Assembly (NCBI RefSeq): GCF_020520425.1 | Contig: NC_079491.1 | Span: 2,046,001-2,110,000 of the forward strand | Direction: 5' to 3' | Source: Spinacia oleracea | Lineage: Eukaryota; Streptophyta; Magnoliopsida; Caryophyllales; Amaranthaceae | DNA length: 64,000 nucleotides | Shown: piece after piece, positions 1 to 64,000 of the stretch | Layout of the letters: the number at the start of each line of letters is the position of its first letter | Numbering within the stretch: position 1 is the first letter of the stretch | Notes under the pieces: generated by a model | The model's input: only the letters and a program-made list of their open reading frames with translations | What the model was told of the DNA's origin: nothing | Databases searched by the model: none | Made by a program: the position numbers and the translations under genes

Positions 1-211
1 TGATTCAGTGTATACGGTTGCATCTATTCCTTCAATGCTCCCTCATCATCTACCGTTGAATCCCCATCAATTCGTGATGAGTGATAATCAACGGTATGTA
101 TTTGATCTAAGCATGCAAGCGTATGAGGTTGACAGGATAGCAGCAGCAGCGGCGGCTAGACAAAGAAGGCTTAGTTTTCAGAAGGGGAAAAGGCCACGTG
201 TCGGAAAATAA
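1..211 (+). CDS. Terminal exon of an unidentified gene (partial)
   Basis: The frame is open from base 2 to the TAA at 209-211, giving about 69 residues whose 5' part lies outside the window. The product ends in an Ala run (AAAAAAR) followed by a strongly basic tail ending GKRPRVGK, which could be a nuclear localisation signal. I recognise no domain. Codon use and the lack of low-complexity DNA argue that it is coding, and its position at the window edge suggests a last exon. No GTG or ATG start should be read here. Function unknown. Confidence 0.45.
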   Translation, partial: DSVYTVASIPSMLPHHLPLNPHQFVMSDNQRYVFDLSMQAYEVDRIAAAAAARQRRLSFQKGKRPRVGK

Positions 212-643
212 CGGGTTAGGTTACACCCCTAATTAACTAATTCTATACGAGTAAAATGAAATTAATAATATGATTATTTTTGTATTATTGCCTTTATTGG
301 TTAACTACTAGATTAATAATAAGGGATAATTAAAGTGTAAATTGGAGAAATAAGAAGCGGAAATTAGTGAAGAGGATAAATTAGAATTAGAATAAGATTA
401 AAGTGAGTTAGGATGGATGTAGTTGTTTTTCCTGTTGCTCAAACTGACACGTTTATTTAAAAATCGTCTCTTGCAAGATGAAAAAGTGTATAGATATTTT
501 TGTTCTAAACCTGAATGAAAATTGGATTATTCTTGTATGGATTTGATCCACAATAATATTAGTGTGGATCCAAAATCAATAATTTTCTCTAGCCCCCTTT
601 TTTTTTTTTTTTTTTTCATATAATAACTATTTTTTAAGACATA
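212..643. other. AT-rich intergenic stretch
   Basis: Probable 3' flank of the gene ending at 211. It contains a T-tract at about 597-616 and no open frame or recognisable element. Confidence 0.4.
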
Positions 644-1230
644 TTCCCTTTGTCCCTTAATACTCGCACCGTTTTGACTTTTTGTACTATTCACATAATT
701 CACTTTGACCCTATTTTATTTCTAGTGTATGAAAACAAATGTTAGTATACTCCCTCCGTATTTTTTTAAGAGATACACTTGTCTTTTCCGGCCGTATTTA
801 TTTAAGAGATACACTTGCCATTTTTAGTAACTTATCAACCCCACCATCTAATTAAATAATACATCTAATATACCCTATCACCCACCATCCTATTAAACAA
901 ATATTTTCATAAACCCAACCTCCACCCACCAAAATGACATGGTCCCCACATATTTAATTATTAAAATATCTATCCAACCCCACTTGTTTTATTATTTTAT
1001 TTCATTCAATTATTTTCTTAATACCCGTGCACGGCCAAGTGTATCTCTTAAAAAAATACGGAGGGAGTATAATATAGTGTTGGCTTCACCTTTATATATA
1101 TTTAATATTTTCAAAGTATTAATATTTTTATAAATTTTTATAATATGTAGTTAAATATATTGGTGGTCAAAATTGTGCATCGGCAAGCGTGCCTAGTCAA
1201 AACGGTGCAAGTATTAAGGGACGGAGGGAG
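644..1230. mobile_element. Stowaway-type MITE interrupted by a second Stowaway MITE
   Basis: The outer element begins TTCCCTTTGTCCCTTAATAC and ends with the inverse, ATTAAGGGACGGAGGGAG, flanked by TA on each side (642-643 and 1231-1232). A second element, 750-1067, starts CTCCCTCCGTA and ends TACGGAGGGAG, also with flanking TA (748-749, 1068-1069), and splits the outer one. TA duplication and the CTCCCTCCGT terminus are hallmarks of Stowaway (Tc1/mariner-derived) MITEs. Confidence 0.85.
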
Positions 1231-1479
1231 TAGTAACCATTTTTTGAAACATATTAACCTTATGTTTTTAAAAGCGAATTGTGACTTAAAATCACATTAT
1301 TTAAGCACAACTTGTATCGACGACACTAGTTTGATATTCTTTTTCATAATAATCCTAATAAAATGCCAAAATAAACTAGGAATAAGTTGTTGACTTTATT
1401 TTAAGGCATAGTCCACAATAAATTTAGTGTGGACCAATTCTACTTAAAAAGTTGGTGATGAAAATTGCGCAAATTTTTG

Positions 1480-3065
1480 GCTATACCCGGGTACAGTCAA
1501 AGCTGGCTGTACCCCCATCCAAAACGATGTCGTTTTGTGTTGTTTAAAATGAACATTAATATACTGGTATAAAAATGAACATTTAATATTTCGAAAATGA
1601 ACATTTATTTATTTATTTGGAATGAACATTTACTATTTTGGAAATGAACATTTATTTATTTATTTGGAAATAAACTACAAAAATGAACATTTACTATTTC
1701 GGAAATGAACATTTATTTATTTATTTGGAATGAACATTTACTATTTTGGAAATGAACATTTATTTATTTATTTATTGGGAAATAAACAATATAGACGCTT
1801 GTAAAAACATAAAAGGCCAATGAAGTGAACAATTTCATTATGAACATTAACCATATATTTATTATGAACAAACAAATAAACAAGAAAGGACAAATAATTC
1901 AACAAAAAAGAACAAACAATATAAAAAAGAACATAAAATTCCAGAAAAAAGAACAGCCAATACTAAAATTATGAACAATTTTATGATGAATTTTAAAGTC
2001 AACATGAAAGAACAAACAATACAACAAGAAAGAAAAAATACTGGTACAAAAATGAACATTTACTATTTCGGAAATGAACATTTATTTATTTATTTGGAAT
2101 GAACATTTACTATTTTGGAAATGAACATTTATTTATTTATTTGGAAATAAACTACAAAAATGAACATTTACTATTTCGGAAATGAACATTTACTATTTCG
2201 GAATTGAACATTTATTTATTTATTTGGAATGAACATTTACTATTTTGAAAATGAACATTTATTTATTTATTTGGAAATAAACAATATAGGCGCTTGTAAA
2301 AACATAAAAGACCAATGAAGTGAAAAATTTCATTATGAACATTAACCATATATTTATTGTGAACAAACAAATAAACAAGAAAAAATAAATAATTCAACAA
2401 AAAAGAACAAACAATATAAAAAAGAACATAAAATTCCAGAAAAAAAAAAACAATACAACAATTATGAACAATTTTATGATGAATTTTAAAGCCAACATGA
2501 AAGAACAAACAATACAACAATAAGTTTGATGAATGAATTTAAAAAACAACAAGAAAGAACAAACAGTACAACAAGAAAGAACAAACAATACAAGAAGAAA
2601 GAGTAAAAGATTAATGAAGAGTTTAATTATGAACATTAACGTACCATATGATTATTATAAACAAACAAATAAACAAGAAAGAACAAACAATATAAAAAAG
2701 AACATAAAATTCAAAGAACAAACAATACAAAAAGAAAGAATAAAAGATTAATGAAGAGTTTAATTATGAACATTAACCATATGATTATTATAAACAAACA
2801 AATAAACAAGAAAGAACAAACAATATAAAAAAGAACATAAAATTCCAGAAGAAAGAACAAAAAATACGACAATTATGAAAATTTGATGATGAATTTAAAA
2901 AACAACATGAAAGAACAAACAGTACAACAAGAAAGAACAAACAGTACAATAAGAATGAACAAACAGTACAATAAAAAAGAACAAACAGTCGACAAGAATG
3001 AACAAACAATATGAGCGTGTCGTTTTTAGGGGGTACAGCCAGAGCTGGCTGTACCCGGGTACAGC
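1480..3065. mobile_element. 1.6 kb inverted-repeat element filled with short tandem repeats
   Basis: The ends are imperfect inverted repeats of about 37 bp: GCTATACCCGGGTACAG at 1480 and its counterpart ending CTGTACCCGGGTACAGC at 3065. Each end also contains its own small palindrome around ACCCGGGT. The interior is almost wholly repeats: blocks built on TGAACATTTACTATTTCGG with TGAACATTTATTTATTTATT, then blocks rich in AAGAACAAACAATACAACAA. A segment of about 490 bp is directly duplicated (about 1555-2040 and 2045-2530). No target-site duplication was found and there is no credible gene. The long minus-strand frames here are consequences of the low complexity. Confidence 0.6.
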
Positions 3066-3260
3066 AGTTAGCGATTGTGAAAATTGGGTCTAATAATTGC
3101 AGGGGATTACTAATTGGGTCTGATGTTTAAATCAAATTTAGCAATATATTTGGAAATAATATGTTCAAGCGTTCTTTATGAGCTTAAATTTCTTTTGCTG
3201 ATTTTTAGTGGGTTGCAATTGAACTTTTTTGTGGGGTAATTTAATTTCAACAGGTGATTT

Positions 3261-5585
3261 TAGAGAAGTGGTTGTAAATCCATTGGGTTGCATTTCAGTG
3301 CCGATCATGGGCTTCATCCTTGAGGTAACTGTACTATATTTCATTATTTTGGTTACCTCAAAATTGCAATCTTTTTCTTATCTTGTTGTTCAATAATTTA
3401 TCTGAATTAAATTGGGGACTTGAAATTCGATTATTTGACATTGATATGGAAAAATTGAAGCTTTTTATGCTTTTATTTTTTTATTTTTTTATATATATAA
3501 TAGTAGGCTAGGAATTGGAATTCCACACGGATTAGGTAATTATATGTGTTCCGGGGTTGAAACGATGGAAGGAGCGTCCTTGATATCTTGAGTTCCGGTC
3601 ACGTACGGTGCCTGCAAGATGAACTCCGTGCCAAGGGGGGTCCCCGAGGCGGAGCCTCCGACGCTCAAGTCAGTACAATTGATGTATAAAATGAGGTGTT
3701 TAGGGGAGAGAGAGAGTAGGGTGGCTTCTCTAGGGTTAGAGAATGACCTCCTTTACCTTGCCCCTTGAGGGGTATATATAGTGCCTTGTTGGGCCTTTGA
3801 GGCTTTGTAAGTGATATTGGGCTTGAGTGGGTTTTATTGGCTTTTGGGTTAAAATGGTGGGCCCATTTTAACACCCAACAATATGGTTTAGGAAAAGATC
3901 AAACTGATTGTTCATTAACGATTGTGCATTAAGAACAACACTGATAACTACAATCAAGTTAAGGATAAGTTTTTCAATTTTATTGAACGAGTATTGGCTA
4001 GGCGTAATGATCTCAACTTCTCTTGAGTCTTTATTCTACATTGGTCTTGATCCTGATTTTTATGAATTATGATCACTATTCACTTGACTAGGAAGGTTCA
4101 TAAAGATTTTAGTGGTGCTTCCTTATATATATAAACTCCAATATATACATTTATGTAGACCTCTTTAGAGATTAATCTTTACTGAGAGTGATGGTCATAG
4201 CTCAGTTGGTTAGAGCTTCCATCCGGATTCCAGGTGATCCTGGGGTCGATTCTCATCCCCGCCCTTGTAAAAAAAAGATTAATCTTTAATTTTTTCTTAT
4301 ATAGAGTCCCTTGAATATTTGTTACACTCAACTAAGAAATTTTGACGCCTAGGCCCTAGGCTTCTTGGAAGTTAGAACTATTGAACCGTTGCACGTTCTT
4401 ATCTCATGAAGTAGCGTACTGACTAGACCTGTTCAATGGGCTGGAGGCCCAGGACACGCCCGTATCCAGCCCCTCCATAACCCGGCCCATTGAACAGGTC
4501 GTGTACTGACAGGCAGGAAAAGCCTAACTGTCAGTGTGATGCGTGCGATCTTGCAGAGAGAAAGAAATACTATAAGCCACTTTTGGAGCTTTAAATTAGC
4601 ATGAGTTTATTATTTTCTGTGTATAATTGTAAATCTTTTGGAAATTCGCTGTTTTTTTTTATGTACGGCAAACTAATCATATTCAATATCCAATGTCCTG
4701 GCAGTAGTTGCTACGATTGATGTCTGCAGTTTGGAGTGGTTGTGCCGTTGAGGCGACGGAAAACAGGAAGGTAATTTTGCACACATTGAATTCTCTTTTG
4801 TGTTACTTGAAAAGCATCTGTATATTTTCTTCCACCGTAAGATATTGGTGATCTTTTAAAATGAAACTAGTGCGTGGCCCGGGCGTTGCTCCGGGTTTTA
4901 CTTTTAGTCGGGTTTACGTTTTCGAAAAATGTGCCCAATTTTAAAAGATTGTATTTTACATTTATATGTGAAAATATGACAAACATTGTAGCTAGTTGAG
5001 ATGGTAGGAAGTGAAACTTTTAATCCATGAGGTTCGATGTAGGGAGTCTACGTGACACATATACGTTTTCACAAACGCCTTTTAATATATTAGTATAGAT
5101 TGGTGAAAGTTTTGAATCTTATTTAATAATTTTATATTTTTTTTACATGAAGAATCAACCGGTGCTAATCCGACTCGAGCTGAAAAGGAGGAGGTTGATT
5201 CCCGTTCAATTATGTTGGCAATGTGAGGCAATTTCTATCTTCTTGGTATATCCTTATTGAGTTAATTTCTCTTGATATTGATTATTCTTTAACTTATAAA
5301 ATGTTCAAGTGTGGAAATGTGCAAGCTTCGATTAGATTAACAAAAAATTTGTCACATATTCTAGAATAGGAATAAGATTATAAGTTGGATTTTTCATGTT
5401 TTCATTTTAGTGGAGTGGTGAGACAAGATGAGGAAAATGATGGTGGACTCTTTATCACAATGACTATTGCAAAGTCACAGAAATTCCTTGCAAGGAGAGA
5501 GTTTATAAAACGTGTATCGATGTGTTCCTATGGTACTATGATGTGTTTCGAATCACGATTAAATATTGGGATCAAGTTCTTGTAA
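3261..5585 (+). CDS. Candidate spliced 3' part of an unidentified gene
   Basis: Three coding-looking pieces with consensus splice sites occur on the plus strand. They are about 3254-3324 (acceptor TTTCAACAG, donor GAG|GTAACT; reads GDFREVVVNPLG and on), about 4730-4770 (acceptor GTCTGCAG, donor GAAG|GTAATT; reads FGVVVPLRRRKTG), and a last exon from about 5411 after a TTTTCATTTTAG acceptor to the TAA at 5583-5585 (reads GVVRQDEENDGGL, ending NIGIKFL). I do not recognise the family, and the joins are not all proven to be in phase. A GC-richer insertion and a SINE sit in the introns. The end of this last exon is copied ten times downstream. Confidence 0.25.
3540..3890. other. GC-richer insertion in a putative intron
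   Basis: This stretch is more GC-rich than its surroundings (for example GGGGTCCCCGAGGCGGAGCC at 3639-3658) and holds a TATATATAG motif near 3772. It looks like a transposon or LTR fragment, but no ends or target duplication were identified. Confidence 0.3.
4182..4275 (+). mobile_element. Short tRNA-derived SINE (94 bp)
   Basis: The head carries an RNA polymerase III A box (TAGCTCAGTTGGTTAGAGC) and a B box (GGTCGATTCTC). It ends CCTTGTAAAAAAA. Exact 13-bp target duplications AGATTAATCTTTA flank it (4169-4181 and 4276-4288), so it is a retroposed copy and not a tRNA gene. A relative lies in the opposite direction at 19258-19364. Confidence 0.8.
4424..4502. mobile_element. 79-bp palindromic hAT-type miniature element
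   Basis: It starts TAGACCTGTTCAATGGGC and ends GCCCATTGAACAGGTCGT, a near-complete palindrome. Exact 8-bp duplications GTACTGAC flank it (4416-4423 and 4503-4510), the length typical of hAT insertions. It is the smallest member of a GC-rich family that recurs at 12819, 13356, 18656 and 35173. Confidence 0.75.
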
Positions 5586-6677
5586 ACTAAAGAAATGTTA
5601 TGTTTTGTAACTTCAACTCTTTCTAGGGTTTTTCGATGTGTTCCTATGGTACTATGATGTGTTTCGAATCACGATTAAATATTGGGATCAAGTTCTTGTA
5701 AACTAAAGAAAGGTTATGTTTTGTAACTTCAACTCTTTCTAGGGTTTTTCGATGTGTTCCTATGGTACTATGATGTGTTTCGAATCACGATTAAATATTG
5801 GGATCAAGTTCTTGTAAACTAAAGAAAGGTTATGTTTTGTAACTTCAACTCTTTCTAGGGTTTTTCGATGTGTTCCTATGGTACTATGATGTGTTTCGAA
5901 TCACGATTAAATATTGGGATCAAGTTCTTGTAAACTAAAGAAAGGTTATGTTTTGTAACTTCAACTCTTTCTAGGGTTTTTCGATGTGTTCCTATGGTAC
6001 TATGATGTGTTTCGAATCACGATTAAATATTGGGATCAAGTTCTTGTAAACTAAAGAAAGGTTATGTTTTGTAACTTCAACTCTTTCTAGGGTTTTTCGA
6101 TGTGTTCCTATGGTACTATGATGTGTTTCGAATCACGATTAAATATTGGGATCAAGTTCTTGTAAACTAAAGAAAGGTTATGTTTTGTAACTTCAACTCT
6201 TTCTAGGGTTTTTCGATGTGTTCCTATGGTACTATGATGTGTTTCGAATCACGATTAAATATTGGGATCAAGTTCTTGTAAACTAAAGAAAGGTTATGTT
6301 TTGTAACTTCAACTCTTTCTAGGGTTTTTCGATGTGTTCCTATGGTACTATGATGTGTTTCGAATCACGATTAAATATTGGGATCAAGTTCTTGTAAACT
6401 AAAGAAAGGTTATGTTTTGTAACTTCAACTCTTTCTAGGGTTTTTCGATGTGTTCCTATGGTACTATGATGTGTTTCGAATCACGATTAAATATTGGGAT
6501 CAAGTTCTTGTAAACTAAAGAAAGGTTATGTTTTGTAACTTCAACTCTTTCTAGGGTTTTTCGATGTGTTCCTATGGTACTATGATGTGTTTCGAATCAC
6601 GACTAGATATCGGGATTAAGTTCTTGTAAACTAAAGAAAGGTTATGTTTAGTAACTTCCAACTCTTTCTAGGGTTTT
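5518..6677 (+). repeat. Ten-copy 116-bp tandem array
   Basis: Units begin CGATGTGTTCCTATGGTAC at 5518, 5634, 5750, 5866, 5982, 6098, 6214, 6330, 6446 and 6562, exactly 116 bp apart. The first unit overlaps the last codons and TAA of the candidate exon ending at 5585 and differs from the inner units (AAATGTTA in place of AAAGGTTA). The inner units look identical by eye. The last unit has several changes (ACTAGATATCGGGATTAAG). Variant outer units around uniform inner ones fit unequal crossing-over or replication slippage. Confidence 0.95.
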
Positions 6678-6796
6678 TGTGGCTACAATTTCATGTAGGA
6701 AATGCCAATGGGAAGCTTTGCTCATCTTTGATTAGACATCTCCTTATGTCACCCTTTCTATCTCCTTTTGAATCTGGGGTTCATTCATAAAAAAAC

Positions 6797-7036
6797 TAGG
6801 GGCTCGTTTGTTATCACTGCCGGTTTTCAATTTTTAGTTTTTTTGGTTTTAAAAGTCATGTGATTTAGATTGGATCGTTAACTTTAAAAATAGTCATACA
6901 TATAGTAATCATATTGATTTTGAAAATTGACAACAAAAAACAGAAAACTACTTTTTGTGGTTTGTATATTTTGTTTTTTAGTTTTTCCAAAAACTGAAAA
7001 CTGGAAACAAAACACGATACCGAACGAGGCCCTAGG
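6797..7036. mobile_element. MITE with TIRs reading GGGGCTCGTTTGT / GAACGAGGCCCTA
   Basis: The ends are imperfect inverted repeats (CTAGGGGCTCGTTTG on the left, CGAACGAGGCCCTAGG on the right), with further inverted similarity inside (GGTTTTCAATTTTTAGTTTT against CCAAAAACTGAAAACTGG). Probably non-autonomous. No clear target duplication was read. Confidence 0.5.
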
Positions 7037-7737
7037 GTGTGTCTTATTTTTTATGACCGTTGTGTTAAGAAAAGTTTATGTTTGGCTTGCTTGTTTTTTA
7101 ATATGTTTGCCAAATACTGTTGCTAATCATGATTAGTTTAAACTAATTTGGTCTAGTTTTGTTGTAGCCTACAATATGCATGAATGCAACATGTGCAAAC
7201 AGAACAAGATGGGTGCTCTACTTAGACAAGACAGTAAATTCACAAATTGGCAAGAGTTAGAATGCAGGAAACCTCTAAAGAATGCTACTGGAAATGAAGG
7301 TGTCAAATGTTTGGTTATATTTTGTGCAGCTCTTTGGTGAAAAGGGAATTTAACATCAAACCCAACATGTTTGTTCTGTAACAACACATCAAGATCGAGT
7401 TGTGAATTTGCTGCTTTATATGAGCATAATATAGTATAACATCAGATCACTATATGTCGTGTAACATGATCCTTGGTATGATTAGTATGATCAGTATATT
7501 ATAATCACTATTAGTATAGTATTTATCTATTATTATGTCTGCTATATTCATACTTTAAACTAGACCTGTTCAACGGGCTGGGTTCGGGCCGGGCTGGGCC
7601 AGAATTAAACGGCGACGGCAGCACGACGATTGTTCGAGAAAATTAGGGTGGGTGGTGATTATGAGGATCCTCTTAGTAAGGTAGACTTCTGCTGCAAGAG
7701 TTACACTTGTGGTTATGGCTCTATGCTAGCTGAGTAT
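7037..7737. other. Intergenic stretch without a recognised gene
   Basis: AT-rich DNA. A fragment of the GC-rich palindromic family (TAGACCTGTTCAACGGGCTG near 7561) is present but only one end was seen. Short frames here carry no recognisable domain. Confidence 0.35.
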
Positions 7738-7903
7738 TTCCTCCGTTTTAAAATAGTTGTAACAAATTGTTTTTTGCACTATTCACATAATTTATTTATT
7801 TACTTTTGGTGATCTATGATTTTTTTTTTTTAATATAAATTCTGAGTTATGTATGGGCAAGAGTGAAAATCAAAGTGTTCCAACTAAAAAGAAACGGAGG
7901 AAG
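7738..7903. mobile_element. Stowaway-like MITE (diverged)
   Basis: The left end TTCCTCCGTTTTAAAATAG and the right end AAACGGAGGAAG are inverted copies. TA precedes the left end. It is an old copy with imperfect ends. Confidence 0.5.
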
Positions 7904-8032
7904 TGATTGACAAACTTGATCCGTGCTATGACTGGTTGACCGCCGCCACATGAAGAGTTCTTCGGTGTATCACCAGTACGTAAATGAGCGAGATCGGACA
8001 CTTGATTTTGCGCTCTAGACTCTAATATTTCT

Positions 8033-8208
8033 CTTATGGCCACTATTCAATATGGTAATTTCAATATATAGACTTACAGAGATGCAATTAGTGGCGAGTT
8101 TTGGACAAAAAAATACAAGGGTTATGGCCACCATTCAATATGGTAATTTCGATATATAGACTTACAGAGATGTAATTAGTGGCGAGTCTTGGACAAAAAA
8201 TATAGGGG
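8033..8208. repeat. Two-copy 88-bp tandem duplication
   Basis: TTATGGCCACTATTCAATATG at 8034 recurs at 8122 as TTATGGCCACCATTCAATATG. The following text (GACTTACAGAGATG, then AATTAGTGGCGAGT) is repeated too. Confidence 0.8.
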
Positions 8209-8361
8209 AGCAAGTCTGAAAGTTAAACCTCATGTTCAATACAAATGGATCAAACACTTTGCCACATTGCACACCATTTTTAAGGTATAATATAGTTAGA
8301 CTTGTACAACTCCGTTTTGTGTACGAAAAAATATCGCAAATATAAATATGAAAATAAGAAG

Positions 8362-8440
8362 GGGGATTCGAACCTGATACCTATCATACGTAATCCCTTA
8401 GCCTGTATCACTAGGCCAAGACCTCTAAATCGACGGTTTG
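8362..8440 (-). mobile_element. tRNA-derived SINE head (minus)
   Basis: Read on the minus strand it has an A-box-like GGCCTAGTGATACAGGCTA and a B box GGTTCGAATCC at tRNA-like spacing. No clean cloverleaf, A-tail or target duplication could be defined. Confidence 0.4.
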
Positions 8441-8773
8441 GTCTTTAGATCCTTCACTCTCCCTTATCATCTGAAAGGATGAGTTTGATTGACCCTATAA
8501 CTTTATTTTTTTTCCTTACATAAAAACAAAAGAAAAAAAAACATGCATGTATCACAACTCCAAACTTATGGGTGGTAAAGAAATGGTACATAAAACTTAC
8601 TCAACCTCTTACTAGACTCATAAACAGTAAAATTGCAGTAACAATTATTCTAGATAACCTACAAAATTATGGAATTTGTAAACTGGTTTGTATACAACAA
8701 ATTATCTTCATGTAGTTCACAAAATTAGCTCCTAATCTTATCATCACATCAACTACAAAGTACATCGTAAACA

Positions 8774-9589
8774 TCAGTGTTGTTGCTTCTTTTTCGTTTC
8801 CAAACAAGCTTGATTTCTTTGAAAGTTCAGGACCGCCCAAACTAAATGCCGAAGACCAATCTCAGGCCAAAGCGCAGCCGGGTTATACAGAATGGAGTTT
8901 GCACTCTGCCACAGAAGAAAATTACTCAACCGGTTTTCACCAGAAGTCCGTACCACTATATCAGGATTCGGAGCAACTCTCATATACATATGCTTCTCAA
9001 CATCCATCACACTTATCGAGTTTTTGGTTGAACTATCAAGTTCATCCCATTTTTCTACACAAGATTGTTCAACAGCATTCACAATCTCATTCGTAGAAGT
9101 GTACGCGATACAAATTGACAGCACGGCTTTGGAATTACCAGCAGTAACTTCCATAGCCTTCTCAGCAGCTAACCTTACTGAGTCATCTAGTAGCTTTAAA
9201 TCCCCAACAAAGTAAACTCTAACCCCATGTTGGTTAACAATGCTATCCTCTTTAATCAAGCTTTCTATTTTCTCCCGTATAAGCTCCATTAAAGACTTAA
9301 CTTCCTCGGGGCGTCTTTTGAAATTATCAATACTAAAGGCGTAAACAGTTATATATTTCACCTCGAGTTCATAACAGTACTTAAGCATGGATGTTAGAGC
9401 AGTAAACCCTAAGTTATGGCCTGTTCCTTCCTCTAATTTGTTTTTCTTGGAATATCTTCGGTTTCCATCCATAATGAAAGCTATATGATCGGGGATTGGT
9501 CCCATTGAAAGAATACCGAATAATAATCTCCGTGCAATATTGCCCAAGTTATAACTTGTTAACAAGTTCTGGTTTTCTTTGTTCCCCAT
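8774..9589 (-). CDS. cis-prenyltransferase (dehydrodolichyl diphosphate synthase-like)
   Basis: A 271-residue protein of the UPP synthase/cis-prenyltransferase family. Such enzymes add isopentenyl units in cis to an allylic diphosphate; the eukaryotic DHDDS type makes the dolichol precursor at the ER, usually with an NgBR/Lew1-like partner. Seen here: the substrate-binding motif HIAFIMDGNRRYSKK with the catalytic Asp at residue 41, the YAFSIDNFKR motif near 83-92, RTSGENRLSNFLLW at 214-227, and a C-terminal WPEIGLRHLVWAVLNFQRN. These are the conserved regions in order, at full family length. The coding part is one exon. An in-frame ATG at 9622 lies upstream of a good 3' splice site (ATATTGCAG, exon from 9608), so the ATG at 9589 (MGNKENQ) is preferred. 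No transit peptide is obvious. The substrate chain length cannot be read. Confidence 0.9.
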   Translation of the reverse strand: MGNKENQNLLTSYNLGNIARRLLFGILSMGPIPDHIAFIMDGNRRYSKKNKLEEGTGHNLGFTALTSMLKYCYELEVKYITVYAFSIDNFKRRPEEVKSLMELIREKIESLIKEDSIVNQHGVRVYFVGDLKLLDDSVRLAAEKAMEVTAGNSKAVLSICIAYTSTNEIVNAVEQSCVEKWDELDSSTKNSISVMDVEKHMYMRVAPNPDIVVRTSGENRLSNFLLWQSANSILYNPAALWPEIGLRHLVWAVLNFQRNQACLETKKKQQH

Positions 9590-11395
9590 CAAACCAAATA
9601 TTTGAGTTCTGCAATATATCATAATAATATGAACTTCTTAACATGGGGAACAGTCATTAACAAGAATAGATTGATGATCACAGAATTAGGTTAGCATTTA
9701 GCACCATATTCATAGAATAAAGAAAGTTAGACGAAGTCATAAAGTACATTTCAAGCAAAAGCCTTAAAAAGCATTCAAAAATCATGACAATTGTTCTTGT
9801 CAAGTGTCATGTTTTGAAAAATAATGCCTCTTTTTTTCCAGATGGTCTTTGAGGAAAATCATGCTTACTTGGTTGATTAGGTTTTCTTGGAATATATTAT
9901 ATCCACACTAAATCCATGTCATCTAGATCATAAGGTGGAGGTTAATCATTTTCCCCCTTTTCACGGGGTTTTACGGAAGATTCAAAACATCGAATTCACT
10001 TTTAAGTATGAGCTAGCCCGAACTTCAATTCACCTTCGTCAGCTTGATGGGTATTGATGACAAGTTCAACAAACATTATTGTTGAAATAATATCCCAATA
10101 ACACCATTTTGCAAGCATTTGTTTATACTCCGTGAAAACTACAACTTCCCCCCCTCAATTTTCCCCTTCATTCATTACTGCATGACTGCATCCAATTTTT
10201 AAGAAAATTTTCTCAACTTCATCCTCCCATATCATTACATTACTTAAATAGACTGAACGACTAAGAAGCAATAACACCCGCACACTAAGTTACACACACC
10301 AACAAACCTTTTTACTACAACAGTCCACATCCAAACAACCTTAACACAGCCGCCAGCCTACACATATGATCAGAGTGGAACATTTCTGATATTCATTTAC
10401 TTCGCACACCTGCATAATTATACAAATAGTACATATAATTCCCGCATACTAAACAGGATGATCAACGTAAGTGATACTCCGGAGTAGAATATATGTAAAT
10501 TATTCTTGTATAAATTTTGTAACCAGGTTAGCACATATGATGTTGTAATTAGTCAATAACTTCTCCTAATCAAAGAATGTCTACATGGACTCTAAATCAA
10601 CCCACAATTCACCACATTAAGAGTTCATTCAACCCAATCAATAACTCAATCAAGAAGAAAAATCATGTTTTAAGAAGTAAAAGGTCAGAATCGATTGCCA
10701 ACACGAAACATATTGATCGAATTATAGTGGTATAACAACATCACTGCCAAATTGCCAATAACACCAACAACTAGAGAGTTCAATCCAATAACAAACAGAC
10801 TAACCTTTCCCTGTCAACTTTTCCTGATCTTCACTTATGTAGTATTTCCCAACTCTTAATTCTTCAGGAATTCGGATACCGATTTGGATACTAAAATATA
10901 TAAAAAAAATCTGAAATTAGAAAATTGAAAAACTGAAAAACTGAAGGTAATGATGATCCTAGAAATATCGATAATTTAAGCTAAAGTGCAAGATTCAAAA
11001 TGCTACAGTACTCTCGAATTCAACATGTTGCATCATAAGTTCAGTCTAACAATTAGTAGTATTCAATCGAATTTCTATAATTAATCAACTAAATCAATAA
11101 CTAATCCAATCGAAATTTTATAAATTATGCAACTAAATCTGAACACTAAATTGCGGGTAATTAAGTATTAATCAAAGAGTTAAGCATAAATAAAGGAGTG
11201 TCGTATCATTTACCTAGACGCTCGAGTTCTGTCTGAGCAACAAAAGGTTGATGAATGCGGGACGAATAGAGGAAGGTGATGAGTCCAATGTTGGTATTAT
11301 TGACTGGGTTTGTTGATTTGAAGAGTCAATTTGAGATGAGGGAGATCAAATGGGAGGTTGAATCGAAGGTGGTGAATGACGAGAGAGAAAATACT
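9590..11395 (-). other. 5' untranslated exons and introns of the cis-prenyltransferase gene
   Basis: Inferred leader: a first exon at about 11219-11395 with donor CGTCTAG|GTAAATG, a possible small exon at about 10805-10891 (acceptor TATTTTAG, donor GGAAAG|GTTAG), then the coding exon from 9608. The introns hold no recognisable gene. Transcript evidence would be needed to confirm. Confidence 0.4.
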
Positions 11396-11399
11396 GTTA

Positions 11400-12384
11400 A
11401 TGGGTTTGAGATGGGAAGTGGTTAAAATTCGGGTCGGGTCGGGCTTTAATCCAAAAATTATGCCCAAATCCAAATTGGTGCGGTTCCAACCGAAGTTTTT
11501 GGGTCGGACTCGAATTTTGGTTTAAAAATGCATATTTTAGGGAATTCAAATCCGCCCTTTTTCGGGTCGGATTATAGTTAATCAGGTCAAGTTTGAGAAA
11601 AGAGATGTGGCAAACATGATGTTGTTGCTTCGTAGAGGCTGGAGCTCGCATCGGGGATACCCATATGGACACACCACTCACTACCCGTTTAAGTCATATT
11701 CATAAATTCCCGTCCTAACTGTGGCGGGTGCGATGCGAAACCAACAAAATTATACTCATATATCATTTCTATTTATTACGGAATATTCCGTATTATTCTT
11801 TTTAAGTTGAAGAATAGTCTCTTTTGAAGATTGATGCATAATTCATTTCATTGTGTTACAAAGATAATCAAAACATATCAAAAGTTGCCCCGGTCAGTAA
11901 ATTTACTGTACACATTATGCGCGCAAGACCTTTTATTTTTTGTTTGTATTTTTTTCTTTAGAAAATGAATAAAAAGTTTGAAACTTCAGATTGCAACGTA
12001 CTTTGCAAGGGATTGAGCTCCTTAACCTTTTGCAAACAATGTAGTCATTGATTGCAATTCGAACCTAAAATAAAACAACTGTTATCACCACCTCAACCAA
12101 AAGCTTAAGCTGATGGTTGAAACCACAAGATTAGTTTTATACTCTATCACTCATTACCTCAACCCAAGGAATACAATCTAGTCCATCAAACAAAAAAACC
12201 TTTCACAAATCACGACTATTAAGATTGTTCTTCCTACAACGTATAAGAACACTTTGCAGCTAATTTGTTAGCCGATAATATGACAGAATGGAAATCAATC
12301 TAAGTGTTATTTGACGAGTGAAACAATTAACATGATAATTAATATTCATGGATTTCAAGTGCTTAATTAACATACAAAGCTAGA
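11400..12384. other. Intergenic region between two minus-strand genes
   Basis: 11420-11600 has GC-rich GGGTCGGGTCGGGC repeats of the palindromic family. Near 11885-11930, TTTACTGTACACATTATGCGCGCAAGACC is the end of a repeat seen more fully at 15160 and 30540. No gene was found. Confidence 0.4.
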
Positions 12385-15300
12385 TTACATAACATCCTCC
12401 ATTTTTCCAACATAAGTTGATCTAAACATTTGAATGAAGTGTTCAAACCGTACACCCTTATAAAGTTGTGGATTGTTTGCATTAACAAGAGCTTTAGCTG
12501 GTTCTACAATGCTGTCTCGTGTTGGCTCGATGAATAATGCTGCTGAAAATCGAGCTTCGTTTTTACTTGTTACTACTCGATGCTCAACGCTACGCAACTT
12601 TCCGTTGCTAATAATCTGCCACCAAATTGCAAAAAAGGATCACAAACTTTGAAACTTCTGTGCTCGATAGGTCACAGTTTTTAATTGAACACTAAAGTGT
12701 AAAAGATTATTGTGAACTTTGGAGCATAACTCAGTTGTTCTTGTGGGGTCGGTAAATTACTATTAGGAAGCGGAATTAAGTTACGTGCCTAGAATAACAT
12801 ATTCGGTTTGCCCCTACATAGACCCGATCAAAAGGTGGGCTGGAATGGGTTCGGGTCGAGCCAGGGCGTAAAAACCATCACATCATGCTGGGCCATGATT
12901 CGGGCCGATATTTTGTGCCCAAACAAGCTATTCGGGCCTAAAATATTAAGCTTTGCTGGCCATTTTCGAGTCGGAACAAATTTATAACTAAAAGTGTGGG
13001 TTTACGTTGCCCAAAACCTGTCAAACCAGGCCCGAAAATCAGGCCTAGAATTTCTGTCCAAACCCGCATACTTTTGGGCCTGGAAACGGGCGAGGCTCAT
13101 GTTGATTATGTCTATCCCTTCATGTCTCTAACAGTTCTTAATTGAACACTAATATCCTAAGAAATCATTATGAACTTTGGAACATAACCCTGATGTTGGC
13201 TTAGGAGTCCAACCAACAACCCACCCTGGCCCCATCGCCCAATATATGCATCGAACATTTTTAGGTGGTAATGAAACATATGTACATTGATTTACATAAT
13301 TAGGATTATAGAGTGAACATTAGGAGTAGAACGTCAGATAATTGTTACTTCATACTACACCTGATCATCATGAGTCCGACCTGACCCAACAATGCTAATT
13401 TTGGGTAGTTTTAGGCCCATTTCTAGCCCGAACGGATATAAAAAATTTCAGCCGGAAAATGACCCCAAAGGCCACTACTTTTAGCCTGATACAACGGGTT
13501 TGGGCGCACAAACATTAGCCCGTTGTTTGCCCGGGCCCACATTTTGATCATGTCTACTTTATTCTACGAATAATGACACACATTTAAAATGGACATTTAG
13601 AATATACGAAGTACCTGTAATTGGGTTCCAATATTTATAACAAAGGCATGAGGAATAGCTTCAACACCAATCCACTTGCCATCCTTCAACACTTGAAGGC
13701 CCGGAACATTACCTTGTAGAAGTAAAGTAATAAGGCCAGGATCACTGTGTTTTCTAGTCCCCATTGTTAAACTTGGATCAGGGCATGGTGGGTAATGGTG
13801 AACCGCCATTACTTGTTGCTCACTCAATTTGTTTGCAAAGTATCCCGGTTCGAGCCCTAGTCCTTCGCATATGAGCTCCAGTATTCCCGACCCTAGCTTC
13901 CCTACTTCGCGTACATACTCTCCCACGACCTTCCTGATATATATTTTCAAAATATTAGACATACATCAAAGCATAACGTACTACTAAATGTAGAACGCAC
14001 TTGAGACTAAAGATGGTTGTGGGTCACGCCGGGCCGATGCCTGATCCGACACGAAAAAGTCCGGCGCAACATGAGCACGACCCGGGACAGGCACGAAGTA
14101 GTGAGTCGTGGGTCGGGCATGAGTTGCCTTTTTTTGGAAAAAGCACGACAAGTCACGGCACGACAAAGGACGCTAGATTTAGTAAATTAAGCTTAGATAC
14201 CATGGTCAGTAGGCCTGGGCCAGTTAAAGGCACGACAAGGGGCGAGCATGAATTAGTGGGTCGTGGGTCGGGCCTGGACTGCATTTTTTGGAAAACGCAC
14301 GATAAGGCACGACACGACAAGACAAAACAAGCTAAATTTAATAAATTAGGCTTAGACACGATGTTCAGTGGACCTGGCCCCAGTTAAAGGCACGACCCGG
14401 GACGAGCACGAAGTAGTGGGTCGTGGGTCGAGCCTGAGCTGCATTTTTTTGGAAAAAGCACGACAAGGCATATATGGTACGACAAAAAACTAGGATTAGA
14501 CACGATGGTTAGTGGGCCTGAGCCCAGTTTTGCAAGGTTCGGCCCGACCCGACACGATGCAGAGTAGGCTCTGCGTAGGCCAAACCCGTTCAATCCACAA
14601 TCCATGGGCTTGGTCCAAAGCCTGACCCAACTCACAACCATCTTTACCTAAAATCTATCATACACAAGCGCTCTATCTTAACCACTAGACCAGAACCTCG
14701 TCGAAATATTACTCATAAGGGAAAAATTACCTGCATCTAGTAGGTTTTTCCGGCCAAGATTGGATGCATTCTTCTAAAGGAGTACACAAGAGTCTTAAAG
14801 AATCGCGCCAATTGTGAATTTCTTCTTTATCAAAATCAACATTGCTTGTATAAACTATGGCTTTTTTACTAAGATCCAATGAGTATAATTTCGATTTTTC
14901 CTCCAAAGGAAGCTCAAAGAATTCTTTAAATGTATCTCTCGCATCATCAACCACTGTTTTTGGCACCCCATGATTAATCACCTGCATTTCATATGCAAAC
15001 AAAGTTACTAACCTAAAACAGATAAAGATTAAACACCGATAAAAGCTATAAAAATCGCAAAAAGTAGTTTTTATTTTGTTTTATTTTATTGTCAGTTTTT
15101 CGAAATCAACCTGAGTACTACGGATACTCCTTATTTTGGTTCTCGATTCAATCTACAAAAGGTCTTGCACACACAAGGTTTACACCAAGATAACTTTTAC
15201 CTAATGTTTTTTATGTAACTTTTAATATGTTTTGATTAACTTTTATATTATAAGAAAATATTGAGAGATCAACATTATAAATGATTAATTTTATACATTG

Positions 15301-16301
15301 TTAGCGATTTCGTAAAATAATTTTTATTAAAATGAATTTTTTTATCACTATAACTTTTAAACATTTTGAGTTAACTTTTTCTAGGATGTACAATATTTAT
15401 ATTTATTGTACACCACTCGTAAATAAGAATTTGTGTTCAAGGCTCTGTTTTGTTCGATTTACTTAAACTTATTTCAGAAAAAATAAGTCAAGTTTAATTA
15501 AGTACAGTTAAGTTTAGATAAGTTCGGTTAAATTCAAATAAGTTCAATTAAGTTCAAATAATATAAGTTTTTTACGCATTTTTACACCCCGAATAAGTTT
15601 ATTTGGACAAAATAAGTATTTTTTGATAATATAAGTTCAAATAATACAAAATGCAGACAAAATAAGTCGAACATAAGGAAGCATAAATCATTTGCATTTT
15701 TTTTTAAAAAAAAAAGGAAACTGACAAGTAATTGCGAACGAGCAAGAAATTCAAATTCACCATTTGGTGTTAGGCCAAATGGTTAATTTGTTTTTTAGCT
15801 TTTTCTTTTTTGTAACTTTATCTTATGTTACCAACATAGAGTTGGCTCAAGTGGTAAGCAGTTTGATGCCGCTTAAGGGAGGTCTCGGGTTCGAGCCTCG
15901 CCGTATGCAGAAACTCTTGTTGGGAGACTCACCCACCACAAACAAGGTGTGCAACCCGGGTCGGATCCGGATGTAGTCGGAGCTAAGCTCCGGTGAACCG
16001 GGTGTGCTATGCGTAAAAAAAACTTTATCCTATGTCAAAAAAAAAAAAAAAAAAAAACAAGAAATTCAAATACTAGTACGAAAGTATTACAAACCTGAAA
16101 GAATCCGAGCTCTTGGCTAGCCTGTATGATCTTTTGAATAGTTTCTTTACGGTTTAGCCCTTTAGCTTCGCCGAGATCGATGACCGGAACAGTCTTAGAT
16201 GTCGGAACAACATGGTTTCCGGGCCTTGTTTCCGGTGGAAATACGTAACTTTCCGGCAACGTTTTACCGTCTGACCAACTAGAAACAAGATTTTCCGCCA
16301 T
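12385..16301 (-). CDS. 2-oxoglutarate/Fe(II)-dependent dioxygenase, H6H-like, copy A
   Basis: Four exons: 16095-16301, 14731-14981, 13615-13933 and 12385-12615, all with GT/AG introns, joining to 335 residues, the normal length for plant DOXC-type dioxygenases. An N-terminal DIOX_N region (IPVIDL-like VPVIDLGEAKG, then ELGFFQ-VINHG across intron 1) precedes the 2OG-FeII_Oxy fold. The iron ligands are H215-x-D217 (KHSDPG) and H271 (EHRVVT), and the 2-oxoglutarate motif is R281-F-S283. The text SWPEKP and the PAKALVN stretch near the C terminus resemble hyoscyamine 6-dioxygenase-like proteins. Such enzymes hydroxylate or otherwise oxidise specialised metabolites in the cytosol; the substrate is unknown. 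Intron 2 carries GC-rich tandem repeats and intron 3 two hAT-type elements. It is a tandem duplicate of the gene at 22623-25498. Confidence 0.9.
12819..13114. mobile_element. GC-rich hAT-type palindromic element in intron 3
   Basis: It begins TAGACCCGATCAAAAGG and ends GTTGATTATGTCTA with GGTTCGGGTCG-type text inside. The flanks CCCCTACA and TCCCTTCA match at 6 of 8 bases, consistent with an aged 8-bp duplication. Confidence 0.5.
13356..13556. mobile_element. Second GC-rich hAT-type palindromic element in intron 3
   Basis: It begins TACACCTGATCATCATG and ends ATTTTGATCATGTCTA. The flanks CTTCATAC and CTTTATTC match at 6 of 8 bases. Same family as the element at 18656. Confidence 0.45.
14020..14640. 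repeat. GC-rich degenerate tandem repeat in intron 2
   Basis: GTCGTGGGTCGGGC-type text followed by a TTTTTTGGAAAA core and GGCACGAC recurs at about 14105, 14259 and 14419, spaced about 155-160 bp. It is an expanded member of the GGGTCGGG palindromic family and creates open frames on both strands that are not genes. Confidence 0.6.
15160..15430. repeat. Dispersed repeat AAAGGTCTTGCACACACAAGG ... TGTACAATATTT
   Basis: The same order of motifs (AGGTCTTGCGCGCATAAGG, TGATTAACTTTTATA, GATGTACAATATTTATTGTACAC) recurs at about 30542-30855. Probably a MITE family; exact ends not set. Confidence 0.5.
15441..15690. repeat. MITE-like family rich in AATAAGTTCAGATAAG
   Basis: It starts GGCTCTGTTTTGTTCGA and ends GTCGAACATAAGG, with internal AATAAGTTCAAATAA copies. 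Relatives occur at about 26430-26925, 28978-29060, 39920-40110 and 58633-58825. Confidence 0.5.
15829..16020 (+). mobile_element. tRNA-derived SINE (192 bp)
   Basis: A box TGGCTCAAGTGGTAAGC and B box GGGTTCGAGCC lie near the 5' end. The 3' part reads GCTCCGGTGAACCGGGTGTG and ends in A7. Flanking duplications AACTTTATCTTATGT (15814-15828) and AACTTTATCCTATGT (16021-16035) differ at one base. The element sits in intron 1 of dioxygenase copy A, in antisense orientation to the gene. The same 3' end occurs at 41689-41767. Confidence 0.85.
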
Positions 16302-16454
16302 TGTGTTAACTTCTCTGGATCTGAGAAAAATGAGGTTGTAATTGTAATGTGTTCTAGAAAGTTAAACCACCTAGTCACCTATAATATAGAAGTACACTAC
16401 GATAACTACATGTTACCTTAAAGTCTTAAACAAATTACTTAGTAAATAAAATAA

Positions 16455-18233
16455 CGGATTTTTCATGAAATACCCCCGAATTTTGGCGTAATTCACCAAA
16501 TGCCCCTCGACTTTCAGTAATTCACCAAATGCCCCTCACAAATGACTTAATACCCAAAATACCCTTACTAATGATGCGCCGTTAGTCCTCCGTTAACCTA
16601 ATTTTCAAATTCACCAAATACCCCTATTTTAATACTTATTTCACCAAATACTCTTATTCAGAAACTTAATTCACCAAATACCAATAACTTAAAATTACTC
16701 ATTTTGATGCTCAACGGCTAGTTTTTGTGTTTGAAAATTAGCCGTTGCTTATTGTTTGCTTATAAATACTCTTTTTCTGACTGTTTATTGTAGTTTTCCT
16801 ATTATTTTGTTAATTTCATATCATTTTTGTCATGAGTTTTCTTTCAAAATCATCATCCACACCCAATGAGTCCACATATGTAAGAGTCCCAAATAAATTT
16901 TGTTATCATGGGAGAAACTTTGACATCCGAATATCTGATACAACACTCAATCTGAAGCTCCGGTACAACACTAAAACAGAAAACACTCCTAAAAACACCT
17001 CAAAACGTCGCAACTATTCAAGAAAATAGCTACTTCTTTTGTACCTTATTCTTTATGTGACCAATTAATTATATTTACCACGCAATCGGAAGGTATTCCT
17101 TTTTCAATATGGGAAATATCTTTAACATATGCAAACAGATTAAAAATAAAGCTCTTATTAATTTTATTCTAACGCATATGTTCCAGCTACCTTGGCTTCT
17201 ATTGCTTCCATGCCACATATTTAACGTTAACTCCCTTTTGTCTCCTGTCTCTACTGCCTCTAAACATCTTTCTTCAATCTCCTAACTTTCTCTCAACCTT
17301 ACAGTCGAGGCATAAAGGTTTTCCCACTTTTCTTTTGAGCTAGGTCCTATTGACATGGTCAGATTTATGGACAAATGTCTATTTTTGGATTTGAGGGAAC
17401 AAGAAAAAAAATGAAACTAAGGTATGTTCCAAAGCTCATGAACCAGTGAAAAAACATGAATCTTGGCACAAAGATTTGCCTCCAAACTCAAGATTTTCAC
17501 ATCATGAATCCAAGTTGAAATCGAGGTTGTGATAAAAATGTATGTGTTATTGAACTTGATTTCTTAGTTTCTTTACCATTCGGACAATAAGAAAATTAAG
17601 GTGTTAGCTTTAGATTGAATTACTTCAGCTTCACTTACATAAGATCCCTTTGAAAATGGGGTTTTTGGCCTTTTGCTCAGCTAAAGTGCATTGTCTTTAC
17701 TGGATGAGGCCTGAACTTATTGGATCATAATTGAAACTTACTGAGTGTTGTATCGGAGCCTCGGGTGGAAATTTCCTCCCATAATATTAGAAATTGTTTG
17801 GGACTCTTACATATGTGGATTCATGGGTGTGGATGATGATTTTGAAAGAAAACTCATGACAAAAATGATATGAAATTAACAAAACAATAGAAAAACTACA
17901 ATAAATAGTCAGAAAAGGGGTTTTTATAAGCAAACAATAAGCAACGGCTAATTTTCAAACATAAAACTAGCCGCTGAGCATCAAAATGGGTAATTTTAAG
18001 TTATGTGTATTTGGTGAATTAAGTTTCAGAATAGGGGTATTATATGAAATAAGTAATAAAATAGGGGTATTTGGTGAATTTAAAAATTAGGCTAACGGAG
18101 GACTAACGGCGCGTCATTAGTAAGGGTATTTTGGGTATTAAGTCATTTGTGAGGGGCATTTGGTGAATTTCTGAAAGTCGAGGGGCATTTGGTGAATTAC
18201 GCCATAATTCGGGGGTATTTCATGAAAAATCCG
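16455..18233. mobile_element. Mutator-type fold-back element, copy 1 (1779 bp)
   Basis: The ends are CGGATTTTTCATGAAATACC and its inverse GTATTTCATGAAAAATCCG. Inverted similarity continues for roughly 400 bp from each end: the text at 16830-16880 recurs inverted at about 17796-17860. Exact 9-bp duplications ATAAAATAA flank it (16446-16454 and 18234-18242), the Mutator signature. It contains a small frame at 16832-17029 (65 residues) but no transposase. A second copy with its own different 9-bp duplication is at 50020-51801. Confidence 0.92.
16832..17029 (+). other. Small ORF carried by the Mutator-type element, GRF-finger-like remnant
   Basis: 65 residues starting MSFLSKSSSTPNE. The central FCYHGRNFDIRISDTTLN has the look of a plant GRF-type zinc finger start (Cys, then HGR, then a TTLN stretch), but the later Cys and aromatic positions are lost or frameshifted. 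The copy at 50397-50594 keeps the frame with only two amino-acid changes by eye. It may be a fragment of a host gene captured by the element. Expression and function are unknown. The family reading is inference. Confidence 0.35.
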
Positions 18234-18655
18234 ATAAAATAAAGTAACAACTCACTAGTACGGAGTACGAGGGGCGGAGAGGTCCATCTCATAAATTTAT
18301 TTAGCAAATACATCTCACCCCACAAAAGGACGAAATAGGGTAAAGACATTAAAACAAATGTCATGTTTAAAGAACGGATGCCATTTTACAAAAACAGATG
18401 TCATTTTTCAAAAAATTGTTTTTGTCCTTTAGTGTTTGTCTTTAGCCTATTCTGTCGTTTTATTGGCCGATATATTTTTGTAAAAACATATTTAACATGA
18501 GAATATACTTCCTCGTATATTATAGGTTTCATGTTCGTCGACCCCCCACTCCCCATTTGTAGTTATTTCAAGACTCAAGAGTGTGGATTCATGATTTAAA
18601 TCTTGATATATCAATAATACGGGTACGTTTACTAAACCATGAAATTAGATCCGGT

Positions 18656-18913
18656 CAAAAAGCGGGTCGGGTCGATACGTAAAAAAGCAGCCTGCATGGT
18701 GGGGAGGGCTAAGATTCGACCCGTTTTTTTGTGCTTAAACCCGCTATTTAGGGCCTAAATTGTCGGGCTTTTTGGGCCATTTCGGGCCGGGTCTTATTTA
18801 TAACTAAAATTACGTTACCCAAAACCCGCTGAACTTTTTAAAATTTGGGCCAAAAAAATTTGCCTAAACCTGCCAAATTTCGAGTCGGGTCGGGCTTATA
18901 TTGATCAGGTCTA
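18656..18913. mobile_element. GC-rich hAT-type element (258 bp)
   Basis: It begins TAGATCCGGTCAAAAAGCGG and ends ATTGATCAGGTCTA, with GGGTCGGGTCG inside. The flanks CATGAAAT (18648-18655) and CCTGAAAT (18914-18921) match at 7 of 8 bases. Confidence 0.65.
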
Positions 18914-19257
18914 CCTGAAATGTCCTATGCCACAAAATCACTTTAAAAACTCTAACCAAAAAATTCTTATTAATACTCTGTACATAGGAGCACATCAAAG
19001 GTGCATTATCTCACATGTTCCTATCACGTGGACATGGTATCAGAACACTAGTATAATTACGAGTGTACCCTCAGTATCCTCTATTTATATGGTATGTGTG
19101 ACGTACGGGAAATCTCGAAGGCTTGGTGAATCAATCAAGTAACATTCCTAACACTTTGTTTGGTTAGTAGCATGTGGAGGGAAAGGGAAAAGAGGGAAGA
19201 GAAACAGAGATGAGGTGAGGGAAATATTGAGCTTTCATTTTTCTTTCAAATCTTCCC

Positions 19258-19364
19258 CCTTTTTTTTTTTTTTGCGAATGAGCTACAACGACGGAAATGA
19301 GAATCGATGCCAAGATCACCTGAAATCGGGATGAAGCTATAACCAACTGAGTTATCCCTCACTC
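19258..19364 (-). mobile_element. Short tRNA-derived SINE, minus orientation (107 bp)
   Basis: Read on the minus strand: A box TAACTCAGTTGGTTATAGC, B box GCATCGATTCTC, then an A-tail (plus-strand T-tract at about 19259-19273). Exact 12-bp duplications TCAAATCTTCCC lie at 19246-19257 and 19365-19376. Same family as the copy at 4182-4275. Confidence 0.8.
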
Positions 19365-19959
19365 TCAAATCTTCCCGATAATGTACGAATTATTCAATTT
19401 GTTAAAAGGGGAAAATATCCCCTTTCCCCGCAAATCTCCCTATCCAAACATGGTGTAAATCAGCTTAAATATCATACAATGAAAATACTAGCATCTCACC
19501 AATGCTAAAGATTGCTAATTAAATATTAAGAGGCAACCATTTTAATTATTTTCAGAATATAAACATTAAATCTATATTAAATAATAATAATAACAATAAT
19601 AATAATAATAATAATAGTAATAATAAGATAAATTCAAGAAAAAAAAATGTCACCTGATTGGAGGTCCAGATGAACAAAGGATAGATCGAGCTCTAGAAAA
19701 AAGAAAAGGGTTTGGTGATGAATTATTACTTTTGAGATGTTGGCATCATTATTGATTCAACGTACTAATATAATAAAAAGGGTGTACGTGTAATTCCAAA
19801 TTTTATATTGGTGCACACATGTGAGTCATGTGACACATCGACATATATTAGCTGTTCATAGGTTGGTAATTTAATATGGCCAAAGTTTATTTGTATAAAG
19901 TGGATTCGTGGACATCCCACTTTGTAAACATAGGTACGTGTCATATGAATCAATAATAA

Positions 19960-20195
19960 ACTTTTTAAGAACTTTTATATAAAGCGGTTTTACATAAAAG
20001 ATCGCATTGGTGTCATATAAGTTAAGCACTGAAATCAATTAGTTAAATACTGGAATCACTTAGTTAAGCACTATAATTAATTAATTAAGCGATTGAAACA
20101 AGTAGTTAAGCAATAAAAACAATTAGTTAAGCAATAGAAACAATTAGTTAAGCAACAAAGCGGCCTTTTCGGTAAATCGGTCTTACACAAAAGTT
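19960..20195. repeat. MITE with internal TTAGTTAAGCAAT repeats
   Basis: AAAGCGGTTTTACATAAAAG at the left and TCGGTCTTACACAAAAGTTG at the right are inverted relatives. Between them AATTAGTTAAGCA repeats six or more times. A related copy in the opposite direction lies at about 23527-23717 in an intron of dioxygenase copy B. Confidence 0.55.
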
Positions 20196-20297
20196 GTTAC
20201 ACCTCGCCCATTCTGGACACCTTCAAACTCAATTTTGACAGCTTCTGCAAATCCTAGTTTCATCGACGTGTTTTATCATCCGACGATCGACTACAAA

Positions 20298-20835
20298 CAG
20301 TGGCGGAGCTAGGTAGGTGCAGGTGGACCCCCCAAAAAAACTGGAAAAAACTTATAGTTGAGATCTAAGAGACCTGGTATTATGAAGAATCGATCTATTA
20401 GGTTATAAATAAAAACACCCCCCACACGTAAGAGATCAGTATACTATATAGATAATCTTAAGAGAACAATCTTTAGAAAGAACCGTTCTCTTAGAATTTT
20501 GAATAACTATAGGGCATTATCTTAAGAGAGCAGTCTATAGATACAACTGATCTCTTAGAGTTTTGAATTTAAATACCCGCCCTCTTAAATTAAGTTATTC
20601 TTTTCCGTTTTCACCACATATATGAAAACTAGAGAATAAATGTAATAATTTTGTATGATTGTAATATGCATATTGATTAATTACGATTGTAATATGAATA
20701 TTGATTAATTTAAGGACGATAGATTATTTTTTTAGTAATATAGTGTGTTGTGGAGGATCACCCGACACAATACTCTAAAAATCCTGGGAACGTAACTGCC
20801 GACACCCCAAAAAAAAATCTTTGGCTCCGCCACTA
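20298..20835. mobile_element. hAT-type MITE (538 bp)
   Basis: The termini are CAGTGGCGGAGCTAG and TTGGCTCCGCCACTA. Exact 8-bp duplications ACTACAAA lie at 20290-20297 and 20836-20843. There is no coding capacity. Related termini bound the larger hAT element at 32703-36940. Confidence 0.85.
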
Positions 20836-20843
20836 ACTACAAA

Positions 20844-22622
20844 GGGAACAAATCTCCGCAAACACTTACAACTTAGGCTCTACACCTCTACACAAGTACA
20901 CGTGACATCAACTTCAGCTCTACATAAAGATCTTAACATTGAAGGCGACAATTTATAGGTGGTCTAGGTAGTCAAAGAAATATCACGATTGAGATTATAC
21001 ACCTGGTTCACAATGCTCATTACTTGGTAGCTTCATAATATCATGACTCATTTGCACTATTCGTATACTAATTAAATTTGACCAAAATATAAACTAAAAA
21101 GTAATTGGTATCAAAATGTTACTACCTCTGATTCATTGAGTTCTTATGCTTTGAAATATGTGTTCAAGACCTGCAAATTAGACTATAAATTCTCACTATT
21201 ACATGCATTAAACCATTATCATGTAAAATCTTGTTAAATTCGTGTCGATGTGTATTTTTCGATTATCAACTTTTATAATTTCATACTTAATTAGATACAT
21301 TGCTGATCAAATATTGGTTGAAGTCCGTATAATTAATGATACAAATATTTCATCATTTTTACAAATTTTCTGCAGTTAATTAATGATACTAATAATCAAA
21401 GACAAATCTTCTGGTGGGCTTGCATGTGGGCCTGTTAGTTATGTCAAATATGCAGCAATGTGATGTTCTAAGCCATTCTAGTTCAACAAAAACAAAAAAA
21501 GCCATTCTAGTTCTAATCTGGGCCAGCCTAAAGTTACTACACTTGGGCCTTGCTTTCTTTGGTTAACAATTTGAATATTTGACCACAAGCTCACAAGCCA
21601 CAGGCCCACAAGCCCACAACCATGTACTCCCCCGTCCCTATTTATTGGCTCCATTTGACTTTTTACGATTTTCAACGCGCGGTTGAAATTGTAAATATCT
21701 TCAACTTTATACCCGTAAAAGTTTTAAAATTTTGATATTCTAAAAATATACATTAGACTGAAACTAATAAGACCCCACACAAGTATATTATATCGTATAG
21801 ATTAATGAGAATTTAAAAGTTTGACCTAAAAAATTGGGATGAGAAAAATATTAAGGGACGGAAGGAGTAACTATTTAACAAAGCCAGCAAGGGGGTGTGA
21901 CGACTGGAGAGGGTTAGAGGATGTCTTTCTTCCCTCCGGGCGCGACGATCACAAAGTATACATTAAGTCGAGTCAGTTGGAGTACTTAGGTTTGGGTTGT
22001 AAATTTTTGACGACGTTGCATAGTACCGCCTATACCTTGTTGTTAACGCGTCGGTGCGGGTTAAAAGTGAGTTGGGTAATGAAATGGTCATTTTAAAACG
22101 GTTTATTATTGGACAGGTCAAAGCTGGTTGAAAATGAGAGAATGAAAAATGAAAAAGGAGTGAGATAAATGAGAGTACAAGTGTAGAGAAAGGTTACATA
22201 TAATTCTTTATAAATAAATTTTTAATTTTCAAAATTATTAGGTTGTCAGTTTGACGCTACACTTGTTTAATAAACAGCCAGTCCAATCAGAGTTTGTCCA
22301 ATAAAAACCCTTTATAACTTGATCCTAACTCCATATCATTGGATTACCCTGTGCAAGAACCAAGTCTAATGGTATTAAACATAAACAAAAAAAGCCCAAA
22401 AATATACTCTATAGTGAATATTTAGATCAATTTTTCCAAGCCCAAAATACAAATGAGGTGGCTAATAAAATATGGTTACTCAATTGATCACAAATTAGGC
22501 TGAACTTATTATAATAATGCATCTTTCATGATAAAACTGACCAAAATACATGTTTGTTGCTAATGAGTCAATAATTAATCATGTTCTTTTCTCAATTATA
22601 TTATAATCTAAATTACTAGGGC
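20844..22622. other. Intergenic region downstream of dioxygenase copy B
   Basis: No gene was seen. It contains a Stowaway MITE at 21627-21867 (CTCCCCCGTCCCTATTTA on the left, GGGACGGAAGGAG on the right, TA on both sides) and AT-rich DNA. Confidence 0.5.
21627..21867. mobile_element. Stowaway MITE (241 bp)
   Basis: Inverted termini CTCCCCCGTCCCTA and TTAAGGGACGGAAGGAG are flanked by TA dinucleotides. Confidence 0.75.
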
Positions 22623-25498
22623 TTAATTGTTCTTTATTTTGTATAGATCCAAAACCTTTTCGGGTTCACAATTTGTGTGGGCTTTGAAGTTCTCAATAAA
22701 CTCAGCGTACTGAAATTGCTTGTAAATGGGCGGGTCGCCCGTTTTAACAAGAGCTTTGGCGGGTTGAATTATGCAATTCTTTGATGGCAAAATAAAGAAT
22801 GCTGCTGTAGTCCTTGCCTTATCTGCATTTGTCACCACTCTATGTTCTGCACTTTTTAGCTTTCCATTACTAATTATCTGCAAATTCGTCAAAACCCAAT
22901 TTAGACCATTAATATTGCATATTAAAATTCAAGATTTTTGGTCACAAATTAAAAATGATAAATTATTTTTTACCACCTAAAAAAATCGAAAAATTATTTG
23001 TTACCACCAAAAAAAACTAAAATTTGTATTTACCACCTACAAAATATTAAAAGTTATTTTTTACCACCTGGAAAATGGAAAAATAGATGAAAATGTTATG
23101 TGGGAGACCACAATAACGGTAACATTTCTGGTATGTTCTCTTCGTCCACGATTTCATGTATTTAACTCTCTTTACTTCCCGTGCTTCTTTATCTTACATG
23201 AATTCACATAATTTTTCACCACTATTAATTCACAAAATTGACAAAATTCAATGATAGTAAAGAGAGAAGTGTGAAAGAGTTAAAAAAATCTCACAAGGAG
23301 TGTAAAAAAAAATTGGAGGGAAATTGAATTAGGTAGCCATACATAAAAGTTTCATCTAACCTTTTCGTTTTTAGGTGGTAAAAAACCAGTTATAATTTTT
23401 TTAGGTAAAATACAAGTTTTAGTTTTTTAGGATTTTTCGAATTGGGTAGGTGGTAAAAAAACAATTTCTCCAACAAAAATGCAAAAATATAAGGTCACCA
23501 CGTGAAATTCGCTAACAACTAATAACATTCGACAACTTTTGTGTAAAACCGTCTTACCGGAAAAATCGCTTTGATTGTTTAACTAATTGTTTCCATTGTT
23601 TAACTAATTAGTTTTATTGATTAACTAATTGATTTCAGTAATTAACTAATTTCAGTGCTTAACTTATATGATATCAATGCGGTTTTTTATGTACAAACCG
23701 CCTTATATAAAAGTTTGTAAATAACCTTACCTGCATTTGGTAGCCCATGTTAACCACAAAAGCATTCGAACAAGGCTCAACAAGAAGCCATTTATTATCA
23801 ACACAAACTTGAAGACCAGGAGTATTATCTTGAAGAAGTAGAGTAATTATATTAGGATCACAATGTTTTGGTAATCCTAATGTTAATCTTGGATCAGGAC
23901 ATGGTGGATAATGGTTTACTGATAAGAACGTCTCCTCATTATAACCGTTCTCAAAAAAATCAGATTCGATCTCTAAACCTTCACTTATTAGGTCTAGAAT
24001 TCTTGACCCTAGATCTTTAACTTGTGTTGAATACTTCTCTACCACCTCCCTGCGAATCACGGACAATTTACAGTTACTATTTGTACGGACTCCACTGCAA
24101 TATTAACTACTAATATATCCAATTTTTGTATGTGAAAAAATTTATAAAAAGTTGATATTCTGAAAATACATAACGAGAACAATCTAACAAGATCTTATTC
24201 ATGTACTACCTCCGTTGCATAAAGATCTTTAGAGTTACTATTTACACAAATACAAAAATGAAAAAGTTGGTTGAATATAATAAAATATGGATAAAGTTAG
24301 ATAAATGTGTTCAAATATGGGTGGGTATAAGAAAAAAAAAATAAAGTAAGAAAAAGTAAGTGGAAAATTGTAAATGTTGTGGGGTAAGAAGGATAAGGTA
24401 GTAAAATTCACTGTCCAAAGATAAAAGCGGAGGTAGTATATAATAGTGAGACATTACGGTCAAAGTTTTCATACTTTGAACACATATTACAAAACGTAAA
24501 GAACTTTAAGAAACAGATGTAGTATATAATAGTGAGAAATTACGGTCAAAGTTTTCATGCTTTGAACACATATTACAAAACATAAAGAACTTTCAGAAAC
24601 GGAGGTATAGTTACCTGTATCGAGGAGGGTTTTGGGGCCAATGATCGATGCATTCTTTAAAAGGAGTACAATTATGTTTCAAACAATCTCTCCAATAGTG
24701 AATATCTTCATTTGCATAATCAAAACTACTTGTATAGAGTCTACACTTTACATTATTTTCCTCAGAATATAAGTGTGATTTCTTTTCAAAAGGTAACTCG
24801 AAAAACTCCCTAAACATCTTTCTTGCATCTTCCATTACTTCTTTCGCAACTCCATGGTTAATCACCTGCTTAACAAATAACAAATAACAAATAACAAATC
24901 ACATTTTATTAGTACATTTTTGTAACACGTGTCACATTTTCAAAAATAATATACATTTAGTACATATTTTTCTATTGATTAATATATTATCAATATGTTA
25001 CTCCATACTACATAGTACTTGATACAAGCCACATATGTTATCCTTATCGACTCAATCTAGCAAAAATTAATATCATTTTTTTCGCGAATATTATAATATT
25101 ATAGATATAATCTTGGAAAAACTAAAATCATTTATTTCTCCAATATAATATTATTATAGATATAATGTAGCAAAAAATAAAATCATTTATTTCGCGAATA
25201 TAATATTATTATAGATACTAATCTAGCAAATTTTTATTTTTAATTATTTTTCAAATATAATATTATTATAGACATAATAAGAAGGAAAAAGAACCTGAAA
25301 GAAGCCATATTTTTTGCCAGCCTCCATAATTTGCTCGACAATCATTGCTCGATCATTACCATTTGTTTTGGAGAGATCAATAACTGGAATTTGGCATGTA
25401 GGAAAATAAATATTTCCAGGTCTTTTTTCTGGAGGAATTATATAATTTTTAGGCAATGATTTTCCATTAAACCAGCTTGAAACTATCTTTTTCTCCAT
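22623..25498 (-). CDS. 2-oxoglutarate/Fe(II)-dependent dioxygenase, H6H-like, copy B
   Basis: Four exons: 25295-25498, 24615-24865, 23731-24049 and 22623-22877, joining to 342 residues. Exons 2 and 3 are exactly 251 and 319 bp, as in copy A, and the intron phases match, so this is a tandem duplicate. The DIOX_N part (IPVIDLSKTNG, YGFFQ-VINHG) and the oxygenase fold are complete: iron ligands H214-x-D216 (KHCDPN) and H270 (EHRVVT), and 2-oxoglutarate Arg R280. The usual RxS is R-T-T282 here, with Thr for Ser. An ATG at 25561 would add 21 residues, but a TATA box (TATAAATA) sits at 25564-25571, too close for that ATG to be in the transcript. The ATG at 25498 also aligns with the start of copy A. 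Intron 3 holds two MITEs. Substrate unknown. Confidence 0.9.
22965..23471. mobile_element. MITE in intron 3 of dioxygenase copy B
   Basis: The left arm TTTTTACCACCTAAAAAAAT and the right arm AGGTGGTAAAAAAACAAT are inverted relatives, with more ACCACC/GGTGGT copies inside. Predicted to fold into a hairpin in the pre-mRNA. Confidence 0.5.
24206..24436. mobile_element. Stowaway-like MITE in intron 2 of dioxygenase copy B
   Basis: CTACCTCCGTTGCATAAAG at the left and AAAAGCGGAGGTAG at the right are inverted; TA flanks each side. A further two-copy direct repeat (CGGTCAAAGTTTTCATACTTTG) follows at about 24449-24607. Confidence 0.65.
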
Positions 25499-25563
25499 TA
25501 ATTTCGCTTCGAAAACTCGAAAAAATGGTGTGAAATGGGAGGAAGAACCATTCTTACTCATAG

Positions 25564-25571
25564 TATTTATA
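25564..25571 (-). promoter_or_regulatory. TATA box of dioxygenase copy B
   Basis: TATAAATA on the minus strand, about 66 bp before the chosen ATG at 25498. With a usual 25-35 bp spacing, transcription would start near 25535, inside the stretch that would code the longer N terminus. Confidence 0.55.
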
Positions 25572-26486
25572 TACTAGAAATATGAAGGAAAAAAAACATA
25601 TACATGCATGAAAAGGTCAACTTAGAAAAATATTCTTTTTTGCTAATTATAAGAGTTTTATTAATTAGTGTAACGTCTGAATAATATAAAAGTGACCTAC
25701 GTACCTGGATAACTCATGCATGTTTGGGTTCAAACGATGCCTAAAAAATATTCTTTTTTTCTAATTATAAGAGTGTTTGATTAATTAATTAATGTAGCGT
25801 CTCAATAATATCGAAGTGATCTAATTGGCTAACTCATGCATTTTTTGATGGTTGATTAATATGTCACGGCTTAATTATTTTCTAATTGAGCATATAATAT
25901 ACAAAAATGTCAACTAGGATATAGTATTAAACTTCATTTCTATCTAGATGTAGCATAATTATATCTTTAATTAAGAGGAAATTAGCATATATTCCTACCA
26001 TTTAATTAAGATGACGTGAAGTACATTATAATGCAAAAGTGGGGAAGATTTTGACTTTAATGGATGATAAATATTAAATTAGAGTTTCTCTTTCAGTGCT
26101 TTATTAATCGGCTGTTGATGATGATGCATGCAACTAGGAAGAAAGGGATGTTAATTAGCAACGTCTTAACTAATGTGGTCCATTATATAGTACTAGCTAG
26201 TGTACTACATACGCAATTAATTATCCTATTATAAAAATGAGAAATAATTACTCGATCTGTTTCTAATAAAAATGATATATGCAACCCTTATAGTTGTAAA
26301 TAAATATTTAACGTATTCCTAAATTAAAATAATTTAGAAATGTATATCAAATCACCTGTAGTTTGTAGAATAGTGTGATTAATGTTTAGCACGTACTATA
26401 AATTTGCATTTTTAGCCTTTTACATGTAGCGTTTAGGCTCCATTTTATTGAGCTTATTTTGACTGAACTCATATTATCTGAACTTA
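25572..26486. other. AT-rich upstream region of dioxygenase copy B
   Basis: No gene was seen. A short direct duplication (AAAAATATTCTTTTTTGCTAAT near 25626 and AAAAATATTCTTTTTTTCTAAT near 25744) is present. Confidence 0.4.
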
Positions 26487-26766
26487 CACTACAAGAATTT
26501 GTATCTTTAACGACAACCTAATTACGACGGGTCAAAAATCCCGTCGCAAAAGCCTTTTGCGACGGGGCTAACAACCAAACAATGACGGGAATAACCGTCG
26601 CAAATGTCTTTTACGACGGGTTTACGACGGATTTACGACGGGATTTTCTATTAACGACGGCCCCCTTTTATGACGGGTTCGCGACAGGAAATCCCGTCGT
26701 TAATCAACGATTATTGGCCTTTCGCGACGGGATTTCCCGTCGTTAATAGTAAAATTTCTTGTAGTG
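26487..26766. mobile_element. CACTA-type MITE, copy 1 (280 bp)
   Basis: It starts CACTACAAGAATTTG and ends AAATTTCTTGTAGTG with flanking TTA on both sides (26484-26486, 26767-26769), the 3-bp duplication of CACTA transposons. Subterminal GACGGG/CCCGTC motifs recur many times. It is inserted inside a repeat of the AATAAGTTCAGATAAG family (about 26430-26925). Confidence 0.9.
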
Positions 26767-27332
26767 TTATTTTATCTGAAAGAAACTTATTTTGTCTGAA
26801 AAAGACTTATTTGTGTGTGAAAATGTCTGAAAAAAACTTTTTTTTGTTGAACTTATATTATCTGAACTTAACTGAACTTATCTAAATTTATTTTGTCTGA
26901 AATAAGTCGAACAGAACAGGGCCTTAACTAGAACTGTATACGGAGTATATCATTTTTCTTTAATAAAATATAGAATATACGCCAAATCAAAGTAATTATG
27001 ATCCACATATAGTTAGCAAGAAGGAGCACCATACCCTAATTTATTGCATGAGTCGTCCATGCATAAATTAAATTCATATAATTGACTCTTGATGTTGTTG
27101 TATTTAGTTTATTCCCTCTATTCACATTAAAGAGTCATTATTTTAGCGATGGGTGATTATTTTATAGGAGATCGGTTATTGTCATACCATTAATTATATT
27201 TCTGCTGAAAATTCTCAGCTATACATTGTGCTGGGGTATGTGTGAATGTGTGATTTCTTTGTTAGACATTTATAACGAAGTTGATGTTGTACGTACTACC
27301 GGGACCAAACAATTTTATGTTATTTATTAGTT

Positions 27333-28887
27333 TGTTTTTTTTTTTTTTTTTTTTTTTTGACATAGGCTTAATTTTACATAAATTAAAAAGTTTACACACT
27401 AAACAAAGTATTAGGGTCTTTATAGACCATTACACATACTACAAAACAAACTAAATGCATAGGCTCTTCTCCGTTGGACCCTCGATTGTTGACTTGGCTT
27501 TGTTTACAACGCCAGACCACACATAGCGTGCCAAAGCCTTTTTTAGTGAGTTCCTTGAAGACTGATTTGCTGGGGAGGTAAACTATTGAAGGCGACCTTA
27601 AGAACCTGTAAAACTTGACATACAAGGAAAGAATTAGAAGAGTAGTAACGACACGAGCCGGTTGCAAAGAGCCTGAGATTTGCTCACAAGCTATAAGAAT
27701 CACCAAAAGTGACTCGGAAAGCATGCTATGAACCCCCGTAGAACGGGGAGCAGCGTTGAAATAAAAGTTTTTGAAAGCGATAAACAAAGTCATCGCTAAC
27801 CTAAATTGAGAATTAACATTAGTTAATCTCAACAGCGAACAGACAACCATGACCCATGAATACCAAAACCCCCTCCCACACATACCTTCTTCCCTCAACT
27901 TACATCCCAACCCCTCTCCTCCACATAATGACTTCCAATCTGTGAAAGAGGAAACAACATCTATTATCACTGCCTCCAACAACCTATTAACTAATCCCAA
28001 CTTTTCTCCATCAATCTTCCAACAAAGGCTATCCCACATAGGACACCTTAATACAACCCACACAACCAAAAACATGTGTTTAACAACAAATGCAACAACC
28101 TCATATAGGAACACATCCAACGAAAATAAAGAGAACCAACACACTACAACCCACCAAAACCAACAAGAACTAAAGATAAACAAACTCAAAAACGAATCAA
28201 CCCTGTCGAAAAACAAGCAACACATGGAGAAAGCCACGCACATCCCTAAACCAATTAGGGACAACTAGGATTTCAAGAAAAACGACTACAACTAATACCA
28301 ATACAACCTAAATCTTTACCTTTACCGTCAAGATCGGGTTACTCCGACACCACAAGACGGCGGCGACAAGGTTAAATCCGGTAAAGTAGTCAATCCAAAA
28401 TCAGATCAAATAAGCCTCTAAACTAGCAAAATCCTAACCCAAACAAGAAACCCTAACCCTAAACTTTTACCTTTACCGGCGAGATTATCGTCGGCGGCGC
28501 TTGGGTTAGCTTTGGAGATAGGACGCCGAGGTTGTGAACTTTGATCTGATCAATAATTCCTTATTTGAACACAGCAACTCCACACTTGAACACGACAGAG
28601 ATGACTAATTCTGAACAAGAAATCCGGCGAGATCGACGAACTAAGAGGATGGGGAAACCGCGAGACGGTGGCGGCTTGGTTCCTCTTTCACTTCTCGGCC
28701 GGAAAACTACACGATCTACAAAGATTAACTCACTAGGAACGGTGAAGCGCTAAATTAGCAGGCTCGCCGGCGACCTGAGCGAGCAGAGGTGCTCCGGCCA
28801 CCAACGAGCCTGCTAAGGGCGGTGGCGGCGGCTAGGGTTTGAGTTTTTGGGAGAAGGGGTTTTTAGAGAGAGAGTAATTTTTCGGTA
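27333..28887 (-). mobile_element. Retroposed LINE-like or transcript-derived element (1.55 kb)
   Basis: Exact 17-bp duplications TATGTTATTTATTAGTT lie at 27316-27332 and 28888-28904. Read on the minus strand, the element starts with a CT-rich leader and GC-rich text (CCCTAGCCGCCGCCACC near 28815-28831) and ends in an A-rich tail (plus-strand T-tract about 27335-27357). This is target-primed reverse transcription, and the 5' end looks complete. It has no reverse transcriptase, so it moved with help from another element. It carries the 290-residue frame at 27392-28264. Confidence 0.85.
27392..28264 (-). other. 290-residue ORF in the retroposed element
   Basis: The frame is sense to the element and runs from 28264 to a stop at 27392, close to the tail. 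It is rich in hydrophobic and aromatic residues in its first 100 positions (for example WFWWVVVCWF). I recognise no domain. The opposite strand is also open for 139 codons (27849-28268), so openness alone is weak evidence. It could be a chance frame of a non-coding retroposon or the remnant of a LINE reading frame. Confidence 0.3.
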
Positions 28888-28904
28888 TATGTTATTTATT
28901 AGTT

Positions 28905-31119
28905 GTACAATACGTAACGTAAAGTCTGTGTATTAATGAACATTTATAGATTATCGGGTTAGTTAGTTGGTTATGACCCTGTTTAGTTCACCTAAGTTTA
29001 GATAATATCAGGTAAATTTTATAAGTTCGAATAATATAAATTCAAAAAAAAATAGGATAATATATCAATACTTAGCACTTAGCACAGTTATTAATTAATT
29101 AATATCGAAATATTAATTAATTATTTATTTTAAATAGGATAATGACAAAGAGCGGTTATTAGTAACTGCCATATGGTTCCCTATTTAATCTAATGCATAT
29201 TGATAATGTTAAATTACGTTTTATCATATTTTCTCACAATGTCGGTTTCTTCAAAAATACATGTTCATGGGAATGGTTGAAATTGTTGTATTCCATTCGT
29301 GATTGGGGAATCATGGGGGTAGATTAGCTTTGAATCCCATCAGCAAAATAGTGGGGGCTAATATTATCCAAATGCAATTATAACTAAATAAGAAGTTTAA
29401 AGGAAAGGGTGAGGGATGTTAAACTCTAGTCTATTTTGTCAACATACGCTAGGTCACTAGCTAGTTGTTTGACTCGAATATATATGGTACATTTAAGTCA
29501 CTGGCTAGTGGAAACTCTTGCCAGTAAATCGAGTCTTGCTTAATTGATGAATAATAGAGATTATACGTGGTACGGAGTACCATTTAGAGAGAAGTGTTGA
29601 ACATTAACATACACCAGAGTTTAAAGTCTAATATCGATCAATACATTTTTTTTAAAGGGAAAAATACACGGAAGTTAAGAAAGTCTTCTATCAATACTGT
29701 AACCTAACTTAATTATCTAAAGAAATAAAATAAGAAATACATTGTATATCATTATCATATTTTCCAAAAAATCCTCTAATTAACAAGGAAATACTCATTT
29801 ACCCTTACGTACATGTACACAGTAATTTAGGGGTGGTAATTCGGGTTAATGGGTCAGGTTCGGGTTTGGTTTCGGGTCGATTTTGAGTTGTGTAAAAAAA
29901 TATCAGAAACATTGTAAAACTTAATATTAGTACAAAATATGACAAATGGGTCAAATCGGGTCGAATTCAGATCATTCGGGTTCGGTTCAGGTCGGGTTCG
30001 GATTTCTCTCAATAACTTCAGATCGGGTTCGAGTCGGATTATCAGATCGGATCAGGGATTGCCATTGTGTCATAAATTCGACAATTTTTTATATAGAAAA
30101 AGTCCTCGTCGACCCCATGCATGCATGTATATACGAAGTATCATCCCTCTAAATCACTAAATTAATGCCTCTATATGTGTCAACATCGAATATTATTATA
30201 TGTACACCTCGATCGTATATGGCAACATGATGTGTCATTGTTAGTTTTTTCGGTGCAAAGGAACTAAGGAAGGCATATACATGGCATAAGAATTGAATTA
30301 GCATACTAAATTACTAATCAAATTAAATTAAAGTCTAGATTTGATAGGGATAGATGCTAATCTACATCATTCATAATCATGCTTTAGAAAAGAATGAAAG
30401 TGGCATCCGTTTGTGTCATCGATTTGATGCTAACCTATGACGATGTTGCGTTGTAACCATCTTTTTTAAAGTAACTAAGTACTTTTTATAGGATAATAAA
30501 TATAGATTAATAACACAATACATTATACATATACATATACAAAAGGTCTTGCGCGCATAAGGGGTACAATAAATTTATTGTACACTAGGATAATTTTTAC
30601 CCATTTTTTTGTAAATTTAACCTAGTTTTGATTAACTTTTATACTTCGTATTAGTAAAAAAAAGTTGATAGATAAACATTTTAAAGAGTTATATGATTAA
30701 TTTTATACATTATTAGTGATTTTGAAGAAATAAGTTTTATAAAATGAAAAAAAATTATAACTAAAAAATAGATAACTTTTACATATATAAACTTAACTTT
30801 TACGTATTTTGAGTTAGCGTTTACTCTGATGTACAATATTTATTGTACACGAATTTGTGATACATACAATGCTCTATGTATGTGATTGAATCATCTAGGA
30901 GAATAATCATATTTTCTACTAGGTATATACTAATCTTTAAAGTATAATAATTACCAGATTAATTTATTTTGATCTCTTTAATTTTTAATTTTTTTTCTTT
31001 TTGAGGGGATTTATTTCTCTTTAATTGTAATAAATATTTCTTTCTTTTGGGTTGTTCCGCAAGGGATCGGAAAAGATGAGAGAAAGATAATGACAAAGTT
31101 ATAAGACTTAATCCTCTTA
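28905..31119. other. Intergenic repeat-rich region
   Basis: No gene was seen. It contains GGGTTCGGGTCG-type repeats at about 29830-30060, which make overlapping spurious frames, and the repeat copy at about 30542-30855 that matches 15160-15430. Confidence 0.45.
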
Positions 31120-31391
31120 CGCTACAAAACTTTGTATCTTTTATGATAACCTAGCTAATAACGACGGGTAATAATCCCGTCGCAAAAGGCTTTTGTGACG
31201 GGGATAACAACCCAACAAAGACGGGAACAACCGTCGCAAATGTCTTTTACGACGGGTTAACGACGGGATTTTTCATTAACGACGGCCCCCTTTTATGACG
31301 GGTTTGCGACGGAAAATCCCGTCATTAATCAACAATTATTCACCTTTAGCGACGGAATTTTCCGTCGTTAATAGTACAATTTCTTGTAGTG
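31120..31391. mobile_element. CACTA-type MITE, copy 2 (272 bp)
   Basis: The ends are CGCTACAAAACTTTG and CAATTTCTTGTAGTG, with TTA on both sides (31117-31119, 31392-31394). The interior matches copy 1 (AACGACGG, CCCGTCGCAAAAG). Confidence 0.85.
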
Positions 31392-32694
31392 TTACTAATT
31401 TGTTTTAGGATAAAACTCAATCCGTTAGCCTTGTACAATATGTGGCCATACTTCTTCCATGCATGCCTCAAGTTTTATACTAACTCTGTTTCATTAAGTT
31501 TTTTACGCTTTGAAAAATATGTCAAATAATCAAAATTTTGACAAAAGTTCTCACTATTATATCTATTAAAAGTTATCATGAAATATATTGTTAGATTCGT
31601 TTTAAAATGTGTTTTTATAAATATCAAATTTTTATAGTTTTTCTTACAAAATTGGAAATATTAACGGTCAACATTACACCGAAGTCCGTACAAATAATAA
31701 GTGTAAAGATTTTTTGAAACAGAGGTAGATGACCAGTGAAGTTTAACGTGACATTTCAGGTAGATGACCAGTGAAGTTTAACGTGACACTTCAACAAAAT
31801 AGTGCATTAAACTCCTTTCGGTTTATTTTTAGAACAAAGTGGCAATGTATTATTAATTGTTTAACTGTTTATCTATGAGTAGTAGTTATCGAACTCTTTC
31901 TTTTAGGTCTTACTTTTCAGCTATAAAAAGGTCAAAGGCGGAGCTAGGCGTACAAATGAGTCAAGTCGAGTATTACAGATGTTCATGTTCATTTAACTTA
32001 GGCGAGCTCAAATCTGAGCCCGAGCTTTCAATCGAGCTCAAAAATATATTCAATCTCGATTCGTTTAACGGATTTTGTGTTTCTGAACGGTTTATGAACG
32101 ACTCATTTATTAACCGAGTCGAGTTCATAAAGAGCTTTTTTCTTAAACCGAGCTTTGCAATTTAAAGTTTAAACACTTAGAAACATAATTTTAAATGTGC
32201 ACTAATTTAACCATTTAAATTCAAAATATTTTTATTTTGTGATATTTTTTTTGATGTTAAAATTAAAGTCAAAATGCGATTTTTATCAATGATCACAAAA
32301 TTATGTATGGAAAATCTGATTATAAACACAAATAGACGAGTTTGTTTACTAACATAAATAAACGTGTTGTTCATGAACATAAATGAACGAGCATACGTAT
32401 GTTCATGTTCATGTTCAAGCTTGTTTATTAAACGAGTATCAAAAGTTGTTCAAGCTCGACTTATTTATTAAATACACAAACATGAACGAGCTTTAATCGA
32501 GCCCGAACCCGAGTAGTTTATTGAGAGTCTCGGCTCATTTGCACGCCTAAACGATGCCACTTATAATAAAGAAGCTATAACAAAAAATATGTATACTTCG
32601 TATTTAGCAAGCAATTTGAACTCGCTTAAACACACAATGGAAACACAAAGTTAGATGTTTATTGACCTTGGCCTTGGTCGGCGATGATGCATGG
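31392..32694. other. Intergenic region with two MITE-like elements
   Basis: A MITE of the Stowaway-like CTCTGTTTCATTAAG type lies at about 31486-31728. A second element at about 31946-32549 has termini TAGGCGTACAAATGAG and CTCATTTGCACGCCTA and contains many GTTCATGTTCA and GAGCTC motifs. The frame at 31857-32165 lies across this element and is not a gene. Confidence 0.45.
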
Positions 32695-33614
32695 CTTTCA
32701 ATCATTGGCGGACCCAGTTAAGGGCCAGGGGGCACGTGCCATCCCCGGAAGAAAAAAAAAATTAAAAAAACTGAAATTTTGATATGTGACAACCTTTGAA
32801 TAACGCTTATATATTAAATTTGCCTGAAAGTGATCAATAGTGCAATTTGTCACAGTGGTCAATGAAGAAGGTTGAATTATGCTTCAGTGTCCCATTTTGT
32901 CCGGGATCGATTCCTACATTGGGCAGCTTTGTATATTTTTTTGGGTAATTCCCATTAGTACACTCCTACTATTGACTTTTGCCAATAGTACACTCACTTC
33001 TAATTATATTGCCAATGGTACACTTAAACTATTTAGTTTCTTATTATCCTTGCTATTCTCATTGAGTAGCTTAACCATAGTTAATTATTAGGATTAAATA
33101 TAAAAAGATAAAAATAAATAACTTCATTATTTGAAATGCCGCATCACAAAAATAAAATGGCACCTGAATCCTTCTTTTAAAATTGCTTGTACAAACCGAA
33201 AATAGTGCGCCTAAATACTTTAACAAAGTTGTAAACAAAATTCATAGATCAATTGCAGCTAGGAATTTCTCATAGTTGATATTACAACCAGCAAATAGAA
33301 ATGCAGTGCTCCAGACTTTTTGCCTGTCTAATAGCTACTGGAATCAACGTCTAGTTGTAACTGTTGTTTGACGTCTTTATTGACAGGAGAAGAGTAAATA
33401 AAATTTTCACAATTCATCGGAGAGATAAACAAACAAATAAAAGACTATAATTTCATTGGCAGATGTTTAGATACTAACCAAACAAATGTTTCTAAAAAAA
33501 ACACTTAATTTCAATCTCATTGACAACATCTAACAAAAAAAAACTACAAATATGTGTTAGTCATTAATCTGTATAACTACTTGTAAAAATAATTGTCTCA
33601 TAAAATTGTCAAAA

Positions 33615-34698
33615 TCAGTTTTGTGGTTGGGATAGTGAAGCTTGAGTGCTTGACTGAGAGTTGGGTTGTCGTGATTCTCTTGTTGGTGTCTTCCCCCTCC
33701 TAGAACCAGTAGATGATGTTCTTGCTGCAATGTCTGCTGCTCTGGCTATTGATGCTGCAACTTCAGCAATTTTTGCTGCTTTCGCTGCCTTTTCAGCAGC
33801 TTTAGCCGCCTTTTCAGCATCTTTTGCCGCCTTTGCTGCATTTGATTGATCTCTAACTCTAGGATTTTTTGTCACAATTGGCTCATCTGTTTCTCTCATT
33901 TCCTTTCCAGTCAGACCTCCCTTACAAGTCCTAGAATTGTGCCCAAAACAACCACACCTCTGACATTTCACAGTTTTTGATCTTTTCCCTGGCTGCTCTT
34001 CTCCTTCTTCTCTCCTTCTGTTTCTGCTAGGTCTTCCAACTCCCCTTTTCATTCTGGGTGGCTTGATTGATGGTAAGTTGTCATACACTGGCCATTGATC
34101 TCTGTTAGGCACCGGATTAATGCTAAAGTTGTAGATTCTCCTGTAAGTTTTTACAGAAAACCAAGAGCTAACAAATTTGTGTGGATCCAACTTTGCATCA
34201 ATCATTGCCCTTATGGCATGCCTACATGGGACACCAGAAATTTGCCATGATCCACAAGAACAAATTTTGTCATTTAAACTTAAAGGGAACTGAGATTTAC
34301 CCTCGTGTATCTCATACTCTCCCGGCCTAGACATGTATGCCCTACAACTACTAGCTTCCTTGCCAATTTGTTTAAGCATCTTCACAATTTTAGGGCAAGG
34401 TCCATCATCATCCCAGTCCATTGAATTATGATATCTTGTTGATAATCTAACCATATATACCCTTTTAATTCCTATAATTTTCAGATAAAATCCTAAATTA
34501 ATAAGATATAAAACAATAATGTAAACGCATATAATAAATCAGTCCATCGACACCTATCAAAGGTCTGCAACCACCCAGAAAACCCTTCCACTGAGCACTA
34601 AATGAAATGAATATATTGCTGAACAAAAGCTCCTTTGGCAAGCTTTCAGATTTTTTTTCCTGAATTTGGGACTTTATCTCAAGCATAATTAAATTCAC
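33615..34698 (-). pseudogene. MULE transposase, internally deleted
   Basis: Two pieces remain. The upstream frame, 34498-34698, ends with GFLGGCRPLIGVDG, the text that in MULE transposases carries the first catalytic Asp, and then runs into unrelated residues. The downstream frame, 33615-34454 (279 residues), has the C-terminal SWIM zinc finger (CSCGSWQ, then GVPCRHAI), a CCHC knuckle (CQRCGCFGHNSRTC) and an Ala/Lys-rich tail built on AEKAAKAA. The rest of the DDE catalytic domain between them is missing. Full-length relatives are usually over 600 residues. The copy cannot transpose by itself. Confidence 0.8.
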
Positions 34699-35172
34699 TT
34701 ACCTAAGAGATACTGTTGCAGAATTATGGTATAATTATCAGACCATTAGCGGCTGGACATCAAGGCTCGGAGAGTGAATGCAACTGAACAAGTCTTAGAG
34801 TTAGAGGTTAACTAATATTACTATTCCTAAGTCTTAGTGGTTTAGTTAGCCTAGATTAAAGTTATGTAGGCAGTAGTATTATTAAATAGGATTCATTAGA
34901 GTTCAATACCTAATTGTTTTAGGATTGTCGATCTTGCGTCAACTCTTGTACTATAAATATGAGCATTGCTCAATCAATACAACTCAAGCTTTTATACACA
35001 TACCGGAAACAATGTCCTGACAATCTTATAGTTCCATGGTTTTATAACACAATTCAAAACCGATTGGCATACCCATGTTAACCCAGAGTAGCTAATACAA
35101 GAGCAAACAATAAACTGAATGAAAATATGGAGTTGGCAAGAGACAATCAGATGGATGTTGGCTACTGTTAAG

Positions 35173-35564
35173 TAGACCTGGTTATTGGACAGGGTAGTCC
35201 AATGGATATAGGATTAGGGTCAAGTTAATAGGGCTTTTATTTGGCAGGGCTCTTATTGGACAGGGCCTTTATTGGACAGGGTCATTATAGGTTCAAACTT
35301 ATACTACAATTATTTTGAAAATAAAAATAGTAATGATACAAAAAATTACGTGCATAGCTTCGTATTTACTTGTACTTGCACATGGCTCTTTTGTTTTTCA
35401 TTTTTCATTGCTCGTTTATTGACCCGCCCACTAATGACCCGCTATTGACCCGCGACCCGCTTTTGACCCGCCTATTATCGACCCTCTAAAAATGACCCTT
35501 TCAATACCCGACCCTCTTTTGACCCGCACCGACCCTGACCCGCCCCGCCCGATAACCAGGTCTA
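35173..35564. mobile_element. GC-rich hAT-type element (392 bp) inside the MULE
   Basis: Termini TAGACCTGGTTATTGGACAG and CCCGATAACCAGGTCTA. Exact 8-bp duplications CTGTTAAG lie at 35165-35172 and 35565-35572. Larger relative of the 79-bp element at 4424. The interior is rich in TTATTGGACAGGG and TGACCCGC repeats. Confidence 0.85.
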
Positions 35565-37140
35565 CTGTTAAGATAAGAGTTAGACTAGTCTTAAACTACA
35601 AATGTTAGTATAATCCTAATATTCTACTATTACGTTATTAGTATGGTATTAGAATGTGGCCTTTGCAAAAATTGTTACTGATTATTAATGGTTTATTATA
35701 TGCGTTTACATTATTGTTACATCAGTCATTCATCATTCGAGTATCTATTTTGCTAATTCCATGATTTAAAATCCTTTTCTTAATGTGTTCCTTTTATAAG
35801 GAGCTTTAGTAATAATCAAAAGTGCCATAAATGGAATTAGCAAAATTACCTTCAAGCAACATCAGTAGTATCTTGCTTGAGACATGATTCATATATCATA
35901 TGGAGTATTTGTTATCAACGCTTAAACAGAGTGAAATTGCAAAACCGAATTAACAACCGGGAATCAAGTTACAAATTGAAATTGATCACATATATCAAGT
36001 TACAATTTTTCTAGGTTTTTAGATGACAGGGGAAGAAGAGAGGAGTACAGGAAGGAAGAAAACGTGTCTAGGTTTCTCGTTCATCAACTTTTTAGGTTTT
36101 TATTTGTTTTTTATTTTCTAATAATTAACTATGGTTAAGCTACTTAATGAAAATAGTAAGGATAATAAGAAACTAAATAGTTTAAGTGTACCATTGCCAA
36201 TATAATTAGAAGTGACTGTACTATTGGCAAAAGTCAATAGTAGGAGTGTACTAATCAATTGTAATTTTTTTTACTTATCAAAGCACTTTTTCTTTCTTTC
36301 ACCTCTTTAATTAGGCTATATTTTTTTTCTTCTACAAAAAGTCCACTTCGATAACAATAAATAATTTTCTTTACCTACTATGGAGTATTCTATCACATTA
36401 ATCATCTTCATTTTTGTACATAATTTTATAGGTTTTTAGTGATACATTTACAAAAAAAAAGTTCTCAATCAATTTGAACTTTGTGTTATCTAGAATCAAC
36501 TATACGAATTTAACATCATAAAAAAAATCTAAGTGTACCCACTTTTTTAGTTTTATACAACAAATTATTATATTGTCTTTTTATATACTACGGAGTAGCA
36601 ACTATATTTTTTCTCTTTAAAAAAACCACTTCGATGAGAATAAATACTTTTCTTTAACTACTACGGGATATTCTATCACAATAGCTACTTCATTTTTTTA
36701 CATTATTTTTGAAAAAAATTCATTTTTAGTGATACATTTACAAAAAGATTCTCAATCTATTTGAACTTTGTGATGTCTAGAATCAACTATACGAATTTAA
36801 CACCATAAAAAAAGTAGGTGAGTTACCCCCTTTTTTTATTTTATACAAAAATTTATTATAATGTATTTTTATATACGAAATAACAATTATTCGTATAGCT
36901 TTTGTGCCACCCCTGACTTGGGATCCTGGGTCCGCCACTGCTTTCAATGAACAACAAGATGCTATATGAGATTATTCATTATTGGACGATAAAATGGGTT
37001 TTGTTATTTTGTTACATGCATAATTGCATATTCTTATTCTACGATTCTTTGGTTTGTGCTTGTCCAACAAAACCACCTCCCTAATTATTGAGGATTTCAC
37101 AGTTATCCTATATGATAGAATATCGTACGTAGTAGAGTTA

Positions 37141-37320
37141 TGTTATAACTGAGCTATATGATATAATATAGAAATATATATGATTTAGGAAACCTATAAA
37201 GAATAGGAGATCTAGTTTGTATTATAAATAAAGGCGTATGTCCACGAACAACAACACAACATTATATTTCCCCATCAATAATATATTTTATCATGGTATT
37301 AGAGCAGGTTAGATATTAAA
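37141..37320 (+). mobile_element. Solo or truncated copia-type LTR (153 bp) with primer-binding site
   Basis: The stretch 37141-37293 starts TG (TGTTATAACTGAGC) and ends CA, followed at once by TGGTATTAGAGCAGGTT, close to the initiator-tRNA-Met primer-binding site of Ty1/copia and TRIM elements. A TATTATAAATAAAGG promoter-like motif is inside. No gag-pol frame and no second LTR were found downstream. Confidence 0.6.
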
Positions 37321-37814
37321 ATCGATTTACAAAATTTTCCACCGCCGGTGGGTTTAAAACTTAAACTCACCGGCGGGATTCATATACTATATCCAAAATA
37401 ATAGATTTTTTATCTGGTTGGGACTCATTGTCCCATATGGAAAACGAAGAGAGATGACCTATACTACATACATCAATTGGTTTTAGAATGGAGCCCTATC
37501 AGGTTTATATGTGGTCAGACTCTTCTCCGACATATGTAAAATTTACTCATTTCTATGTAGTACAAATTAGCAGAACTAGTCGTGCATTGATTAAGTGTAA
37601 AACATCAAATAGTACAAGTAAAAAAAAACGATGGAAGTATTAAATTTGACACGCTTTTTAATTAAGTGGATTTTAGAAAGATGTTTAACATTATATTTTG
37701 AATTGGATCTCAAATCGAGCCCATGAGCTTGGTTCATGTCTTGGCCCAATTACTGCTAAAGATTGATCAAGCCCATAACTCACTAACCAAACCACCATAG
37801 ATAATACATAATCA

Positions 37815-38191
37815 GGAAATTTGGTGAAACACTACCTTTAAGTTTGGTGGTTTTGTGAATTGCTACCTTTTAAAAAGGAAATTACATTTTACTACCTTAT
37901 AAGTTTGGTTTGTTTGACTAACACTACCATTTGCCGTTTTTTGTTAATGTTTTACGTCTTTGGACTCCACTACAACGGTTATTTAATATGGCAAATGCAC
38001 AAAATGACAAATGAACGGAGATATTTAAAAGAATAGAAGAAATACATGACGGAAAACATTAACGAAAAACGTCAAATGGTAGTGTTAGTCAAACAAACCA
38101 AACTTATAAGGTAGTTAAATTAAAAAAAGTTTTTATAAGGTAGCAATTCACAAAACCACCAAACTTAAAGGTAGTGTTTCACAAAATTTCC
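37815..38191. mobile_element. MITE with long (about 50 bp) inverted repeats
   Basis: The left arm GGAAATTTGGTGAAACACTA ... GTGAATTGCTACC and the right arm GGTAGCAATTCACAAAACC ... GTGTTTCACAAAATTTCC are inverted copies. No convincing target duplication. Confidence 0.7.
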
Positions 38192-39001
38192 TTAATATCA
38201 CTATAACATATTCACCCAATTACCCTTAATCAACTCATGAAGTACAATTATTTTCAATCGGTAAAAGGTACAATCGATTGCATGTAAAGCTACGTGCAAC
38301 TATATCGTTTTGTATTTTGTATCATTCAAAAAACATATTTTAGTTTAAAATCACACATTTACTGATTAAAGGCACATTTTAAAGACAAAAAATACACATG
38401 CTTTAAAGGAACACATTGTTAAATGCAAGATAATCACTAAAATAAGAAGAAATTTAACTGAAAAAATTTATGCGCTTGTATACTATAAAAATATGCTACC
38501 ACGACACTTCTACATACTCCGTACTTCCTCTGTTCTTTTTTAAATAACACAATTATTTAGGCACGTTTTTCAATGCACGACTTCAAACATCAATATCTCC
38601 AATTGTGGATACGAAAAAATTATAAAAAATTGATATTTAAAAAATATTTATTGACACAAATTTAATAAGACCCCACACGACTATGTTTTTTCTTAAAAAT
38701 AAACCACAGAACAAAGTCAAATGAACTTATGTGAATAGTATCCAAAATCCAATTGTATCATATAAATAAAAACGAGTAAGTATATCAAACATGCTAAATA
38801 TGATAACTTTTTCATCACAATACTCTCTTAAGTTTTGTCTCCTTGAAGGTCGAATGTTTTCAGGATCATCTTTCGTGACACTTTATTTGAAATAATAGCC
38901 CTAATATAATCAGGACACCAATATGAGATTAAATTATCACAAATAAACATTTTTACGCGTGGAGATTCATTTCATAAACCAAATAAAGTGAATAAGTTAT
39001 A

Positions 39002-39313
39002 CTCCCTCCGTCCCAAAGTTATAGTCATGTTTTCTAAATTGAGCGTCCCAAAATTATAGTTTTATTTCTAATTTTAGCTATTAAGGTCCTCACTTTCCCA
39101 AGTACTATATTAATTAAAAATGTATTGAAAACCCCACCCATATATTATATTTCACTTTCTCATGTACTATATTCTCTTTCACATGTACTTTATTCCAGTT
39201 TTCATACAACTCAATCATCATTTGTACTTTATTCCACTTTTTCATGTACTATAATTCATTTTTCTTAAAATTCGTGTTTTTGGTCAAATGAGACTATAAT
39301 TATGGGATGGAGA
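39002..39313. mobile_element. Stowaway MITE (diverged right end)
   Basis: It starts CTCCCTCCGTCCCAAAGTTA after TA and ends TAATTATGGGATGGAG. Internal CATGTACTATATTC copies repeat. Confidence 0.6.
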
Positions 39314-40531
39314 AAATAAATAAAATCATCTAAAAAATATTATTTTAATGTACCCACTATGCTCAAAAACAACAAAATGATGTACCAAAATCAGTTTCCA
39401 GCATCTACTCGTATTCTAGTCCAATCTTCCAAAAGATGGTCAACTCTCCACATTGTACTCCTACAAAGACACACGGTGGGGACCAAAATATGTCCCCCTT
39501 TGAGATTAACCATATGATCCCATTACACCGACCTTGATAGTCGATATTCAATCTTAATAATTAAATACTATTCACAACTCACTTTTCCCATCCACAAGGT
39601 AAGGCTCAAACAAAAAGAACTTAAGAAATGCTTTATCACTTTGCTTAATTATCAATCAATTTATACGATTGGCTTTTAGGGATGCTAAAGTTCTTCTAAT
39701 GATCTAAAATGTATCAAAATGATCATTTGTATTGTACTCTAAGTGACTTATATTGATACTCCGTATTATTTAAATTAAAATACTTTGTAACTTAAGTGAG
39801 TTTATGTGGTGCAAGAAAGAAAAGTAAAATGGAGAAAACTTTCTTTGTTGTAAAATGAAGATGAAAAAAAAAACCCTACAAAAAGTTTAAAAATAAAACA
39901 GAACGGGACACAATACTTTAGGTTTTATTATGTTTACTTTAGTTTCACTTATTTTAGGAAATTAAATTTATGTAAGTTTTGATAAAAATAAGTACTACGT
40001 AGATCGATAAGTTCATAAAAAATAAGAGGTATAACGAAAATAAATATTAATAACTTTCAATAAGTTCAGATAAGATAAGTAAAATTTAGGTAATTCGAAT
40101 ACACTTTTATTTCCTACGGAGTATTAATTACCTTTCTGTTGTACAAAGTACAAACACATATCCAATATTACAAAACATCAATTTAAATATAATTATAATT
40201 TTTAATTTTTTTGCTAATCTTTCCCCTTGCATTTAATGAAGTCTTCCCTTTTATCTTTGACTTTGTACCAATTGACATAAACTATACTTCACATTACAAA
40301 AATAATTTCTTTTTAAGGGAACATGCATTAGAAAAATAGTTTTATATTTTAGTAATTTCACATTTTATGATTTTGGTCCCTACAACACCCCATACCTCCA
40401 AAATAAAGAACCAATTACTACACAAACTCAAACTTTTAGATGTTTGTGTTCCCCTTCATTGGAGATCTCACTCAAAACACTAACTTCATAAAACCCCATA
40501 CTTTAATATTCATTTCAAATCTCATCAAGTT

Positions 40532-41611
40532 ATGGATTCATCCACCAAACTCCAATGGCAACCACCACCACCACTACAACCACCACCACCGCCGCCACCG
40601 CCAAGCCACATTTCATCAACCTCGGATTTCCCTATAGCAATAGCATTATTAGCCATTATGGCAGTAGCCATCCTCCTTATAAGCTACTACATTTTCGTAA
40701 TCAAGTGTTGCTTAAATTGGCAAAACCTCGACCCTTTACGAAGGTTCTCGATTTCGAGGACCCCACGTAACGACGAGGGGTCCATTATCTCGTTCTCCCC
40801 GATGATGGAACCCTTCCATCATCGGGGACTCGACGAGTTTCTCATCAACAACATCCCTTCAATACAATACAAGTCCGCCACCCAAGGCGGCACGTTAGCC
40901 GCCCTAGGTGGTGGCGGCGGCGGCGGTGGTGGTGGAAGTAGAAGTTTTAGAGGTTGCGCCGTATGCTTAAACAAATTCGAGGAGAAAGAAATGCTAAGAG
41001 TTCTTCCAAGGTGTAACCACACATTTCACTTAGATTGCATTGATGTTTGGCTCTTAAACAATGCAAGTTGTCCTCTTTGTAGGTCAAATATTTCAGGAAG
41101 GAAGACTAAATACCCTCTCATTGCACCGAGTTCTTCGCCTCAAGAAGAACTAATCATCTCCCCTAATAATATGTTTAGTGGGAGTTTAAGCATGATTAGC
41201 TTAAACGGGGATGATGATCAAGATTATTTAGTTACTGAAGAATCATCGTCATCGTGGAAGTTGAATAATAATAATCATAATAATAACTTCTCCATTATGG
41301 GAGATGAGTGTATTATTAATGTAAGGGAGAAAGATGAGCAATTTGAGGTGCAACAACCAATTAGGAGGTCTTTCTCAATGGATTCGGTTGCGGATCGTGG
41401 GTTAATCTTGCAAGTTCAAGAGATTATAAGGAGGAATCATAGGCAATTATATGATAATTGTAATAATAATGAGGTTAGTATTAGTTTAAATGAAGAGTGT
41501 AACCATAATAATGTTGGTAATGGAAGGATTAGGAGGTCGTCTTTTTTTTCATTTGGTCATGGTCGAGGTTCTAGAAGTTCTTCAATTCTTCCTATTGAGT
41601 GTGATCGATGA
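40532..41611 (+). CDS. ATL-type RING-H2 E3 ubiquitin ligase
   Basis: A single-exon gene of 359 residues, as is usual for the ATL family. ATL proteins are membrane-anchored E3 ligases that pass ubiquitin from an E2 to targets, often in defence or stress signalling. Order of parts: a Pro-rich N terminus (11-24), one hydrophobic transmembrane segment (about 34-59), the GLD motif at 99-101, a Gly run (126-135), then the RING-H2 finger with C142, C145, C161, H163, H166, C169, C180 and C183 in the ATL spacing, including Trp173. The C-terminal part is Asn- and Ser-rich with RRSFSMDS, seen in several ATLs. The ATG at 40532 gives the expected short extracellular or luminal segment. Open frames on the other strand and in frame 1 are shadows of CCA/GGT repeats. 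The target is unknown. Confidence 0.95.
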
Positions 41612-41639
41612 TGATCCATGGATTTCTTCAATCTTGTAA

Positions 41640-43400
41640 TTTGATCTCTCTATATAACATTCTATTCATTCAATTGTTCTTATATATTTTTTGGTGTTAA
41701 CGTACACCCGGTTCACCCATTGGGCTAATCTGAATTCGGGGCGAGTTCTGGATGGATAGGTTCTCGGTTCAATTGTTCTTATATATTGGGAATGTTTGAC
41801 AATCTGCTGGTGAGTGTTTTACTTAGTTTGTTTGACTGGTTTTTGTGTTGATTTTTTTTTATTGTAGACTTTCTGAAAATGTGTTTGGTAAAGTTGGTTG
41901 TTAGCTACTATCCTATTTCATATAAAATGTAATTATATAATTGAAAAACCAACATCCATTGTAAAAAAAAACTACCCTTACTAGCTTTTTGGTTTTGGCA
42001 GAAAATTCGACTTTTTACCCTAAGAAAAAAGCCACTTACCAAACATGTATGTTGTTGTTTTTTGAAAAAGTCAAAAGTCAAAGCCAATGAAAAGGCCAAT
42101 AAAAAGTCAATTATCAAACAAGTCTTAAATGTTATGAAAGTGCGATTATCCCCTTTATATACATCGAGATATGATAGATAATATGTACTCTGTATTGAAT
42201 AGTAATCTAATACGGAGTACTGGTGAAACTTGAAATTTATTTACAAGGCGCCTTAAAAACTCGTAGAAAAATTCAGATGACGCTTTTGATATATCTAGAT
42301 CGAATTCACTCACTTATAATTTATTAGGTTTTGTAAGGTATGCAAGAACAAAATAATTGGGTAATCGGAAGCTCTTTTCTTTTTATTCGTTGTTTATATT
42401 TAAAATTTAGACTTCATGTTATAAAACATGATTGGATGGGAAGGATTTGCAAGCGTGAGAGTCTAAAATCATTATTTTCCCACTTGAATTAGTTGGAATT
42501 TTGGTCAAGTTCCAAGCTTCACAATTGCTCTTGATTGAAGGAAATGATTGTGGTTTATGTATAAATAATTTTGAAAGCATTCAACATTATTATTTTAATC
42601 ATTATAAAGATAAGAAGAAAAGATTAGTCAGCCCCCATAGAAATTAAATAATCACCCATCATGCAATAATTGTTTCCATGCTTGCATTTTATCAAGTCTT
42701 TAAAGATATCTGTAATCATACAACACACAAATAATTTGTCGCAAGTTGCAGCTTTCATCACTTTATTTTTTACAGCGGGAAATAAATTTCCTTACCAGTA
42801 TCACCCAAAGTACAATATTTTATTAGGGTCACCTACAAACCCGTGGGTAATTGAAAAGTTTGAAGTTGTAATTGACAAAGAGGTAACTTTAATGGATTGT
42901 ATTTGACAATTTTTCATACATATTTTACGCTAATTTTCGTATATTTGTATGTTTGGACCATATAACATGACATAATTTCAGAAAATATTCACACAAATCT
43001 GCTTCCATTAAATCAAAAGATTCACATATCAAAATATCAAACTATCAAAGTGATCCTGATCTATATGTTGTAAATTGAAGTTGGATTAGTTAAACAAATC
43101 AAAATTCCATTTGAATTACAAATTTAAAATACTACGAAGTACAAGATTTAAACGCACGTGCTCTAGTAAATGTTGTGAGTTGTTATAGACATTTTTTAGT
43201 AAAACCTGTTACGTCTTTTGTACACAATTTACAAACATTTCCCTCACGTATCGTACGGCAACAATTCCGGCAAAATATCAGCAATTTTCACATCGAAATA
43301 GGTTGACTTGCTTGTTAATGTCAATAAAAAGTCAACTATATATGTTTTTGCCTTTTAAAGAAAATGCCAACTAGGAATATGGGCGTATCTACGTGGCAAA
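41640..43400. repeat. Duplicated block, copy A (downstream of the RING gene)
   Basis: The text recurs at 59540-61230 (for example CTATCATATCTCGATGTATAT-type sequence, ATGTGTTTGGTAAAGTTGG, TCTGCTTCCATTAAATC and AAAAGTCAACTATATATG), and in part at 51835-52430. It is a dispersed segmental duplication with insertions private to each copy. Confidence 0.75.
41689..41767 (-). mobile_element. 5'-truncated SINE in duplicated block A
   Basis: The 20-bp text TTCAATTGTTCTTATATATT occurs at 41669-41688 and 41768-41787. The insert between reads, on the minus strand, GGTGAACCGGGTGTACG and ends in AAAA, the 3' end of the SINE family at 15829-16020. Block C at about 59574-59592 has one uninterrupted copy of the target, so it is an empty site. 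Confidence 0.85.
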
Positions 43401-43411
43401 TAGGTTAGACA

Positions 43412-43681
43412 TACTACAAAAATTTGTATCTTTAATGACAATCTAATAACGACGAATAAAAAACTCCCTTGTAAAAGTTTTTTACGACGAAGTTAACAAC
43501 CAAACAAAGACGGGAACAACCGTCGCAAATGTCTTTTACGACAGGTTAACGACGAGATTTTTCATTAATGACGACCCCTTTTATGACGGGTTCGCGACAG
43601 AAAATCCCGTCATTATTCAACGAGTATTTGCCTTTAGGGACGAAATTTCACGTCGTTAATGGTACAATATCTTGTATAGTA
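43412..43681. mobile_element. CACTA-type MITE, copy 3 (270 bp)
   Basis: Diverged ends TACTACAAAAATTTG and ACAATATCTTGTATAGTA are flanked by ACA (43409-43411, 43682-43684). Interior as in copies 1 and 2, with more substitutions. Confidence 0.8.
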
Positions 43682-43730
43682 ACAAATGTCTACCCTCTCT
43701 AAAATAATTTGATGCATATAATAACAATGT

Positions 43731-44100
43731 TAAAGGCCTAGCTTAGTTGGCAATCTCACTCAAGTAATACAACTTGAATTCGAAACCCACCCAGCAGTTT
43801 GAGTTTTTCTTTTTCTTTTTAATTTTTTCTCTTTTCTTTAATGGGCTAGTTCGTCAATATATTTACTTGTGTTTCATTCGGTTCCGTTCAACTTCAATTC
43901 ATTCAGTTATATTCAATTCAGTTCAGCCAAAAAACACTCAGATCCAAAAACAGGGCCTTCCTTATGTGAAACTAAAGTATGGTCCCTCATGACCATTTAT
44001 ACATGTTACAGTTAGAGAAACCTCAAAAGATCACCCAATGCATAACTCGATTGGTAAAGAGTTATAAAGTCGTCTATGGTCAAGTTTGAAAATGTATATG
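43731..44100 (+). mobile_element. Two possible SINE-like pieces
   Basis: CCTAGCTTAGTTGGCAATC with TTGAATTCGAAACCC about 30 bp on (43737-43788), and CATAACTCGATTGGTAAAGAG with GGTCAAGTTTGAA (44040-44091), resemble A and B boxes of tRNA-derived SINEs. Ends and duplications were not defined. Confidence 0.3.
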
Positions 44101-44300
44101 GCGTGTCCAATGTTGGATCAAATCCTTCCAAAAACTTTTGGAAAAACCTAAGAGACAAATTAAAAAGAAAATAGGGAAATAGTAGAAGGACAAAGGGAAC
44201 TAGTATAATACATGGTGGTGGTGATAGATGTTGTTTCCACGATATTTCCATCAATAATACATTAGTTGACCTTGAATATTATATAGGAGTAGAGTAACAC

Positions 44301-44308
44301 TATAAATA
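44301..44308 (+). promoter_or_regulatory. TATA box of the cystine-knot peptide gene
   Basis: TATAAATA about 78 bp before the ATG at 44386, leaving room for a 50-bp leader. Confidence 0.55.
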
Positions 44309-44385
44309 GCATACAATTAGTAAGACAAATATATACATACCAAGTATAGTTTAATTTCCAAACAAGAAAGAATTTGATTTGGAAA

Positions 44386-45765
44386 ATGGTGTGTCATCGT
44401 GATTTGAAGTCGTTAATCATAGTGCTAGTATTGTTAATCCTCGTTACATCAGGTAATTCAAATTAAATTTATTTTCGATCAATATGCTTTAACTTATTTG
44501 AATGGTATTACACACATAACACATTGATCTTGTGAATAATAACTTACACGTGATTTTTTTGTTAAAATAAAAACGTGAATATATTTCTACTAACTTCGTT
44601 TGATAATAATAATTTTATTTGCATAATTTTAAGAGAAAAAAAAGTGAATAAAGGTGGGTGGATGTAATAAAATATGGATAAAGTAAGTGAGGAATTGTAA
44701 AAAAGTTGGGTGGATGTAAGCAAAAATGAATAATAAAAGAAAGTGAGTGAAAAATAATAAAGGTTGTGGGGGTAAGACCGTAAGAGGGTTAAGATAGTAA
44801 AGTTTCATGTCCAAAAATAAAATAAAGCACAATGTAACTAACATTATGAAATGGACACTAAAAACGAAAGGTGTAAAGATCATTTTGATACGGAAGTACT
44901 AGCTAGCTGGTAATGAATTTACAAGTTATACATATTTCTTCCGTTCCTTAAACATCGCACCATTTTATTTTTACATTATTCACACTACGACTTTGTTCAT
45001 TTTTTGTGTTTCATAAGTAAGAAATTGTAGTCATGTGGGGCCATGTTAGATTCTTATTGATATGTATTTTCTAAACATCAAATTTTTTTTAATAATTTTT
45101 ACATACACATAATTTGAATATTAAGAGTCAAAATAATGTATTGGAGAAGTAAAAGTCAACCATATTACAATATTTAAGTATATAAAATATTCAAAATAAT
45201 TCATCAGAAGTTGCCTTTGCTTAATCACTTGCGTCGTTGTTAATCTTTATAGATATTGTGCTGTCGCATGTTTTTAAGCTTTCCAAGACCCATCAAAGTC
45301 CCTCGCAAAACAAATACACTCTCGTTGTCGGTCCCGCTTGTGCCTGCCGTGCGCACACAAGCGCCCCAATCGACCCTCGACCCTCGCTCTTGTCGCCAAT
45401 AGGCAAGAGTGCCCATTCTAAAGCAGACACCCGCTCGTGTCCCGAGCCTTGAGATTCACTTTCCGCACAAGCCTTGCGCCCTTGCCATCCCATAGGCAAG
45501 AGCGCGCGGCACGATCCGGTGTCAAAACACTCAGACCGTGACAGTTATATATATATATATATAAATATAATAAGCTAATGTTTGACATTTTGCAGATGAT
45601 CATCATGTAGCAATGGGTGATTGCTATGAAAAAGGTTCGTTATGTGTGTACAGTTCAGACTGTTGCGAAGGTGTATGCGACTTAAACATGGGTCAAGGTG
45701 GTGGTTTCTATGGTATGTGTTGTGTAGTAGTACCACCGCCAATTTATTTCGACTGTGGCAATTGA
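44386..45765 (+). CDS. Secreted cystine-knot (knottin-type) peptide
   Basis: Two exons, 44386-44452 and 45596-45765, with donor CAG|GTAATT and acceptor TTTTGCAG, encode 78 residues. Residues 1-22 form a signal peptide with hydrophobic core LIIVLVLLILV. The mature part has Cys at 32, 39, 45, 46, 50, 64, 65 and 76. The C-x6-C-x5-CC-x3-C-x13-C core is the inhibitor-cystine-knot layout of plant knottin-type antimicrobial peptides; the second Cys of the CC at 64-65 and Cys76 could form a fourth bridge. The likely role is an extracellular defence peptide, but inhibitor or signalling roles are possible and nothing here decides it. The 1143-bp intron holds a Stowaway-like fragment and a GC-rich island. 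The C terminus VVVPPPIYFDCGN is unusual. Confidence 0.75.
45286..45543. repeat. GC-rich island in the knottin intron
   Basis: About 260 bp that is far more GC-rich than the AT-rich intron around it, with two related pieces (TCGCCAATAGGCAAGAGTGCC and TGCCATCCCATAGGCAAGAGCG). It makes open frames on both strands without recognisable products. Likely a transposon or LTR fragment; ends not defined. Confidence 0.4.
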
Positions 45766-47935
45766 AACGATACATATCATGTAACGTTTATCAACATAAA
45801 TAATGCTTCAATCCCATTAGTTGTGTTGATCTATGTAACTACTAGTCTTATATGCACGCGATGCGTGCGAGATTATATAAAAACTTAAAATTGCACACAC
45901 ACGCCTATATCAAAATATTGACGGCTATTATTCGTTTAGTTTTTAATTTTGGAATTCAATTTAGCGACATTAGTGATAAATCTCAAATCCTAAATCACAT
46001 TTCAATATCAGAAACTACATCAATTCATGTACTGAATCACATCAATTTAACAATCTATTAGAGTACATGAAAATGTTTGAAGAGTAAAATTAAAAATTAT
46101 ATCAACTTCGTACATTAGAGCAACAAAACATAATCACATCACAAACCCTCACACACAATTAAAACACCACGCACACAATCCCACGCCCAAAACTGCCAGA
46201 ATAGTGCCGAAATCGTTGCCCAAAGTCGATAATATCATCAGGGGTGGCGAGATCTCGATTTGGCATTAATTCATCAAATATTCTCCTAGTCTTCAAATTT
46301 CTGTGAGAAAAAAAAACAATTCACATTCAGAGCAAATGAACATTTCAAATTAAAATAACTTCTTAATCCTCCCCAAAATAATTTATCTCATTCTAATTTA
46401 AGAGATCTAACCTTTTGGGGCGGTGAAGATGAATATAGAATCTGATTCACATTTTCCTTTACCGTTAATCAGAAAAATATGTTTCATCAACTTTTCCACG
46501 TCAATTTATGGGTTTAAATATATACAAAACCCTAGAAAATTGATTTGAAAATTTTCTAAAATCAAAGAAAAACAACTTTTCTGCTCAAACACACAAAACC
46601 CATAATTTCAAAAGTTGTAATTAAGCATTAATTATCCAAAAGCAACATTATTAAGCATTAATTATCCAAAAAACCAGCTAAAGATGTCACCTTTAGGAGG
46701 TTCTGAATGGACTGAACCGATTCGAGTTTTACTAATTTGGAACCTATTTAACTTCCACCAACAATCCAAAGAGATTTGTAGCATCTCAATTTTTATTTCT
46801 TGCAGTAGAAGTCTCCAGGTAAAAAAAAATATGGCAAGTTTTAAAAGAATCTTTGGGATTATTTTTGAGTTATGTCACTGGGATAATGTGCAAAGTGCGA
46901 CCAAGTAAATTATAACCTTTACCACAATTCGGAAACACACCTTCATTCCTTGCTGCAGAAATAGAGATTTTTATATGAACTCGATAGACAAATTTGGCTT
47001 GTAGAGTGTGTCAGGTCATTGGTTGCCTCAAAGATAGGTGTCATCTTTTATTGCAAGGAAGTTTATCAGTAATGATGTATTTTTTACCTAGATCAAACAT
47101 TTAAGTAGTAAAAATGCGTCACCGGAAAAACCACGTGGACCTCAATAAAGCCTAAATCAAACATTCATTAGCTCTGGTTGCTTGGGAGAAAGTGTTTTAG
47201 AAATTTAGCCAAAGCCATCAAGTGGTCTCACGGTCTCAGTGGCATCACCTTTACAGTATTACAGTTGTGATAAAGCTACAAATTCTATATGCCCTTTGAT
47301 TTAAAGGGGATAAACTATGGGTTACACTTACCTGCACTCGTAGTTACTACTTCGTATATAAGAGTCGAATTTTAGGGAAAATGGGGGTCTTGCCTACTCT
47401 TCCATTGTGTAAGCAGTATATGTATATTTCAAATGCAGAGAAGTGAAGACAGGAGGCTGACAAAACTTGGCTAACAGAAAACTTATTAGAATAAACCATG
47501 TTCATTATTTATTGTCAGAAACACACGAAGAGTGTTACTAAAAAAGTCTATTATTTTATAACAAAGGGATTGAGTGTTAATCCTTTGTGTGTATTTTGCG
47601 AAAAACAGAACAAAAATGTTCAATGTTTAATTTTTTAATGTGAATTTCCTGATCAAATGAGGTGCAACACTTTCAGAAAATCATCAAAGATCAAACTCAA
47701 CCCTTAGTGTGAGCTTTTGTTCTTATATAAAACAAAAAAGGGATTGAGTGACCAAAAGGGATGGGATCCTACAAAATGTCAGAGTACTTTGACTTAAAAG
47801 ACATGGATTTTTACCAGCATATTCACAGCCAAATAATTATAGTCAATTTACCAAGATCACCTTAAAGATACTTATCAGTTGGATGGGAGAAGGGACATAA
47901 CTTATACGGAGTAGGTTATATTGGTGAGTGTAAGT

Positions 47936-48335
47936 TCAGGTGAACCAAAATATCTAAAATTACTCATTAAACCCAAAAAGAAAGTCATTTATTCAGATTG
48001 TATGATCTAAAATTACTCATTAAACTCAGTAAATAACTAACCTTTGAATCGTGATGCAGAAAGCAACATTTAATCAATTGACGAACGATCCCCAATCACC
48101 TAACTCGGTAGCATAAACATCAGAAAATTTTATTTCAGCAGCACTTTCAGGTGAACCAAAATATCTAAAATTACTCATTAAACCCAAAAAGAAAGTCATT
48201 TATTCAGATTGTATGATCTAAAATTACTCATTAAACTCAGTAAATAACTAACCTCTTAATCGTGATGCAGAAAGCAACATTTAATCAATTGACGAACCGA
48301 TCCCCAATCATCTAACTCGGTAGCATAAACATCAG
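47936..48335. repeat. 211-bp direct duplication
   Basis: GGTGAACCAAAATATCTAAAA at 47939 recurs at 48150. Both copies continue with TTACTCATTAAACCCAAAAA and end near CTCGGTAGCATAAACATCAG. The two copies differ by single-base changes and a one-base indel. Confidence 0.85.
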
Positions 48336-49539
48336 TCAAATAAACATCAGTCAAATTTACTCAATTCTTGAGTCAAAAGATCGAAAATTTAGTATATTTT
48401 GTGGATATCAAAAGTCAGAAATTGAGATTCACCTTCGTTGTCGTTTGGGTATCGCCAAAATCACACAGGCTGCTTAGTTGAACTGACCTAGAAGTCTTAA
48501 TTCTTAGCATAAAAGCTGCAATTTATCGGGATCAAGAATCATCAAATTCTATCGTTGCGTACCACTTGTATGAAATGCTAGTTCCCAGTTCAACCAATTG
48601 CAACGGTAATGGAAAATTGCAGAAATTACCCATAATTACAACCTAATTATACCTAGATGCAAAATTCAAGGAAAACACAACAATTGAAGACCCAAAAAAG
48701 AATTTTAATAGAAAAAGTACCTTGCGATGAACAGGAAAAACAAAGGCTCCGCCATTTTAGCATTTATGATCATTGACTCGGCTTTGTTCCTACAAACAAT
48801 GAACCACAGCCCGTTCTTTCTACACTGCTGCTCATCTGAATCTAAAACCAACAACAAAATTCCACCAAAATTTAAATACTATCAAGAAAAAAATTAGAAA
48901 AAATTATATTTTCTGTGTTTGTTGTATTATCAGAATAAAATCCAACTAAATTGATGATGTAAAAACTGAAGGTAGTCGAAAAGATCAACAGAGCAAGATC
49001 CCTAATTCGAAAAAAAATCACTAAGCCAGGAATTTATTGATTTTAAATCCGAAAACCTAATTCATTAAAGGAAGTCAAAGTTAACTCCAATACTTGTTCA
49101 ACCAAACATGAAGTCGACCAAAACAAAACTCAAATCCAATAAGATCGACCAAATTTCGATAAAATAAAATATAAAATCCATAAAATCAGACAAAAAATTC
49201 GAGTCCTAATTAAAAGAACAAAAACCGAAAAAGGAAAAAATCAAAGTACCTGTACGCTACTCCGCCGCTTCCACCTCCGCCTCCACTGCCGCTGCCCTCC
49301 ACCACCTGTAAGGCTGATTTTGGGTTTACCAGTTTTACAGAAGGGCAAAGACATTAAGCAACAAAATGGGCATCAAAATCACTAAATTTGTACATAACTT
49401 ACCCGAAAAAAAACAATTGGAAGAAACAATAAAAATCGGATAAAAAATTACATCAAATCAACAAAATCTTTAGAATCAATTGGAAAAAAATGAAAATTTA
49501 AACAAAGTTGTTGAAATCTCACCCGAATCTCCAGAAGAT

Positions 49540-49600
49540 CAGACGGCGATGGTGATGGCGACGGTGATGGCGACGGCGATGGTGATGGCGACGGCGAGAG
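49540..49600. repeat. GATGGCGACG microsatellite in the putative 5' leader
   Basis: Alternating GGTGATGGCGAC and GGCGATGGTGATG triplet-like repeats. Confidence 0.7.
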
Positions 49601-50019
49601 GCGGGGGATAGAGAGAGTGTGTGTGTGTGCGGTGAAAGAGAGACGGAGATCGAAGAAGATCGAGTGGATCGAAGGAGAAAACTGAACGAAGGAGAGAGAA
49701 AACGGGAGGAAGGGAGGAAGGGTTAGGGTTTAGTTGAGAGGATCAGCAAGGTAAACAACAAAATAGGGGTATTTTGGTATTTTGGCAAGTGGACACGAAA
49801 AGTTAATTTACCTATTTAACCTCAGCTCTTGGCTTATATAATAGAGATACTGCTTAATTTGAAAAACGTACTGGCTCATTAGGGTCATTTTTCTTATTTA
49901 CCTGGAAAAAAAGAAACAGCTTGGATTGTTTACTTATTCGATGTCACATAAGCAGTATTCTACATTTTATACCTTGTGTTATTTCGTTTGACGGTTTCTG
50001 TTATTTAATAAAAAATATA

Positions 50020-51801
50020 CGGATTTTTCATGAAATACCCCCGAATTTTGGCGTAATTCACCAAATGCCCCTCGACTTTCAGAAATTCACCAAATGCCCC
50101 TCACAAATGACTTAATACCCAAAATACCCTTACTAATGATGCGCCGTTAGTCCTCCGTTAACCTAATTTTCAAATTCACCAAATACCCCTATTTTAATAC
50201 TTATTTCACCAAATACCCTTATTCAGAAACTTAATTCACCAAATACCAATAACTTAAAATTACTCATTTTGATGCTCAACGGCTAGTTTTTGTGTTTGAA
50301 AATTAGCCGTTGCTTATTGTTTGCTTATAAATACTCTTTTTCAGACGGTTTATTGTAGTTTTCCTATTATTTTGTTAATTTCATATCATTTTTGTCATGA
50401 GTTTTCTTTCAAAATCATCATCCACACCCAATGAGTCCACATATGTAAGAGTCCCAAATAAATTTTGTTATCATGGGAGAAAATTTGACATCCGAATATC
50501 TGATACAACACTCAATCTGAAGCTCCGGTACAACACTAAAACAGAAAACACTCCTAAAAACACCTCAAAACGTCGCAACTCTTCAAGAAAATAGCTACTT
50601 CTTTTGTACCTTATTCTTTATGTGACCAATTAATTATATTTACCACGCAATCGGAAGGTATTCCTTTTTCAATATGGGAAATATCTTTAACATATGCAAA
50701 CAGATTAAAAATAAAGCTCTTATTAATTTTATTCTAACGCATATGTTCCAGCTACCTCGGCTTCTATTGCTTCCATGCCACATATTTAACGTTAACTCCC
50801 TTTTGTCTCTTGTCTCTACTGCCTCCAAACATCTTTCTTCAATCTCCTAACTTTCTCTCAACCTTACAGTCGAGGCATAAAGGTTTTCCCACTTTTCTTT
50901 TGAGCTAGGTCCTATTGACATGGTCAGATTTATGGACAAATGTCTATTTTTGGATTTGAGGGAACAAGAAAAAAAAATGAAACTAAGGTATGTTCCAAAG
51001 CTCATGAACCAGTGAAAAAACATGAATCTTGGCACAAAGATTTGCCTCCAAACTCAAGATTTTCACATCATGAATCCAAGTTGAAATCGAGGTTGTGATA
51101 AAAATGTATGTGTTATTGAACTTGATTTCTTAGTTTCTTTACCATTCGGACAATAAGAAAATTAAGGTGTTAGCTTTAGATTGAATTACTTCAGCTTCAC
51201 TTACATAAGATCCCTTTGAAAATGGAGTTTTTTGGCCTTTTGCTCAGCTAAAGTACATTGTCTTTACTGGATGAGGCCTGAACTTATTGGATCATAATTG
51301 AAACTTACTGAGTGTTGTATCGGAGCCTCAGATGGAAATTTCCTCCCATAATATTAGAAATTGTTTGGGACTCTTACATATGTGGATTCATGGGTGTGGA
51401 TGATGATTTTGAAAGAAAACTCATGACAAAAATGATATGAAATTAACAAAACAATAGAAAAACTACAATAAATAGTCAGAAAAGGGGTTTTTATAAGCAA
51501 ACAATAAGCAACGGCTAATTTTCAAACATAAAAACTAGCCGCTGAGCATCAAAATGGGTAATTTTAAGTTATGTGTATTTGGTGAATTAAGTTTCAGAAT
51601 AGGGGTATTATATGAAATAAGTAATAAAATAGGGGTATTTGGTGAATTTAAAAATTAGGCTAACGGAGGAATAACGGCGCGTCATTAGTAAGGGTATTTT
51701 GGGTATTAAGTCATTTGTGAGGGGCATTTGGTGAATTTCTGAAAGTCGAGGGGCATTTGGTGAATTACGCCATAATTCGGGGGTATTTCGTGAAAAATCC
51801 G
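50020..51801. mobile_element. Mutator-type fold-back element, copy 2 (1782 bp)
   Basis: Nearly identical to 16455-18233 from end to end, with the same CGGATTTTTCATG termini. Exact 9-bp duplications AAAAATATA flank it (50011-50019 and 51802-51810). They differ from those of copy 1, so the two are separate insertions. The carried frame, 50397-50594, is preserved. Confidence 0.92.
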
Positions 51802-51834
51802 AAAAATATATATATAATCATGAACAAGTTGGGT

Positions 51835-52430
51835 TATAGTATTTTATCGCAAGTTGCAGCTTTCATCACTTTATTTTGACAGCGGGGAATAAATTTCTTT
51901 ATCAGTCGATCTCACCCAAAATACAGTATTTTACTATGATCACCTACAAATGTGTGGGTAATTGAAAAGTTCCAGGTTGTAATTGACAAATTTGAAAGTT
52001 TAAGGTTATAATTAACAAAAAAAAAGGTAACTTCATTGAATTGTATCGGCAAATTATTCATATATACTTTCCGCTATAGTTTGCGTTTGTATGTTTGGAC
52101 AGCATAACATGACATGAAAATATTCACACAAATCTGCTTCCATTAAATCGAAAGATTCACAAATCGATCAAACTATCAAAATGATCTCGATCTATATGTT
52201 GTAATTTAGAGTTCGATTAGTTAAATAAATCAACATTCCATTTGAGTTACAAGATTTGTACACAATTTACAAACATTTCCCTCCCGTATCATACGGCAAC
52301 ACTTCTGGGCTCTGGCAAAATAGCAGCAATTGTCGCATCGAAATATGGTTGACTTGCTTGTTAATGTCAATAAAAAGTCAACCATATATGTTTTTCCCTT
52401 TTTAAAAAATGTCAATTAGGAACATATTTA
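51835..52430. repeat. Duplicated block, copy B
   Basis: A partial copy of the block at 41640-43400 and 59540-61230, covering the ATCGCAAGTTGCAGCTTTCATC to AAAAGTCAACCATATATG part. Read on the minus strand, all three copies contain CCGTATGATACGGGAGGGAAATG-type text with close Cys codons (CCRMIREGNVCKLC in copies B and C). Confidence 0.7.
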
Positions 52431-54053
52431 AGCAAATAAAACTATAAATTGGAAAAATAACTTAAGGAGGAATGAAGCATGACATAGACACATAGTTGTT
52501 GCAATAATACCAAAAATTAAAATAAATTTATCTGGTTGATGAACGAATTGATGAAGAACTTGTTGTATCGTGGACACACATTGTCTTAAGAGACGATTAT
52601 GCGCTACCTCCCCGTGCAGTAGAATAGAAAATCGTTGTCCTCCAGGATTAGCACAACTCCGAATTTGACATCTTAGAAAATTTATTGTGGTAATTAAGAC
52701 ATAGGGTCTGGGTATAATATGTCACAATTTTTAATCCTCCCTTATCCATTTGTATTGTAAATAGCTGGAAAAAATCATAAACCAATGCACATGGCATGTA
52801 AATTCATCTCAACAATCTCATTTTCTTTTTCCCTAATAGTATCATTTACCATTTAAGGGTGGATTTGGATGATAATGAAAATTCATTAAGAAAAATACAA
52901 ATTTGGGACGAGAGTCACCGAATAATCACAAGCAAAAAAACCAATAACTAACACTAATAAATAATTAAATGTAGAGGAATAAAATGCAATGAACTTCGGC
53001 GGTTACAAAAACTCTGAACTCAAAACGACAATTAAACCGTTCAGAATTAGGCCCTATGTATCTCCAACAAGCTAACCAATTAAGTTTCAACCGCATTCGA
53101 CTGCCCGAGCTTCTAATAAACAACACCTTAATTTGTAAAAGTTATCTTTGATCATCGTACAACAGTTGCACTATCTCAAACCCCATCCCGTTTTTTCTAA
53201 ACTCTAAAATGTGTTGTTACCGTAATTAACATTGGTAGCAAATTAATAACACACTCGTCACACCTCAAGACTTCCAAGAGAAGTCAATTAGTCTCTGACT
53301 CTCCGGTAAGCCAAACAACTCACCTTATATTTTGGGTTCACAAACACAAGTTAAAAAAAATACTTGTATGTCAAGTGTGCTGGATCAATAACCCGTATGA
53401 CGATATGAGTACTTCCCAGTTCCCATGTAAATCGAACAAGCCCTAAATATAGATAAAATGACTAGAATGAACTTGGTAATATGACTACCGTGTCCAATGC
53501 TACAAAGGATAGAAGTGTCCATTCATTAATATTGATGAGCTCAGAGTTCCCTTATGTTTAGGGGTGAAAGTTCGGTAGCAAAAAATCGAAAACCGAATTG
53601 AATCGGATTGAATAAGAAATTCGGTTCGGTTTGGAGTGAGATTTTTGTTTAAAATTGATTTTATGGTTGGATTGGATTGAAAAGTCTGAAACCGAATAAA
53701 TCGAACTAAAACCGAATACACCGAACTTGGAAGTATAATAAGGTCCTGAAAATTGGCTAAAAACAGGTATAACATATGCCCAACAAGCCCATGAAAAATC
53801 GGTTTTATGATTTAGATTGAACTGAACTGAACATTAAAAATCCGATTTGATTTGATTTGGATTTAGAAGTTATTTGGTTTGGATTCGATTTGGGCCTTAA
53901 TACAAACCGAAAACCTAACTTTCACCCTACTCATGTTATTGCAAAATTTGAAGGTTTCTGTTTCCTGAGTTTCTGTGATTGTTATCTGCTACTGTAATTC
54001 TTTTTGTTAGGGTTTAGGCCAGAGAGTAAGAGACGTCGATAATTGATGGAGTC
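52431..54053. other. Intergenic region
   Basis: No gene was seen up to 53560. About 53561-53931 is a MITE-like element with termini AGGGGTGAAAGTTCGGT and AACTTTCACCCTA and many CCGAA/TTCGG motifs. The last 60 bp are likely the leader of the gene at 54054. Confidence 0.4.
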
Positions 54054-54587
54054 ATGGAGACGGTTGTAAAACGCGCAATTAAGAAGACGAGCAGTACCAT
54101 AACGGTGGCGGCGGCGGCGGCAAAAAAACCCCAATTATACATTGCGACACCGCCACTGAAGCCAAAACCGGTGAAGGTGGTCAAACATAGAATTCCGACA
54201 ACAGAAGACACTGAGGAATGTACCAATTTGAAGATTTACTTGTTAAATTGGTTGGGCTATGCAAAGGCACCACCTTCAAAAATCGAAATTAAAAAACGAC
54301 GATGGAAATGGGCTATGAACAGGGTAACTGCGGAATTCAAAGCTCTTCCATATCACGCTCATGATGATGTTATAATAGAGGATCGTTATGGATCCTTTGA
54401 TTATAATGTTTTGAAGGGGCTTTTGATTGATCTTAGAAGAGTTAACCGTAACAATGGCATCTTCGTCGATTATAAGAACATTGATGATTCGAAATCATCG
54501 AAAGATTCGAAACGATTTGGTCGCCGAACTTGGGTACCTAAGAGCAAGATTAGCGCTAGTACGAGTTATAGTCTCAGCATGCAATAG
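54054..54587 (+). CDS. Unknown basic protein, 177 residues
   Basis: A single open exon, METVVKRAIK to SYSLSMQ, ended by TAG. The N terminus is an Ala run (VAAAAAKK) followed by Pro/Lys-rich text (PPLKPKPVKVVKHR), which could be a targeting or disordered region. The middle has a compact-looking part (IYLLNWLGYAK, RRWKWAMNRVTAEFKALPYHAHDDVIIEDRYG, LLIDLRRVNRNNGIF). The C terminus is Lys/Ser-rich. I do not recognise a family. Amino-acid composition and lack of repeats favour a real gene. An out-of-frame ATG at 54047 precedes the start. It lies just upstream of possible cystatin-fold exons. Confidence 0.55.
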   Translation: METVVKRAIKKTSSTITVAAAAAKKPQLYIATPPLKPKPVKVVKHRIPTTEDTEECTNLKIYLLNWLGYAKAPPSKIEIKKRRWKWAMNRVTAEFKALPYHAHDDVIIEDRYGSFDYNVLKGLLIDLRRVNRNNGIFVDYKNIDDSKSSKDSKRFGRRTWVPKSKISASTSYSLSMQ

Positions 54588-55018
54588 TTTTATTGAGTAT
54601 TAATCTAAGACCTTCCATTTAAGTGGGAGAGTATGACAAAAGTCTGAGCAAGAGTCTTGGAATATCAAGACTCTACTTAAGACGTTTAAACTGTAAAATC
54701 TTTATTAAATAATTTTATTATTTTATTATTTTCACAAGTTTGAGAAGTCTTGAATGAGTATGACGGATGAAGTGAAGAAATTAAGTAAGTCTGAAATGAT
54801 CTCAACAAGAATTTGAGAAATTGAAAATAAATAAAAAGCTGATGTGGAAGTCTGAGCTCATACTAGGGCTAATCTTGCTCTAAGGAACAAATTTTCCATG
54901 ATTTGGCTCCTTTTGCTATTGACGAGTACAACAAGACGAACAAGGTTAGTTTTTTTTAAAAAAAAAAAAATTGATTTTTTAGTGAAGTATTTTGTTAGGA
55001 AAGATGGAGGAGAAATTT

Positions 55019-55502
55019 CAAGTTAATCTCAGTGATTGGAAATTTTTTTAAATCAAATGGCATTTTCGTAAATATTTTGCCCGAAAACTTGTTAAGTGTT
55101 GACTGTATATTTGTAGGTATTGACTGTATATTTGTAGTAATTGACTGCATATTATCCGGTGTTGATTGTATACTACTTGTCTTTGACTGTATATTTTATG
55201 ATTGCTGATGAATTACTAAAATACAATATTGTTTATTGGTAAGTGATTGACTGTATATTTATAGTTGTAGATTGTTTATTATTAGAAACTTATTGTATAT
55301 TGTGAGATATTGACTGTATATTATATAGTTGTTGATGTGTTATGAAAATACAATAATAACCGTACACGTGGTCCACATTTGATGACATGTCATTGTACTT
55401 TAACCCACATTTAATGGCATTTTCGTAGTAAAATCATCAATTATTTAATTACGAAAATGCCATTTGATTGGAAATTTTTTCCAATCAATGAGATTAACTC
55501 GA
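55019..55502. mobile_element. MITE with about 50-bp TIRs, tandem copy 1
   Basis: The left arm AGTTAATCTCAGTGATTGGA and the right arm CCAATCAATGAGATTAACTC are inverted, continuing through AAATGGCATTTTCGTAA on both sides. The interior repeats TTGACTGTATATT-type text many times. Confidence 0.8.
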
Positions 55503-55548
55503 AAAGGCTCAAGATGGAGCTTTGTTGATGAGAAATTCCGAGTTAATC

Positions 55549-56024
55549 TCAGTGATTGGGAAAACTTTCCAATCAAGTAGCAAATTCGTAAATATTTTGC
55601 TGGAAAAGTATAGGCGGTATAATTTTATCCGTTGATTGTATATTAGTAGTTCTTGATTTATATTTTAATTGGTGTTCATTGTTTAGTTTTAGTCGTCGAC
55701 TGTATATTCTATGAGTGATTATGTATTACTAAAATTCAATATTGTTCATTATAAGTGATTGACTGTATTTTATAGTTGTTGATGGCATATTAATGGATGT
55801 TTATTGTATATTGCTAGTCGTTTTGGTATATTACAGAGTTGTTGATGTATTCCAAAAGTTGATGTATTCCAAAAATATAATGTTGACTGTATACGAGCCC
55901 ACATCAAATAGCATGTGGCTGTAGTTAGACCCACTTTTAATGGCATTTTCGTAATAAAACGTTCATTTATTCACGAAAATGCCATTTGATTGGAACAATT
56001 CTCCCAATTAACGAGATTAACTCG
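55549..56024. mobile_element. MITE with about 50-bp TIRs, tandem copy 2
   Basis: It begins CGAGTTAATCTCAGTGATTG and ends CCAATTAACGAGATTAACTCG. It is the same family as copy 1 with diverged interior. Flanking text AAAGGCTC follows both copies, suggesting duplication of element plus flank. Confidence 0.8.
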
Positions 56025-56434
56025 GAAAGGCTCGTTGTTGATTTGTTAGATAGTATAAGTGGCAAATATATTTTATTTATTTATAATTTTGCTCAAAGTT
56101 GGAAATTGGTGCAGAAGAACCTTCAATATGAGAGCATGCTAGGATTTAAAAGAATAGCTCCAGTCCATTACAAAATGGTGATTCAAGCTTGTGATGTTGC
56201 TGGTACTTATGTTCCCATCAAGCTTGATGCGGTTTGTTCTGTTCATAGGGTGTTGAAAGTTTCAATTCCCAAGTCAGGTGACACTTCTTATCACTTTGCC
56301 AATGTGGTAATTTTATTATACGAGTAGAATACTTTTGCCAAAATCACCTTTAAAGTAGAGGCATCTTTAAATTCTTATACCACATTCAAGGGGTTAGAGT
56401 GAGGCATCTACATTGGTGAGGTAGAAGAATGTAG

Positions 56435-56590
56435 TGATTTTGATTTTGATTTTGAGTTTGAGTTTGGGTTTGGGTTTGAGTTTGGGTTTGGGTTTTGAGT
56501 TTTGAGTTTTGAGTTTTGAGTTTGAGTTTTGAGTTTTGAGTTTTGAGTTTTGAGGTTTTGGGTTTTGGGTTTTGGAGTTTGGAGTTTGGA
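56435..56590. repeat. TTTGAG/TTTGGG simple repeat
   Basis: Runs of TTTGAGTTTGGGTTTGGG and TTTTGAGTTTTGAG. The same repeat resumes after the element ending near 57107. Confidence 0.8.
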
Positions 56591-57107
56591 GCAGGGGCGA
56601 AGCTAGACTCAGTAATGAAGGGGGGCCGATTTTACATATCGTAGTACGTAATAACTCTGATTGATCATCCTAATATTTACTCCTTAATTGTTAAAATATC
56701 AAACATAACATAAGATTATAAGAACATAGACATTTGTTAGGGATAAATAAGATTCATAAATTGACCTTAGTTAATACGGAATAATGCTAAAGAAAACCAG
56801 TAAAAAAATTAAAAACCAAACTCATAGGGGGTAAAAGTAACGTAAGTACATGGAATAATAACATAGTCCATTTTTTAGCTTGTTTTTTTTAGGGAGGCCC
56901 ACCTTTTAGTACTACAGTAGTACGGAGTATTATTTATTTAGTATTTTAATTATGCTTTATCTTTTAGCAGGGGGCCATACACTATTTTTATACTACAAAC
57001 TCTTGTTATATCAGCAGTAGAGTACTACATTGACTTACTTTTTATTGGTACAGCAGAAACTTGAGGGGGGCCATGGCCTACTTAGGCCCCAATGGCGCTT
57101 CGCCTCT
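56591..57107. mobile_element. hAT-like MITE inside the TTTGAG repeat
   Basis: Termini CAGGGGCGAAGCTAGAC and GGCGCTTCGCCTCTG are inverted. The flanking TTTGAG-type repeat makes the 8-bp duplication (GTTTGGAG against ATTTGAGG) uncertain. Confidence 0.6.
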
Positions 57108-57368
57108 GATTTGAGGTTTGAGGTTTGAGTTTGAGGGTTGAATTTTGAGTTTGAGGTTTGAGAGTTGTTCGGGTTTGAATAAAATCGGGTTACGGGTCAC
57201 AAAATCTTGTTCAAGACCCAATATTTTCGGGTCGGGTTGATTTTTGACAAGTCTAATTACCATATATTTCTATTCCCTAGTTATTATCAGGCCAAATAAG
57301 GATTGACTATATGATATAATGTGATATTTGAAATATGTTTTTTTGAGTTCATTTAACTAATTATTTTC

Positions 57369-57620
57369 ATGAAGGTGTTCCACAAAAATAAAAAATCAAA
57401 AAAGACAACCTTGAGTGTTGAAGAACGTGAAGCCCTACTTTACGCTAACATCCGAAACTGTCAAATAATTGGTAAACGTCTTGGTCTCAAGGGTCGACGG
57501 GACTTCTATTTGAAGCTTCTTTCGCACCTAAAAGGTCCGGAGTTGGTGCAAAGACTGCAGCTTAGGAAATTTTCCTGTGTTGGACTACTCAGGGAATATG
57601 GGTGTATGTGGGGTTAGTAA
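57369..57620 (+). CDS. Unidentified small coding fragment
   Basis: An 82-residue frame, MKVFHKNKKSKKTTLSVEER, with a clean central part (EALLYANIRNCQIIGKRLGLKGRR) and no repeat character. It may be one exon of a gene rather than a complete protein. I do not recognise it. Confidence 0.3.
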
Positions 57621-57838
57621 GTAAGTGTGAGAAATAATATAATATTGGTATAAATTTCTATTTATAGAAGCGGTGCAAGTATTAAGGGACGGTCCGAAAA
57701 GGAAAGCGGTGCGAATATTAAGGAACGGAGGGAGTATATTTTATTTTTGTGAAAAACATCAATATTTTTTTTGTTGAGGTAAATAATGTTAGTGTACTCC
57801 CTCCGTCCCTTAATATTTAGTTGGTCTTCAAAGAAGTA

Positions 57839-58150
57839 CTCCCTCCGTCCCTTAATACTCGCACCGGTTTGACCGGTGCGGAGTTTAATAAGACACTTGA
57901 ATTGACTTATTAATTTAATGGGTGTTAGTTGATACTTAATAGTGGAGTATTTTTTTAGTATAGTTAGTGGGAAATGTGTAAGGGGTAGTGGGGGTGTGAA
58001 TTTTTAATGATTTTTTGTAGGAATTGGGTTAGTAGGTAAGTGTGAGAAATAATATAATATTAGTAAAATATTTCCATTTATAGAAGCGGTGCAAGTATTA
58101 AGTGACGACCTGAAAAGGAAAGCAGTGCGAGTATTGAGGGACGGCGGGAA
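57839..58150. mobile_element. Stowaway MITE (312 bp) beside other Stowaway fragments
   Basis: It starts CTCCCTCCGTCCCTTAATAC and ends TTGAGGGACGGCGGGAA, with TA on both sides. Fragments with the same termini lie at about 57660-57840, forming a mosaic. Confidence 0.7.
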
Positions 58151-58939
58151 TATCTTTTTCTTTTAGTCAAAATTGTTTGAGCTAAAATGAGTTGTGTACC
58201 TGAAGCTGTAAGACAAACTTGTTTGCATTATACCATTGAGAAGTGAGAAGCTGAGGGATTGGAAGTTTGAAACGAGGAAGTCTTGTTCTATACTCGGTAT
58301 ACCATTGAAATGGTATACTAATATTCTGCATTTTCATTTAGTAGCAAACCATATAGTTTGGTACAAGAAAAGTAGTTTTATTTTCTCCTGTGGTAACAAA
58401 CAACATAGTTGGTAACGTGGTTTCATTTTTATTTGGTTCCAAACACTATAGTTTGGTACTCACAAGTCAAATATAAATGTTATTTTTCATGGGCCAGACT
58501 CAATTTATTACATTAACTTACCATTTAGCCCTTAATATATCACCTGAAGTTACTATTTTGTCCATAGTATACAATTTCAATGTTATACCTATTATAGAAT
58601 CAGAAAGCCTCGTTTGGAAGTGGTATGGGGAGTTAGGCCCTGTTCTGTTCACATGATTTCCACTTATTTCAGGAAATATAAGTTCAGATAAGATAAGTTC
58701 AGTGAAAATAAGGGTTGGCCAAGTACAATTTATAACTAAAATAAGTTTTGATAATTCTAATAAGTTTAGATAAGATAAGTTCAGGAAAAATAAGTGAAAA
58801 TCAGTTGAATAGAACGCAGCCTTAATCAGACAGTGTCTTTACTTCCTTTTCTTTTGATTTTATTATTTGGTTGAAATTTTAAGATGAAAAATTTCCTTAA
58901 TCTGTTTGATTTGCTGCCTTTCTATTTATTTTTTTTAGG

Positions 58940-59404
58940 GATCTGATCTATCTTTGAAGGTCGTCCTTGGAGCATGGCGTGAATTAATGGTGGATGATAG
59001 ATTATATACCACATTATATTGGAAGCTTTAGAGAACGGTGTTGAAAGAAAATTTTATGCTGCCGTTGCCCCGGTACCAAAACGCAAACATGCAGAACTGG
59101 TAGAATGGGTGGCTACTGATTCTAGGAGGGTCACCAACTCACCATGAATGAGGTACTTTATTAATTGCTTCAAGTTTTTCCTCTTACCTTATTTCAACTT
59201 TTGAGTAAGAAAAGAAAGAACATTGCCTATTTCTGAGCACAAATGCAAGCTAGATACACCAGAAAGTTCCGAGTTTCGTTGGAGAAGAACGACCTGTACT
59301 GGTCGGACGTTTCGATAATTCCGGCGAGAAGGAGATTAGAGATGGTCGACGAAGATGATGAGTTACTCGAGGGTATGGCGGAGGATATGAAGGCGGTGCC
59401 GTAG
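58940..59404 (+). other. Unidentified exon-like fragments
   Basis: After a T-rich tract and AG at about 58939 the text reads SDLSLKVVLGAWRELMVDDRLY up to a stop. A shifted frame from about 59026 reads ALENGVERKFYAAVAPVPKR to a TGA at 59144-59146. A third frame, 59243-59404, gives 53 residues (MQARYTRKFRVSLEKNDLYW to MAEDMKAVP). They look like gene remnants but no family was recognised and no join is proven. Confidence 0.25.
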
Positions 59405-60248
59405 AATTTGAAGAGGTTAATTTGAGTTTCACAATATGATTAGTTAATTAGTGCATTTGATTTATATTTAATTGGTTATTTAATTATTTAATTGGTTATT
59501 TAATTAGTTTAAGAGGTCACAATATGCATTTGATTAATATTCTTTATATAACATTCTAATATTCCATTCTTTCAATTGTTCTTATATATGGGCATGTTTG
59601 GCAGTTGGATTGGCGGCTGGCGGTTTTACTTGGCTTGTTTGACGGATTGTTTGTGTTGATTTTTTTTTTTACTGTAGACTTTCTAAAAATGTGTTTGGTA
59701 AAGTTGGTTTTTGGCTACTAATTATTACGGAGTACATACAAAAGGGAAATGATAAATCCAAGGAATAAATCACTTCTTCCAAGGAAATCAACTTTGAAAA
59801 AATGTGAATTTCCTTGGATGAAGTAAAAATTTCCTTGGATTTATCACCTCCCCATACAAAATGTAGTTAGTAAAGTGAAAAGCTAACAACATATCAATGT
59901 AGAAAGCTACTCTTACTAGCTTTTGGATTTTGACGGAAAAACCGGATTTTTAGGCAAGAAAAAAGCCGCTTACCAAAGTCAAAGTCAAATGAAAAGGCCA
60001 ATAAAAAGCCAATTGCAAAACAAACCATGTATTTGTTGAAAGTGTATTTTTCCTCTTTATATACATCGAGATATGATAGATAATATGTACTCTGTATTGA
60101 ACATTAATCTAATACTCGTGAAATTGAAAATTACTTATGAGAAGTTCTAAAAGACTCGTAGAAAATTCAGATGACGCTTTTGAGGTATCTGGAATTCAAT
60201 AATTGTTACGCATTTATGATTTATTCGGTTTTGGTAATAGGAAGCTCT

Positions 60249-60449
60249 TTTTTTTATATAACGCAACGGGAGGAATTATATTAAACTAACACCACGATAC
60301 ATATAGTTGCTTACAAAAAGGGCAAGTACCAAAAACCAACCGCCCAAAAGAAAACATACAGCCGAGGAATAAACAACTACAACAGCAAAAGCAAAACTAT
60401 CTACTCCAAAATCACCTAGCATTGTTAGCAACCCAAACCTTTCTACTGA
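60249..60449 (-). mobile_element. 5'-truncated LINE 3' end
   Basis: Read on the minus strand it runs through GGGCGGTTGGTTTTTGGTAC and TAATATAATTCCTCCCGTTG and then an A-tail (plus-strand T8 near 60249). Block A lacks this stretch at the matching place. No reverse transcriptase part remains. Confidence 0.5.
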
Positions 60450-60615
60450 ACAAATTTTTCATACATTTATATGTTTGGACAATATAACCTGACATAATTG
60501 CAGAAAATATTCATACAAATCTGCTTCCATTAAATCAAAAGATTCACATATGGATCAAACTATCAAAATGATCTCGATCTATATGTTTTAAATTAGAGTT
60601 TGATTAGTTAAACAA

Positions 60616-60964
60616 CGAAAATGATAAAGGTCGCAACACGCGACCTTTAAGCCGTGTCACAATGATGACATGGCATGCTTATGTGTCATGATTTAAATTG
60701 GAAACTAAAATATTTAACTTATATAATCTATTATACATATTTCAAAAAAGGTAAGAAAATTTTAATATTCTAATTTGTTTCTTTTTTTATATCGATTAAT
60801 CTATTTACATATTTTCATAGTAAAAATATTGAATTGATAGTAAAAATATCCTGATGACACATAGCCTACGTGGCGCCTATATGTACCAATTAAACTGCGA
60901 CACGTAAGATTGTGACAACTAAATGTTGTCGCAACTTGCGACCTTTATCATCACCCATAAACCC
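60616..60964. mobile_element. Mutator-like MITE (349 bp)
   Basis: Inner inverted repeats ATGATAAAGGTCGCAAC and TTGCGACCTTTATCAT lie near the ends. Exact 9-bp duplications GTTAAACAA lie at 60607-60615 and 60965-60973. The matching place in block A (about 43089-43100) reads GTTAAACAAATCAAA without interruption. Confidence 0.8.
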
Positions 60965-61509
60965 GTTAAACAAATCAAACATTCCATTTGAAGTACAAGA
61001 TTTAAACGCACGTGCTCTAGTAAATGTTGTGAGTTGTTCTACACATTTTTCAGTAAAATCGGTTACGTCTTTTGTACACAATTTACAAACATTTCCCTCC
61101 CGTATCATACGGCAACACTTCCGGCAAAATATCAGCAATTTTCACATCGAAATATGTTGACTTGCTTGTTAATGTCAATAAAAAGTCAACCACATATGTT
61201 TTTGACTTTTAGAGAAAATGCCAATTATGAACCTACTCTATCCGTCTCACATTACTCGTATCATTTTGAATTTTACGGTATTCACAAAATTTACTTTGAC
61301 CGTATTTTGTAAATGAAAACAAATGGTAATATGTAATATATTGTTGGCTTCATCTTAATATATATTTTTAAAAATATTAACGTTTTATAAGTTTTTCTAA
61401 TATGTAGTTAAAAATATTAGTGGTAAAGGTGTGCATTGTCAAACATCCAATCAAATTGGGGCAAATAAGTTGGAACATAGAGAGTGTTTCAGAAGCAAAA
61501 AAAAAACTA

Positions 61510-61834
61510 CTCCCTCCGTCCCAAAATATAGTGTCCGTTTGACATTTTTCACGGGAATTAAAAAACTTGAAAAATAACATGATGAACTATTAATGTTATT
61601 GTACTTTAGTAGAAAAGTACACAATTTATTTTATTTTTTAAACAAAAAGACAAAAAATAATAAATTATGGGACCACCATTTTCATGATATAAACATTAAT
61701 GATATGGCCACACTATTTTCTAGGTACAAACATTAAATATTGGACCACATTTTTGGACACCCAAAATGGAAAACAGGTACAATATTTTGGGACCCCAAAA
61801 TGAAAACAAATATTATATTTTGGGACGGAGGAAG
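61510..61834. mobile_element. Stowaway MITE (325 bp)
   Basis: It starts CTCCCTCCGTCCCAAAATAT and ends ATATTTTGGGACGGAGGAAG, flanked by TA. Confidence 0.8.
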
Positions 61835-63499
61835 TACAAACAAAAAGAATAACTTAAGGAGATATGAAACGTGGCATAGTTGCATCTCTAATGCCCTCAT
61901 CTAAAGTCTGGAGTACTACGTAAGAGATAAAGGAAAGTTGTTCAAGATTGAGTTGTTTGGAAGACATGACAATAGAAACATCCTATGATATAAATTGCAC
62001 TTTGTATTTGCCGGAGAGATTTATGAAGGTAATACAAATCTACCTACTTACCACTTACATAATTACATACTCCGTAGTACTATCAATAATATGGTTCTTT
62101 TGTAGTGTGTCCCTGATCTATAATGTAAAAACGTATATACAACCCTTATTAAGTAGCGAAACAATAAAAACCACTCTAATTAATTCACAATATCCAAATA
62201 GCACGAGTTACTACTTTTGTTTTTAAGAAGAACTACACACTACTACTATGCACAATTTTAAACAAAAACATTAATTCCATTGTTTGAAACATTGATTCCT
62301 TGGTGTGGTGGGCACAAATCATTAATGGAAGGGGTGATAAACGAATTAAAACTAAATAGTCATACTATTTAATAAAGGAAGAAACACAACTTTGCTAAAG
62401 GTTTACATAACTTATTCCGCACTCCACACTAAACGAAATCTCATTGTTTGGACTTTGGAGACTGGTAGGTTATGACGACATGATTTATACAGGGAAGTAA
62501 AAACAGTCTCATAATAATACGATTAGTTCTATATATTATTATTTCGTATCAAATAAGAATTGTAGTAGCGTTATAATCATTTCTTAATACGAAATATCTT
62601 TTATTTATATTACATAAATAAAAGTAACTATTCAAAATTTCATCTTTTATATAAATATTAGATAGGTATAACTGTATCAGATTAAAATGTTTGATTTTGG
62701 ATGGAACACTCTTGTGTAGAGAGTTTTATTAGATATATATATATTATTTATTTAATAGAGTTTTATTTGTATTAATTTAAATATGTACATAACACATATT
62801 TATTTATCTACATAGGACAAACATTTTTTAATTCTAAAATAGATTAAAAATCGTATTTCTCATCGGCTGAAATCTAATGATTTTAAAAGAATTTTTTAAT
62901 TCTAAAATAAATTAAAAACCTTATTTCTCATTAGACGAAATCTAATGATTTCCAACATGCTCTCTAGATTAGTGTTTGATTTTGGATTGAATTTTATTAT
63001 ATATATATTTTTTTAATTATTATAATGTTTGATTTTGCATGGAGTTGTGTATATTAGTAATTAATTAATTAATTAAAATATGTAAGTGCCACTCGGCTTT
63101 TTTAATTCAAAACTAATTTTAAAATATTATTTTTCGTTTGCCGAAACCATTATATTTCCTATGTTGCGCTCTAATATTGGATTAGTGTTTTATTTTGGAC
63201 GTAATTTTATTTTAGATTAGTGTTTGATTTTGAATTGAATTTTATTTTAGATTAGTGTTTGATTGTGGATTAAATTTTATTTTAAATGATTAGAGTACGT
63301 GTTTGATTTTGGAAGGAGTTGTATATATTGGTAATTAATTAATTAAAATATCTATGTGACACTTACTTAATTAATTGACTTATTCTTACTTACTTACAGA
63401 GTACTTATTTATCTTCAAAAGTAAATTAGAAATGTTATTTTTCATTGGCCGAAACCATTAGATTTCCTACGTGACGCTCTAATAATTATGCAAAATCGG

Positions 63500-63548
<49 letters not shown>

Positions 63549-64000
63549 CTTAACATTCTCATGCTCGACATTTATTGTTGGCTATCAAACGGGACATTAA
63601 GAATCTTATATGGCAGAACTACAAAATCGGCTATAATTACGAGCATTACAGGTTATAGGGCAATCGTTCTCAGCAAATATTGTTTCATTTGAATGTCATT
63701 GCAATTAGATGTTTTATATTGCATTAAACGTTATTTAAAACTATATATGTATCATTTTTAATTGAACCTTGTCAAGTGATGTTCCACCAAATTTTAAAAA
63801 AAATCATAACATAGTTTAATTGAAAATTGATAAAATTGATAATTAAGAAATTATCAATTTTTAATTAAAATCGGTTTCGAATCTTTCCGTTGTTGGTATG
63901 AAGGCATGGATTAATATACCTGCTGGACCATATAAAAGTTTTGGATTTCTTTTAATTTTCATTTTCTATCGGTACATCTCAATTTGTACAATAATTTTGT
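61835..64000. other. AT-rich terminal region with simple repeats
   Basis: No gene was supported. About 62690-63480 repeats TTAGTGTTTGATTTTGGAT and AATCTAATGATTT several times. 63501-63545 is a TA dinucleotide run. The remaining frames are short and AT-driven. Confidence 0.45.

Follow-up and report, generated by a model that had tools for sequence, protein, structure and literature searches.

The stretch at positions 16455-18233 of the window, by which we mean the whole 64,000-nucleotide piece of Spinacia oleracea DNA under analysis, is very probably a Mutator-like DNA transposon (MULE) that is complete, non-autonomous, young and present in many copies. Exact target duplications, AT-rich targets, empty sites, copy number and copies free of substitutions together argue for a very young non-autonomous Mutator-like family, and its expansion to a couple of hundred copies is very recent. 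The element represents a new family of a known type, in unusually clear form, and we found no report of it in the open literature, subscription papers and repeat databases lying outside the scope of that search.

Copies, target sites and age

Copy 1 (16455-18233; 1779 bp, complete, subfamily A) is bounded by the exact 9-bp duplication ATAAAATAA, at 16446-16454 on the left and 18234-18242 on the right, and copy 2 (50020-51801; 1782 bp, complete, subfamily B) by an exact 9-bp duplication of its own, AAAAATATA, at 50011-50019 and 51802-51810. The first-pass annotation of this DNA had described two same-ended copies with separate 9-bp duplications, and the limits that it gave are exact. Alignment of the two copies yields 1764 identities over 1782 columns, with 3 gap columns (99.0%), and halts at the element boundaries, beyond which the flanks are unlike each other; the pair is therefore no segmental duplication. 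The idea that a single duplicated segment or an assembly artefact accounts for the pair with no transposition, to which the presence of two copies only in the window lends some colour, is refuted and retains next to no probability, given that the flanks differ, the alignment stops at the ends, copies with duplications of their own lie on contigs C1 to C6, and empty sites were found.

The genome that we searched comprises 894,210,420 bases in 242 contigs, of which C1 to C6 have 115-189 Mb each. When the whole element was used as query, the best 40 of 2797 candidates were all full length at 98-100% identity, a number that is a floor because the second window copy is absent among those 40. An internal 27-mer, with at most two mismatches, occurs at 118 + 111 = 229 sites in the genome, compared with 0 for the reversed control, so that the family has about 229 copies and the earlier account, which had spoken of two, understated its abundance. 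A terminal 23-mer gave 1636 + 1624 = 3,260 matches at the same tolerance (control 0). At two ends per element, these correspond to about 1,600 end-sharing elements, most of which are something other than the 1.78-kb form.

Target duplications were read in 61 copies, namely window copies 1 and 2, 39 other best matches, and 20 exact-end pairs on contig 1 taken from the 26 further such pairs counted by eye among the first 100 end-match places of that contig. This sample, chosen by match to copy 1 or by exact ends, leans to young and intact copies. The duplication is exact at 9 bp in 41/41 of the window copies and best matches and in 20/20 of the exact-end pairs, hence in all 61 intact copies, and mismatched pairings of flanks share a 9-mer in only 14 of 3660 cases. 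Among further complete relatives, the flanking 9-mers are exact for L076 and match at 8/9 and 7/9 positions for L066 and L072, respectively. The target has the form T.......A, with T at position 1 in 54/61 copies and A at position 9 in 53/61, and its AT content is 94.9% versus 70.2% in the flanks. Duplications of 9 bp are not by themselves exclusive to Mutator. Several copies have also inserted in the same repeats as others, and one copy's flanks therefore hold the empty site of another. There are 39 flank-to-flank matches among the copies, seven of which, with some loci in common, were compared in detail. In six of these seven paralogous comparisons the 9-mer is present once and is identical, with 57-61/61 bases matching; in the seventh it has one difference, and 44/61 bases match. 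Mutator-style integration, as proposed at first pass, is upheld by the 61 exact duplications together with these empty sites. Neither of the two outcomes named beforehand as fatal to that reading, a lack of more copies with 9-bp duplications or a single segmental duplication that takes in the flanks, was observed.

Linked sites split 56 long copies into two subfamilies, 26 in A and 30 in B. The mean distance to the subfamily's own consensus is 0.14% for A, a value biased by the picking of these copies as closest to copy 1, and 0.29% for B. For the fifteen contig-1 copies, all of subfamily B, the mean pairwise difference is 0.59% and the smallest 0.06%. Zero substitutions separate L005 on contig 1 from L010 on contig 6, and the same is true of L028 and L029, which also lie on different contigs. 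Plant sequences change at about 7e-9 substitutions per site per year, and at this rate the copies are a few hundred thousand years old or less. The copy number, the empty sites and the substitution-free pairs on different contigs bear out the recent movement that had been suspected. Since unchanged copies are found on different chromosomes, the family is likely still moving, or has very recently stopped, and can therefore readily provide insertion markers and natural mutations in a vegetable crop.

Terminal arms and transposase supply

The inverted similarity previously noted over hundreds of base pairs extends inward over about 495 bp at either end, with 91.7% identity. Self-comparison places the left terminal inverted repeat (495 bp, forward) at 16455-16949 and the right one (492 bp, reverse) at 17742-18233; the similarity falls into blocks of 274, 143 and 59 nt, the arm end sequence is CGGATTTTTCATGAAATACCCCC, and the arm length lies in the 100-500 bp range typical of MULE terminal inverted repeats. 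Between the arms is a unique middle of 792 bp (16950-17741) with no recognised domain. Within one copy, the left and right arms are about 8% divergent, and much of this divergence predates the spread, since many of the differences are common to both window copies. Each long arm has a subterminal array of the motif TTCACCAAATRCC, confined to its outer 230 bp or so: five forward sites, one with a mismatch, at 16492-16682 in the left arm, spaced in steps of 29, 89, 30 and 30 bp, and four reverse sites, one with a mismatch, at 18006-18196 in the right arm. With at most one mismatch the window contains 19 sites of the motif, where 0.27 would be expected, and every one of them falls within the two copies. 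We consider the array to be a putative transposase binding site. Passages of Ferguson and Jiang 2012 (PMC3310237) give MULEs a duplication of 9-11 bp and terminal inverted repeats of 100-500 bp, described as containing binding sites and promoters. The forward arm also contains a TATA-like box, TATAAATA, at 16761-16768, 71 bp before an ATG and possibly serving as a promoter; it was read at the same arm position, 307, in copy L005. Rfam reported nothing at gathering thresholds on the window. An arm 17-mer had two matches in a viral contig collection, with further similarity of at most 21 bp, and these were judged to be chance.

Most likely, the arms would be bound by a MULE transposase encoded at another locus of the genome. 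This enzyme would then cut the element out, a cut-and-paste step that we infer, or the element might instead be copied during repair, and insertion would follow at an AT-rich 9-bp target, T.......A, which would be duplicated. A MULE transposase is the presumptive supplier on the basis of duplication length and architecture, because no same-ended transposase gene was found among the MULE loci compared. The element has 33 frames of at least 30 aa; the eleven given to Pfam (a 65-aa frame plus ten others, 44-74 aa long) contain no domain and match no transposase, in agreement with the earlier statement that the element lacks one. The genome was also searched with the PF10551 (MULE) profile, and the best 150 of 1960 candidates were scored. 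Stretches of about 8 kb around seven of these MULE loci, chosen by frame-length group, have no similarity to the arms (best E 0.27), and the MULE with matching ends that the first pass had proposed to look for is therefore not among these seven. A separate, decayed MULE occupies 32954-36255 of the window, with 162-bp inverted ends at 92.6%, and its ORF at 33618-34538 (reverse strand) corresponds to the portion of a transposase with the SWIM zinc finger (PF04434, E 7e-8). It was rejected as a partner, its ends being different.

The small frame and GRF genes

A 65-codon open frame runs from 16832 to 17029 on the forward strand of copy 1, starting in the arm and ending in the unique middle, and its counterpart in copy 2 (50397-50594, forward) is unlike it at two residues. 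The frame had been correctly recorded in both copies and likened to the start of a GRF zinc finger, and its opening C-Y-x-G does resemble GRF by eye. The likeness does not survive closer comparison. PF06839 (GRF) is absent from the Pfam results for the 65-aa frame at E<=10, and the best match in a PDB search is to nucleoporins at E 0.32. Against a profile built from six GRF loci of the same genome, the frame scores 0.2 bits, a value that 733 of 5000 shuffles and 29 of 540 other window frames also attain. The corresponding counts are 509/5000 and 23/540 for its first 40 residues, and 295/5000 and 8/540 for a right-arm stretch, while L076 obtained no score. There may nevertheless be a weak true GRF relation, the profile being small and the frame such that it would span half of the domain.

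The same frame start is found in the right arm, there interrupted by a frameshift, and that arm has a GTAAGT at the point of divergence between the two arms. Right arms, L068 (a derivative of 1.47 kb) and L076 (a relative of 3 kb) also have about the first 21 codons and a TATA-like box, not every recurrence being open; the frame start is therefore part of the arm and no recent capture. A 25-bp tandem direct repeat inside the frame (16925-16974, forward) has units 76% alike, 25 not being a multiple of three. On the mechanism that we propose, the arm with its upstream TATA-like box would resemble the promoter and first part of a gene from an autonomous ancestor, and the second half of the frame would be passenger sequence reached through this repeat.

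Less likely, but a real possibility, is that the autonomous parent had a second gene, read inward from the arm in a position like that of mudrB in maize MuDR and perhaps of GRF type, and that the small frame is a remnant of its start. The frame would then have been kept because the inverted repeat carries the arm promoter and 5' end along with it. In favour of this, frame start and TATA-like box are found in each arm and also in relatives whose middles differ, and the donor-like GTAAGT of the right arm lies near the position of the left arm's 25-bp repeat. GRF genes are, moreover, multi-copy in this genome: the best 150 of 485 candidates for PF06839 are all over the cut-off and form large groups of identical score. 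Between these and the best 150 MULE places there are five MULE-GRF pairs within 15 kb, four of them convergent and spanning 3-12.4 kb (for example, C4:63237285/C4:63240264 and C5:49038801/C5:49045334). However, a null obtained by contig rotation, which averages 0.8 such pairs, reached 6 in 500 rotations, and the GRF similarity of the frame itself is at the level of chance. Six GRF loci compared with the arms yielded nothing beyond stretches of at most 22 bp at E >=0.17, and the seven MULE loci included no autonomous parent. Taken together, the GRF data support the presence of repeated GRF genes in the genome and not a link to this element. Distinctly unlikely, in our judgement, is the broader proposal that MULEs of the host plant carry a second, GRF-type zinc-ribbon gene read inward like mudrB, whose start would lie in the inverted repeat and be spread by non-autonomous derivatives. 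If that were true, the GRF-type genes at 150 or more places would largely be transposon accessory genes and not host genes.

Relatives, gene capture and selection

Five elements of 1.30-1.37 kb (L043-L047) have exact ends and exact 9-bp duplications (5/5), and only the outer 82-122 bp are common to them and the 1.78-kb family, at 85-94%. Two of the five, L044 and L047, have a 204-aa frame in common, in which an ankyrin repeat (PF00023) scores above the Pfam cut-off. Searching with the ankyrin stretch of L044 returned 19 loci, of which ten are at 97-100% identity, L044 and L047 included, and eight are partial at 87-88%. The remaining locus, C1:56714755-56715250 (L098), is on the same contig at 91% identity and is a single open frame that includes about 159 bp missing from the element copy. 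Judged by sequence comparison, it is the probable host parent of the ankyrin fragment, and L044 and L047 would carry an internally deleted piece of that probable host gene. We considered and rejected intron loss as a reading of this capture, the missing stretch being open coding sequence in the likely parent. The suggestion that the family captures gene fragments is borne out by the 1.34-kb relatives L044 and L047 and, over the frames tested and candidates scored, not by the 1.78-kb element itself. The element ends define a larger group, at least one kind of which has acquired and amplified a gene fragment with a nameable likely parent.

In view of these similar-ended relatives, whose ankyrin fragment has a likely parent gene 91% identical to it, the element itself might be thought a Pack-MULE with its middle and frame taken from an ordinary host gene. 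We think this unlikely, as eleven tested frames of the element contain no domain, the frame start lies within the arms and outside the middle, and the best 40 of 2797 candidates were all element copies, with no parent locus among them.

From the 38 unpaired ends counted by eye among 100 end places on contig 1, we read 20. Four belong to the 1.47-kb derivative class and one to a 1.78-kb copy. L076 is a 3.06-kb element with, by eye, a nested CACTA-type insertion, and L072 (C1:62568179 onward), at 4.9 kb, is the largest complete similar-ended member among those read, with no transposase frame recognised by eye; some of the remaining unpaired ends also show both ends. Ten selected frames from seven unpaired-end loci other than L072 gave no transposase in Pfam. 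Downstream of a single end, L075 has pieces of an AAA-ATPase (PF00004, above the cut-off; FtsH-like by eye), for which capture is unproven, as about 5.7 kb of sequence revealed no second end. L064 has a cysteine-rich, secreted-peptide-like frame downstream of a single unpaired end.

The frame had also been called a conserved small ORF, and as a statement about function this is not supported. Across the 56 long copies, the frame is 65 aa long in 44, 49 in 7, 75 in 4 and 48 in 1, so that 12/56 have another length, and the distinct changes within it are 10 non-synonymous and 5 synonymous, compared with a possible 451:134. The density of changes is 0.077 per bp inside the frame versus 0.086 outside. 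These changes fit the absence of selection, and no purifying selection on the frame is indicated, a result drawn from fifteen changes, which are few; what has preserved the frame is the youth of the copies. We have accordingly dropped the idea that the element encodes a selected small protein or micro-peptide, which is very improbable: retention of 65 codons in 44/56 copies is in its favour, but youth alone can preserve a frame, versions of other lengths exist, and the changes accumulate as they would without constraint. On the young non-autonomous MULE reading that we favour, the 65-codon frame of the window copies is most likely functionless.

Non-autonomous members of maize Mu share ends and differ in their middles, as the spinach element and its relatives do. 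The Arabidopsis FARE foldback elements, likened to it here by description, have long arms, subterminal repeats, a 9-bp duplication and a link to Mutator. Arms with promoters for inward genes are a further likeness to maize MuDR/Mu, as described in passages of PMC3310237; unlike that system, the spinach element has a strongly AT-rich target, T.......A, and no MURA-type gene is tied to its ends. To judge from the same passages, it agrees with long-TIR plant MULEs and Pack-MULEs in duplication length, TIR length, lack of its own transposase, amplified copies and relatives with host gene fragments. PM-ZIBP, with SLMULE18 ends, has 14 copies in tomato according to part of the text of Ferguson and Jiang 2012 (PMC3310237). 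The spinach element differs from PM-ZIBP as portrayed there in having about 229 copies, TIRs that are single and not tandem, no demonstrated captured gene, and an arm that extends into an open frame. The Tm1 Mutator/Foldback elements of root-knot nematodes, in the portions of PMC3169594 that describe them, likewise comprise non-autonomous groups, beside coding ones. They are, however, of low copy number and without evidence of recent transposition according to those portions (PMC3169594), whereas the spinach element is high in copy number and very young, and no coding member of it was found.

Two other features of the window were noted. An inverted-repeat, MITE-like stretch with the ends GGAAATTT...AAATTTCC was seen by eye at about 37830-38210, and was not recovered by self-comparison at E 1e-4. 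At 5517-6678 a 116-bp unit occurs ten times in tandem, with 99% match.
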